From Trichostrongylus colubriformis (lineage: Eukaryota; Nematoda; Chromadorea; Rhabditida; Trichostrongylidae), in contig OZ022258.1 in NCBI GenBank assembly GCA_963978905.1, positions 26,850,716 through 26,914,715 of the forward strand: 64,000 nucleotides of DNA, in the 5' to 3' direction. The notes under the pieces were generated by a model, which made no database searches, was not told where the DNA came from, and saw nothing but the letters and a program-made list of their open reading frames with translations. How positions within the stretch are numbered: position 1 is the stretch's first letter; every line of letters begins with the position of its first letter. Below are positions 1 to 64,000 of the stretch, in pieces. Both the position numbers and the translations under genes were made by a program.

Positions 1-370
1 TGGCTGTCAACTTTTCTGAGATCGTAAAAAATGCCTAGACACATCGTATTCACAGATTCTTACTTCGGATCCTCATACCCTCTTATTGTTCATTTTTCTA
101 TTCATCGTTGTGAATCTTGAATCTTATGAATACCATATTTGTCTCACTGTCTGGAAGCCTAGTTCTCATTCAATCGGAAACTGATTGACCGGAGCTGAAA
201 TACTGTTAGATAACATAACCTCCACGAAATTGAGAATATCACGTTAAGTAAGAACTAGGTGAAGTCGGATTGACTGGTAGACCTCATTTCATACTTTCAG
301 GTCAGTGAGAAGTTGAAGTTCTGTGGATCTCACGGAAAGCATTGCAGAGATGGCTGTGGAAACAAGATGG

Positions 371-782
371 CTCTTCTTCTTCTTCTTCTTCAGCGTTTGT
401 CCTGCTCTGTTGCAGGTTCCGCTTGTCTGGACTACTGCCTCCATTTCACTCGATTTGCTGCGTTCGGGATGGAGTCCTCGTTCCTTCATGTCATGATGGA
501 GTGTGTCGGTCCATCTTTGCTTTGTTCGTCCTTTTTTGGCCGTTTACCATCAACCTCTAGTTCGTATCCAATCCGTGCTACGCGGTTTTCATCTGCTCTC
601 AGTACGTCGCCAAACCATCTCAGTCTGCTTTCTCTCATCTTTTCGTTTATTGGGGCGATGCCATATCGATGCCTAATGTCGATGTTTGATACCCTGTCCA
701 GCCTCGTCAGCCCTGACATCCATCTCAACATTTTCGTCTCCATTGTTTCGAAAACCTCGTAAATGATACGCAGATAGGCCAA
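371..782 (-). mobile_element. RTE-clade retrotransposon, 5'-truncated 3' end
   Basis: The minus strand reads METKMLRWMSGLTRLDRVSN, later RHRYGIAPINEKMRESRLRW and RWFGDVLRADENRVARIG, then VDGKRPKKDEQ. This is the C-terminal RT tail typical of nematode RTE-like LINEs (usual form GHVLR..., GKRPRGRPKQRW), with a frameshift in the GRPKQRW motif. It ends in (AAG)n (TTC repeats at 371-391 on the plus strand), as RTE elements end in short tandem repeats. Everything upstream of the RT tail is missing. Confidence 0.85.
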
Positions 783-849
783 GTGGATCCACGATCATTT
801 AGAGTATTTGATGATAAAATCTATTGATTAGAAAACGATCTGATCGACC

Positions 850-2900
850 GGATTCGCAACTCATCCGCTCGGAAAACAGAATATTTTGGAATTGGTCCGA
901 AGAACAGTGGAAACCGCCAGAAAAAAGACGATGCTGTCTATTCGCCAAGCTACGCACTTGATATTCGAGGAATTTGCTAAAATTTCAGAAAAACTATGCA
1001 GCATTCTGCCAATCCCGGGTTTGAATAGTAGCTTAATGCAAAACTGTAGCCACGGAATTAGGTCGCGAAATACCTGAAGTCCTAGCGACGGTGAGGACTC
1101 AAAATCTAGATTAGATACAGCGGATCGGAAAGTTTGAAAGCATCAAGTGCCTAGAAAACCGAAAGAGTCAACTGCAGAGCAGGTGAGCGATCTCTCGTCA
1201 AGAAAATGAATGAGTGGCCAGCTGGGTTTGCGAACGATGACTACCAGCTTTGAGTGCCCAAGGTGAGAAAGCAACCCCACAGGTTCGACAACTGCTTGAA
1301 AACAGCCTCTGACATTGAACAACGTTGATAAATCCAATGTTCCGAAACGTCAAGCCACGTGCTCATAAGTGAAAGATTCGAATCAGATGCGGCGGAGATT
1401 ACTCTCCAGCGGACGGCCTGGTCCATTCTATAGGTTTTTTATCCTATAGGTAGTCACTTCCCAACGCGTCGACAGTAGGAAAGGAAAGATTCTTATCATT
1501 TGCTAGCAGCTCTAGACGCGCGTAAGGAAGAGATCTATGAACCTCTCAAGAAGGTTACTTCGAAGCTGGAAAAGACTCAAATAGTGAGATCCGGAAGAGA
1601 AGAAGCTTGTGAGAAGTTCAAACTTTTTTAAGAAGCGGACAACTGGCGAAAAGGCGACAATCTCGACACATGAAAATCGAGTAGCGCAGAATTGTTGTAA
1701 CTGTGGCGGAAGGAGCCGTAGTAGTAAGGTCTGTCCCCATAAATTGATCCCATAAGGCCAACCCTCAGGCAGAAAAGGGTAGGGGATAAGTAGGAAGGGC
1801 AGAAGCGAGCTTTTGATCCACTGATCCTCGTGTCACCTCAGGTAGTGCGAAAATCTTGAAAAGGTGCGAAGAAATAGAAGACAATAATCTGACTTTGCGC
1901 AATTAAAATTCTATTAGTGTAATTTCAGAAACGTTCTTTTATCAACAGCCGATATACAGCACGCTGATTGGTACTGCCCTGGGGACCTTATGTGCCGAGC
2001 AATGGAAGTAGAAAGCTCGACCGAAGCGACTCTGCTCGATGTCGTGCCAAATGCACCTTTTGAAGCTTCTCATCACATTAGGAACCAGCTCGTTATTGTC
2101 TGTTATAACACGCTACAGATGGGATCCTAGCAATATGGCTAAAGTGGCGGACATCGCTCGACAGCATGCCACTATGTATTCATGCACAAATGCGTCATGG
2201 AAAATACTGGCAACGAAAAGAAACCTTATCATCTTATCGGTCGGATTCGACAAGGTCATGGACTGTCTCAAGGTAGAGCACCAGAAAACTGTTTCATCAA
2301 ATAGCCTGAATATATGCAACCAGATTGGTTCGCTGACGACTACTCGTCCATATCCCCTCGATCCCACGGTTTTAGCCGGTACAATGAGGTGGCGTCTCAA
2401 TGCAGATGGTGGTTGCGGGGACAGACCTGACTGCACTTGCTGTCTCCAAGATGACCAGCAATAAAAGAGGTTCGTGGATATGCTACGCGACTGTTTCGAG
2501 AAAACGTTGGTGCAGCGTCCCTCTTTGACGGGTCGTTTACGATGCCTTCTACCTCTGCATCACACCACGAAGTCGCAAGAGCAAGTTTCTCCGCAGCCAC
2601 ATATGAAGGTAGGAAACGCTTCATCTAGGGTGCAACGAAGCGCTTCTGGACGAACAGCGATGGTACAGTGTGGGCCGTTCACGAAAACGGCACCATTCAA
2701 GAGAAAGGAGGAAAGACGTACAGCTGCAAGGACAGCTAATACCCTGCTAGACCATCGACGGAAGAGTGCCTCATGGAGAGGATACCAACGCCGAAATACG
2801 CATCACCACAGGGAGAGTCAGTGCATAGAAAACCGTCGACAGCGCAAATTCTGGAAAAATTAGCGCCTTGCTCACTACCCTAGTCATAAAGCCTGAGAAA
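850..2900. other. interior of the direct-repeat pair, not identified
   Basis: No family was recognised. The longest reading is 2039-2464 (+), which is not obviously protein-like. A small hairpin (CTATAGG/CCTATAG) lies at 1427-1449. Around 1690-1735 a short Cys/Gly-rich reading resembles a zinc knuckle only loosely. Confidence 0.3.
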
Positions 2901-4234
2901 GTTCTCGTCGTCAACAGAATCAGCAATCACTCCAACGTTCTCGCAACAGGACGTGCACAAGTTGGTCCCTGCCAGTGTGAGCTGGTGGTGTAGTGGAAAC
3001 GTCCAACCATTCGAGGCTCCTCCCACATGTTAGCCTTATGTACTGTAGGTGAGATTTGGCTGCGATCACAGTCTGTGAGATCGTAAGAGCGCTCGGACAC
3101 ACGTAAATGCGGTGATGGTGTCCCCATGTACATGGGAGATACTCGCCGTGCCGAGGCACGCTCATAGCAAACCTATAAGTAGAGAGTCGGAAGCTTCCTT
3201 GTCCTGTTCACGGCTCCCCACATTCAACCCTCATTTGCCCTCTTATTATTCATTTTCCTATTTATTGTTTACGTTAAACTTGTGTAAATACCATGTCTGA
3301 CTCGCTGTTCTAAAAGTCGAGCTCTTTTCCAATCGGAAACTGATTAAAACCGGATTTGAAATACCACTAGATTACCTAATCTCCTTGGAAACGAGAAGCT
3401 CATACCAATAAAATGGCCACTCATGACCAAAGACGTTGGATGTGATAGTCCAGACAGTGGGTAGTCAGGAACTTAGCGTGAGTCTTTCGAAGGAGAAATA
3501 GAAATTCAAGGAGATCATGTGCGAGTGCTCGCTGTGAAAAATGCGTCTCATGTTTTGGAAATCGGTGCCACATTTGGCTGCAACCACGGCTTTGAAACAA
3601 GCGGCAGACGTGATCGAATGATTGAGATGGGAGGCTAAAAAGATATCAGAGTGTCTACTACAGACATCCAGAATGGTCTGTTTGTAACATCCTCTGGAGG
3701 ATTCAGTGATAAGGACAGAGGACTCATTTCTCTGTTTCTAAATCGTTCATTTCGCCTTCATTCCATTGCCACACTATTGAACACTTCAGTAACCTTGTAT
3801 TTAATAACAGACCAAGATACCCTCCGACCACTTTCTTTGCTGATCGTGTTCTTCAGATTCTCAAGCTCAGCGGTAAATGATATATTGATCAGAGAGCTCA
3901 CCTTGTTCTAGGGAGTCATAGTAAGAGCACATGCCGGTGATACCATAATAGTTTCCGTTATCGTTGATGACTAAGACTGGCTTGTCTTTTATGACAAATA
4001 TTTTCTTTCTGAAATAGGGAAAGGGAACACATGAAGCTGCTCCACATATAGTCATTTTTCGACTAACGTTCCAGGGGGCAGCTCATCCACTTTTCCCAGC
4101 ACTTCAGTAACGCGTGGCGACGTATCAATTTCAGCTTGTGCCATTTCCAAATTGGGATCTGCCCAAAAAATAGTTGTCGTATAAGTAAATAATTTTGGTC
4201 TCGGACATGTTTGAGCGAAACAGGCTCAAAGATA

Positions 4235-4615
4235 TCCTGTTTTATGTCACTCCCTGAGTGTACCCGTTGGTGTGGCCACATGCAAAGTTTCACGCAAAAA
4301 AGTGAGGATCCAGCCAAGATACAGCTGTGGTCGACGGGGCGAGGCCTCAGACTAAATGATCGCATCGTCGTCCACAGCGGTCGTAGACGAAGAGTGGGAC
4401 TGCTTACATACTTTCTTCACCTTCTGCATCTTAGTGCGGTGTTTAAAGGGCGAGCATTCACTCTGCGGGCCTATCGGCCACTATTTTGAGAACTGTATCT
4501 AGCCGGATTCTCACTTTCTCGCGTGAAACTTTGCATGCGGCCCTTATTAGGTAACTACAACGGAAATGCATAAGTTACTGATTTTCCGAACTCATTTCCC
4601 TTGCACGATTCCTCT
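4235..4615. mobile_element. palindromic MITE, family B, copy 1
   Basis: The inner left arm (GCAAAGTTTCACGCAAAAAA..AGATACAG at 4279-4325) returns in reverse complement at 4493-4540 (CTGTATCTAGCC..CGCGTGAAACTTTGCATGC). The right end TTGCACGATTCCT at 4602-4614 matches the termini of other copies (AGGAATCGTCCACGG). The left end is degraded. Related copies are at 29464-29860, 37140-39110 and 63596-64000. There is no coding capacity. Confidence 0.8.
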
Positions 4616-4751
4616 ATAGGCAGCATTATGGGTAATTCGATTGTTTCATTCTTTCTAAGCTTTAATACCGACCGGTGTATGTTTTCACCACGAAAGCTCA
4701 CACGTCAAGCACCATGTCATTCTGATCGATGCGGCTTCAACACGTAAGCAC

Positions 4752-5993
4752 TAGGTTGTGAAAACTTTTTCGTTTTTTTGAAGCAATTCATTTCAACACT
4801 TCATTACAAAACATAGAGCACACTAGAATCAAGGTTATCACCATCTTTTTCCACCACTCTTCGCCACCTCTCAGGCGAACTTGCTATGCCTTGCCGCGTA
4901 GAACTGATCTGGCTTTGATTCGAAATAGTTGCACAGCCACTGTTCCATGCCATCTTCATTATCGAACGTTTTTCCTTGGATGGCGTTAGATAGGGAACGG
5001 AATAGATGATAATTCGATACAAGATCAGGGCTATAAGGTGGATGGGGCAGCACTTCCCAACCAAGCTCGAGAATTTTTGACGGGTCACTTTTGCAATATG
5101 TGGGCGAGCATCGTCAAGTGGGAAACGAATCTTGCCACATTTCGGACGCTGCTCAGCGACTTTCGTGGCCAATCTATCCAGTCCCTGACAGTATAGGTCT
5201 ACTGGTAATGCGGTGTTGCGAGGCAGCAGCTCATTGTGGATGATTCCTTTGCAATTCCACCAGATGCAAAGCATAACCTTCAGCGTGTGGATATCTGGCT
5301 TCGGCTGCGTCTCAGGCTGCTCGCCCTTGTCAATCCACACTGTAGCCCACTTCTTGTTGACGTACAGGCACCACTTCTCATCATCTGCAACGATGGACTT
5401 CAGCCAGCTATCCGTGCGTTTGTAAGAGAGCAACTGTGATGCCATCACAGCCCGTCGTTGGCGGTCACACTCCGTGTAATCGTAGGGTACCCACTGGGTC
5501 AACTTGTACACCTCACCCAATTAATGCAGGTGATTGGCGGCAGTGTTAAAGTAAACACCAAAGGCTTCTGCCGATTCACGTGTAGTTTGTCGTGGATTCG
5601 ACTCAATCAGCACCCGCAACCTCCGATGAGCTTCCTGACCGGTCAGAATCTTTGACGTTGTAGTTGCCTTCTCGGAAGCGTTTGAACCAATGTTGTACCA
5701 CACGTTCAGGCACTGAATCCTTCCCAAACGCGGCGTTTATACGACGACTGGATTCGGCTGCGGAGAGGCCATATTTGAAATCATGTAGTAGAAGACCACG
5801 AAAGCACCCCTTTGATAGATTCATTTTGCCGAAGAAGGTTATCCGGGACATGGAAGACAATGGTACCTATAGACGCATGTGAACCTGTATTACATGTATG
5901 CCATGTATACTTAATGAAGAATTTCCGGAAGGTAATCTATAGTAGGAAAAAAGAGCGCCTTAAAAAAACGAAAAGAATTTTCCGGCAACCTCA
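4752..5993 (-). mobile_element. mariner element, about 1.24 kb, decayed
   Basis: Imperfect terminal inverted repeats are visible: GGTTGTGAAAACTTTTTCGT on the left and, in reverse complement, GGTTGCCGGAAAATTCTTTTCG on the right. The body holds a broken mariner transposase on the minus strand. Its length is close to the usual 1.3 kb of mariners. The TIR mismatches and several frame breaks mark it as old. Confidence 0.88.
4804..5860 (-). pseudogene. mariner transposase pseudogene
   Basis: The N-terminal HTH part (5603-5860) reads MNLSKGCFRGLLLHDFKYGL then RVVQHWFKRFREGNYNVKDS. After a frame change the catalytic core shows DDEKWCLYVNKK (first Asp) and LDDARPHIAKVT (second Asp). In yet another frame, near 4960-5053, it reads LPHPPYSPDLVSNYHLFRSL (third Asp of the D,D34D triad). 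Breaks: a frameshift near 5640, a stop at 5521-5523 and a frameshift near 5055. All three catalytic Asp codons survive but the protein cannot be made in one piece. Confidence 0.9.
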
Positions 5994-8145
5994 TATCATT
6001 CTGCCATCATGCACATTACTCCACACCTCAATCATTCTTCGATGAAGCCGACCCCATGAGGCGGGAAGTGATTATCCAAGATGTCAGGTGTTATCCGCTA
6101 CGCCGTCACTACAGCTTGTGTGCGCCCTTTGCGACGGGGATTCCTCCATGATAATCTTCTCCGGCCCATAGTTTCTTTCATTGACCATATCATCCCTAAT
6201 GCTGTCTTCAAAGGCACACCACGCAATATCACATTAGTGGCTTACTTTCTTGGGGCAAGTAGGTCCTCAGATAGGTGCTCAGGCTGCATCCTCGTTGCGG
6301 CTTGATAGTGGGATCCTGCGGCTGATTCTTGCGGGGATAGGCATGCTCTACCCGAGCCGAGTCGTGCCCTCAGAGCCGAATCACATCTGGCCTTAGACCA
6401 ACCACTTTCCCACCTGGCTCTTACGTGGAGAAGGACACTCACGATAAGACAAGAATAAGACAAGATAAGGCAACGATTCAATAGTGAAGGCAGCTTCAAC
6501 AGGGAAGAACAGGCGACATCGTAGCATTTTGCGCGATATCATCGAGCAAAAACTCATTTCTAATCTCCAATACTGTTACGAGAACTGAGGGCAGGGCGCT
6601 TTGTTTTTGGTGGTTTTGAGGAGTTTTAATTCATTTTTTTCTTCACTGGGTACAGCAGGGCCTCTACGCCCTGTAACACGCGCGATAACTTTCACAATTT
6701 ATCGCGAGGTGGCCTTTAAGAATCTACATCTGGGCTATCGCACAGTTCTTGCAAACACGGTGGAATTGCGTGATACGGAAACCACATGCGAGTACTAACA
6801 TTTCTCGGAGAAGTGCGTGTCGCATAATCCTGCATAATAAGCGCAGTTCTGAGCGCTAGCCTAACTGGTACATCTACACCATCTCTACCACCTATCCTAT
6901 TCAGAATCTCACGCAGTTGAGCGGTCGAAATATTCAGAGGTCTCAGCGCAAAGTGTGTATGCTTGTTAACATTTTTTAGGGGTTGAGATGATTGAGCGGT
7001 CTGCCCTTAGTCACAACAAAAAATTTGATCAGAAAGGAATTTTTCATCCATCCCTCCTGCTCCAGCTATAGCGATCGCATCACAGCTCTGAAAACTGCAT
7101 CTCATTCCGTCACAAGCAGTTAGTATAATCTCTACCAGACTCATTTAGCTATCATCATCTCTGCTTTCCACTGCTAATGTGACACTGTACGATAGCGATC
7201 ACTCATCGATCATTAATGCCCCACCCATAAATTAACCTCACCGTCTAGGAACAGCTAGCAAAAAAATGAAACTCACTATAAGTTTGAGGATCTTACCACT
7301 CCTAAGGATAACGTTGATGTAATCCACACATTTTGTGCGTCGCACATTATCTGCTGGGATTGGGTTACGCTTATAATAATCAGAACAGGAGTTGCTCAGA
7401 GATGTGGTTCAGCAAACACAACGTTCCACCTGAAACGCCGTACGAATTAACGCCTATGCAAGCGAAGTCATCACGTTACTTCCTTGACGGTGTGTGTCGT
7501 GACTCGTTCAGAACTCTTTTGTCCCCGTTGTGGCCTTGCTTCTGCTGCTTTGGCCAGTTCTACGCGCAGTTACCATCGAATCGGCCATGCTGCCTAAAGG
7601 GAAATAAGCGGACTCACGCACTGGGAATCCTATCAAAAGCTACCGTATTCCTTAATGTTCTGGTCCGTGGCGGCGTCAGGCCCAAAATCATTCTCAGTCA
7701 TTCTCTGCTCTTTCTGCATCGTTCCTCTCTGCTCTCTCTCCGTTGTCCATTGCCCACTCCGTGCGCAGGAGGCATCTAGCACACTACTCGTCGCAAAGGT
7801 CCCCACCTGAGCAGCTGCCCCCCCCCGAACAGCTTCCGGTGAGCAATCGTCGTCGTCATTCGTGGACTGCAAACAAGGACCCCTCCCCCTCCAACTCCAA
7901 CTTTCGTCCTGTGCTGGTATGCGTCCGAACGTGATGAATGCCCGGTTAACGATGCCATGCGCGAAAGAGTTGGTTAGCTCTCGGCGTCCCCTAGTGAGGA
8001 TTGTGATTCCGCGGGCTCTTTTAATATACGCTGTTACACGTGAAGTAGGCATAAATTGTTTTCTGGCACTTTGTGTTCGTGTGGTGTACAAATATAACCT
8101 CTTAGTATTTAATTGATGCATATATGCGATGTTAACGTCATTCAA
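5994..8145. other. no gene recognised; old dispersed repeats
   Basis: The stretch 6835-6960 (gcgctagccTAACTGG..., CAGTTGAGCGGTCGAAAT) belongs to a decayed dispersed family seen again near 9360, 14040 and 16140. Readings at 6081-6305 and 7862-8116 are open but not recognised. No splice-supported exon was found. Confidence 0.4.
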
Positions 8146-8149
8146 TATG

Positions 8150-9010
8150 CTATCCTACTCCATATAATCTGTTTGCCTGTGTGTGTGTCCGTCCGTCTGC
8201 CTGTTTGCCAGGAAGTTCATACCTCACGCTCCTACTATATCTAATGGGTCTTTGTGTATGTCTGTGTGTGTCCGTCAGTTCGTCTGTTTGTCACGAAATT
8301 CATATCTCGCGTCGCAGCAAAGCTGGAATCCTAAATTTTGCAAATGAAATAGGGGGTAGTAAGGTGATCGTAGCGGTGGTGACCAAAAGTGATAGCAGCT
8401 GTAAAATACTGATAAGGAGCCTCATAAGGCGAACGTCGCCAAATTTGTTTCCTATTCGGGTTGATCATAGAACGTCAACACCCATAGGTGTTTTGAGGGG
8501 TGGGAGCACATCAATAGTGAGTGATAGAAGCTTATAACGGTTGATAAGATTTGTAAGGAGCGTCAATAAGCTGATGTCGCCAAATCCGTCTAGCTCTTCT
8601 GACAAATAGTGGAATACTTTTCAAGACTGATAACGGCTTATAGAGGCTGATAAGAGCCATTAGAAAATGGAAAAGTATAAAATACGGTACACCGCTTACT
8701 ACTACTATGCGACTGCTATAGTAAATGCGTCTGACGCTCAGTGCCATTAAGGGAACGTATTCTTTTTTGTTCTTATATCAGTTACCGAAGTAACTGATAT
8801 AAGAACAAAACCGCATAATTGTCTAGCGTTCCGAATAATGGCGCATGTCTTTTGATTCTGATCTACATGGATGATCAAGACATGATCTTGATTTGCTTGC
8901 AAAGCAAGCGATTCATTCTCTCATGCGCTGCCAGCAACAACATTGAGTGTCGACCGCTAGACTGTGTAAAATTCCAAATACTGGTGCATGTTCAAAGAAC
9001 GACATCGATG
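8150..9010 (+). mobile_element. H1 repeat element, copy 1 (TGTC microsatellite plus minisatellite unit)
   Basis: It begins with a CTACTATAT..AATC sequence and a degenerate TGTC/TGTG tract (8170-8295), then CACGAAATTCATATCTCGCG, the start of the 146-bp unit that is expanded at 21.9-25.6 kb. It continues through GATAAGG-bearing units and a block ACACCGCTTACTACTACTAT at 8690 and on to 9010. The order matches copy 2 at 10362-11456. A microsatellite followed by tandem units is the layout of Helentron/HINE-type nonautonomous elements. That class call is an inference; no Rep/helicase is present. Confidence 0.6.
8764..8813. repeat. near-perfect 21-bp hairpin
   Basis: TTTTGTTCTTATATCAGTTAC is followed by CGAA and the exact reverse complement GTAACTGATATAAGAACAAAA. 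It is inserted inside H1 copy 1 and absent from the matching place in copy 2 (11250-11285), so it is a separate insertion or a locally generated palindrome. Confidence 0.85.
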
Positions 9011-9360
9011 ACTGTCATATGGGTATACCACCAACGTGTAAGTATTAGATGCTTAGCAAATGGACGAATCGCTACCAATTGACGCTGTTGGATCCAGGAC
9101 TGTCGATCCCTAAACTATCTGAACTTCCAATAGTGAGCCGGAAGTTTAACTGATTAGTGGATTTACCCACGTAATTCTTGAACATTGATCGTCGGTATCA
9201 AAGTAACAAAAAGTAGCTGAATTATCTGGACCTCTGTAAAATGGTTACCCCAGCCCAGCGGTGATATCTTCGATATCGGTTAATATCTATCCCCTGTATA
9301 TAGAAATAGATGCTCAACAAAAAATCAACATCAACCATTTCCCTATTAACAACACTACTG

Positions 9361-9445
9361 TGTTATTCGCGCAGTACTGTGCGATAGCCCAACTGGTATA
9401 TGTATCATCCAGTTAGTTGATCGCGTAGTACTGCGCGAATAACAC
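9361..9445. repeat. imperfect hairpin with long arms
   Basis: GTTATTCGCGCAGTACTGTG at 9361-9380 pairs with TAGTACTGCGCGAATAAC at 9426-9443, around a loop holding CCAACTGG/CCAGTTAG. A related short palindrome (ATTATTCGCACATTACTGCGC) is at 16012-16040, at the end of the RTE relic. A nonautonomous DNA element is likely, with the family unknown. Confidence 0.6.
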
Positions 9446-10030
9446 AACTAAGAATCATGTGATGAGTACTGCTCACCTAATTTTCTTATTTCGAAGAAGG
9501 CCACATCGTGCAGTTCCACATTGTGACAGGCGCATTACCGATCACTAGTCTTAATGGTATCTCCACATATACTCATCATTATTAGGAATTCCACGCAATT
9601 CAGCAGTCAAGGCATCCCGTTGTTATTGATACCGAAAAACATACTGTACAGCTGCGTCAAGGCGCAGTCGGTGAGCCCTAAAGCGATGGTGCAGTAGAGG
9701 TCGTAAATCGGGGGCGTCCAGGGAAGAACACTCCCTCAACGTGGTAGGCTGAGCATTGCACGCAACTCCAGGTGGTTCTTCTTGGTACCACGGTGCAGAC
9801 GTCCTCACATATCTCGTAAGCCACATCCATTTGTCCCATGGAGCCGCCCTGTGTCGTCACAATATGGGCTATTACCAAATTTTATCCATGGTCTAACTTA
9901 TTGGAGAACTTGCAATCTCTTTTATTTGCTCAATCGACTTTAACGGACCTAGTCCAAACCCTACTGCTCATATCTGCGCACCTTTCCTCTGTGTGACTCC
10001 TACTGCATCGCTTGCACATCGCACCGTGAC
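9446..10030. other. no gene recognised
   Basis: The open reading 9623-9878 (-) is Cys-containing but unrecognised and has no splice support. The rest shows nothing identifiable. Confidence 0.3.
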
Positions 10031-10034
10031 TGCA

Positions 10035-10340
10035 GAGTACTGATCAGGGAGGCTTTCAAATTTTTATGGAACTCTGAACTGAGACCCCCCAGCTGTATTG
10101 ACAGGATTTCGAATGATTATTACAACTCTGAAAAACAAAACTGCAAATCGCCATATCGAAGTGGATTACGAGAGCGGAAAGTTTGCCTGTGATGACTCAT
10201 TGGTGGTTAGCCCTAAGCCAGTAACGGCGATCAAGGAGGTGATGGCGCTTCTATAAGCGGAAAGTAGTGGGTTCGCTCCCTGCTAGTGCCCGACTTTTGC
10301 ATTTTGTCACCAATATGTGCTTCTAGTACTACTTTGAAAA
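10035..10340 (+). repeat. tRNA-like SINE/foldback fragment
   Basis: It is homologous to 57241-57600: ..GAACTCTGAACTGAGACCCC, GTTTGCCTGTGA, GCCAGTAACGG and TTTGCATTTTGTCACC correspond in order. It contains a B-box-like GGGTTCGCTCCC at 10269-10280. It is a partial, diverged copy of the right half of the palindromic element at 56.5-57.9 kb. Confidence 0.65.
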
Positions 10341-10361
10341 GTTCCTTGTACAGATGTCCCC

Positions 10362-11456
10362 TCGTATCCATAATATACTCTATCATCCTACTCTATATGT
10401 ATAATTGGCTTAGTATGTCTGTGCGTGTGTGTCCCCGTCCGTCTGTCTGTCACGAATTCATATCTCGCGTAGCAGCTTTGCTGCGACGCTGATTTTTACA
10501 AGTGATATACGGGTGGTAAGGGGACCTAGGCGGTGGTGGACTGAAAGTGATAGCAGCTGATACGCGCTGATAAGCCTTAAAAGCCGAATGTCACCGAGGT
10601 CGTATCGCCTTTTGGGTTAATCCTAGAGTGGTAACACTCATAGATGTTTTGCGGGATGGTGCGGGAACATTAACGGTGGGTGACCCGCACTGTTAGCGGT
10701 TGATAAGATATGATAAGGAGCGTGAAATGGCTTGAGTCGTCGAATCCGTTTCGCCTTTCGGGTTGATCCTAGAGCGCTAACACTCAGGTGTTTTACGGAA
10801 TGGGGCGAGAGCGTTTATAGCGGATGATCCAACTTGATAACGCTTGATAAGATACGATAAAAAGCCTCAAAAAGCAAATGTCATCAAAGTCGTTTTGCAT
10901 TTCGGGTCGATCCCAGAGCGCTGGTACGTATAGGTGTTTCACGGAATGGGGCGGAAGCGTTAACAGCGGGTGATCCAAACCGATAATGATTGATAAATTC
11001 GATAAGGAGCGTGAGAAGGCAAACGTCGACAAATGTTAAGGAGCGTCGGAAAGCAAGTGTCATCAGGCCCGTTTCGCTTTTTAAGCTGACAGTGTCACAT
11101 TTACAGGTTTTGTAGGGTGCGGAAACATTAATGGTGAGATAAGACCCATTAGGAAGTGGTTTGAATAAAATCCGGTACACCGCTTGCTACTACTATACGA
11201 CCGCTATAGTAAAAGGGTCTGATGCTCAGTGCCATTGGGTGAACAAATTTTGTTTGAATTCTGATATCAGCCAATGTATCTAACTCTGAATTGCCTAGCG
11301 TTCCAGATAATAAGGCACGTCTTTTGATACTGCGATGATTGAGATACGATCTCGATTTGTGATAGCAAATCAAGTGATTCATTCCCTCATGCGGTGTCTG
11401 TAACAGTAATGGGATATCGACCGCTAGACTATGTGAAGTTCCAAATAGTGACGCAT
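10362..11456 (+). mobile_element. H1 repeat element, copy 2, with about four diverged tandem units
   Basis: It opens with ATCCTACTCTATATGTATAA, a TGTC-rich tract (10405-10450) and ACGAATTCATATCTCGCG. Then units of about 145 bp recur near 10590, 10735 and 10885, each with a TCGTTT/TCGTAT..TTCGGGT.GATCC.AGAGCG core and GATAAG runs. The 3' part (ACACCGCTTGCTACTACTAT, 11172 onward) and its extension to 11456 align with copy 1. Confidence 0.65.
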
Positions 11457-11459
11457 ATT

Positions 11460-14425
11460 CACAAAAAAGGATAAGGCCGCGTTCATGGTTTTGATATTTG
11501 CGTTTTTGCGTTTTTGTAGAAATGCGGAATTGTGGAAAGAGTGGAAGCCGTGCGCGGCGCGTGTCATTCCACGCAGCTCATCACTCGCGAACGGTCGAAC
11601 GGTTGATGATGAGCTATTTGTTCTCATTTTCTTGAGTTCGGAAAGAGCTTATATACATTTGATAATTGGTTTTAGTCGATTTTGAAGAGAAACTGCCATC
11701 TTCGTGCAGGGATATAGACATAATTTTGTTACAAGTACAGTTTCTCTCCAAAATCGAATGTCACACGGTTGTGCTGAGGTGGGTTTTCAATCACGCTCTA
11801 GAACCGATTCAGAAGAAGTCTGCCACTTTCTTCCCTGACAATTTCTTACACAAAAGTCAGACATCTTCAAAATCTGTTCAAGATCGTTATTGAAAATTCA
11901 TCTTGGCACGGGTGTGTTGCAAGAGTTCCGATGATTACTGTGGGATCAGGACACCCATGAGTGGGGCTACTTCACAAGAAGATTGATTTACTACCTATAA
12001 GATCTTGGCTACGTAGCTGGTCCATTCATGTCACGGATAACCGTCGAAGAATAAAGGCAGATACTTGTTAAGGTTAATATGTAATAAAGATGGAAAACTT
12101 GTAATTCAAATAATAAGTTAGGGCATCTTCAACTAGATACAAATTCTCACTGAAAGCAGAAACCATCTATGATGAAGGAGGGAGGGCTAGTCTGTGACAG
12201 CCCGTATCACATCGTTTTAGTCTCACAAGGATCTTGATTTCGTCGTTATTACTCTCTACACAACACTGCTGAAATGAACTCCAGGTACGCTGTTCGGAAC
12301 ACTTGCACGCCACCCAAAGACACACTACAGTGTGATAGCAGACGAAAGTCACACATCAAAAACGAATGATCGAGAGCACGAAAGAGTGAACGAGAAGGGA
12401 AAAACTGTAGTATGGTGAAAAAGCAATGTATGAGATCAATCTGTTCCTTCAGTGTAGAAAGTGCTTTGTTTTATCATCCACGTTCGCTGACGAAGCATTC
12501 GATACGTATCTTATCCATTTCCTCATTTTCACAAAAACGCAAAAGCGCAAATCGATACGTATCTAATCTTTCTAATCTTCTTTCCACAAAAACGCAAAAA
12601 CGCAGATTCTACACTCCCCTTTTTCTAATCCTCTCGTCTCTTCGTGGCATGAAAATCCATACGTATCTAATTCTTTATCTGCATTCCCACAATTCCGCAT
12701 CTCCACATAATCGCAAAAACGCAGTTCTCCCAATCAATACGTATCTATTCTTCTTTCCACAAAAACGCAAAAACGCACTTTCCAAAACCATGAATGCTGC
12801 CTTAGCATCGTGAATTAGCATATGGACCTTTCACCACCATGTTAGAATCAGATGCTCAGCAAATGGACAATTTGCTACAAATCAATGCAGTCGAACGCAA
12901 CTCCATCGACCCCTGAGCAATGTGAACACCCAATAGTGACCACTCAAGCCGAAGTGTTATCGTGAATAAACATATTTCATTCCCGATCCGTTTCTTCAAT
13001 AATTGTGACAAGAGATATCGACTGCTAAATCGTCTGAACCACCGAAATGTTGTGGTCTTCTTCAGTCGTGCGATATGCAGTAGTAGATGGCTAGAATCGA
13101 CACCCAATAGTTCAAGCACTAGATGCTCGGCGAGTGAATATTCTTTGTACTCCGAACTTAGTAGCAATGGGATATTTCGACTGCTGTACTACGTGGAATT
13201 CGAGAAAGTGACATGCCTCTTCTGAAAACCCACGTCCCCCGTTTTTTTTTCAATTTGAAAGTCATGCAGAGTAAAGAAAATTTCCACTCGTGCCATACAC
13301 AGCGATGATCGTATCGTGGAACCCTTTTTGCATGTCGCCATGAGTGGAGCGCAGTAGTGTGCCAGCCAAATAGATCCTGATTGCGTGTGACAACAAGTAG
13401 TAGCGGCTGTGACTCTCTTGATTTTCTTTACATTGTGGACCGCTCAGATATGCAGTCTTCCAAAGAATGGTAGTTCTAGCTGTTCGCAGGGATATGATAA
13501 ACTATGTAGATGGCTAATTCATCAATGATCAATATAGCTGAAGTGTGCGTGCTCGGTAATTGAAACGATTCCCTACTCCGACATCAGAAGCAATAAAATG
13601 GATGGACCGCTCGATTATCTAAAATTTTGAATACTGGTGGCTGCCTGCAGAGCTATGATAGGCATTGCAAAAAGATTGCCGTATCACGATCCTAAGATTA
13701 TCTTTCTTCTAAAACCAGTAGGCAACGGTGTTGTTAAAGCTGAGACATAGCCGAACTTGGCGGGATGCTAATATTTTCATTTCGATTGTAGAAGTACCAG
13801 TTGGCTGGCGCACACTACTGCGCGCGATTCATGTCGATGACGTGCAAAATGGGTCCGATAAAAAGCGATCTATATTACTACCGAAAGCTTTCTTGTCACT
13901 TCACCTCTACTGCTTTTTTTGCAATTTGAAAGCTCACCTGAAATCAGAGTGAAGAAAATTTCCACTCAATCCCATACACAACGGTGCTACGTCGATCAAA
14001 CCCTTTTTGCACAACATCGCCATGAATTGCGCCCAGTAGTGTGCGCTAGCCAACTGGTTTCATTAATGAGACATTATTTGCACAGATCACCTCCACAGGC
14101 GTGACTCTAGGCGTCAAATAGGGGAAGTAATTGCGATCAGAAACCGTCATGTGTTTGCTCTAAAACGTATGGAGAGATGGACTTCTTGCCTCTGCTGTGT
14201 TGATCTGATTTACACCTTCTGTGTCCATGTAGTCGTTTCTTACATACGTGTGGAAGCGTTCTGACAATGCTATTTGTATCCTGCATTCGGTCTAGCAAAA
14301 AGCATAAATTCTAGCGACTGGGGGCGGCCGGGTAGCTCCTCCAATAAATAAGCACCGAGTCTACTTCGAATTGAGTTGGCCAACTATCCGGGGTGTACAC
14401 AGCCCCTCGACAAAACTTGACAAGC
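11460..14425. other. unassigned; low-complexity and old dispersed repeats
   Basis: At 12530-12785 a degenerate tandem repeat of CACAAAAACGCAAAAACGCA alternates with ATACGTATCTAATC blocks; an inverted piece is at 11495-11535. At 12840-13210 and 13560-14100 are copies of a dispersed repeat (TTAGATGCTCAGCAAATGGA) also seen near 9045 and, inverted, at 16510. I see no supported gene. Confidence 0.4.
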
Positions 14426-14429
14426 TATT

Positions 14430-16012
14430 CGTGTGTTTTCATCTTGCCGAAAACAGCGAAAAGTATGGAACTCACTTTCCTGAATCTGGAGGAGCCCCCA
14501 ATACTGCAGCGTTGGGCAGGACCGCTCGGGAGAATCTGCTGTAATCTCATGGCTACAGCAGGCTGCCTCAACCGAGAATGGAATATGATAGCGCTTCTAA
14601 TGCACGAACCCTTGCATCGGAAGTGAGTATCGAAGAACTGATGATGCAAGCCACGAAGATCAAGTATATCGTCGTCTGACTGACTGGGATGAGAAGCATC
14701 GCCCGCTACACACTGTTTACGAGACTGGAGATAAACTGTTCCGTGGACCTTTTCGTCAACACGCATTTGGCCATGAACATCAATTCGTACCAAAAATCTG
14801 AGAATCAGAATCGGACGTTTGCGACTGAGAAAGTGTGGTTCAACTCCGGTATTGACCACCTACGCGACAACATCAAGCTACAAGGAGAAGGAGCTGGAAG
14901 TTTTTTAGGTGGATCAAGAGAAGTTCATAAGAAAGACCACACCTACGTCAAAGTCATTTCGTCAGTTTCAACGCTAAAGATCGACCCCAGAAGAACGGAT
15001 AACGAACTTCACATCGGCACTTATGAAAGCAATGGAATGGGCAAGGTGAAAGGTGGTCTGAGTTCCTTATACCAATCAACTTCATCCAGGTAACTCACAA
15101 CTCCGAAAGCCGATCTCGTCTTCGATGGACTCGGAAACACTCGGTGGAGAATTCCAAACTCCATGACGAGATCGACCACATCATGTTCAATCGAAAACTT
15201 TGCCAACGTCGCTGCTGTTCCGAGCTTCTATACGAGATCAAACCATCGACTTATTCGCACAAGATTCCTATTTTTGGTATGTGGAGATTTGCGAAATTCA
15301 GGAAGCGAAGTCCCATAACAGTCATCGTCTGGGACTACTACGCCTTTCTCGTTGGTGTGTGGGAGGTTTGCGCCATCGAGAACATCGACAACAAAATAAT
15401 CTTCGCGATGGAGTAGAGAGTTTGAAGGTCATTGAAAAACGTCTTTCTCCGGGACCTCTCGTGCTGATACCGAACATGGAGCCGCACGAGCAGCAGGTGA
15501 TTGCCAACTGACGTCCGCTGAGCAGCAGAGACTGTAAGGAACATTCGCAATGGACGCGGGATTTTTGCCAGTCACAGAAACAAATACCGACTCGGACGAT
15601 ACAGTTACTTCCCGGAAGACAATGGAGAAGGTCATCGACGGCTTCTATTCGTATCTCTACGATAGCCAGTCCACTTGCCTAGGAGCAATCTGAATCTGCA
15701 TTTGATGGATATGTCGTCCCATCAGCCTTCCTCAGCGATCCGGCACGTCATTTCTACGGTGGAGAATGCTGAGACGCCTCTACCTCAGCATCAAACCGGA
15801 ACGTCTGAAAAATCCTTCACGTATCGTCAAGACTCTGGCCCGATTCTTCACACGCTCTCTATCGGAATGCAAGGAACCCACTTCGCAAAAACCAGCGGAA
15901 CTGTATCGCTGTATGAAAAGGGAGATCAATACTTTGTTATTAATGATCGTCCGATCTGTTTGCTGCTTGTATTCAACGAGCTCTTCGCTCGAGTCATCAT
16001 TATCCAGTTTTA
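14430..16012 (+). mobile_element. RTE-clade retrotransposon relic (endonuclease and start of RT)
   Basis: Scattered frames give the RTE endonuclease opening SNARTLASEVSIEELMMQAT near 14600, VNTHLAMNINSY at 14755, RPHLRQSHFVSFNAKDRP near 14930, GQGERWSEFLIP at 15040, KLHDEIDHIMFNRKLC at 15150, VAAVPSFYTRSNHRLIRTR near 15210 and MEKVIDGFYSYLYDS at 15620. RT-region wording follows, such as IKPERLKNPSRIVKTLAR near 15795 and YEKGDQYFVINDRPICLL at 15910. Many frameshifts and stops. It breaks off at about 16012, before the RT catalytic motif. Confidence 0.85.
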
Positions 16013-18180
16013 TTATTCGCACATTACTGCGCAAATAATACAGTAGCATAATGCATTGGGGAAATGGTCAGATTGACCAACCGATATCGAAGATGTTCAT
16101 ATCGTACTCCACATTCCACACTTATCCATTGTGTCAAGCGCAGTATGAAGCGCTAGCCTAATTGAAAATTCTACAATTACCTATTACTACTTGGAATCCA
16201 CGAAATAAAGCAGTCGAAACATCTCGCCACTACCGATATCAGAGAACAAAGAATATACACTTGCTGAGCATTCAGTGCTCAAGCTATTGGGTGTTGATAA
16301 TCTAGTCATTTACTACCGCACATCGTCTCGCTGAAGAATGCCACCACTGTTCGCAGGCTCAGATGATTCAGCCCATGATACCTTTTGTTACAATGATAAT
16401 CGACGATCAGTGGAAATAGACCAGAAATGAAAAGTGTTTATCCACTGGTTTCAACACTTTCGCTGAAGTTGTCACAATTGGGAGTTTAGATAATAAAAAT
16501 CGAGAGTAGCATCTTTCTGAGCACCTCATTCTTACATGTTGGTGGTAGATCCATATACCAGAATCCATGCTTGTCGTTCCTGTAAACATGCTCCACTACG
16601 ATTTTCAGTAGATCGTATCATCCATGTGAGTCAGCTTTCATAGTTTTGGAATTTGGGAATTGCGGAATTTGCGGAAACGATAAAGATACGCATCGATTGG
16701 GAGAATTGTATGAATGTGGGATTTGCGAGGTAGCATGAGATCTCCATGCAGCGGAGAATCGAGCGGATCAGAAAGATGATAGGAAAGGGAAGCGCAAAAT
16801 TGTGAAATTTGCGTAATTGTAGATATGTAGAATCGCGGGATTCGCAGAAGAGCTTCAGTTACGTATGATTTCCATACTACGAAGAGTTCGTTCGGAAGAT
16901 TAGAGAATCAGAGAAGCGGAAAGTGTCTTCGTTTCCGCGAATGCCGCAATCTGGCGTTTCGCAAATTTCGCAGTTCTGCATTTCCACAATTCTGCCGAAC
17001 GACACGTATTTATTCTTCTCTCCACAATTTCGCAAATTCCGCGATACTCCTAACAGGTACCCATCTGATCCTTTTCCACTGATTCCGCAATTCTGCAATT
17101 TCGCAAATTCTAGAACTAGAACGCTACTTAGATCGCAGTATCAAAGCACCCGCACAATTATTTGTAGAACTAGGCAATTTAGCGGTAGGTACATCGGCAA
17201 CTGGTATCAAAACAATGCCCATACAATGGCACTGAGCCTCACAAGGAATTCCCTTCAGGTCAAGGTGAGCTCTTTCAAAAAGGGTTTTTTTGCATTTTAT
17301 AGGGTCACATACATGAAGCAAAAAACCGATCTAAATTTCGGCTAAATGGTTTTGGAGGCCCAGAAAATGGTTGATGGCTGAGAAATATTTTTGCATTTTC
17401 CTAGGTTTCATACATTGGGGTCCATGTATGACAGCACGTGCAAAATGAGTGCGAACTCAATTTTCATTCCGCCAGGATACCGCTATCTTCAACATTCTGG
17501 CGTGCTAGGTGAGATTTGTTTGGACGTGCCAACGCTCATAATATGGAAACTAGGCATTTTCCCACAAAGCGCGTGTGATATTCATGCTTAGGGGGTCGAA
17601 CTACCCTAGGTAACAGGCTTTCGAACAGATCGTGATTGTAACGCACGCTCGAAAAATTGAGCGAGTACCACTAGTAACACTACTACCATAGTGAAAAACA
17701 GTCAACGAAAGGAGGTCGGTAGCCGATATGAGGGAATATTTGCTATCTATTATCATCGCATGGTGTTGCTAGGTGCACTTCACTTGAATTGCGTTGATTC
17801 TGCACATGCACCACAGGATTTAATCGATGCTGCTAGCTGTTTGTTTGTACAAGTAAACCAGTGGCTATGACTGTGAGAGCTACGACTTGTGCACCCCTCA
17901 GCGTTTTCTTCGCTTCGTTTAGCAGTTACCATAAGTGATTCTTAATTTTTGAATCAGCTCGCAGTAGTTTTGGCTTAGGTTTGAAGACAGTCTTCTAATA
18001 TGCATATACTGAACGCCGCAGCTGGAAAGCATTGCAGCAAGCTGGTCAAAATTGATTCCTTCTGGGCAAGATTTATCAGTCATTCCCTAGGAACCCCAAA
18101 ACCCCATTTAGCCGAATTTGTGGCCGGTTTGTCGCTCCATGTATGAAACTCTATAAGATGTAAAAGCCGTTCTGAGATCT
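16013..18180. other. unassigned; decayed repeats and AT/GC-skewed low complexity
   Basis: At 16640-17110 a degenerate repeat of AATTTGCGGAATTGC type runs in one orientation on the left and in the reverse orientation on the right (TTCCGCAATTCTGC), suggesting an old palindromic element. At 16120-16620 is a copy of the dispersed repeat seen near 9 and 13 kb. At 17250-17420 are two similar short blocks (AGGGTTTTTTTGCATTTT / TATTTTTGCATTTTCCTAGG). No gene was found. Confidence 0.35.
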
Positions 18181-18186
18181 TTCACT

Positions 18187-18432
18187 CAAGGCTTGGGGAC
18201 TTCAATGGTGACTCATTGAAAATGATACCGGCTCACAGAGGCTTATAAGAGCGTCTGACAGGGAAGGCCCATGACCTCATGGACCTTCCTTGTCAGACGC
18301 TTTAACTATAGCAATCGTATAGAAACAAGCGGGGCACCGCATATTATCCCTCCCACCCCCTATCTCCTATAAGCCCCTGTGAGCCGGTATCGTTTTCAAT
18401 AAGTCACCATTGAAGTCCCGAGCCTTGCAGTA
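18187..18432. repeat. inverted repeat with a perfect inner hairpin
   Basis: Outer arms 18187-18250 and 18368-18432 share GGACTTCAATGGTGACT.ATT and GATACCGGCTCACAG in opposite orientation. Just inside the left arm is a strong stem at 18251-18300 (GCGTCTGACAGGGAAGG pairing with CCTTCCTTGTCAGACGC). The flank ACTATAGCAATCGTATAG at 18304 is the reverse complement of the H1 3' block, so this is rearranged H1 material. Confidence 0.7.
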
Positions 18433-18644
18433 CCTGTGAATCTCCACTGTCCACCGGAAAGAGAAGCGGACTTGGGGACATTTCCCTTCCGTCGCTCTTT
18501 ATCCAATATTATCAACCGCTATAAAGTTTTCTCATACAAGATTAATGTCCTCGTCCCAACCTGCAAAACACCAATGAGTGTGATATTTTTGATTTTTGAT
18601 AACTGCTGTTTATAAGCTGATAAGCTGAGTTAAGGTGAAAGGGG

Positions 18645-18714
18645 TGTCGGTATTGTAATGAATTAGCACACATCCCCGGAACGGATGAAGTGCGTGTTCG
18701 AGTCCCGTCCGACA
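18645..18714 (+). repeat. tRNA-like sequence, copy 1 (pseudogene or SINE head)
   Basis: TGTCGGT at the start pairs with TCCGACA at the end (6 of 7). CATCC-CCGGAAC-GGATG forms an anticodon-like arm with a 7-nt loop, and GTGTTCGAGTCCC resembles a B box. Position 33 of the loop is C, not U, and the T stem is poor. Shared flanks (GCTTTTGCCCATAACTCAGC) with copy 2 show it sits inside a dispersed repeat, so a functional tRNA gene is unlikely. Confidence 0.45.
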
Positions 18715-19449
18715 ACGAAGCTTTTGCCCATAACTCAGCATCCTTGTAGTAACTTTCGCATCGCTAGCTGCGGCGATAAACAGCAGTTATCAAGAACTCC
18801 AAATATCAAAATCAATACTAAAGCTTTCAGTTTCACGGTTCGATGCCGATATTGGCCAACCGGCTCAACATGTTATACGTGTGAGTGCTGATAAGCTATG
18901 GTAAATACCATTCAAAAGCTGAGTTAAAGGCACATTCAAGGATTACTCTGAGTGAGTAAAGCGCAAAACTATAAAATCCGAGATGATGAGGAATACGCCG
19001 ACAAAGAAAGCTCCGGAAAAAGTCCCCGAAAATGGCAAAAATAAGGCCTCCTGTCATCTGGCCTTGGACGAGTTTACCGCGTGAAAACGAGCCTTCGAAT
19101 CAGTTCCCACTGGCTGGTGAAGGAACTCTAGGATATCACCTGTTTCCTCAGGTCAACGTATCCTTCATCATTGGCATCTCTTCCTTATCTTACCTTATCA
19201 CGCAAATCGTAGGCTTCATTCGCCTTATTGTTGCCATCATTGTCACCGTCATTGCCAACAATCTGAAATGGGCGCGCTCGAGTTCCAGGGTACGGTCCAG
19301 CTGATTTCAAGAGCTCCGCGCGCTGCAATGACTCATCATCGCGCTTCGATATGTGCACAGCCTCCCTGCCCGTTTGGGGAACTATTAGGTCATGTGAAAG
19401 GGCTGCAATGTTTTCCTAATCCTGGAATGTGCCTTTGAGGTGAAAGGGG

Positions 19450-19518
19450 TGTCGGTAGTGTAATGGATTAGCACATATTCCCGAACGGATGAAGTGTGTG
19501 TTCGAGTCCCGTCCGACA
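19450..19518 (+). repeat. tRNA-like sequence, copy 2
   Basis: It is about 90% identical to 18645-18714 by eye. It keeps the acceptor-like ends, a D-arm-like GTGTAATGGATTAGCAC and the B-box-like GTGTTCGAGTCCC. The anticodon stem is broken (CATAT against GGATG). The same downstream flank CTCATAACTCAGCATCCTTG follows. Confidence 0.45.
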
Positions 19519-19974
19519 TCAAAGCTTTTGCTCATAACTCAGCATCCTTGCAGTAACCAATGAGTGTCACCGCTCCAGGGTCAATACGAGAAGTTAAACG
19601 GGCTCAGCCACATGTGCCTTCCAACGCTCCTTATCGTATCTTACCAACCGTTATCAAATTGGATCACACATGGCTATTGTCCCCGTCCATCCTACATAAC
19701 ACCTATGAGTGTCAGTGCTCCAAGTCATGGCGAAAGGCGGAACAATTTTGATGGCATTCGCTTTCAGAGCTCCTTATCAGCTCCCATCAGCTGCTATCAC
19801 TTCTAGTCCACCACCGCTAGGATCTCCCTACCAGCCACTATATCACTTGTGATATTAGGTATCCCAACATTGCTGTGAAGGGAGATGCGAATTTCGTGAC
19901 TATCATGCCGACACAGCATATGCACAGGTATACTAAGCGTATTAATTACATAGGGAATGGGTTTTGCAGAGCTT

Positions 19975-20850
19975 TGGATGAAAGAGAGCCATGCGAGTAA
20001 GCAGGTTCCCGGAGAGGGTTCAGTGCAATCAATCACATCCGCACGGCCACTAGGCTTATTGAAATGCCACGAGAGTACAACATGCCGTCATCTCTCGCAT
20101 ACATCTATTTGAAGAAAAACCTCCGGATCCTCCAGTCTGAAGCGATTATTGCAGCTCTACAATAACCTCATCACCAATATTTGTCAATTCTACAAGGAGA
20201 TCATCGTCGAAGTAAAAAAGAGATTGACAAAGCGACGCCATCTCACCTGAACTTTCCAGCGTCGATCTTAGGAAGTCGTGCGGCAACCAGAATGGGAGAG
20301 CATGGGAGTGAAAGTTGATGGCCGGACATTCATATCACTTCCACTTCGTTTACGACAGTGCTCATGATACAGAAAATCTGGCAAACGGAGCGGATGCTAG
20401 CCAATTTCAACTGCGAGTGTGAAATAGTCGGAGTGCAGCTGAACCTAAGGAAGACGATGTTCATAAAGGACAGAGTAGTACCTGGTGCCCCATTCACGTT
20501 AAACTGAACAAATGAATGCTTCAATTATGGGCAGCTAGATCGAAAAGTCGGTTTCATCCACAACTTAGTACCAGAGCTGAGCAGGAGGAAAAGGAATTCT
20601 CAAGGACCCTCCAATGCCATCGAGGGAGTAGTGGAAAAGACGAAGAACTTCAGGTTCCGCACCCATCTCTTCGTCTCCGCTGTCCTTCCTGCCCTGACAT
20701 ATGCCTTAGAGACTTGGACCCTACAGGGAAATCGATAAATGGTGCATCAATATTGTGGCATAATGTTTGCATCGTGTTCGGTCGCAATGACGTGGTGCTG
20801 ACGTGCCAGGTTTCCTGTTGAGCCCATCCGCCGGTCAGTATCAAGGATTG
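19975..20850 (+). mobile_element. RTE-clade retrotransposon relic (central and C-terminal RT)
   Basis: Readings in changing frames follow the RTE reverse transcriptase: EPCEQAGSRRGFSAINHIRT near 19990, ATRLIEMPREYNMPSSLAYI near 20040, MGVKVDGRTFISLP-like text near 20305, RMLANFNCECEIVGVQLNLR near 20395 and YGQLDRKVGFIHNLVPELSR near 20525. It ends with VSAVLPALTYALETWTLQ near 20680. Frameshifts and stops are frequent and the YADD-box region is damaged. Confidence 0.85.
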
Positions 20851-20879
20851 AAATGAACACAATCGAGTCACCTCTCCCA

Positions 20880-21700
20880 CTGCTTTTAACCGCTCAGTCG
20901 TGTATCGTGTACTAGAAAGAATCGTTATACTAGGATGCCTTTTCAGATACGGGCGTCTCGCATCTGCCACTCCAGAACTCAGTAAGGCTGCAAGAAAGTG
21001 GATAGACCCCAAGGCTTTCAGGAGCATTAGGAAGGTATTCAGCGAATTGATCACCTTCCCCAAGCCCCTTACATACCTATGTGTGAAGTCAATTAACAAC
21101 TACACATATACCTCTATAGGATGCATAGGAGACAAGACATAACTGGGGCGAAGAAGAGAGCAAGAAGGAAAAGTGGCGTCATTGGCAAGGGCCGATCAAG
21201 GAGGGCATTTGATGACTGTGTACACCGATGAGAAAATTATAACTCTGGAGCAGACCTACTGTGCCCAAAATATGAGAGTTTGCTCGAGTATCACAGAAAA
21301 CTGCTCTAATCCAAGGGTTATGGTTGCGACTGGGTGTCAGCTACCGCACACAATCCGCTGATGGTTGTCGAAAGAGGAACCAAACCATATCAGAACCTAC
21401 TTGAGGGGTGTTTTCATGACGCTTCTGCTGTAATCCAATTAGCATCCCACAGATAAGGGATTGGCTTGCAGCAAAACGACGCTCCTGCACACAGAGTGAA
21501 ACGCGTTCGAGGCAAGTGCCGTACCAGTTATATAGACTTCTTATTCTCAAGTCCTGATAAACTTTTCTATCTGAAGCTTCTTGAAGGAGAAGGCTTGCTC
21601 CAGACAAACGAATAACTTGAAGGAGCTGAAGCTTTCGCCAAAGAAGGCTAGGAAAAATACGTCACACGAAACGAATCGGCTCGCAGTAGAGGCGTGTCCC
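20880..21700 (+). pseudogene. Tc1-like transposase pseudogene
   Basis: SRRAFDDCVHR leads in another frame to VYTDEKIITLEQTYCAQNMR near 21217-21270 (first catalytic Asp region, usual form FTDEKIFTLEQ). Later IGLQQNDAPAHRVKRVRG near 21460 corresponds to FQQD.APAHKAKR (second Asp; here N-D). YIDFLFSSPDKLFYLKLLEG lies about where the third acidic site should be, but without a clear PPYSPDLNP. Stops interrupt it. H1 DNA follows directly. Confidence 0.75.
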
Positions 21701-21774
21701 AAGTGTCTGAGGGCGGCGAAAGGCAGACACATACCGTAATTATTCCGTATCACTACTATATATAATCGGCTTAG

Positions 21775-21916
<142 letters not shown>

Positions 21917-24900
21917 ACGAAATTCATATCTCGCGTTGCAGTAGAGCTGGGACACTGAATTTTTAAAGTGATATAGGGGGTAGCAAGGGGACATCAGCGG
22001 TTAGGGAACGGAAGTGATAGCAACTGATAAGGGCTGTAAGGAGCCTCGGAAGGCGAATGGGGGGAAATTCATATCTCGCGTCGCAGCAAAGCTGGGACTC
22101 TGGATTTTCAAAGTGATATAGGGGGTAGTAAGAGGACACCAATGGTGAGGAATCGGAACTGATAGCAACTGATAAGGGCTGATAAGGAGCCTCGGAAGGC
22201 GAATGAGGGGAAATTCATATCTCGCGTCGCAGTAGAGCTGGGACCCTGAATTTTTAAAGTGATATAGGAAGTAGTAAGGGGACATCATTGGTGAGGAATC
22301 GGAACTGATAGCAACTGATAAGGGCTGATAAGGAGCCTTGGAAGGCGAATGGGAGGAAATTCATATCTCGCGTCGCAGCAAAGCTGGGACCCTGGATTTC
22401 AAAGTGATATAGGGGGTAGTAAGGGGACATCAATGGTGAGGAATCGGAAGTGATAGCAAATGATAAGGGCTGATAAGGAGCTTCGGAAGGCGAATGGGGG
22501 GAAGTTCATATCTCGTAATAATCTCGCATAATATATTAGGACACTGAATTTTTAAAGTGATATAGGGGGTAGTAAGGGGACATCAGCGGTTAGGGAACGG
22601 AAGTGATAGCTACTGATAAGGGCTGATAAGGAACCTCGGAAGGCGAATGGGGGGAAATTCATATCTCGCGTCGCAGCAAAGCTGGGACCCTGGATTTCAA
22701 AGTGATATAGGGGGTAGTAAGGGGACATCAATGGTGAGGAATCGGAAGTGATAGCAACTGATAAGGGCTGATAAGGAGCTTCGGAAGGCGAATGGGGGGA
22801 AGTTCATATCTCGTAATAATCTCGCATAATATATTAGGACACTGAATTTTAAAGTGATATAGGGGGTAGTAAGGGGACACCAATGGTGAGGAATCGGAAC
22901 TGATAGCAACTGATAAGGGCTGATAAGGAGCCTCGGAAGGCGAATGGGAGGAAATTCATATCTCGCGTCGCAGCAAAGCTGGGACTCTGGATTTTTAAAG
23001 TGATATAGGGGGTAGTAAGGGGACATCAGCGGTTAGGGAACGGAAGTGATAGCAACTGATAAGGGCTGTAAGGAGCCTCGGAAGGCGAATGGGGGGAAAT
23101 TCATATCTCGCGTCGCAGCAAAGCTGGGACTCTGGATTTTCCAAGTGATATAGGGGGTAGTAAGGGGACATCAATGGTGAGGAATCGGAACTGATAGCAA
23201 TTGATAAGGGCTGATAAGGAGCCTCGGAAGGCGAATGAGGGGAAATTCATATCTCGCGTCGCAGTAGAGCTGGGACCCTGAATTGTTAAAGTGATATAGG
23301 AAGTAGTAAGGGGACATCAATGGTGAAGAATCGGAACTGATAGCAATTGATAAGGGCTGATAAGGAGCCTCGGAAGGCGAATGAGGGGAAATTCATATCT
23401 CGCGTCGCAGTAGAGCTGGGACCCTGAATTTTTAAAGTGATATAGGAAGTAGTAAGGGGACATCAATGGTGAGGAATCGGAAATGATAGCAACTGATAAG
23501 GGCTGATAAGGAGCCTCGGAAGGCGAATGGGGGGAAATTCATATCTCGCGTCGCAGCAAAGCCGGGACCCTGGATTACAAAGTGATATAGGGGGTAGTAA
23601 GGGGACATCAACGGTGAGGGATCGGAGGTGAGGAATCGGAAATGATAGCAACTGATAAGGGCTGATAAGGAGCCTCGGAAGGCGAATGGGGGGAAATTCA
23701 TATCTCGCGTCGCAGCAAAGCTGGGACCCTGGATTTCAAAGTGATATAGGGGGTAGTAAGGGGACATCAACGGTGAGGGATCGGAGGTGAGGAATCGGAA
23801 ATGATAGCAACTGATAAGGGCTGATAAGGAGCCTCGGAAGGCGAATGAGGGGAAATTCATATCTCGCGTCGCAGTAGAGCTGGGACCCTGAATTGTTAAA
23901 GTGATATAGGAAGTAGTAAGGGGACATCAATGGTGAAGAATCGGAACTGATAGCGATTGATAAGGGCTGATAAGGAGCCTCGGAAGGCGAATGAGGGGAA
24001 ATTCATATCTCGCGTCGCAGTAGAGCTGGGACCCTGAATTTTTAAAGTGATATAGGAAGTAGTAAGGGGACATCAATGGTGAGGAATCGGAAATGATAGC
24101 AACTGATGAGGGCTGATAAGGAGCCTTGGAAGGCGAATGGGAGGAAATTCATATCTCGCGTCGCAGCAAAGCTGGGACCCTGGATTACAAAGTGATATAG
24201 GGGGTAGTAAGGGGACATCAACGGTGAGGGATCGGAGGTGAGGCATCGGAAATGATAGCAACTGATGAGGGCTGATAAGGAGCCTTGGAAGGCGAATGGG
24301 AGGAAATTCATATCTCGCGTCGCAGTAGAGCTGGGACCCTGAATTGTTAAAGTGATATAGGAAGTAGTAAGGGGACATCAATGGTGAAGAATCGGAACTG
24401 ATAGCAATTGATAAGGGCTGATAAGGAGCCTCGGAAGGCGAATGAGGGGAAATTCATATCTCGCGTCGCAGTAGAGCTGGGACCCTGAATTTTTAAAGTG
24501 ATATAGGAAGTAGTAAGGGGACATCAATGGTGAGGAATCGGAAATGATAGCAACTGATGAGGGCTGATAAGGAGCCTTGGAAGGCGAATGGGAGGAAATT
24601 CATATCTCGCGTCGCAGCAAAGCTGGGACCCTGGATTTTCAAAGTGATATAGGGGGTAGTAAGGGGACATCAATGGTGAGGAATCGGAAATGATAGCAAC
24701 TGATGAGGGCTGATAAGGAGCCTTGGAAGGCGAATGGGGGGAAATTCATATCTCGCGTCGCAGCAAAGCCGGGACCCTGGATTACAAAGTGATATAGGGG
24801 GTAGTAAGGGGACATCAACGGTGAGGGATCGGAGGTGAGGAATCGGAAATGATAGCAACTGATAAGGGCTGATAAGGAGCCTCGGAAGGCGAATGGGGGG

Positions 24901-25575
24901 AAATTCATATCTCGCGTCGCAGCAAAGCTGGGACCCTGGATTTCAAAGTGATATAGGGGGTAGTAAGGGGACATTAACGGTGAGGGAACGGAGGTGAGGA
25001 ATCGGAAATGATAGCAACTGATGAGGGCTGATAAGGAGCCTTGGAAGGCGAATGGGAGGAAATTCATATCTCGCGTCGCAGCAAAGCTGGGACCCTGGAT
25101 TTTCAAAGTGATATAGGGGGTAGTAAGGGGACATCAATGGTGAGGAGTCGGAACTGATAGCAACTGATAAGGGCTGATAAGGAGCCTTGGAAGGCGAATG
25201 GGGGGAAATTCATATCTCGCGTCGCAGCAAAGCTGGGACCCTGGATTTCAAAGTGATATAGGGGGTAGTAAGGGGACATCAATGGTGAGGAATCGGAAGT
25301 GATAGCAACTGATAAGGGCTGATAAGGAGCTTCGGAAGGCGAATGAGGGAAGTTCATATCTCGTAATAATCTCGCATAATATATTAGGACACTGAATTTT
25401 TAAAGTGATATAGGGGGTAGTAAGGGGACATCAGCGGTTAGGGAACGGAAGTGATAGCTACTGATAAGGGCTGATAAGGAACCTCGGAAGGCGAATGGGG
25501 GGAAATTCATATCTCACGTCGCAGCAAAGCTAGGACCCTGGATTTTTAAAGTGATATAGGGGGTAGTAAGGGGAA
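21917..25575 (+). repeat. 146-bp tandem repeat array, about 25 units
   Basis: Units start with GAAATTCATATCTCGCGTCG and end with GGAGCCTCGGAAGGCGAATG. Successive starts at 22065, 22211 and 22357 give a 146-bp period. At least three subtypes alternate: CAGCAAAGCTGGGAC, CAGTAGAGCTGGGAC, and a variant TCGTAATAATCTCGCATAAT. Some units carry an extra short duplication (GATCGGAGGTGAGGAATCGG). The array continues H1 from the TGTC tract, so it looks like expansion inside a mobile element. The repeated long minus-strand readings come from the repetition, not coding. Confidence 0.96.
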
Positions 25576-26948
25576 AGGTCAAGTGTTCTTTGTGACAATG
25601 AAGCCACATGAATTAGGTCGAGTCTCGAGGAATGGCTATCTCAAAACTTTGTCAAACTCGCCAAACTATATTTTTGCCGTTCCTGCCAATTCGATAAATG
25701 TGCAGGGGAGTTCCCCCCATACTACGAATTCTGGTCGTACGCACTCGCTTGTAAGAATGACTATTGTAGTATATTTGACACCTCTTCAGCAGCACTACAT
25801 TGCGGATATTCCGCGAGATATTCGTTATGCAGAGCCTGTCAGATCATTCAAAGCTGTTTAGGACTTGCGGCAGTAAGACAAAAAACTTGCACTATTCGGG
25901 CTTAGAAGTTTCGCTAGAGCACCTTCGTCTTTGAGTTTCTTCTAGAAGTCTACCCTCATGTCTATCTTGCTATTGACATGTCGCATTTCCATGGCGCCAC
26001 TGGAGACCCTCTGGAATCTATGAGGAGGCCGTGTGGAGTGAGTAGATGGAGATTATGCTAGAAGCATCAAGCTACTCTTAATACAGAGATGTATCACAGG
26101 ATTACCAGTTTCCGACCCGGCGCTCGATTACAGTACCCTATCGTCAGATTAAATGCAATCGTGCACGCACGCACGTGCTGCGACTGTACACCAAAATAAC
26201 TATAGTTGATTTCTGCGTCATCTCTATTGTGCTCGAACACAGAACCTAGACTATTTTGTTAGGAACGAATAGGAAAAAAACGCGAAAACTTGATTATATT
26301 TCTGTGGTAGGTGTGAAGCCGTTCGGAGGGATGTAAGACCATGTCATCGTTTTTGGCAATATGAGCTGGTCAAAACTATCCTTTGCGTTCAGCGACATTA
26401 CTGCACATATGAGTTGTCATTTTGTACGAATTTAGGATAATGGAAAGTCCCGCAATAGGATCATATACGGACGTGACGGGTACCCATGGATTGTTGAACT
26501 TCTTATCGGTCCATTCACAGTGAAAAGCTGTCGCTCTTTTATCTGAGTTTTACAGTAGAGTTACCTATCACTTCGAGGTACCTCTCATGCGATCCTAGTA
26601 CCGTGGCTTATTCCACATTCACATGAAATGTCTCAAACTGTGGGGTGGTTATATGAAGTCGTGATCTTTATAGTTTATGTGCCTGCAGCCCATCATGAGT
26701 GAGAGTTCTAGCCTGAAACTTACCGATTTTGCTCATGAAGTGTGTTAGTGCTGAACTTTGACCTGCGTTGGCTAGGCCTCCAATCTTAGAATAGTGGGAC
26801 TCGGATGATTTCCAGATATTGCAATCTCAACATTTCTTGGGTTGGGTCACGATTTGCTTTCTGTTTCAGCTAGAACGAGTCTCAGAAGATCTCCCATACT
26901 CATCACTTCGAACGGTGTATGTAGAGCGTTTTGCACATTGGTGGGCAG

Positions 26949-27070
26949 GGACCCGGCATTTAATGGCATAGTTACATCAGTTGAATGGAAATACAAGAGA
27001 GTATTTGTTCAGAGTCTGTGTTCATCAGGAGAGTTGAAGTGTTTCGTCTCCCTCAAGGATCACTGGTCAC
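26949..27070 (+). repeat. duplicated 120-bp open block, copy 1
   Basis: It is nearly identical to 27766-27888. Both copies keep one frame open, reading DPAFNGIVTSVEWKYKRVFV then QSLCSSGELKCFVSLKDHWS. The few visible differences include conservative changes I/V and F/V. Copy 1 is preceded by gtgggcag, copy 2 by ctgtttcag, both usable splice acceptors. The protein is not recognised. Confidence 0.55.
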
Positions 27071-27765
27071 ACCAAAGGCCATCTCAAAAATTCTCATTTT
27101 TACCGCAAGCGCGAGGACTGGACCAATCCACGTGACATCCTTAACAGTGCTATGCGCCCTCTCATGTGCTCTAGCCATGAGTTTTTGAAACTTCCGGTAG
27201 TTTCAAGGAATATCGCGAAGATCATCCTACAACCAAATGCAGCTTCTATCATCAAGCATGGGGATGTAAGATTTTACACTGTTTTCTTTTAAAGGTTTAC
27301 GCTACCCAACATTTTACACCAATCAGCAACTGAAATATAAGATCAAGTATATGAAGTGAGGCTGAGTATGAAGGACTGTGCCTTCCGTTGATGCAAATGT
27401 TTGGAGCAAAAAACTGCTCGCAAAATTATGAGCAACGAACGAGACCAGCTCTTCAAGTTTTTCAGCTGCCCCAGAACGCCATGTACGCTAAAGTTGAGCG
27501 AAAGCTGTGTGAACGAACTCTTCTTTGAATTCCTAGTCTTTGGGTTTTTTGTCCGAGCACAAGTGACGTGCGCGAAAATTAACCACTTATTTTTGGTGTA
27601 CTGTAATGGAGCCTATGTGTGCGTGCGCGATTGCATTTGATCTGAGGTCAGGGTACTGTAATCAAGCGCTACGCCGGTGACTTATAAACTTGTGAGTGTT
27701 TATGGGTCAAAATGTGTTATTCAAAGGTTGCATGTTTACAGACTGACAAGTAACCACTGTTTCAG

Positions 27766-27888
27766 GGACCCGGCATTTAATGGCATAATTACATCAGTTG
27801 AATGGAAATACAAGAGAGTAGTTGTTCAGAGTCTGTGTTCATCAGGAGAGTTGAAGTGTTTCGTCTCCCTCAAGGATCACTGGTCACT
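27766..27888 (+). repeat. duplicated 120-bp open block, copy 2
   Basis: Same block as 26949-27070, with the reading DPAFNGIITSVEWKYKRVVV. The upstream polypyrimidine tract and cag (CCACTGTTTCAG, 27755-27766) look like a good acceptor. It diverges abruptly after GGATCACTGGTCAC. Confidence 0.55.
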
Positions 27889-28614
27889 GTTTCGGGAAAG
27901 GAGTGCTAATTTTCCAACAATTCGCAGATTAGTATCTGCAGATTGATGCGGTTGTTTTGCGAAATGTTCGAAAAGTATGAATCTAGGAGGATTAGGCGTT
28001 CAGCATCGTTGGCAGTGACAACAGCTGCCTGTAGTTGCACAGCCGTCAAGTAAATCTTGCATAGTTCGGGATTAGCCGGAAGTTTCTCGGCTTAGCGACA
28101 GCCCACGACCTGCATGTTTGAAAAATTATGCAGAAACTTAGCTTTATACGATTAGAGCGTCTCTTCTCATCATATTGACCAGGTTTCGCAACCTGTAGAC
28201 ACCTCATCCTCTCTTGTGCTATTTGCTTCGACGACAAAAGCTCCGATCATTGCAAACACTTCAAGGCGGAGTTTCGGGTAATTCTTGAACGGGAAATAAT
28301 ACTTTCGAGAGGGTGATGACCCTATCACTTATGAACCAGTTACTTTCGCACAATACTGGGTGTAATGTATTGTAATTGTAATTTTTCGGTACTGTACGAT
28401 AAATATCGGTGGTGCCCATTTAGTATCATACTACAGTTCGATACGCGCAAAGGGCATTACCACATACCATAGCGCTCTTTGATAGCTGAAGATGTTCAGT
28501 AGTCGAGGGTGTTTTTATTCCTGCTGAATGACGAGATGTTGTTTCGCTGGTTATGAGTATTTCAAGTTAAAGCTACTTTTGGCCGTTTTCAACCGATAGT
28601 TCACCAATACCTAC

Positions 28615-28965
28615 CATATCCGTCCACATATTATACAAACCAATGATTTTGTGCGGCTGTTTGTCGGTTCGTCAATATGTCTGTCGGTATGTCGGTCGTT
28701 GCTTCGGTCCGTGTGTCAGTATGTATGTATAGAAAGTAAATGGTCTGTCTGCTCTTCCGCAAATGCCTGATAGTGACAAGAAAGTCGATACAAAAAATCA
28801 ACTGCAAAAAATGAGCAACTAAATGGTTAGCAATATAAAGCTGAGGCTATTACAGTACAGCCACTTGTTTGAACGTCTTCTGAAAACACTCGCAGTCATT
28901 CTGCGGTGTGTTGTTGTAGTAATAGGTGCTAGCATTCATCACATCTGCGCACAGTAGAAGGCACG
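28615..28965 (+). mobile_element. H2 repeat element, 5' fragment
   Basis: TATTATACAAACCAATGATTTTGTGCGG leads into TGTCGGT/TGTC runs (28650-28760) and then CGCAGTCATTCTGCGGTGTG at 28890-28910. The same order occurs in the H2 copies at 40.0-43.3 kb. It is 3'-truncated and more diverged. Confidence 0.6.
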
Positions 28966-29463
28966 CAGATGTGAAGAATGCCAAAGCAAAACGCGATTTG
29001 GACTAGGTCAGTCAGAACAAACCAATGGAAACGATTGCAAGTCTTCAAATAGCTATAGCTCAATCGGTACCGGGAGATGGGTCTCAACATCGGAAGATTA
29101 TCAGCATCGTACAACTCCAATTTCCATAACTAATGGGGCGCACCGATGGGATCTCTCTACTCGCATAATTGATATTAGTTCGATAAGTTGCACACTGCAG
29201 TTCCTCTCAACTTCGATCAAACGTCATCGTTTCCGATCACCCAGCGTCAATGATCCCACACCACACTTGTACCACTTGCAAAATTCAGAGTCCTTCCGCT
29301 GCTACGACGTGAGTCACATTCTGCGACGATCAGACGGATGAAACGAATATCACCTTAGAATCAATCCAAATTCAGGGTGTCCAACCGCAGAATAGAAAAT
29401 GTCCAGTTATCGATTTCCAATAAGTGGATTGTACGAGGAAGCTTTATTTCAAATCCAAATCGA
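28966..29463. other. no feature recognised
   Basis: Nothing recognisable on either strand; the ends abut H2 and MITE family B. Confidence 0.3.
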
Positions 29464-29860
29464 AGGAATCGTCCACGAAGAGATTAGTTCTTTTGTTACC
29501 CTTATATTTATAGTATATTTGCCTCATAAGGGCCGCATGCAAAGTTTCACGCAAAAAGTGAGAATTTGGATGAGATACAGCTCCCCATATTCTTGGCCGG
29601 GCGAGCGGGACTTCTGAATAGAAGCGCTGTCCCGTCGTCCGCCGCGGTTAGGAAGAGATGGTGCGGCTGCTTACGTAAATTTCTGATTCTACAATGCGTC
29701 TCCGACCGCGGCGGACGCGCCCACCCGGCCAAGACTTTGTGGTGCTGTATCTTAACAGGATTGACATTTTTGCGCGTGGAATTTTGCATGCGGCCCACAT
29801 CAGGCAAATACAGTACAAACATACGGGTTACACAGAAGCTCGTTTTTCCGTGAACGATTC
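29464..29860. mobile_element. palindromic MITE, family B, copy 2
   Basis: The left terminus AGGAATCGTCCACG and right terminus CGTGAACGATTC are inverted. Inner arms TGCAAAGTTTCACGCAAAAA..GAGATACAG and CTGTATCTTAAC..GCGTGGAATTTTGCATG are inverted too. The centre is GC-rich and also partly palindromic (GTCCGCCGCGGTTAGG/..CCGCGGCGGAC). No coding capacity. Confidence 0.85.
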
Positions 29861-29899
29861 GCAAAAATTTAAGGGCACAGACACACATAGAGGCCAGCA

Positions 29900-31470
29900 G
29901 CGCAAAGCCCTTATTGTAGGCTTCGGGCTAATTACTATGAAACTTCCACTGGAAGAGAGAGTTGTCAGTTACTCCAGCAGTGATCAAGCGTTCTCCAGCA
30001 TACGTCACTGAGGAGACAGCGTGGCTATGACCAGCGAGAGCCAGAAACCCAGCCTGAGAACAGGTGAAGCCATGCCTTTTATCAGGAGGTGCATAATACC
30101 GTTGGTGCCGTAAGAGTGTTAAAAATCGCGCAAAAATGCTTTTCGCGTTTTTTGTCGTTTCTTCGTTGTAAGATTGATTACTGTTTTCTGAGCATTTTCT
30201 TCTAGGCTTATATTTATTTCCGGAATCAGCTCATCGACCTCTACAAGATAGTACTATGAGTTTTTGGTTTTCTCGCACTCGGTACTAAACAATTTCATAT
30301 TCTGAAAAGTTCGGGGAAAATTTTTTTTTGAAATTTGATGAAGTGGCAGTGTAATTTTCACACAGACATAATCTGAATTCACAGCTGTGTGGGGATTTTA
30401 AAGTGTCCGTCATTTCAAATGAGCCCCTCTTCATTGGTGTGACCATAAACGGCGCCTCCACGTATATGCTCTTGAAGGAATCACCCCTTGACTGATTTTC
30501 TTTCAGACGCAGATTTCCCGATGAAATGTATGATTCCACAGGTAAGATTCTATTGAATCATAAAGAAAAACCTTTGTGATGACAAAGTTGTTATTCCTGA
30601 TTCCAGCCTTTATCTTGTTGTCAATCCACTCCTCAAGCTCTTGTTGGCCGCGTGCGATTTACGTGCACGGTGCATCGTGCAATTTTCAAAAAATACGCCG
30701 TCACCCCCTTCCCCCCCCCCCCCCCCGATTCCCCTTCCCCTTTCTTCGGTTCCGCTATATCAGAGATTTAAACCCAGCTAATGCGAGCCAATGCATCAAG
30801 GAAATTAAGATCCTATTATGAAAAACACTGAGGGCAAACTCCTGACAAAATACAAGAAACAAAAACCTGACAAAACTCAGCACATATATTCCGAAACAAG
30901 AGCATCTAAGAGAACTAATGACCTAACAAAAATCAAGACTTATATTCCGAAAACGAAAGCGTTGCTGCTCATGGGTGAGGTGTTCGCCCTCTGATGACAA
31001 TGGAGAAAGCTTAATAGTCATGCAAGCTATGGGGAAGAGTTAAAGGTTAAAAAACCAAGTATGGACAAGTTAGAAACCACCTCAAAGCCATGTGATACGC
31101 TCCAGCGCCCCACTGACCACATGGGGCGCGAGCTTCTCCATACTAAATTTGGACATTTTTTGGATTTTTTTTAACTTCACTTATGTTAGACTCCACCTTT
31201 CGAGGTGATGAAAATTCTTTTCCCAATAACTTCCTTGTACCAATCTATTTGCCGCTTGCTTTACTTGATGGTTGCGTAGTTCTCGATAGAAGCATCCAGT
31301 CGAGGAAAATTTAGAAAAAATTCGAAGTGTTCAACTTCAAACCATAACCCCAATGTGGAAGAAGTCTTGAAGGAGGCCAGTCGAGGACCAGTTGAGAAAA
31401 TTTTCAGACGGTTATAACTTCCTTTGAACTCAACCATATGAGTGCGGTCTTGTGTGAGGTTGCCACTTTC
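29900..31470. other. no gene recognised; poly-C run at 30711-30727
   Basis: A C tract of about 17 bases lies in a C-rich segment (30700-30750). Readings at 30285-30539 and 30576-30821 are open but not recognised. Short related blocks ending GAGGCCAGTCGAGGA occur at 31374-31388 and 35309-35323 in the same orientation. Confidence 0.3.
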
Positions 31471-32118
31471 TACATACAATACCGCTCATATTTTTTGAAA
31501 AATCGACGGTGGTCGACGGATTAAACGGCAGAAACCGTCGCACCGTCATAACAACGTAGAAAATGAATAAAATGGGAAAAATTAGGAGCATTAGATTCGT
31601 CTCGATGCGACGAATTCAACGACCTATAGCATATCGGATTTTGATAAGTAGGTCACCAGCTTCTCGGTAAAAGCTGCAAAGATTTCCTTTTTTTACCCTC
31701 GGGCAAGACTCCGACTTTTTTCGGCTTACATTCACCTGTTCATTTGTTGCTCGCCCATGTTCTGCACAAACATCATTTTTTTAGTGAGCAATCCCCAAGT
31801 TTCAGGATACTTTTCGGCACCAAATTCCATGACATTTTCGAGAATTTTCAAGCTTATTTCGTCAGAATCGATGGACTAATTGAGAAGATAGCTCACCTAT
31901 TACAAAGTACTGGCTACGTACTGCAAGAAGTTCCTTGATTTCAGAATTGCAGGCAAGCGCCTCTTCTTTGATGAAACTTCAAACGTCGGTAAACGGTGTT
32001 CTTTGAACTCTGAATAATTTCCCTTCTTTTTCCTAAAATAACATTTTGATCAATGAAAATCGCATGGGATCTTAGAATGCAACATCCTACACTTTCAGAA
32101 AATGAAAGCGGCATTTAA

Positions 32119-32591
32119 AGGCACAATTCACGATAATTTTCGTGCGTCGTCTCGCTCCATAAGGACTCTGGAGGTGCTGAAGAACACATAAGTGAAGAAA
32201 GAGCCGAATAATCTTTTCAAAAACCATGGTAATTAGGTGCCCCTGACCTTTGGCTTTGACGAGCATTCAGACCAGAGGCAAACATTTCGACAAGTTTTTG
32301 CGTGATAATATCATCCGATAAGATTGCTGTTTCCATGGAAATTTTCCATATCTTTTCTTATCGCAGTCGATATCATGCGTCCTATACACGTATATGCCAC
32401 CGCTTCTCTGCTGGCAAATCGTAAGATGGGTGTGTAAAATCTTGAGACGGTGGCCGGCATCTGATTTACGGGTTCTTTACGCGTTTAGCACTCACCCTCG
32501 CGCCGCGGTGATGGCACACATGTTGCTCTGGTGGAGGCGGCTATCTACTCGGGGATGGAATCAATATAATCATATTATCGTGTACTGTGCC
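32119..32591. mobile_element. TTAA-type MITE, family A, copy 1
   Basis: It is bounded by AGGCACAATTCACGATAA on the left and TTATCGTGTACTGTGCCT on the right, inverted. TTAA is present at both borders and only once in the matching uninterrupted right arm (34607-34625), so the insertion and a TTAA target duplication are read directly. TTAA targets are typical of piggyBac-type transposases; that link is an inference. About 475 bp, no transposase. Confidence 0.85.
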
Positions 32592-32666
32592 TTTAATCAA
32601 TGCCCGGAATCATGAATTTAAAAAGAATATTAATTGCACATGAAGTATGAATATGGATAAATACTA

Positions 32667-33562
32667 TTAGGTTGATTCATAATAAATCGGACAAATTGAC
32701 AAATTCTGATCATTGTCGTACAACTTTTTAACGACAACTGAGATTCACTTGAAATATGCTCCATCTTTATCGATGACCTTCTGTCACGGTTTAGGCAGAT
32801 CATGGATGCCCTTGCTCAAGAAGGTTGGAGGCTGGAGCTCGAAGAAGTTGCCGAGTGCCGTCTTGACGTCGTCGCGAGTTTTGAAGTCTTGGCCGTTCAC
32901 TCGTTCAGGTGGCGTTGGCTGTGGGAGAAAAGGTGGAAATCTGAAGGGGTCAGGTCTAGGAAGTACGATGGGCGTGGAAGCATGGTCCAACTGTACGACA
33001 GCAGCTCGGCCTTGGTCGATCTTGCAATGTGCGGTCTTGCGTTGTCGTGCTGCAAGTAGACATGTGACCGCCGCCGTAGCGAACTTTGGACTTTTGCCTT
33101 CAATTCTCGTAATTGACGAACGTAGACGTCGGCGGATACTGTTGTACCTTCATCGAGCAGCTCCCAGTACTCTACGCCGTGTACGCTCCACCAACCGCGG
33201 TATTCGTCTTCAATGGAATAGTCGCCTGACGCAAACTTCGAATGCCACAAATACAATGCACTTCTGGCGGGGGCATTCTCCTTGTGAACTTCTTTCAGAC
33301 GTCTGCCGATATCCGCGGCTTCCTGGCCAGATAGCGATATAAATAGTATGACGTTGCGGATGTGGTCTCTGGACGGCTTGAAATCGTGCGGCATGGTGGC
33401 GGACTGAAACTACTTTGGAGTGATTATTTTGCGGTACTTTGAAGAGCTTTTCATACTCATTCCAACGGTACCTCGCGCGTCCATTTTCGTTTACTCGTTG
33501 CTGAGTTATGGTCTCTAGAAATCATCACTACCATTTGTCTGATTTATTATGAATCAGCCTAA
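32667..33562 (-). mobile_element. deleted mariner, 896 bp, with exact boundaries
   Basis: TIRs are TTAGGTTGATTCATAATAAA and, in reverse complement, TTAGGCTGATTCATAATAAA. TA is duplicated at 32665-32666 and 33563-33564, while the other arm of the inverted repeat has the empty site with one TA. It contains an internally deleted transposase on the minus strand. Confidence 0.95.
32784..33394 (-). pseudogene. mariner transposase with internal deletion
   Basis: It begins MPHDFKPSRDHIRNVILFIS, followed by ALYLWHSKFASGDYSIEDEY (HTH region). It then jumps to WWSVHGVEYWELLDEGTTVS, skipping the segment with the first catalytic Asp. The second Asp is in LQHDNARPHIARST and the third in LTPSDFHLFSHSQRHLNE. 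The last part continues in another frame (VNGQDFKTRDDVKTALGNFF). It cannot be catalytic. Its family differs from the copy at 4.8 kb. Confidence 0.9.
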
Positions 33563-35269
33563 TAATTAATTTCAGACGAAACCTATACTGCCGCATTCAG
33601 GGTCAAAAAAAGCTCTTCATTGATGTAAGGTCATTTCACTGCGAAAGTTGTGAACTTTTACCATTGTCCTTGTATTCTTTTCGAACCTTGTCGGCCCCAA
33701 CACCGCTTGCTGACCTCTTAATTACTCTGCGGCGCTCAGATGAGGTCAGTGCTCCGCGGTATTATCACATCAAATCAGTGCACACTAGTGACCTTCAAAA
33801 CCTCTTACTATTCTTACTAAGTGATCCCCCAGTCCCCTTTTCGGGGGACTGGAGGACCAGTAACTGGTCCGCAGCTTTCCTTCAATAACCGGCCGGAAGA
33901 ACGCAGGAGCACACATCTAATCGCGGACATACTTTTGCAACGTTGCATGCACCAGCGGGTTCGAACTCCTACGAATCATCACTTCATGAGTGCCCTCGAA
34001 CAGCGGTCACTCAGCCTGCGCCATCCGACCGGTTCCTAAGATGACTGTGTTTTCGAGCCTAGATAACGGACTGAATTGTTGGCAATCTGGAAACTCTCAC
34101 AGTTGATTTCAATAATCAGTTGGATGACTGACACGTTAGAACAAGTGCGCTGCGGAACTACCAAGTGAACTTTTCTACATCATCGTGCTTCTTGTATCAA
34201 TGCACACAATACAGGAATTATTTATTCAAATGATAATATTATTTATTCAAATGATGAATAGATAAATAAATATTTATTCAAATGTTCACTGAGTAAGAAT
34301 AGTAAGAGGTTTTGAGGTCACTAGTGTGCACTGATTTGATGTGATAATACCGCGGGGCACTGACCTCATCTGAGCGCCGCAGAGTAATTAAGAGGTCAGC
34401 AAGCGGTGTTGGGGCCGACAAGGTTCGAAAAGAGTACAAGGACAATGGTAAAAGTTCACAACTTTCGCAGTGAAATGACCTTACACCAATGAAGAGCTTT
34501 TTTTGACCCTGAATGCGGCAGTATAGGTTTCGTCTGAAATTAATTAGTATTTATCCATATTCATACTTCATGTGCAATTAATATTCTTTTTAAATTCATG
34601 ATTCCGGGCATTGTTTAAATGCCGCTTTCATTTTCTGAAAGTGTAGGATGTTGCATTCTAAGATCCCATGCGATTTTCATTGATCAAAATGTTATTTTAG
34701 GAAAGAGAAGGGATATTCAGAGTTCAAAGAACACCGTTTACCGACGTTTGAAGCTTCATCACAGAAGAGGCGCTTGCCTGCAATTCTGAAATCAAGGAAT
34801 TTCTTGCAGTACGTAGCCAGTACTTTGTAATAGGTGAGCTATCTTCTCAATTAGTCCATCGATTCTGACGAAATAAGCTTGAAAATTCTCGAAAATGTCA
34901 TGGAATTTGGTGCCGAAAAGTATCCTGAAACTTGGGGATAGCTCACTAAAAAAATGATGTTTGTGCAGAACATGGGCGAGCAACAAATGAACAGGTAAAT
35001 GTAAGCCGAAAAAAGTCGGAGTCTTGCCCGAGGGTAAAAAAAAAAGGAAATCTTTGCAGCTTTCACCGAGAAGCTGGTGACCTACTTATCAAAATCCGAT
35101 ATGCTATAGGTCGTTGAATTCGTCGCATCAAGACGAATCTAATGCTCCTAATTTTTTCCCATTTTATTCATTTTCTACGTTGTTATGACGGTGCGACGGT
35201 TTCTGCCGTTTAATCCGTCGACTACCGTCGATTTTTCAAAAAATGTGAGCGGTATCGTACTACGTGAAC

Positions 35270-37138
35270 TGTACAACATCCTAGAAAAGAAAGACGTTAT
35301 TTCGATGGAGGCCAGTCGAGGAATTTTTTTGTCGAAGTTGCAAGATCTTCCCACGAATCTTGGAAAATAATGATCGATTGTTTCTGGTACGTCTCCAGTA
35401 TTCATATTCTGCTCCTCAGAAGACTAAAGAAAGGGTGGTTGGCCTCGGCCGGCCTTCTTGCGGGATGCGCCATGCATGAGGATTTCCTTCCCATCCGCAG
35501 TGAATACAAAGGCTTCTCCTGTCCGCATAGTGGGCTCACAAGAACGAGATCAAGTACTTGCAATCGTAGTAGTATATGAAAGAAGTCCATATCAGAGAAT
35601 TTTTTGTTTTCATCCCATAGTTTCTGGATATTCATCCACGGTGGTACTCATAGATAGGTGTCGCTTCCCATGGTTAATTGGTGAATTTTGGAGGTGTCTC
35701 TTACGTGGGTTCGGTGGCAGCGTACCAATGAAAAGGTTATCGCCATTGACTGGCTCCGTTGTGAATCGCGCCGTGCATGAGGTTTCATGATGATTAACTT
35801 AAATTAGTTTCGGTTTGAACCCAGTTAGTCAGTTTTATCACATCTCCCCCTTAACACTTTGGACCCTTAATGTGAGAAATTCCATCGATCACTGCCTATC
35901 TCAACCATCGCGACCCCCTCCCCTCCCACCGGACCAAATACGAACCCCCTGTCGAGGATTCCTCGACGTTGGCTTGACCCTGGTCAGAGGAAAGCGATCA
36001 ATGGCACCATCCGGAGCGCCGAACACTTTCCCACGGCCATGCACGTGAATAACGCGGGGCCGTAACAATGGCGCCACAGATTTCTCATGGCCGTGCACGT
36101 CGATCGCATGTGCCGAACTAAAGTTGATACTTTGATCGACAACAAGAAAACGGCTGCAATTGGGGAAAATACCAAATTTATCACCACCTAGATTTCTATA
36201 TATCATTCAATAGCATATCTTGCAGGAAACCGAACGGCGTACATTTCATCGGAAAACCAGTGTTAGAAGGTCACTCAAGAGATGGTTGGGAACAAGATAT
36301 ACACGGAGGCGCTGTTCAGGGTCACATCAAGAAACTTTTTCTTCTTCTTCTCCCTGGTGTTAATCCCGTGCCGTCACAGGGTCCGCAACCTTTGTCATAA
36401 ATGACAGAAACCGTAAAATTCTTACATAGCTGTGAACTTAAATCAGTGCCGTGAAAGATTCTGCCGCCAGTTTGTCAGATCTCGGAGTAATTTCCCCTCA
36501 AAGTATTCTCAATGTGAAAAATGGCGTAGTACCGAGTTTGACAACCACAAAGTTGTAAGGTCATCTTATATAATAGATATCAACGAGCTGATTTCGAAAA
36601 TAAAAATAAGTCCAGTAAAGAAATCAAAAATCAATCAATTTATGGCGAAAAAAAAAGATAAAAATGCGGAGACGGGTTTTTGCACGATTTTTAGGGCTCT
36701 TACGGTACTAACTGTAGCGTACCGTTGTACTCAATACTGGGCAACTGTACAGTCTCAATGAGCCGTTATCTCGACCAATCACCAGCCTATCCTTCGAGTT
36801 TGATCGGCTCATGGAAGTAATGCCTGCAAGTACTTAACATCTTCGCTGAAGAATGGCGTGCAGAAAAGTAGCCAAGTGAGTACCAAATGAAAAAAAGTTT
36901 CGAGTTAATTGAATTTACCAGGGCATTTGTATCAAAAAACGACTCAACACAGTGCATCACCATCCTGATGAATCTGACCAACCTTCGACGGAGTGAGCTA
37001 AGCAACCCGCTTCGTAAGAGACTCGACAATTACAAGACGCCCATTCAGCGTCACGCACATAAACGTGATCCACTAGTTCACCACTCGTCGCGGACCCTAA
37101 AATACTAGGATCACGATTCTTTGTGTCTATTAATTCCA
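35270..37138. other. no gene recognised
   Basis: Open stretches at 35458-35790 (+), 35402-35635 (-) and 36432-36761 (+) are not recognised and lack splice support. Nothing else identifiable. Confidence 0.3.
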
Positions 37139-37228
37139 GTATTAACGATGCTAAAGCAATCGTGCACGGAAAAATGAGTTTCTTTGTTACTCGTATATTT
37201 ATGTTGTATTTGTATGTTGTATTTGCTC

Positions 37229-38733
37229 AAAGGCACAGTTCACGATAGTTTTCATGCCTCGTTGCGCTCCATAAAGACTCTGGGGGTGCTAAAGAGCACA
37301 AGTGTGAAGAAGAAACGGCGAAACTTTTCAAAAACGGTGAAAATGAAGTGTTTCTGACCTCTAGATTTGACGAGTTTGCAGCTTAAAAGTATGTAATATT
37401 TGGACAAGTTTTTACCCGATAATATCCGATAAGGTTGTTTTTACAATGGGAGTATTTCCTATCATTTCTTATCGCGGTCGATATCATGCTTCTCATACAC
37501 GTAAAAACACCGCTTACCAGCTGGTTGAATTGAAGATGGGTGTGGGTCATCTTGAGACGGTTGCCGTCATCTTATTTACATGTTTCTTACGCGTTAAGCA
37601 CCCACCCTCGCGCCGTGATGAAGGCACACGCTTTGCCCTTTGGAAGGGGCTATCTATTGGGTCATTCCATAAGTAATGTCGCTTTTTTTCAAACCAAATT
37701 TTCTCCTATAAAGCTACACGTTCATGTGGCATTTCATAGGCCATTCGAAAGAGATTTTCCTGCACTACAAAATGACATGCTTAGTTTTTTCGTCTGTCAT
37801 AAACAAGCCGATCTTCAGGCTGGCAAAGTGGTTGGTTCAGTCGACGAAATTGACCAAACCGGCAATTAATTAAAACACACCCTTTCACTTCGGAAAAATC
37901 GGTCAATCATGTATGTCGTACTGAGCCCCGGTCTCTTCTATAAGTTCCACCAGTTGGTTGCTTGAGAAGTCGATTTGCTTTTTTCAACTTTGATTATTCC
38001 GCCACAACTCGGTGGTTTTTGACAATTTCTCCAAATCGAGGCAAGAAAATTTTCTCAACCAATCAGTTGAAAGAGTGGTGAAACGTCAAGGAGAGGTAAT
38101 GAGTAGGGACAAGGGAACATTATTGACCGGATTCCTTGAATACCTGTTGAAGAAATAAATTGTGAAATAATGTCACCTGGGCCCCTATGACATGGTTTGG
38201 AAATTCAAAAAGAATCGCAACCAGAATGAAAAGAAACATCCCTTCGATAGAGCAGGAAAAATCCTTCCGAATGGTCCATAAAGCAATGCTGAACAAGGAA
38301 TTTGAAAGGAAAAATTCCTTCCTGAATAGACGTGAATGCTTTCGGAAAAAGCACTTTAGAAAAAGAACGACGTGTGTACTCGATCAACCAGTTATTGGAA
38401 TTTGTAGAAGCGGTCGAGGCTAAGTACGGGACACATGATTGGTTGATTTTCTTGAAGTGAAATATAGTGTTGTAATTAATTGCCGGTTGGTCAATTTTCG
38501 TCAACTGAACCCATCACTTCGCCGGCCTGAAAATCAGTCATATGCTGAAATATCCAAAAATTGAACAGACCATTTTGTAGAGCCGAAAAATCGCTTCCGA
38601 GTGATATTTGAAGTGCTGCAGAATCTTGCAACTTTATAAAGGAATTTTTGTTGGAAGAAAAACGACACTACTTATGGAATGACCCAATACTTCTGATGGG
38701 ACCAAGGAACTCGTATTATCGTGAACTGGGCCT
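37229..38733. mobile_element. MITE family A, copy 2, interrupted
   Basis: The ends AAAGGCACAGTTCACGATAG and CTATTATCGTGAACTGGGCCTTT-like sequence (38714-38733) are inverted. The interior follows copy 1 (for example TATCGCGGTCGATATCATGC, and CACCCTCGCGCCG). A 1031-bp element interrupts it at 37657-38687. Confidence 0.85.
37657..38687. mobile_element. mariner-type foldback element, 1031 bp, about 330-bp inverted arms
   Basis: TIR TTGGGTCATTCCATAAGTAA is found at both ends in inverted orientation, flanked by TA at 37655-37656 and 38688-38689. Similarity continues inward: GGCAATTAATTAAAACAC at 37860 pairs with the region at 38472-38488, and arms remain alignable to about 37985 and 38357. No transposase motif is visible, so it is nonautonomous. 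Confidence 0.88.
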
Positions 38734-39110
38734 TTAGTGAGGGCCCAGGGCCACCGGGCCAACATTTAACGCGAAAAAGTGAGAATCCGACTAAGGTACA
38801 GTTCCCTAATGTGGTGACCGAGGGGCGGGGCCTCAGGGTAAATGACCGCCACGTTTTTCGCCGCAGTCGGAGACGCATATTGGGAACAGGAAATTACGTA
38901 AACAGTTCCACTCTTCGTCTTCGACCGCAGAGCACTACGAGGCAGGCATTCAACCGAGGTGCCGCCCCCTCAGCCACCACTTCGAGAAACTGTATGTTTT
39001 CGGATTCACACCTTTTCGCGTGAAATTTTGCAGGCAGTCCTCACTAAGAAATGCAACATAAATAAATATGTGTAACCCAGAAGCTCATCTTTCCAAGCAC
39101 TACTCCTTCA

Positions 39111-40031
39111 AGTGAATTTATGACCACTGTGCTCACAGTGATAAATATGTCCTACTGTGGAGTTCCCTCGAATATAGTGGGATGTGACATCCCAGTCAGC
39201 GGAGATCACAAAAGATGACAAGGAACCAATTCGTGCTATCCTGTGAAACCGTTGCCACCCTTCGACGCGGTATATCAACGCTGAGTGCTCCTGGAAAACG
39301 ATAATATTGGACTGAACCGAGACCGTATAGTTCTTCCAGTAGAGGGTACAATAATTCCAGTTCTTTAATCGTTAGGTTATGAGATAACCAAAGACCGCCC
39401 TCATCTTTATTTAGTTGTGTAAGTTTTTTTGAACCGAAATACTGGCGCAATTTCTCACAGCATGTCATCACAAGCGCCGCTTGCTCGGTCGTTGAATATT
39501 AAGATGGAGGAGCAACGTGGTGTCGCAGCAAATAAAGAGGGAACGAAATGAGCAAAAAGCCGTTTAAAGCGAAAATCTCCCCGCTAATGCTCGTCGTGGA
39601 CGTGTCTTAACGCGTCCTGCATCACTGTGTGGGTGAATTGGCGGCAACAACTTTACTAAGCCTCCACGGCTGCTTGGCTATTCGCATCAAGCGCATCAGG
39701 CTATAACAAGGAGCTAACATGCTGCCTCCAAGCGGTTCACCACACATCGTCTCTTTGAACTATGCACTGAACATGTCTTCCCAATTTCTGGACCCATATC
39801 ACCCCTCCCACTGCTTCCCTCTCAAGACATTGTGAATGATAGGAAATAAAAGAATGAAATCGCACAACCTACTCATCTACTTATGAAGTACCTGATACAT
39901 GCTCTATAAGAGAAGCAGTAAATAAGTTGGATTATAAAATCATCAATATCACAGCAGTATAAAGATAAATTGACGTTACTAGAGTTGCTATACTGATACT
40001 ACATATATTAAGAAAGGTGTGTAGATACAAT
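39111..40031. other. no gene recognised; one 90-codon open frame
   Basis: 39196-39471 (-) is open and looks protein-like in composition (KLRQYFGSKKLTQLNKDEGG) but I do not recognise it. It is not an EML WD repeat. The rest is featureless. Confidence 0.3.
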
Positions 40032-40909
40032 CTTCTATTATATAAACCACTAACTTTGTGTGTCGGTTTGTCGGTAGGTTTGTCGGTAGGTTTGTTGGTA
40101 TGTCTGTCCGTCCGCAAGTGAATGATTGTGATTAGGGAAAGATAGAGCAAAGCAACCGCTCTGAGTAGGGATAAACTGATCGATGTTGGGTATCATTGTA
40201 AGGCCATGTTATCGTAGTGATAGCATCTTTTACTTATATAAGCACCTATTTTGTACTCTCGCCGTCATTCTGGGGTGTGCTGGCGTCTCACTAGGTGTCA
40301 GGAAGGTGAGATTGCATGCAGGTATGTTGAGATGTCGGAGGAACTTTACCGTTTGATTTAGACCGACCTCAGGGTGGGTAATGAGTAAATGAAATGTTTA
40401 GCAGGTCATGGTCGGCTTAGCTATCATATTTGCGCAGATGGTCGGAAAGGGCGTGGGGACGAAAAAACGTAAAGGAAAAAGTGTTGCCAAGGCGTCGTGC
40501 GTGCAGTGGCCGAACTACAAGGGTACCGTAGACCAAAATTGCCCCCTCCCGGTGTCCTTGAAGGGAAGGCAGAAAAAATCGTCCGCTCAGTGCAAGTGAG
40601 ATTACTACATAATGTTGGAGTGTAGGGCCGTGTTTCTCTTATTGTGGCATCTCCTGAGTCTACGCAGGACACCCATAGCCACTGCCCACAGCCACTGTGC
40701 AAGGTTGCTGATCCCTCCGATTCGGCGCGTGCGTCTTTAAGCAGTAGATTTTGCCGATCAACGATGTAGGTGTAATCGGGTGACAGGCGAGTATTACCGT
40801 ACCCTATAGGTGTCGTATCGGCTACGTGATGGAGGTAAGTGTTGGCATTCGCCGTGAACAAGTCCAGCGGTGGGAGTCAAAGGCATTCATGGAGGAAAGT
40901 GGTTTTCCC
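40032..40909 (+). mobile_element. H2 (Helentron-like) repeat, copy A
   Basis: It starts CTTCTATTATATAAACCACTA, then TGTCGGT/TGTC tract (40058-40115), AAGTGAATGATTGTGATTAG, AACCGCTCTGAGT and GGCCATGTTATCGTAGTGAT. It follows copies B and C to about 40430. The 3' part 40430-40900 differs and may be another insertion. Confidence 0.65.
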
Positions 40910-42124
40910 TCTATTATATAAAGCATTTACTTTGTGTGTCGGTTTGTATGTCAGTTTGTATGTCGATATGTATGTCTGTCCGTTCGCAAGTGAGTGATTG
41001 TGATTAGAGAATGATAGAGCAAAACAACCGCTCTGAGTCAGGAGAAAGCGATGGGTGTTGGAGTATCATTATAAAGCCATGTTATCGTGATATAGCATCT
41101 CTCACTTATATAAAGACCTATTTCGTACCTTCGCAATGATTCTGCGGTGCGCTGAGTTTGCAATAGGTGTCGACACACTGGGATGGCAAACACGTACGTT
41201 TAGTTGTAGGAGGAACAGTACCATTTAGACTAAACCGAGCAGAGGGTGGTAATTGAGTAAGTGAAAACTGTTACAAGCTTTTCATCAGGTCATTGTTGGT
41301 TTAGTTAAAGTATAAAGTGTGTAAGGAGCAGGAGGCGGATGGTGGACCTCACAAGGGGGTATACGACTTCACCAGCCCTTTCAGATTTCATTTTTCTATG
41401 AATGTTACTCATTCTTTACATACAAGGCGTCAGTAGTTATTACTCTACTCCAGTGCTCCGCTCTTTGAGGTTGCAGTAGTGGCTCAGCCAAACTATATGA
41501 GTTTGCTTCCGTCTCGATCGCATGAGGCTTAATGATCAGATCTGATCAAATTCCTTTACTGAGTCATGCCGGCTGTGGATCATGTGCGCTTCGGAAGAGC
41601 AGGCATAACTGCCACTTTATGCATATCCCAATTCTTTCACCTTGAACAGTCTTCCATCTCCTTCTCCGGTCGAATGCAGTAAGCTACTATCACTGCGGCC
41701 TTCAAAGAGCAGCGAGGAGTTGCCTTTTCAGGATACCAGGAAAATTAAACGATGTCGATTCCATCGAGAAGATTAAATTCTTTTTCGATGAAATAATGCT
41801 TACAATAACGCCAAGTGTTACTATATCTTTGATCAGACCTATGGTCATAATGCCTATCTCGCTACCTATCGGAGTGAACTCTTCGCGGAAGGTATGCGTT
41901 TTGCCCATCCTGCTCAGTGTGCGTCAAACAATTGCCACATATCGCGTTGAAATCTTCATCACCGAGCGCTGACTGTCAATATTCATATCAGTAATAACCG
42001 CTGACGTTCGTATAGAGTGTGTAAAGCACATCCATAGAATAAATGAAATTTCAAAGCAGCCCGGCGAAGCCGGGCCGTCCTAAGAAGGAGGAGCGCCCGG
42101 CGGCAGCTGGGCGATCCGACTGGT
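40910..42124 (+). mobile_element. H2 repeat, copy B, complete
   Basis: It opens with CTCTATTATATAAAGCATTT, followed by a TGTCGG/TGTATG tract and the shared body. It ends with hairpins GCCCGGCGAAGCCGGGC and CGCCCGGCGGCAGCTGGGCG, then ATCCGACTGGT at 42114-42124. Copy C starts on the next base. A microsatellite near the 5' end, a GC hairpin near the 3' end and head-to-tail copies fit Helentron/HINE elements; no protein confirms it. Confidence 0.75.
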
Positions 42125-43300
42125 CTTCTATTATATAAACCACTAACTTTGTGTGTTGGTTTGTCGGTATGTCTGTCCGTCCGTTAGTGAATGATTGTGA
42201 TTAGAGAATGATAAGGCAAAGCAACCGCTCTTAGTCGGGAGAAACCGATGGATGTTGGAGTATCATTACAAGGCCATGTTATCGTAGTGAAAGCACTTCC
42301 TACCTATATAAACACCTATTTTGTACTCTTGCCGTCATTCTGGGGTGCGCTGACGTCGCAGGAGGTGTCGGCACACTGGGATGGCATGCAGTATGATGGT
42401 TTATGGGAGGAGCATTGCCGTGCGAACTTAACCGATCACCAACGGATGTGCGGATAAGTGTGAATCCAACAATGTTATACTATAATCCTTGTTAAATCAC
42501 ATTGCTGAGCAGCTCCTGTTAACATTATCGTATGGATACCAGTTGACTCGCCAAGCAGCCGTCGGCCGCTTCTAATTCTTGGAATGGCCGGCTTCGCCAG
42601 CCCTTTCAGATTTCATTTTTCTATGAATGCTACTCACTCCTTGCATACGGTGCGTCAGTATTTATCACTCTACTCCAGTGCTCTTTGAAATTGCAGTATC
42701 GGCTCTGCCAAAACTATATGGGTTTGCTTCCGTGGGGCTCGACACATGAGACTTAATGTTCAGAAGTGAAGAAATTCCTTGACGAAATCATGCCGGCCGT
42801 GGGTCATGTGCGCTTGGGAAAGCAGGCATAATTGCTTTCGTGTTCTTCTCCGGTCTGATGCAGGATGATGCTATCACTGCGACCTTTGACGTGCAGCGAG
42901 GAGTTGCCTTTTGAAGATGGTAGGAGAATGAGACAATGCCGTTAAATTCATATTTGATAAAATAATGCCCACAATAGTGCCAAAATGTCATTATGAGTAT
43001 CTTCGATCAGACGCATGGCCATAAAGTGTTTTCTTTCGCTCCTAACTATTGGATAAAGTGAAGTCCCCGCGGGAGGTATGCGCTTCTCCCATCCCGCTCA
43101 GTGTGTGCCGAACAGTTGACACATATCACTTTAAAACTCCTATTACCGAGCGGTCATTGTGAACATCCATATCAGTAATAACCGATAAATAGTGTGTAAA
43201 ACGCATTCATAGAAAAAATGAAATTTTAAGGGAGCCCGGCGAAGCTGGGCTCTCCTAAGAAGGGGGAGCGCCCGGCGACAGCTGGGCGATCCGACTGGTG
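42125..43300 (+). mobile_element. H2 repeat, copy C, complete
   Basis: It has the same start (CTTCTATTATATAAACCACT), body (CACTGGGATGGCATGCAGTA; CAGCCCTTTCAGATTTCATT) and end (AGCCCGGCGAAGCTGGGCT hairpin, GATCCGACTGGTG) as copy B. It joins copy B without spacer and ends about 30 bp from the donor of the last recognised EML exon. Confidence 0.78.
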
Positions 43301-43330
43301 TAATACATATTCCAAACTTATATGACCCAC

Positions 43331-43516
43331 CTTGGTAGCAACGAATAGGAAAGTGCTGCTGGGTGAGAACTGGATTGCAGTGATCGGCTGTGTTGATTCT
43401 TTCTGTTCAAATATGGTTTCCCTTGTCGATAATTCCACAACGCTCCATGAACCGCCAGAGAAACCCAGAGCAAGTGATGTGCCTAGTGGATCCACCGACG
43501 AACAAGTAATACCCTC
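43331..43516 (-). CDS. EML exon l, last exon recognised
   Basis: It encodes EGITCSSVDPLGTSLALGFS, GGSWSVVELSTRETIFEQKE and STQPITAIQFSPSSTFLFVA plus TK. This matches ..CADFHPSG..VA.G...G.W.VLD..T........ and ...QFS.DG.FLAVAS of EML. Donor gtgggt. The family then needs about two further WD repeats, for which I found no exon to the left. H2 repeat DNA begins about 30 bp past this donor. Confidence 0.92.
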
Positions 43517-46500
43517 CTGAGCAAACAGATTGATAATTAGGTATGCTACTGGAAAACCTGCGCACAGTACTCCGTAGTTTTTTCGCCATTCTCTTTTTTT
43601 CGTAGATGAATTGTACTGCCGGACTTCGCCATCAGCACTTGCAGTTATAAAAAGATGGGATTGCACGGCAACGCAACATGTGACGTCTTCCGAATCACCC
43701 TGAAAATGAGCCTCTATCTATGAAGGAACCACACGCAATGCCTTTTCTGCAGTGTCGCCTATTTTTATACGCTGTTCAACTGAAACAGACGAGATCTCTC
43801 TGAATGAACCCGGCCGGTCTGAATATGTTTGCATTACTGTGTGCGAGGATGGACAGGTGGAAAGGCTACACTTTGCGCGATATGTATCACTCGTGCAGTA
43901 GGTAGAACTGTATACAACCCTCATTTACAAGCCTCCATTCGCTTCAATGTCTTTTACTGTGACAGACTTTGCTGGGCAATGCATAAATGACTTGACTGGC
44001 GCATCCAGAGCACTGCTGAAATTCTGGGTGTTTAGGCATTACAACATGGGAGGGGTTCGTTGGGGTTTGGCGGAGGGAAGAAGAAGGTGGGAGTTGACAT
44101 GTGTATGCCAATAAATTTATAATTTAGACGGACACATTTAAGCCAAGAAGTAGCAAAAACGTACATCCACGACTTCCTCAAAATTCGTTTCCAAATCACC
44201 GACGTACAGAGTGTTACGGGTGGTTCCGACGACAACTTGATTACCTTCCACGGCTAGAATCACCTTCGGCGTCCCTGCGTCATCTGGTAGCTGAAAAATC
44301 GTTAGAAGCTTTCAAGGATCGATTGTGAACCATTGTTGGCTTTTTTCTGTGGTAAGGCCGCAATCATACTATGCAGTGCCAACGGCAAGGCGTGGCTGCG
44401 TGTTTTTGCGTATCCGTCTGCGCCATACTGCCTCGTTGCCTGCGTTTTCTCTCCGCCTTGCCCGTGTCACTCTGCCTCGCTGTCTGTGAACACAGCCACA
44501 CCCTGCCGGCGCAAAGTATACACGCGGTCTGATCGCACATTCCAGATTTAACGAAGGGGAGTTTCGCTGTTGTTATCGTCGGTCGCCCATTGGAGCGCTG
44601 GGTGCCGTGTTACCTCCACCCTGTGTAGGCAAGAGGGTGTGACAGAACCGCACCAAATGTCCGGCATCAATGACGACATGACTGAATCCTATCCTTCCGT
44701 AATGACTGAATCCTGTCTTCCGTGAATTTGGAATGTGCCTCTAAGCGAGGACTTCATCCAGGGCATTCATCCCTTCCTCCTTAACACCTTTTTACATGAA
44801 TTAGCTTCATCACCCATCTATGTGTGTAGACCAGAACACTGTTCGGATCATCGCGCCTTGTTGGCGTCAATCCACAATTTGATTGGTCAAGACACATGAA
44901 AAGTGCCTTGAACTTCCATCATGGCCTGGAAGTGCGCGGCGGAAAGTCGCCGACGCGATCTGCAGTCACCTGACCAGATTTGACCGCCTTGGCCTACACC
45001 CACATCTTCCCCTTCACTAATATTTAGCAGTCAGCTGGTATCACAGTAGCTCTAAATGATGCAAAGTGATCAGCATGATGGATAAGTATTAGGTTGAACC
45101 GGAAGCTTTGTGAGAGTTTCCCAAAAACATCAATAACTCTTGTTCACTTCGAGATAGACTTGGGCAGTTCAGAAATATGGTACAACAATCTCTATGCTTT
45201 CTAGCGAAGTATATATTGACTCGCCAGATTCCGTAGAGGAAGTACTGTGCGTGGTCTCACAGCACCAGAGCGACGGAAGCTTGCGACTTCATCAACGCTG
45301 AATTGGGCAAGGGATGTGTGAGCTACGAGATGTAGACCGCTGGTTACTGAGCTTCAGCATCGGCGAGACTGACATAGAAGACAAACCAACTCAGAACTGT
45401 GCTGATTCTGGGACACGGAAGGAATGCTATTCAACGAGTGCTGGTACAAGGCGAGACAATTACTTCTGCCGTATACACCCACCAGCTTCAGCAGCTCTCC
45501 ATCGCTGTTCGAGAGAAGGGCCGGACAACGTATGCGGTCACCTCCCTTCATGACGACGCCCGCTCCCACCTCGCGAAGAGTATCCAGGCCAAGCTACCGG
45601 AGCTCGGCTGGGATGTCCTGCCCCACCCGCCATACTCTCCAGGCCCCTTCTGACTATCACTTTTCCCATCCTCTGAAATCCTTCCTGAACAAGAAAAAAT
45701 CCGTTGATTATGACTTGCTGGCAAAGGCGATCGCTGACTTCTTCGATCCCAGTCCAGAGTTCTGGAAGGAAATATCAATGATCTGCATTGTGATGGCAGA
45801 GTGTTGTTGACAATGGTGGCAATGGTAACACGTTGGTCTATTTGTCGTTTGCTGGAAGAATTAATAACAAAAAGTGATGATCGAGAAAAAAATCTCACAA
45901 GGCTCTTGGTACAACCTAATATTATGCTGCAGTGATGGATAGGTACTATCCACGCAAGACGAGTGAAACTGTTGAATGTCGAATAGTAAATTTTTCATGA
46001 ATATCGGTCACTGATATCCATTCGCATGACCTTATCATGAGTCGAAATGACGTGTTTTCGATGCAGAGGAGAATGATTCTTCCGATGGGTGTACAACTTC
46101 TTTGTGCAAAAGGGAGTGGCGCATTAGTTGTAAGTGGCTCACCCGAATCCCGAAAACACGGTCTTTCACGTCCAAAAGGTACAGCATCACTACTTTCTGG
46201 AAACAAGGCAGATCTTTTACAATATGACATACCAAATTACGATTAATGGTAATCTGATGGGTTACAGGCGCCTGTTATCACCGACAATGGGACATATTGC
46301 TTTTGACTCCCTCATGACTATTTGGAAATTAGTGATTTAGCTTTCTCCATCTTTGATTTAGCAATTATAAAGTTGCCAAGCTCATTTAAACAAGCAGTAT
46401 GGTACTGGCTCGTAAAGAAGGATTGACGTAAACTTAGGGATGTCATCAATATTTCAACAAGAATAGAAATTTCTTCACCTCCACAGGGTTCCGTCGACGA

Positions 46501-49500
46501 ACTAGATCCGTCGTTTCCCACTCGGCTACAGTACGATCTTTACCAGCACTTAAGAGCGTCCCTCTGCGACTTAGACACAATGCGAACACTCCTCCTGGAT
46601 GCACTGCATGAGCCTACAAATAGCTTGATCTATCGATTTTCGATATCAATGTACCTACGGGATCTGATATCATGGAGAACAGGAGTGAAAGCCGAACGCG
46701 AGCAGTGATTATTTTTCACACGGCCACTTTTCACTGCGTCAATAGTCAAGCTCCTAAAGAATAAACTGCTCAAGATTTCCAGGAATTACTAGAGTATTCT
46801 ACACGTGCAGTCTGTGAAAAACGTTTCTTCCGCTCTGCCGGATACCCTGCATTTTCAAGAAAAATGGGAAATTGAGCCTCCGAGGCACAAGAAAGTACAG
46901 ATGGGTATCACGGCATCGTAAACACTCCTCCTCAGCTGTAAGTTTTGGTTTAGGCATTTTAAACAAGCAATGTCGACATATTCGAAAGAGCATGATTCCG
47001 CGATCCTTTTGATCCCATACATAGATGGTTTGCTTTTAAATCGGGAAGTATGACCACAATGAACCCTTTGCAAAATTTCCCACCTCCCCTCAGAAGCACT
47101 TTCTATGTATAAAACCAGCTATTCTGAATTATTCAGTAGCGCTATATATGTACTGCGAAGAGATCTCGTGAAACTCGTTAAAAAATAGGTAGTCGAGCAC
47201 TAATAGTCTCACAATTTTTTATGCTATTCATTCCATCGTTTCTGCATGAATGACAAAAACGACCTGATACCGGGAAGTGAGTGAACACTTCCTTGATAAC
47301 TTGTGGAATTTTTAACTGTAACCACATTAAAAGCAGTCTTGAAATTGTCGGTTTAAGAGAAATGTATATGAGTTCGGAAAGCTTGGGTTCTGGAAATCTG
47401 AACTTATGAAGTGCTCAGTCGACGGACTCCGGCTCGGGTTCCACCTTGTCGAGATGTGCAAACTCGTTGCGGGGCCATGGATATTCGCTAATTAGAGTTA
47501 TGACGGAGCCCCATACCGACTCCCGTGATCAAAGGACACGAAGTAAGAAGAAGTAGAAGTCAAGCTCTCGGTGAGACGAAGGTATTCTGTTGGACGAAAT
47601 CTACTACGACCTCTCCTATACCTCGCTTATCCTCTGCAGGCCGGTAGCACTGGATCAGCACACAGTCAAAGGAGGGAAATTTCAAGAGTCGTAGGATACC
47701 GAAGAGAACGAAAGGTTCAAAGTGAGTCAACTGATTGCCTGCACTTACAACTGTAGCAGCATCAGTTCGGCCGTGTTTCCTATGCAAATTGACGAAGTTC
47801 AACGAGTCAAGTATCATGTGATAGACTGAGCCAAACAAAGCGGAAAGCCCTTATCGTGCACGTGAATAGACGAAAGGCACATTAGGAGAAATCGGATTCA
47901 TCGTGTCACCAGAGTTCTCAAAACACGTGCGAAGTATAATAATCGGGTGGGGTCGATTGGTCGAATTCTTGCGCAACCGCTCGCGGCGAACTGGGCGACC
48001 AGCGTAAGTCGTTTGACGCACGGGCTCGCACAGTGAAGACCTCTAAAGATCGCACTATTTTCAGTGCGGGCGGCTATTTGCTTTTTTTCTTTCGCTTTCT
48101 AAGAGAACTGAAATATTAAAGGTAATTAAAATGTTGTTGTTCTCTCTCTCCTGCAGTGAGTGATTCATAAAAGTTTTTTTCAGGAGCATCAACAGTTGAC
48201 AAAACCTATCAAGATAACACAACAATCATCAACAAGCTTATATGCAATATTAGCTCTGAAGGACGATGCAGCGCTCATTTCGCTGACTCAGGGAATTCTA
48301 ATTCACAACATATTGCTAAGAATAGGTGCAATCTCCAAAGGTCCTCTACGCTACCAGCCCACTGCGCCTTGAGCGGAATTCCAAACGACTCGTACTGACG
48401 GCACCGCAAGTGCGACGCCGCGAAGCGAAAACTGAACCAATCGACCCCCACACATGATATTCCACAACCACCGTCCTGCCGTGTTATCCTCTCGTCTCTT
48501 GAGAGACGTTCATTCAGGTGCACGCTCTTCTAGCAGATAGCGACGAAGAGGAACAAGACGACTTCTGCGAACAACTTGAAGATCTCACGTGCAGACTGGT
48601 GGTCACGGTATAGTGATAAGCGACTACAACGCTCGGATTGAGCCAAGGAGAGATGGAGAGTTATAAACCGGTCTGCACTCTGTCGAAAAACGCAACGAAG
48701 CTGGACAGAGGCTAGCGGATTTTCGCCGGCTGCATCACCTCTACTGGCCACAGCCAATTCCTTAAAGCTCCCGAAAGAAGGTCGACCTACATCACCCACA
48801 GTAGACAGCACTGTCATGCGCTACACTACATATTATGCAATCGAAGATCATGACGGACGTATCAGTTGTAGCCCCGTCTAATTCATGGAGCATACTTCGG
48901 TAGCTTCAAGGGGATTCCACTTTGGTCGTAGTCTAGCACTTGTAATCCGCATACATTTTAGGCGATCATGCTCTACTGTACTGGATACAGCCGCTGCTGC
49001 AAGGCTTGCAAGAGCGGTAGAGTTCGAAATGGTGGATAACATGAACGCTGACTACAAAACCTTCGTCTAATCGGTTAAATGAATCGGCGGCCGTTGTCGT
49101 AGACTAGCGTTAAACTACCAAGCGTGCTGTCTCGGTATCCGCTCTCATTTTGGAAAGACGCAGAAATAGAGACCGGCAAGAAAACCACCTAAAGTATACA
49201 ATATTAAGCCGATTATGCAGATAACGAACTGCTGAAGACCGTACCAACTTCGTAAAGTCAAAAATTCTATACGAAGCAGAGAGCAAAGCTTGTCCAAGGA
49301 GAGCTAGAGCAGGTAGCGGCGGGCACCGCCTGTGATTCCGTGCATGAACGCTGTGGATGGATCTCGTTGCACAACAATACCAGAAATAGAACAAGCTGTG
49401 GTAACCTTTAACATTGTGCTCTTCAAGTCAATTCTTCGTGTTGTCGAAAGAGGAGCAATACACAGAGAAAAGGTATTGCCATTCCCCCCGTCGGATGTAC

Positions 49501-52500
49501 GCCATGAGATACAAGCGATGCCCGGAAATAAGGCTCCCGGAGGGAAAGGCGTCATCGAAGAATTCTCTCGAGCATATGGTCCACCGCTTTATCAAACTCC
49601 TGACGAAAGGTACACCGCTACCTGACCGAATGTGCCATTTTTCAGTATGGAAGCATACACCAGCTATTCCGTCGAATGTGCCATTCCTTTAGCATGAAAG
49701 CAGTCTTCTATGTTTTACAAAGTGTTCACCCTTTGCATACTAGCGCGTATCCAGAGGTCACTGGAAGAGGTTCAGCAAGCACGCGAGCAAGCAGGCTTTC
49801 GCCGCAACCTTAGCACGCGTGATATCGCGCAACTTCCCAACGCCTTATCGAAGCAGGTCGCGAGCACCACTCACATCTGGCAATAACCTTCATCTACCAC
49901 AAGAAAGCGTTCAATTCTTTGCAACCAACAAACAACTTCGAAGTAAATATCGACGGTGTGCGTCTTAGTGCGTGTCGAATTACCTTGACGATGAAGGAAG
50001 TCCTTATAGTCTTGACATCGACGCTTCAAAAACGAACGTCACGAGGAACTCATTTTCGAGTAGCGTCCGAGTGTTTTTGGAAGGAAGTCCCACTGAGGAA
50101 GTCCACGAGTACTTATTTCTTTGAGCCTGCCAAACACGAAGAACGAGCTCATAGGACAGTCAACGAGAAGCTGAATTGGCTTCATTCAACTGCATTCAAC
50201 TCCATAAGATGCGCAAAGGACAATATCGAAAATCGCAAACTCTGGGCAGATCTCTTCAACTCGTCGGTGTTACCCGCCCTCAATTATATCGGAGAAATAT
50301 GAGCCCCGAGAAAATCACTGAAAAAGCGACTGAAGTCCGCCCAGCCATCCATGGAGCGTCTCTTCTAGGTCTAACACTGGGAAATCAAAGAGTAAAGCTT
50401 TCACAATTCAGACATCGGGGCTATGTCATTGAAATTACGTTCTTGGTTCACGCTGATTAGACAAAACACCGATTCGTAGGGCATTTCATGGGAAGAAATG
50501 ACGGGCGATAGAGTTTAACGACTGCGCGATGGCATCCCTGCAAGATGAAACGACCAATCGATCGTCCTCTTTTATGATGAACACTCTTTCAGGTACCGTA
50601 ATAATGCATGTGACCCAGTGTCCCCTTAAGATGGCCGTGCACTGGACAAGGGAGCATCAAATTTGCTAGATGCCGGTCAAGCAATGACCGGCATCTAGCA
50701 AATTTGGTTTGAAAACTAGAATAAGCATTTGAATAAAGTCCCATGGGAATTTGAACCCTCTTTTGGTGAGTACCTTTCTCGACGGAGACGTGATAATACA
50801 CTGTATACTCTACACTTATCGCGAATCCCGCGACATTTAAATGGTCAATAATGGTGTATCCAACTGAATGAAGATTTATGTAATTTTACGGCCAGCAGAT
50901 CCTCGAATACTTGACTGGAGGTCAGAATTGTTATGGCTGCGGGCCAGTATAATTACGTACCGTATGTACTAACGCAGAAATACATATTGCTCTGCGAACG
51001 TCGCCCATTCAGATGCGATCGGCGTACGCAAAGGAAAGCATCTCAAGGGATCTGAATCCTCTAGCTCTCGGAACCACGAACGCGCGATGTGAAACCACTG
51101 CCACTGCACTGTTCGAATGACAATGATAACACACTTTTCGTTCTTGTGATAACGCGTAGGGTTGGCTGTTTCAGCCACACTGCTTGACCGTATTGACTGA
51201 CATTTTATATGTGAAATGATGATGTGATGCATCGCATGGCATAAGAAACAGGTCGTTGAATATTTATCTACAGCGTTGAACATGTAATGTGAATACCGGT
51301 TCACACTTCAAACTCCTTGACTTATAGGAATCTCAATTTTTCATTAATTTTTTTTGCTGAAAGAAACTCGACAAGGCCCAAATATGGACTGGTATTTGCA
51401 TCGCATACAATGCTGTAGCTTAACGGACTCAAACTTCAAAAACTTTGCCCAGCTGATCCACTGACGATCTCGATGTCGCATATCGAGATGTCAATGTTGT
51501 CACACACCTCAAAAGAGATGTGGGCACATCTCAAGCAGTTGGTCAGCTGAGATCGATGGCAAGGGGTCAATGGTAAGTGACCATCAATTGCGTAACGAGA
51601 CAACAGATCTGGAGATGAATCTTCTCTTCATCAGGGCGAAGTGCGAAAAAAGTTAATATTTATAAGTTGTTGTGACAATGCATAAGTCTCTTTCACACAC
51701 GCAAATCACCAGATTTCAAATTTACATGGATCCATACGAAAGGTCTCTTGGAGTCACATACACTTTTTTTGGTAAGCGGCTTTAAGATGGCCTTGAATGA
51801 AGCTTTGGTGAAAGTATTTTATTTGTTATAATTTCAGCTCATTTTGAAAGACTAAGCAGTACACTTCTGGTTGCCTTTTTGGGAAAACGATTTTTGGAAG
51901 TGGTTGAACTTACCCGCTTATTGTCAGACTGCTGGTGTGGTTTCGATGTGCTATCTTTGCTACTGCCTACCTGTTTTTTGGTCTTGAACGTAATAGGATC
52001 CCATATTGATAGCGTTCCATTCGAATCACCTGTAATTACGTCGCCCGTCTCCGAAAAGCACATTGAAAGCAATGTTTTTGGCTTGTCTCTGCCCTAAATT
52101 ACGAGATACACATATTCAGAGGGAGAGATAAGGCGAGGACAGAAGCACTCTGAAGTTTACCGGAAAATACACAAAAAAGGAGCAATAAGCTAAGGGGTAT
52201 GAAGAAGTATGGAGAGCCACCTCGAAAATGGCCGAGTTCTTCGTGAGTGCTTCATTCTTTGCGTCGAGTTGCCAGAAAGTGAAATGTCCACGACCGTATA
52301 CCAATATCAAATTTTTCATGGTCGGATGCCAACTTATGGCAAAGATTTGGTCATTAGCGCCCTGGAAACAGCATCTGTTATCATTTCTCGTCAGAGTTTA
52401 TGAACAATAAACAGTTCCAATGAAAGAACAACTGAATACATATTCAAAATTCCTTGTGAATGGGTAAATAAGTGAATAATCGAATTACTGAAGCGGTGAG

Positions 52501-55500
52501 CATGACAAAGGATTCTATGGAAGCAAAAAGTGCACAGAGTATAAACATTATGAGCCTTGCAAGCCTTTTATATATGAAAGTATCAATTCACACTGTTTTA
52601 TGCTTGAACTCGTCTTCCTTGTCAGACGCCTGCTTGCGAGGCTCAATTTTTTCTGCAGTCACTTTCCCAAACTTTTTGGAACCTCTGGAATCATGCTCCT
52701 CCTCTTACTCAGAGTCAAGTCTCTGAGGCATATGTCAGGGTAGAGAAAGGATAGAGAAATTGAAGAAATGGGCAGAGAGCCTGATATTCTTCGTCTTCTT
52801 CACCACGACCTCGATGATCTTATCGGCTCCCCAGCTCGATCTTTTCCTCAGCTCTGATGCCAAGTCGTTCATAATTTTACCTTCCCGACCTATGATTATA
52901 TGGCTAAAGCACTCAGCGATTTTCGGCTGGCATGTATAGGGCATCGGGTATGAAACCGTTCTCATAAAAATAGTTTTCGTCAGATTCAGCTATGAACCGA
53001 TTTTCCAAAATCGCAATTGAAATCGACTAATATTCGCTCCATTTGATGGATTGTCGGTATTAAATGTGCGCATGATGTCGTCAGCGAAACGGAGGTGATG
53101 CAGTTGCCGGCCATCAACCTACACACGCATGCCATCCCTTTCTAATTGCCGCATGACGTTCTCTGGAGCAGGGCCGGAAATTTGGGTAAGCTGATGCTGC
53201 CTTGTCGACAAGTGTTCACAACAACGATCTCCTAGTAGAATGGTAAAATTCTGGTGGTGAGTTGCTACATAGGTCATGAAGCACTGTTATGTAATGAGTA
53301 GGTACACCCCGGTTTCTCATGGCTTTGATGATCGTCTCTGTCTCATCGAAGTTAGAAGTTTCCTTAGAATCGATGGATGTGAGACATAAAGGAAAGCTGT
53401 ACTCCGCGGCAATCAATGGGCTTATGAAGTGACGGTGTGGACGAGTTGGGCTGTACTGAACCCTGTTTGCTTGCATGACTGTCCTAAAGTTCTGCCATTC
53501 CCGAAAATAACTCGCGTGAAGAGCTTTTGAGCAGATTGGATGATAGTTGCCAGCGTTGTGTGGGTCTCCCTTCTTATCGAGCAACACAGGCTTCTTTTCC
53601 ACGAAGTCGGTAATTGCATTCCGGCACACGATAACCGGTGGTAGAACGACATATCCATAAAATTTTCATTCAGATTGTCCCAGGCAAGCGGACATGGCTA
53701 TTGAAGAGATTCGAATAAAAGTCATAGATAACCTTCGCCTCTCTCGGGAAGCAGAAGCTTTACCGTCTGGACGTTAGTTTCTAGTCCTATGATTGGCAAA
53801 ACTCCTGGTCGTCGAACGCAGCTGAAGTTGTGCAAGTGCTCCTAATCATTAAACTAAGTGAGCTTCAGAGAATCGAGAGTGTGGGAATTGCGAGGCTTAC
53901 TGCAAGCTTCGCCTTCCAAGATACCTCGGAAAGAGTGTTGAGCGGGTTAAAATCCATGCCCTTTGGTGGTCATTGCTGCGAAGTGATGAGGTAGTTGAGA
54001 TTGTTCTAGAACCACCACTGCGGTGATTACGCCTTTTCGATCTGGGCTGCAACCTGCGGCCCAAGTATTCCAAAGTGGGTCCGAGATATTATGTGGGGTG
54101 TGCGTGCCTCCTGACGACATCTTTGCATTACTTACAGTGAATGTTTTGTTTCGAATATCGTAGAAATTGCGGACCTCATGCCGCCCCGCCGTCTCGCATT
54201 AACGCTCCTCCAGAGTGCTCGAATGTTAGGCTGCTTAATATCATCTTGAAGGGCAAAACCTGCGCTACTCCTCACAATACAATCACTGACTCTGAGACTA
54301 TTGTGAGAGTAAGACACGATATGTGCGACCATCACCTGCGACTTACGGCAATGCTCAACCTCGTCCTCTTTGCCATTGTGTCCGAGCCAAAAGCCATCAT
54401 GAAATCTCAGTGGAAAGTATTTATTGATCACATATACCAATGAAACTCATGCTGGCATCCCTTTTCTTCTTATTTTGGTTAACCTTTGTCAGGCGATCAA
54501 TATCTTTGTCGCACCCTGTACATACGTGCCGATGAACTGCTCTACGTGGAGGACATGCCAGGTACACGAGAACTGTGCGTTCGAGTTCCATCTGAGAACG
54601 AAGGTGTTGCAAACAACCCAAAACTTTCTTGTGATGTGAGTTAAGCTTACGAATCAACAGCTGCGTTGAAAAGCTGCGAGCTGCGTCGAAAATCAACAGC
54701 TATCAGAAATTGAAAATGTGAAAAGTCCAGAGAGCTCAACGGAAGAAAGGTCGAAATAATTTCAGGCTAGAGCCCACCTTGGCTTCTGCAAGCTTGGCCT
54801 CATCGGACCACTTCCATATAGAAAGTGTGTGTTGATAAGATTCATCGATGCAAGCAAGAAGACTTCCACCTAATATTTGCCAAATTTTTTATCTCAGAAC
54901 AATAACAAAGCTGTTTGGGACATCCGAAGGATTTTACAAATGTTTCTTTGAAAACCTGCCGTCAGCAATCGAAAATGCCACTGCTGCTATCGCTTTTTCA
55001 AACATAGCTTTGGAGCCATCTAGCACGTGCAATGTTGCCAGCGTAATACTATCCCAAATCCGGATATGGGCCTGAAAACCAATTTGCGAAATCGGCACAC
55101 AGCGCAGATGGAACTGGCGAAATCCTCACCTCAGTATGGTGGTGATTAAGTTCTTCGTCAATATCAAGTAGTGTGACAATGGGAAAGCGTCGATCAAAGT
55201 CTAGTCGCCGGTCTCGTCGATGGCAGGTGGTCTGACCACTAGCGATGACCACTCGATTCGGATGGACGCAGATGCTTAAGTTGAATATCACTTCAAAAAC
55301 AGTGCGAAGCTGGAAGAAACTAGGAAACCGACACTTCACGCGTAATCATTGGCCTACATACAGTTTCACGGGCGGATAGCCGCTCACCATTTCACATCAC
55401 TCGTATGGCCAGTGTAGTGTCGTTGGTACTGTTCACTGACGTTGTACATCACCACAATACAACCACAGTAATACACAAGTTCGCCAGTTGGTAGGTAGTG

Positions 55501-58500
55501 AACGTTGTTTCGCACGTCTTTTCCACGATACCCTAGAGCAGTGTAACTATTACATCGTCTTTTGAAGCGCTTTGTTTTTTATGAAACCAGAGCATGAAAA
55601 TTATTACCGCTTACCGTATGCCCACTCAATTTGAGGGGGAGAACAATCAGGAGGTGGTTGCTCAGCGATCGGATCTATGCTCGTTATAGAGACGGGAACT
55701 GGGACAGCAACCGACCGACCGGCTATTTGTATTTGAAGCACATGTGACGAAGCATTGAATATCGGCTCTTTGTCATTGTACCTACAAATATTCTTTAGAG
55801 TAATGAGCCACATTTCGGTATAATTTTTATTAATTTAATGAGTGGTGTAAAAACTGTGATAATTCATGATTCAGAAGAAAAATGAGAATTTGAACCTAAG
55901 CACTCTCAAATTTAAAACCAAAGCAAATCTGGGAATTCTCAGCATCACTGGTTTATTCTTCACGTCAAGTGATCTTTGAGTAAATATTACATACATTTTT
56001 TCTCTCCATAACTTTTTTATCATTATTTTGTAGCTTAGTACTGGTTTGAAAGCACTATTGCATTTAGTATTATTGGTAGGCTTGCCTTTCAGAACCAGTA
56101 GATTCTTGGTGAGTGACTGTTCACGTTCACTTCTTGTGCCGCTACCGTAGGCCACAACACTCGACCAAGCCCATTTGGGTTTCTTTGGTCAGCTGACCGT
56201 GAGCTCAAACGGCGTGGTGTGGGAACGAGCTGGCGTAGCCGGTGATGGCGCAATGTGACGATGTCAACTGATATTCAAGGATAATGCCTCAAGCGCCCTA
56301 TCAGTGCAATCAGCATTGCTGCCTGGTCAGAGCGTTTAGCTGACTTCCACGGTTTCAGGCCTGAAGAAGGCGTTAAACGCCGAAATATCGCAAAAATATT
56401 CCGAAAGCTTTCAGGACTTTTGAGGGGTCTTTTGAGTCTTTTGAATAAATATTTCAGAGTCTCAATTGTTGTTGAACATTCAGATATCATGAGACTTCGG
56501 AACAGCACAATATTAAAGGAGAAGCCGTTGACCCTTGCCGAGGGAATGCTCTATGTGACGCTTGTTACGTACGTTTAGTGCGATGGGCAAATGTGACAGG
56601 TATGTGTAGGTTATCTTGTTCGGGTTGCAAGATTTTTTTGTAGAAGAAAATTTAAATACTACCTCTTGATCCCCTGGCCACCCCCAATTTCCCGAAGTCG
56701 GAAAACTGAATTTAGCCGAAAATTTGTACGGAGGGGTGAGTCGACCCCTGTGCGCGAATATCGTAATCTTTTTGCGCAACAACACGTAATTCGTGTGGTA
56801 CGGAAGTCTCTTCGACCTGGTATCCTCCCCTTGTGAGTAATGTTACTTGTTACAAATAAAGCGGCAAAGTAAATGATTGGTGCGTAAAGGATAGTTATCA
56901 GTATAAGGAAACGTTCGGAAATGAAACGACAGCACTTACTAGCAATGAAAGACAAAATGCAAGAAAAACTTATAGGGTTTGCTGCCCTTGCCCCCCTTCC
57001 TGCAGACCAGGAAAAGCACCAGTACGCCACGGTGCCCGCTTCTGCCTCACTAGCGGCTATGCTAATGGCAAAGGGCCTTGCCAATGAGATACCACAGGCA
57101 AACTTTGACCCCTTCTAACTCGCTTCGATTGGCATTTTGCAATTTTGGGTTTTACAATTATAATCAGTACTTGGAGCTTTATCGATCCATCAGAGTCTCA
57201 GTCTGAAGTCCCATGGGGAGTTGAAATCCTTCTCTTCTTACAAGGGAAGGTATTTTACTTCCCATGAAACTTTGAAGTGAGACCCGGGGGGATCGATAGG
57301 GCTTCGAACGCTGATTATAACTGTGAAAAAAAACTGCCAAATGGCATCCTGAAGCGAGTTACGAGGGGTCAAACTTTGCCTGTGACTTGCCTGTGACATC
57401 TCAATGGCGAGGCGCTGCGTCATCAGCATAACTAGCGAGAGCCAGTAATGGCCTCCGTGCTCAGTGGTAGTGCCCCGGTTCTGCAGGCACGAGGTCGTGG
57501 GTTTGCTTCCCGCCGGTGCGGCTTTTTTTGTATTTTGTGTTTCATTGTCAGTAAGTGCTTTTCCTTCACTTCTAAATGTTTCCTCGCATGATATTGGCGC
57601 GTGGGGGGTCGAATTACCCCTATGTGCAAATTTCCAGCCGGATCCAGTTTTTGGCCCAACTTCGGAGAATTAGAGGTGGCCAGGGGTTAAGTAGGAGTTT
57701 TTGATTTTCCTTTCACAAAAAATCCTGCAAGATGAACAAGATAACCCAAACATACCATCACACTTGCCCACCACACTAAACGCACGTAACAAGCGCCAAA
57801 TAAGAGTTGCTGGGCAAGGGTCAACGACTACTCCTTTGTTAAATAGGTTGCCAGCCAATAGCCCATCAATTTTTCCGAGGTTCAGTCAAATTTTCGAATA
57901 GGCTGAAAACTTGTTTCATAGGGTAATTTGACGCCTGAACACGAAAATCACACTGGTTTTGCGTGAAAACGTATGGTCGTGCGCTATGGGCTCCCAAACA
58001 TGCCATGAAATGGTATTACTCTTTTTTTTCAGAAAACCTTCATAACTTCATTAATGTAATTGCTTGACATATTCTGAATACAGATTTGAAATCAGCATTC
58101 AAAATCGCGTACAGCGGTGTTTTATTGCAAATGGCCATTTCGACAAACCGTCTGATGGCAAAGTGCCTCGCCAATGAGGTGTCACAGGCAAAATTTGACC
58201 CCTCGTAACTCGCTTCAGGATGCCATCTGGCAACTTTGGTTTTCACAGTTATAATCAGCGTTCGAAGCTCTATCGATCCCCTGGGTCTGATTTCAAAGTT
58301 CCATGGGAAGTAAAATACCTTCCCTTGTTAGTGGAGAATTCAGATCGCTCTTGATGTTTCGAATATGGAACAAAAGGCAGCACAATAAACAACGAATAAA
58401 TGTGATTATTGTGTACGTGCATGTTTTTACACAAAAAAAGACAATATCGATATGAAGAACAGACCCAGTACTCGCGTGACTCCTCGGTGGGCTGTGCAAA

Positions 58501-58889
58501 GTGCATATGGAAGCGGCACGACTGAAATACTGGTGCACAACACGACAAAGTACCATCACAAAAAGCGTATCCAAAAGCAAGGCTTGATGTCGCGAGTATT
58601 ATTATACTTTCAGTGTTCTTATCGTAGTGGGTACAGAATGTTTGAACCTCGTACTTCTCTTGGGCAATGAATTATATGACGATGCGCTTATCAAAATTTA
58701 TGCACACTCACGATACACTCCTGGAGACCGTCCATGAAGGCAAATTTTGCGATGCAGATGGCACTGACGGGGTTGTCCGCCCACTGATGGGAGTTTCCGT
58801 GAAGGGACTGACTACAACAGCTGAGCCTTTAACGTTCTGATGCGACATCCATTTGCGTAAGGGTGAACCTGAAGGCAATTCTGATTTGC
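43331..58889 (-). CDS. EML/ELP-1 family microtubule-associated protein, 12 exons, partial at both ends
   Basis: Joined minus-strand exons 58712-58889, 55615-55781, 55388-55532, 55130-55274, 54956-55071, 54778-54862, 52221-52361, 51914-52093, 46479-46613, 44165-44290, 43571-43699 and 43331-43516 total 1733 nt. Every junction has AG/GT borders and the phases agree at all eleven splices with no stop. The product carries a Ser/Pro-rich N-terminal piece, a HELP motif (WAYGYRGKDVRNNVHYLPTG region) and WD-repeat strands such as HIRIWDS, LSIWKW, FITASADGEVRQY and LPDDAGTP followed by VGTTRNTL, all diagnostic of echinoderm-microtubule-associated-protein-like proteins. EML proteins bind tubulin/microtubules through the HELP-propeller (TAPE) domain; C. 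elegans has one, ELP-1. The start, any N-terminal coiled coil and the last roughly two WD repeats were not found and may lie outside the window or in unrecognised exons. The identity is firm; the exact ends are not known. Confidence 0.93.
43571..43699 (-). CDS. EML exon k (FITASADGEVRQYN blade)
   Basis: It encodes GDSEDVTCCVAVQSHLFITA then SADGEVRQYNSSTKKREWRK and NYG. The strand FITASADG.VR is the classic EML WD motif. The donor was placed at gtactg to keep phase with the next exon, giving a 54-bp intron. A second GT (gttttc) downstream would break the frame. Confidence 0.93.
44165..44290 (-). CDS. EML exon j (LPDDAGTP..VGTTRNTL blade)
   Basis: It encodes LPDDAGTPKVILAVEGNQVV then VGTTRNTLYVGDLETNFEEV. 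The EML consensus at this point is LPE..GT.R.......L.VGTTRN.IL. It is 42 codons, phase 0, acceptor ttttcag, donor gtacgt. A deleted mariner lies in the intron before it. Confidence 0.96.
45089..45919 (+). mobile_element. deleted mariner in an EML intron, 831 bp
   Basis: TIRs TTAGGTTGAACCGGAAGCTT and, reversed, TTAGGTTGTACCAAGAGCCT are flanked by TA at 45087-45088 and 45920-45921. It lies between EML exons 46479-46613 and 44165-44290, in opposite orientation to the gene. Confidence 0.92.
45290..45810 (+). pseudogene. mariner transposase remnant, C-terminal
   Basis: ECWYKARQLL / QGETITSAVYTHQLQQLSIA leads to SLHDDARSHLAKSIQAKLPE (second Asp; usual HDNARPH changed to HDDARSH) and GWDVLPHPPYSPGPF, where the third Asp is Gly. 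A frameshift continues as APSDYHFSHPLKSFLNKKKS. The first Asp segment is missing. Confidence 0.88.
46479..46613 (-). CDS. EML exon i (AHxGGVFALC..SAGKDRTV blade)
   Basis: It encodes HPGGVFALCLSRRGTLLSAG, KDRTVAEWETTDLV and RRRNPVE, matching AHDG.VF.LC...G.LL.GGKDR....W in EML proteins. It is 45 codons in phase 0, acceptor ttgtag, donor gtgaag. It follows a 5.3-kb intron that contains an antisense RTE relic. Confidence 0.95.
46614..47699. other. EML intron sequence, no feature recognised
   Basis: Part of the 5.3-kb intron between exons 51914-52093 and 46479-46613. No repeat family identified. Short readings at 46855-47073 (-) are unrecognised. Confidence 0.4.
47700..50710 (+). mobile_element. 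near full-length RTE-clade relic, antisense inside an EML intron
   Basis: Changing frames follow one RTE protein: QLIACTYNCSSISSAVFPMQ near 47725 (endonuclease start), GIVISDYNARIEPRRDGEL near 48610 (endonuclease catalytic DFNAR changed to DYNAR), LKYTILSRLCR near 49190, VERGAIHREKVLPFPPSDVR near 49440, REQAGFRRNLSTRDIAQL near 49785, and LWADLFNSSVLPALNYIGEI near 50245 to GLTLGNQRVKLSQFRHR near 50370. The final tail is HRFVGHFMGRNDGR near 50470. Stops and frameshifts throughout. Confidence 0.85.
50658..50708. repeat. perfect 22-bp hairpin
   Basis: CAAATTTGCTAGATGCCGGT is followed, after CAAGCAATG, by ACCGGCATCTAGCAAATTTG. It sits just past the RTE relic tail, within the EML intron. Confidence 0.9.
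50711..51913. other. EML intron sequence, no feature recognised
   Basis: No repeat family or coding signal was recognised between the RTE relic and exon 51914-52093. Confidence 0.4.
51914..52093 (-). CDS. EML exon h (GDVITGDSNG strand), with two possible donors
   Basis: It encodes DKPKTLLSMCFSETGDVITG, DSNGTLSIWDP and a tail ending QQSDNKR. The strand matches GD.LTGDS.GN..IW in EML proteins. The tail of 19 residues (VGSSKDSTSKPHQQSDNKR) precedes a near-consensus donor gtaagt. A second in-phase donor, gtaggc, lies 57 nt earlier after KKQ, so the tail could be optional. Confidence 0.93.
52221..52361 (-). CDS. EML exon g (GRGHFTFW strand)
   Basis: It encodes GANDQIFAISWHPTMKNLIL and VYGRGHFTFWQLD, then NEALTKNSAIFE. 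This is the family blade NEVV.AV.FHP....I.TCGK.H..FW.L....L.KKQGIFE. It is 47 codons, phase 0 to phase 0, with acceptor tttccag and donor gtggct. Confidence 0.95.
52740..54060 (-). mobile_element. RTE-clade relic in an EML intron, same strand as the gene
   Basis: On the minus strand: ASREAKVIYDFYSNLFNSHV near 53720, LPTSWKRSLCCSIRRE and KLFTRVIFGNGRTLGQSC at 53422-53658, KETSNFDETETIIKAMRNRG near 53310, VDGRQLHHLRFADDIM near 53070-53120 (an intact FADD catalytic box), and LASELRKRSSWGADKIIEVV then VKKTKNIRLSAHFF near 52770-52870. This is the RT from linker to near C-terminus. Several frame breaks; the endonuclease is missing. Confidence 0.87.
54061..54777. other. EML intron sequence, no feature recognised
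   Basis: Open readings at 54141-54443 (+) and 54421-54696 (-) are unrecognised. The latter lies on the gene strand but its splicing would not keep the EML frame in any way I could see. Confidence 0.35.
54778..54862 (-). CDS. EML exon f (LSIWKW strand)
   Basis: It encodes LLACIDESYQHTLSIWKWSD and then EAKLAEAK, matching the family pattern (L.VIDDSNEHMLSVWDW..). The intron upstream is 93 bp. The acceptor ggaag was chosen to keep phase; it is weaker than consensus. Donor gtgggc. The following intron is 2.4 kb and carries an RTE relic. Confidence 0.9.
54956..55071 (-). CDS. EML exon e (WD strand HIRIWDS)
   Basis: It encodes AHIRIWDSITLATLHVLDGS and then KAMFEKAIAAVAFSIADG, equivalent to HVRVWDS..L.TL...G.GTFERGV.CLDFS in EML proteins. 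It enters in phase 0 after a donor gtgagg and ends with two nucleotides before donor gttttc. Confidence 0.94.
55130..55274 (-). CDS. EML exon d (first propeller blade)
   Basis: It encodes CICVHPNRVVIASGQTTCHR followed by an Arg/Asp-rich loop and ELNHHHTE. The HPN..IASGQ strand corresponds to HPD..IATGQ in EML blade 1. The acceptor at 55275 (acttaag) was chosen because it alone restores phase with the two-nucleotide end of the previous exon. An acceptor 35 nt upstream (tcttccag) would break the frame. Confidence 0.9.
55388..55532 (-). CDS. EML exon c (HELP motif core)
   Basis: It encodes YRGKDVRNNVHYLPTGELVY followed by a Val/Met-rich strand and EQYQRHYTGHTSDVK. This matches the HELP core (YRGRDCRNN..YLPTGE..Y..A..VV.YN) and the first GH of the propeller. 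Acceptor ctctag, donor gtgagc. It is the strongest single piece of evidence for the EML assignment. Confidence 0.96.
55615..55781 (-). CDS. EML exon b (start of HELP motif)
   Basis: It encodes a stretch from YNDKEPIFNASSHVLQ through AGRSVAVPVPVS to PPQIEWAYG. The final Pro-Pro-x-x-Glu-Trp-x-Tyr-Gly is the opening of the HELP motif of EML proteins (usual form: LEWVYGYRGRD). Acceptor ttgtag and donor gtaagc are good. The exon ends with one nucleotide of the glycine codon, completed by the next exon. Confidence 0.92.
56275..56508. repeat. repeat block with hammerhead-like core
   Basis: It contains CTGAAGAAGGCGTTAAACGC CGAAAT (56364-56389): a CTGANGA box, a 5-bp stem (GGCGT/ACGCC) and GAAA. The continuation is a TTTTGAGTCTTTTGAATAAA type tail. 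Compare the Penelope-like 3' ends at 60256 and 63267. No outer stem I is convincing here. Confidence 0.35.
56513..57850. mobile_element. palindromic (foldback) element with tRNA-like segment, in an EML intron
   Basis: The left arm 56513-57240 and right arm 57241-57850 are imperfect reverse complements along their whole length. Outer ends: GACCCTTGCCGAGG..ATGTGA.. against ..CACACTTGCCC..GGGCAAGGGTCAACG. Middle: CACTTACTAGCAATGAAAGA against ..CATTGTCAGTAAGTGC. Centre: ACTTGGAGCTTTATCGATCC against GGGATCGATAGGGCTTCGAA. No coding capacity. Partial copies are at 10035-10340 and 58130-58330. Confidence 0.8.
57451..57522 (+). repeat. tRNA-like segment inside the foldback element
   Basis: An A-box-like TGCTCAGTGGTAGTGC at 57458 and a B-box-like GTGGGTTTGCTTCCCGC at 57497 have the spacing and T-stem of a tRNA. 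The acceptor ends (GCCTCCG / GTGCGGC) pair only in part, and a T7 run follows. It is probably a tRNA-derived pol III promoter rather than a tRNA gene. Confidence 0.5.
58130..58330. repeat. partial copy of the foldback element arm
   Basis: GCAAAGTGCCTCGCCAATGA, then TCACAGGCAAAATTTGACCC, ATCAGCGTTCGAAGCTCTAT and CCATGGGAAGTAAAATACCT match the arm at 57060-57250 in the same orientation (equivalently 57241-57420 inverted). Confidence 0.8.
58712..58889 (-). CDS. EML exon a (linker, Ser/Pro-rich)
   Basis: The exon has a clean acceptor (ttgcctcag) and donor (gtgagtg). It encodes 58 codons rich in Ser, Pro and Thr, including TPISGRTTPSVPSASQNLPS. It enters with two nucleotides of a codon and leaves with two, which fits the one-nucleotide start of the 55615-55781 exon. 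Similar low-complexity basic/Ser-Pro linkers precede HELP in EML proteins, but there is no family motif here. Assignment therefore rests on splice borders, phase and position. The acceptor is only 17 bp from the end of a Tc1-like element. Confidence 0.7.
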
Positions 58890-59024
58890 CTGAGGCAAAG
58901 AAAATACAGTGCTCTGCATAATTATACAACCACCCACAAATTGTCCGAAAATTCTCTCGAGTTTGTAAAGCTTTCCAGTTGTTTTTCTCCAGATTTTTCT
59001 CTCTGATGAAAAAAGGGTTTAGCC

Positions 59025-59440
59025 ATGATGTCCCGGACGGCTGCCGGCACTATCGCACCAGGGACAGACTTAATTTTAGAAAAGAATTTCAAAGGAGGTG
59101 ATGTTATGGTGCGGGACCATTCAAATTTTTGTATCGTTCTCGGAAGGGTGAACCATCCGATTACCAAGTCTGCGTGCGCCGTACCCTCCCCTCGTCATGC
59201 GTTACGAAATATTCACCAAAGTCTTGTTTTCATGCAAGCTAATGGGCCATCTCATGTCACCTGGAGCACTCGATCATGGTGAAGCCGTCACCGAATGGAC
59301 CTTCTGACCCGGATGACGAACGGGTCCGATCTTTACCTGATGGAAGATCATCTGAGGTTTCATAGGGAAAAGAATTCAGACCGATTGGAAGGAGTCAGGG
59401 AGTTTGAAGAAGTTGTCATGGAAACGTGGCGGCATGTGGT
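59025..59440 (+). pseudogene. Tc1-like transposase remnant
   Basis: SNFCIVLGRVNHPITKS leads to HQSLVFMQANGPSHVTWSTR, equivalent to FMQDNAPSHTA.ST, with the catalytic Asp changed to Ala. A later reading MEDHLRFHREKNSDRLEGVR corresponds to the segment after SPDLNPIE, but the SPDLNP motif itself is lost. It is interrupted by stops. Confidence 0.7.
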
Positions 59441-59653
59441 CTGAAAACATTCTGAAAAACTTTATATGGACCTATTTCATCAAAATTTGTGACTATTCGA
59501 AACAATGGAGGATCAAATGATCGCAAAATCAGCATTCTCCCCTCTTTCGTTGTTTCTCGGTTGACGAATGCGTCAATCTGTTCAGTGGTAGTATAATTTT
59601 GCAGAATGGTATAAGCGCCATTTTCAAAACAAATTAAGAAAAGAATCTTCTTT

Positions 59654-60344
59654 AAGTATCCAAGTTCGACTCTCCATAAATCTTGGCATTGTGTTCGTAT
59701 ATATGTGATTCTTCTTGAAGCCGTAACCAAGATGTTATTTAGTTTTATTCGGCTAACGTTTCGGCCTAGTGGAAAAGGATCGTGGGTGAGTCAAAGATCA
59801 TTTGTGATTCTATCCGTTCAAAAACCAAAGTAAGGCTTCAAAATAAGTTTACCAGATTAGTAGATTTGGAAAGGTGGAGGCATTTTGGATTAACGCCAAA
59901 AACCCTAAAATGAATAGGAAAGATGAGTGCATAGCCATAACAAACGAGCTTGCCCCATTTCCCAACCTGTGTGGGCTAAAAAACGCCATCGGCTTCATGC
60001 CGGAGGCATTTTGGATTAGCGCCAAAAACCCTAAAATGAATAGGAAAGATGAGTGCCGAAGGGTCGGGTCATCTGAAGCCACCCACTAAGTCAGAATAGC
60101 TGTGGTCTCAGCGATAGCTGGTTGTGCTTACAGGTTGGTTCCCACTACGGTTGTGATTTGCGACTTTTTTCTAAACTCTCCTAGTCTAGGTAGAACTGTT
60201 TTGTAAGTTTGAAATGGTGATTGGGGGATGAATCGCATCTATCTTTGGCTTTCCAGGCTCTGACGAAGGCGACTAGGCCGAAACGTTAGCCGAATAAAAC
60301 TAAATAACATCTTGGTTACAGCTTCAAGAAGAATCACATATATA
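59654..60344 (+). mobile_element. Penelope-like element fragment, rearranged
   Basis: 59873-59920 and 60003-60057 are two partial direct copies of the ORF tail EAFWISAKNPKMNRKDEC. The 3' region with TCTGACGAAGGCGACTAGGC and TTCAAGAAGAATCACATATA follows (60255-60344). An inverted copy of the last 70 bp lies at 59699-59770. A 12-bp direct repeat AGAATCTTCTTT at 59642-59653 and 60345-60356 may be the target duplication. Confidence 0.8.
60256..60291 (+). ncRNA. hammerhead-ribozyme-like core, Penelope-like 3' end, copy 1
   Basis: GGCT (60256-60259), CTGACGA (60260-60266), A, GGC-GACTAG-GCC hairpin (stem II), GAAAC, GTT (to 60287), AGCC (60288-60291). GGCT and AGCC can pair as stem I around a cleavage site after GTT. 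Stem III is only the self-complementary ACGT, which would need a dimer. There is one extra A between CTGACGA and stem II compared with the textbook core. Penelope-like elements are known to carry such motifs. Activity is not shown. Confidence 0.5.
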
Positions 60345-60504
60345 AGAATCTTCTTTGTTTCTTGGCTAAAGTTTGGTATGGATGCACAATGCGCGCCCAC
60401 ACTGGCTACATCTTTCACTTAGAGACTTTTTTGAATCACTCTGCGAATAGAGTTTTTGGACAATTTATAGGTGGTTGTATAATTGTGCAGAGCAGTGTAT
60501 ATGA

Positions 60505-61257
60505 AAAGATGTCAAATATAATATTTTGCAGAGATTCAGCGTGAAAAGACAAGATATTGACGTCTTTGGAAAATCTGATATAAAATGGCTCCGAGTCTTG
60601 AAGAGAGGAATTATGGAGCAAGGATGGACAAAATTATTTCACAAATGATGCCTAGAGTTCTAACATGATATTTCATAGTACTTTTAACAGTATAAGGTCA
60701 CAACCATGATACCCAAACAAAGCGATGATGTGAAATAATTACGTCCTAAACGAGGAAACAGATATAATAGAGCAAATTTAGCTATTTTTCGAATTTTTTA
60801 GCACTTAAGCGACGGAAGTGCGATGGTGTATCTATTCGGTTCCGTCTCCAAAATACTCTATAGGAGCAATCCGCTGGGATGAGGTCGTGGGTAGCTGTCC
60901 ATCGTGGGTAACATTGTTGTTTAAAGAATTATAGCTCTAGCTCGCTCCCTGGTTTTATAGTTCAGTCCCATAGTTAACGGTACTCATTTCACCTCAGTTA
61001 TTGATGGTGGTGAACAGCACAATGACCCCCGTAACTACTCGAAGGAAAGAAGCTCCCAGAAGATGCAAATTCTCCTTCATTCGCTTTTTTCCGTTAGAAC
61101 TTCATTTCCGTTTGAAATTCCAAAAGACAATGTCAGGGTATGGCCATTCCATTAAGGAGCTGACCCTTACAACCCTATCCTAGCCCTATCTAAGTGGGAC
61201 ATCAGTTAAGTTATCCCTATATAGGTATCAAGTTTTTCTCGATGCGACTTTTGCATT
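60505..61257. other. no feature recognised
   Basis: The sequence between the Tc1 right end and the possible exon at 61258 shows no repeat or protein that I recognise. Confidence 0.3.
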
Positions 61258-61440
61258 TTGCTTCCAGATGCTGACGCAATCCATCGACTCGACGGTCGGA
61301 GTGGACGGAGCGAGGACAAAAGCTCAGTGGATGGGACCGTTACGGACGACTGTACTGACCAGTCGTCTGGAACGTCACCGTGCTCTTCCCTTTTTATGTG
61401 TCGCCTGATTAGTGTATTGCTCGGTTCTAACATACTACTA
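61258..61440 (+). other. possible unassigned exon
   Basis: A polypyrimidine tract with a strong acceptor (ttttgcttccag) ends at 61267. It is followed by an open, acidic/Ser-rich reading of about 45 codons (HRLDGRSGRSEDKSSVDGTV) and then a hydrophobic run. The opposite strand is also open. I do not recognise the product. It may be an exon of another gene or chance. Confidence 0.2.
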
Positions 61441-61654
61441 TTGTTGTGTATTAAATCGGTTGTTGTTGTGAAGTTGGATATTTTATGGTGTGAACTTGTG
61501 GCACAGAGGCCAGTCTTGGATTTAACAAGGACGGACAATAAGAGGGTGTACCCATCTTTCAGTATAAATATTGGGTTGAGGAATAAGTTCCCGCGGTTTC
61601 CTTTAATCCTGTTTTCACAATGATCCCTTCTTATTTCGTTGAAGCTTATAAATG

Positions 61655-62370
61655 ATTTCAATAGAGCTTTTTTTTGCTCTACAAAATGCTACTATTTGTT
61701 TTTCGATTCCTTCGACTACCTAATATTTATGAGGTTTGGAAATGAAGTAAGCTGAAAGCAAAAAATGGCATAGGCGCACCTCATCTTTCTCGTCTGCCAT
61801 CGAGATCAAAAAATCTTGTGTATATGTTCTCGATTGAGCTTTTTCAGCTCTACAGAATGGTACTACTTTTTTTTCAAATTGCCCACCTTTTTGCGTTTCT
61901 AAAACTCACAAATGCAGTACTCGCAAAAGTGTGCACTTTTGTTATCTTCTCTTCCTCTCCTACCATAGAGATTGGAGAGAATGTGCATATATGCATTCGA
62001 TAGAGCATTTTTTGCTCTACGAGATGATACCTTTCTTTTTTGTATTCTCTCATGTTTTAGCATGTAGGAATAATTCCACCTATTTTTCAATTCGAAATTG
62101 CGTAATAAAAACGAATTCTCGTGGTAGAATGTTTGTATAGTTTGATAGAGCTCTTTTCGCTCTACGAGTGGTGTTAACGGTTTTTGTTCGAATTGATTTC
62201 TGCTATTTTTTAGATCATTTAAAGTCGACGAACTCGAGCAATTTCGTCACATGATATCAAAAATGCTCAATTTCGTCGACTTTTGATTTAAAAGACTGCA
62301 AAAATTATTTCGAACAAAAATTGTTAACACCACCTTATAGAGCAAAAAGAGCTCCATCAAATGATACAAG
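61655..62370. repeat. tandem hairpin repeat and terminal palindrome
   Basis: The hairpin ATAGAGC-T-rich-GCTCTA recurs near 61660, 61831, 61998 and 62143, at spacings of about 170, 167 and 145 bp, with related sequence between. The last copy opens a palindrome: 62138-62250 (GATAGAGCTCTTTTCGCTCT, GTGGTGTTAAC) is mirrored at 62251-62365 (GTTAACACCACC, AGAGCAAAAAGAGCTC). The Penelope-like ORF relic starts about 40 bp further on. Confidence 0.75.
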
Positions 62371-62484
62371 TACTCTGCCAAAAAAAAACATTTTGAGACA
62401 GATACCCTAGAGCTAGCCCGTAAGACAGCGCAGGAGAATGGCTATCCCACCACCACCAAAGAGCAGCCTCTTCCTGGACCACCC

Positions 62485-63107
62485 GTGAGAAGGCATGCGA
62501 GATCTGGGGTCAACGAAGGCGAAAAGATACCGTTCTGCATGTCTTTTATAGCCGATGCCATTAGCTCGGCCGTTAGGAGGGCTTCACGCAGGTGTGGTCT
62601 CGACAATGCAGTCCGGGTGGTCGAAATTCCCCCAGCGTCCCTCAAGCAACAGCTAGTCCGGAACAGTGGCTATGATCGCATATGTGCAACCTCCCATTGT
62701 GTGATCTGTCCTAATGGACGAGAAGGTGACTGCCAGGAGTCAGGTGTGGTCTATCTGATACCTTGCAAACTCTGCGGAGATGGGTATATGGAGAAACTAG
62801 GCGGCCTCTGTGCAGTAGAATCAAGGAGCACCTCGATGGTCTAAGGAGATCGAGGCCTGAGACCCCTCTGGGTGCTCACCGCTTGCAATGCCATGGAGAT
62901 GTGGAGTTTGAGGTAACTGTAGGGATTCTGTCACGCGAACCCCAGACTCCAGCGCGCAAAACTTTGGAGGCATTTTGGATTAGCGCCAAAAACCCTGAAA
63001 TGAATAGGAAAGATGAGTGCATAGCCGAGCTTGCCCCATTTCTCGACCTGTGTGGGCTTCATGCCGAAGGGTCGGGTCATCTGAAGCCACCCACTGAGTC
63101 AGAATAG
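62485..63107 (+). pseudogene. PLE C-terminal Zn-finger-like and GIY-YIG endonuclease, frameshifted
   Basis: Visible in order: a linker (VRVVEIPPASLKQQLVRNSG), a Cys cluster C..SHCVICPNGREGDC near 62690-62735, and the GIY-YIG start GVVYLIPCKLCGDGY near 62742. After an apparent one-base loss at about 62790 the frame changes to ETRRPLCSRIKEHLDGLRRS. The tail is TPLGAHRLQCHGDVEFEV, ARKTLEAFWISAKNPEMNRK and ELAPFLDLCGLHAEG. The arrangement is that of Penelope-like elements, whose C-terminal endonuclease makes the target nick. The YIG motif is destroyed by the shift. Confidence 0.9.
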
Positions 63108-63266
63108 CTGTGGTCTCAGCGACAGCTAGTTGTGCTTACAGGTTAGTCCCGCCATGGTTGTGGTTTGCGAGTTTTTTTCTAAATTCTTCTGGTCTGGGTA
63201 GAACTACTGTTTTGTAAGTTTGAAATGATGGTTGGTGGATAAATCGTATTTATCTTTGGATTTCCA

Positions 63267-63302
63267 GGCTCTGATGAAGGCGATAAGACCGAAACGTTCG
63301 CC
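63267..63302 (+). ncRNA. hammerhead-ribozyme-like core, Penelope-like 3' end, copy 2
   Basis: GGCT (63267-63270), CTGATGA (63271-63277), A, GG..CC stem II around CGATAAGA, GAAACGTT (63291-63298), CGCC (63299-63302). Stem I is weaker than in copy 1 (T against C at the first pair) and stem II has only two or three pairs. This copy is probably degenerate. Confidence 0.4.
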
Positions 63303-63595
63303 GAATAAAATTAATTAACATTTTGGCTACGGCTTCAAGAAGAATCATATATAAGTAGCCATGATCTTTTTATTAGTAGTAAGTCAATCGTCTCACGAAG
63401 TAAACCCACTCATGCGTGACCTAACCCCACACTAATCACCGGAACACTTGCAACACACTGCAGTATATTACAGGGGGTGAGGGTCTCCAGTTCCAATAGT
63501 GTACTGTAGGTGTACGGTAGTATAATTACAAGATTACTCAGGTCACTTTGCACATCACCTCGCACTAGCCTTGCCTATGAGATGGCCCCACTTAA

Positions 63596-64000
63596 AGGAA
63601 TCGCCCACGGAAAATGAGTTTTTGTTTCACCCATATATATATGTTGTATTTGCCTAATGTTGGCCTCATGCAAAATTTCACGCGAAAAAATGTGAATCTG
63701 GCTGAGATACAGCACCACAAAGTGCGGTCTCAGTGGGCGGGGCCTCCGTGTAAAAGCCTCGTCCTGTCTTCCGCCGCCGTTGGGAACGGAGAGTGAGACT
63801 GTTTGTGTAACCTTCTGTTCCTACAATGCGTCTCCGACCAGGTACGAGGCTTTTACAAGGAGGCCCCGCCCACTGGGACCGCACTTTGTGGTGCTGTATC
63901 TCAGCCAGATTCACATTTTTTCGCGTGAAATTTTGCATGAGGCCAACATTAGGCAAATACAACATAAACATATGGGTAACACAAAAACTCATTTCCCGTG
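63596..64000. mobile_element. palindromic MITE, family B, copy 4, nearly intact
   Basis: It follows a TTAA (63592-63595) with AGGAATCGCCCACGGAAAAT. The left arm 63607-63770 and right arm 63835-64000 are almost perfect reverse complements (CACCACAAAGTGCGGTC / GACCGCACTTTGTGGTG; AAAATTTCACGCGAAAAAAT / ATTTTTTCGCGTGAAATTTT). The right terminus is cut by the window end. It is the least diverged of the four copies. Confidence 0.92.

What the first reader, a model, noticed from the sequence alone, without database searches (positions are those of the whole stretch)
60256..63302. Hammerhead-ribozyme-like cores in two Penelope-like 3' ends
Both PLE 3' ends carry CTGA(C/T)GA, a short hairpin and GAAACGTT. 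In the 60256 copy, GGCT before the core is complementary to AGCC after GTT, exactly where stem I should form. The would-be stem III is the palindrome ACGT, which suggests a dimeric form. Hammerheads are known in PLEs; these look like a nematode version with one extra A before stem II, which may weaken activity.
Basis: partly seen in the sequence, partly recalled or inferred. Interest (0 to 1): 0.75.

Follow-up and report, generated by a model that had tools for sequence, protein, structure and literature searches.

The report
Nematode Penelope-element mini hammerhead ribozymes
Two broken jumping-gene copies in this worm DNA end in a tiny motif shaped like a self-cutting RNA; related copies elsewhere in the genome keep its paired stems, so it is very probably real, and it looks like a nematode version of a ribozyme already known from this class of jumping genes.

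Summary
The motif is real. At 60256-60291 and 63267-63302 two separate, broken Penelope-like elements (PLEs) carry CTGA(C/T)GA, an extra A, a hairpin, and GAAACGTT. Copy 1 has both stems; copy 2 has lost one pair in each. The window's assembly (331 Mb) has 263 and 338 matches to two core patterns, against 20 and 15 for reversed controls. Among 63 distinct forms from fetched loci, 91.2% of stem cells pair, with 63 double-sided changes against 27.2 in shuffles. Two related ORFs match RT and GIY-YIG; in three relatives, hammerheads lie 3.01 kb apart. The extra nucleotide is widespread: canonical spacing gives 21 matches against 15 in its control. A viroid hammerhead has the same insertion. Stem III is only the palindrome ACGU, so cleavage should need a second hammerhead, or help from the PLE protein as reported for a lizard PLE. 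Cleavage is not shown here: L084 begins upstream of the cut site, and none of 46 leader matches begins at it. Supported; a new member of a known kind.

The parts
59653..60348 (+). PLE copy 1: short, internally deleted element with an inverted tail at its left end; ORF pieces matching aa 120-156, then 868-915 of the L084 ORF
   Evidence: tblastn and blastn of L084 against the window; repeats
59653..59770 (-). Inverted copy of the 3' tail (start of ORF, leader, 3' half of the hammerhead), cut off inside loop II
   Evidence: inverted repeat 59694-59770 / 60272-60348, 97% complementary; blastn of L084
60256..60259 (+). Copy 1 stem I, 5' strand GGCT
   Evidence: sequence; stem I covariation
60260..60266 (+). 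Copy 1 core CTGACGA
   Evidence: sequence
60267..60267 (+). Copy 1 extra A between A9 and stem II
   Evidence: sequence; frequent in the genome
60268..60279 (+). Copy 1 stem II GGC/GCC with loop GACTAG
   Evidence: sequence; stem II covariation
60280..60287 (+). Copy 1 GAAACGTT: G12 A13 A14, ACGU palindrome (stem III in a dimer), U17; predicted cleavage 60287|60288
   Evidence: sequence; cleavage site inferred from the type I hammerhead layout (general knowledge)
60288..60291 (+). Copy 1 stem I, 3' strand AGCC
   Evidence: sequence
62400..63344 (+). PLE copy 2: 5'-truncated, starts at about aa 680 of the L084 ORF; two matching stretches in different frames meet near 62790-62802; includes the GIY-YIG end
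63267..63302 (+). Copy 2 hammerhead; stem I first pair and stem II third pair broken
   Evidence: sequence; R1 61.8 bits, but this row is in the model

Best explanation
These are minimal type I hammerhead ribozymes without a stable stem III, in the terminal repeats (pLTRs) of a strongylid-type nematode PLE. In intact relatives one copy lies upstream of the ORF (predicted cut 66 nt before the start codon in L084) and one downstream, about 3.01 kb apart (shown in three loci). Stem I (mostly 4-5 bp) and stem II (mostly 3 bp) are kept as pairs at RNA level (shown by covariation). Two hammerheads, in one tandem transcript or in two RNAs, would pair through ACGU into a shared 4-bp stem III and be cut after GUU, perhaps with help from the PLE protein (inferred). 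That would trim tandem or read-through transcripts to unit length with a short leader before the ORF (inferred). In the window, copy 1 keeps the letters needed; copy 2 is decaying; both elements are fragments.
For: Core patterns far above reversed controls: 263 against 20, 338 against 15. Covariation over 63 distinct forms: 91.2% of cells paired against 79.9% shuffled; 63 double changes against 27.2; score 0.386 against 0.202 shuffled and at most 0.117 with partners slid; the first set of 43 gave 91.0%, 40 against 16.2, and 0.385 against 0.197. Stem I occurs as GGCT/AGCC, GCCT/GGGC, GCCT/AGGC, TGAT/ATCA; stem II as GGC/GCC, GAC/GTC, GGT/ACC. Of 102 core-like matches in the fetched loci and window, 48 have PLE C-terminal coding upstream in the same orientation. 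RVT_1 and GIY-YIG in both ORFs tested. Direct spacing 3,013, 3,015 and 3,016 nt in L026, L054, L084.
Against: No Rfam hammerhead match in the window or 8 related loci. No cleavage was measured. In L084 the match between the two terminal repeats begins 28 nt upstream of the core, so that copy came from RNA not cut at this site, or cut and rejoined. None of 46 leader matches begins at the cut site; 40 of 616 candidates were scored, and most matches are limited by the query itself. Alone, copy 1 is predicted to fold with stems I and II but with the core letters GACG paired too (z -2.15 for 43 nt, -1.31 for 71 nt); copy 2 does not form the hammerhead (z -0.21 and 0.05). The co-fold of two copies was not the proposed dimer. 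A lizard PLE hammerhead was not active without protein and not needed for insertion in vitro (PMC11167929, passages). Core letters were fixed by the search patterns, and much of the covariation goes back to few family-level changes. In L029 the direct spacing is 4,163 nt, not 3.01 kb.
Confidence: 0.75

Rival explanations
1. The fold is a hammerhead, but stem III pairing between two copies is not what activates it: the PLE protein binds the nearby RNA and helps one hammerhead fold (protein-assisted ribozyme).
For: Reported for the Anolis PLE: no cleavage without protein, and GIY-YIG mutants of the protein still support it (PMC11167929, passages). [quoted passage not shown]
Against: Not tested here. 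The ACGU palindrome fits dimers, which are published for PLE hammerheads (PMC6466107, PMC7761336, passages). The two ideas can both hold.
Confidence: 0.35
2. The motif is a conserved PLE RNA structure that serves mainly as a binding or priming site, and cleavage is weak or unimportant.
For: In the Anolis PLE, hammerhead mutants did not change insertion in vitro and reads ending at the cut site were not found (PMC11167929, passages). Here L084 spans the cut site at its 5' end, none of 46 leader matches begins at it, and 26 of those 46 end 31-48 nt inside the ORF.
Against: Stem I pairs across the cut site and the unpaired core letters are those of the hammerhead; but the search patterns fixed those letters, so this is weak.
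Confidence: 0.3
3. The sequence is kept as coding DNA: the frame upstream of the ORF runs through the motif.
For: In L054 (family B) the stop-to-stop frame is open from the TGA of the core into the ORF.
Against: In L084 (family A) the ORF frame is closed by a stop just upstream of the start codon, yet stems and core are the same. Paired changes on both sides of stems are not expected from coding.
Confidence: 0.03
4. Chance: common letters in repeats plus pairing noticed after the fact.
For: Only two window copies, one decayed. A similar pattern has 17 hits in viral contigs, which score at most 15.7 bits with R1.
Against: Pattern counts and covariation. Forms that were not in R1's rows score 19.4-66.3 bits where found; 4 of 20 loci (L093, L095, L096, L097), fetched for the no-extra-A pattern, gave no match.
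Confidence: 0.02

Closest known systems
Minimal type I hammerheads of PLEs (Cervera and De la Pena 2014; not held, known here through passages of reviews PMC6155905 and PMC7761336)
   Same: Position in pLTRs, core, stems I and II, little or no stem III
   Different: An extra nucleotide between A9 and stem II; the published consensus could not be read, so this may be no difference
Dimeric small hammerhead variants of PLEs (Lunse, Weinberg, Breaker 2017; not held, known through passages of PMC6466107 and PMC7761336)
   Same: Palindromic stem III, tandem arrangement of two hammerheads in intact relatives
   Different: Dimer activity not measured here; extra nucleotide as above; the window copies themselves are not in tandem
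Anolis Poseidon PLE hammerhead (PMC11167929, passages)
   Same: Hammerhead at the pLTR-ORF junction of an RT plus GIY-YIG PLE; insertion ends lying inside the start of the ORF
   Different: There the ORF starts at stem II and the cut is 26 bp inside it; here the cut is 66 nt before the start codon (L084)
CChMVd plus-strand hammerhead (PMC3705267, passages)
   Same: Extra A between A9 and G10.1
   Different: A viroid hammerhead, not a retroelement

Membership tests
Type I hammerhead ribozyme | Core CUGANGA ... GAAA ... UH with stems I and II around it, ends open at stem I | tested here: met
   for copy 1; elsewhere the core letters were fixed by the patterns, the stems were not
Type I hammerhead ribozyme | Covariation in stems I and II | tested here: met
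Type I hammerhead ribozyme | Match to Rfam hammerhead models | tested here: not met
   a loopless stem III is the likely reason (inference)
Type I hammerhead ribozyme | Stem II directly after A9 | tested here: not met
   Extra nucleotide in copy 1, copy 2 and most forms; natural precedent in CChMVd
Type I hammerhead ribozyme | Self-cleavage 3' of H17 | not testable with these tools
   needs bench work
Minimal dimeric PLE hammerhead | Stem III absent or very short and palindromic | tested here: met
   ACGU in both window copies; fixed by the patterns elsewhere, so other palindromes were not sampled
Minimal dimeric PLE hammerhead | Two hammerheads in tandem about one element apart | tested here: met
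   3,013-3,016 nt in L026, L054, L084; 4,163 nt in L029; none in L056; not in the window itself
Minimal dimeric PLE hammerhead | Cleavage as dimer | not testable with these tools
   needs bench work
Penelope-like element with GIY-YIG | RT and GIY-YIG in one ORF, pLTRs, tail running into the ORF | tested here: met
   on relatives; the window copies are fragments

The most novel reading that the evidence does not exclude
In this nematode lineage the PLE families share a near-fixed core variant, one extra purine between A9 and stem II with a short loop II and an ACGU-only stem III: a lineage-wide hammerhead tuned to work only in pairs, so that a transcript is cut only when two units lie in tandem while solo and inverted copies stay uncut.
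Probability: 0.2. Interest if true: 0.5.

Novelty: new member of a known kind. Interest (0 to 1): 0.35.

Why it matters
[quoted passage not shown] This genome offers several families with many copies, open ORFs (L054, L084), and a model (R1) that finds the motif in loci where Rfam does not, so conservation, dimer pairing, protein help and the effect of the extra nucleotide could be tested in one species.

Tried and rejected
Rfam: nothing relevant in the window or in 8 related loci. Pattern scan of viral contigs: 17 stretches, at most 15.7 bits with R1, taken as chance. The search for related loci with the PLE fragment in viral contigs: 8 stretches matched a pattern, none a relative; tblastn in phages: no match. 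Pfam on four window ORFs at E up to 1: none. Apparent 5' ends near the edge of stem I (query 30-40) looked like processed templates, but to my eye L106, L107 and L079 have an internal deletion next to stem I, and loci chosen for an intact core cannot show later ends; not taken as evidence. The idea that the window copies are a tandem pair was dropped. Literature: the two key papers are not held. Penelope + hammerhead + nematode gave 4 papers and Penelope + hookworm + retrotransposon gave 3, both seen as listings only; no title or abstract start there is about nematode PLE hammerheads. A search for two motif strings gave 14 papers, none about PLEs by title. I do not claim that nematode PLE hammerheads are unpublished.

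Full report
What is there. Copy 1 of the motif lies at 60256-60291 and copy 2 at 63267-63302. Along the type I hammerhead: stem I GGCT, core CTGACGA, one extra A, stem II GGC-GACTAG-GCC, GAAA, then CGTT and AGCC. A15.1, C15.2, G16.2 and U16.1 form the palindrome ACGU, so stem III has no loop within one molecule. Copy 2 differs at N7 (allowed), in loop II (allowed) and at one pair in each stem (unpaired). The only match to a relaxed descriptor in the window is copy 1, with 0.08 expected per window; the descriptor was written after the fact. Layout and numbering of the hammerhead are from general knowledge.

What carries it. The ORF at 62365-62844 has 14 protein relatives among 40 candidates: 10 Necator americanus, 3 Ancylostoma ceylanicum, 1 Haemonchus contortus. 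From this I infer a strongylid-type nematode; the assembly itself is unnamed (331 Mb, 52 contigs). Two relatives' ORFs, 915 aa (L084) and 919 aa counted stop to stop (L054), match RVT_1 and GIY-YIG. The window's copies are fragments: copy 1 joins ORF parts matching aa 120-156 and 868-915 and has an inverted tail at its left end; copy 2 starts at about aa 680 and changes frame near 62790-62802. Pfam finds no domain in the four window pieces tested.

Anatomy of relatives. Of five loci examined, L026, L054 and L084 have two hammerheads 3,013, 3,015 and 3,016 nt apart in direct orientation; L029 has a direct pair 4,163 nt apart; L056 has none in direct orientation. In L084 the predicted cut lies 66 nt upstream of the start codon (query 68|69 and 135). 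Of 46 leader matches, 26 end 31-48 nt inside the ORF, 15 reach the end of the query, 3 end at query 121-130 just before the start codon, and 2 are short pieces. This is like the pLTR of rotifer PLEs, which holds the first 12 codons, or 22 with the tail (PMC3846280, passages). Numerous neighbours in the listed places are head-to-head inverted pairs, an arrangement also described in that paper.

Tests for RNA structure. CTGAYGAN{4,20}GAAACGTT occurs 263 times against 20 for its reversed control; CTGANGAAGHN{5,20}GAAACGT 338 against 15. Only the first 100 places of each were listed, and I fetched part of those. A first alignment of 43 distinct forms (45 found with A or G after the core and no G at position 17; 2 dropped for length) gave 91.0% paired cells and covariation score 0.385 against 0.197 shuffled. 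A second, without those two limits, gave 91.2% and 0.386 against 0.202 with 63 forms; these are the forms with 13 nt between the core halves, 63 of the 74 unique forms, the other 11 dropped for length. Pair 18-27 is A-U in 32, G-C in 27 and unpaired in 4; pair 6-39 is C-G in 27, G-C in 27, other standard pairs in 2 and unpaired in 7. Much of this is one or few family-level changes. Separate cases are TGAT/ATCA with a different stem II in L058, GGT/ACC in L077, and A-U at pair 5-40 in L027. Of 74 forms, stem II closes 3 of 3 with the extra nucleotide in 55 and without it in 4; stem I pairs 4 of 4 in 46 and at least 3 of 4 in 63; position 17 is T in 61, C in 8, G in 4 (which by the usual rule cannot be cut) and A in 1.

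The extra nucleotide. In one search, whose pattern leaves this position free, 88 of the 100 listed matches have A there (counted by eye). Over the 74 forms it is A in 59, G in 12, C in 3, but some patterns fixed it. A pattern with G directly after the core, as in the canonical hammerhead, found 21 against 15 in the control. I fetched 13 of those 21 places (one as L027, 12): in L027, L090 and L091 the G stands in place of the extra A before the same kind of stem II, and by eye the same holds for L087, L088 and L089. Canonical spacing is seen in L086, with a 4-bp stem II and paired stem I, and in L092, whose stem I is broken. The CChMVd plus hammerhead has an extra A10 at this place; a review says it causes a moderate decrease in trans-cleavage, with C or G much worse and U 3-4 times better (PMC3705267, passages). 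So 'may weaken' is fair, but the variant is tolerated across families.

Does it cleave? Not shown. Copy 1 alone (43 nt) folds at -13.8 kcal/mol (z -2.15) with stems I and II, but with core letters GACG paired to CGUU; with more flank z is -1.31; copy 2 does not form the hammerhead (z -0.21 and 0.05). Co-folding two copies gave -29.4 against -27.6 kcal/mol for two monomers, in a fold that is not the proposed dimer. In L084 the match between the two terminal repeats begins 28 nt before the core, so its template was not cut there, or was rejoined. In a lizard PLE the hammerhead was active only with protein, did not depend on the GIY-YIG active site, and was not needed for insertion (PMC11167929, passages). 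Protein help is therefore a live alternative to, or companion of, the dimer.

Compared with what is known. Minimal type I hammerheads without stem III in PLE pLTRs, acting as dimers, are published (PMC6155905; PMC6466107; PMC7229834; PMC7761336; passages only). This case matches them in place, core, stems and palindrome. The one candidate difference is the extra nucleotide, and I could not read the published consensus to see whether it is general.

Noticed in passing
window 62143-62361: A 219-nt palindromic stretch that scores below the gathering score with the MIR8007 model (61.1 bits, gathering 195); perhaps a hairpin transposon.
   Followed up: no
window 63606-64000: Inverted repeat with 157-nt arms, 96% complementary, running to the window end.
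   Followed up: no
window 57230-58338: Three nested inverted repeat pairs (42-61 nt arms, 89-98% complementary), 794-987 nt apart.
   Followed up: no
window 19449-19520: tRNA match, 30.2 bits, just above the gathering score of 29.
   Followed up: no
L053, L102, L103, L106: Short PLE derivatives with two hammerheads head to head around a 75-142 nt centre that looks largely self-complementary by eye; in L106 several miRNA precursor models score below their gathering scores.
   Followed up: partly
L054: Two family B elements head to head, each with two hammerheads, with a stretch of N between them.
   Followed up: partly
L063:986-1029: A family member with G at position 17, which by the usual rule cannot be cut.
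   Followed up: no
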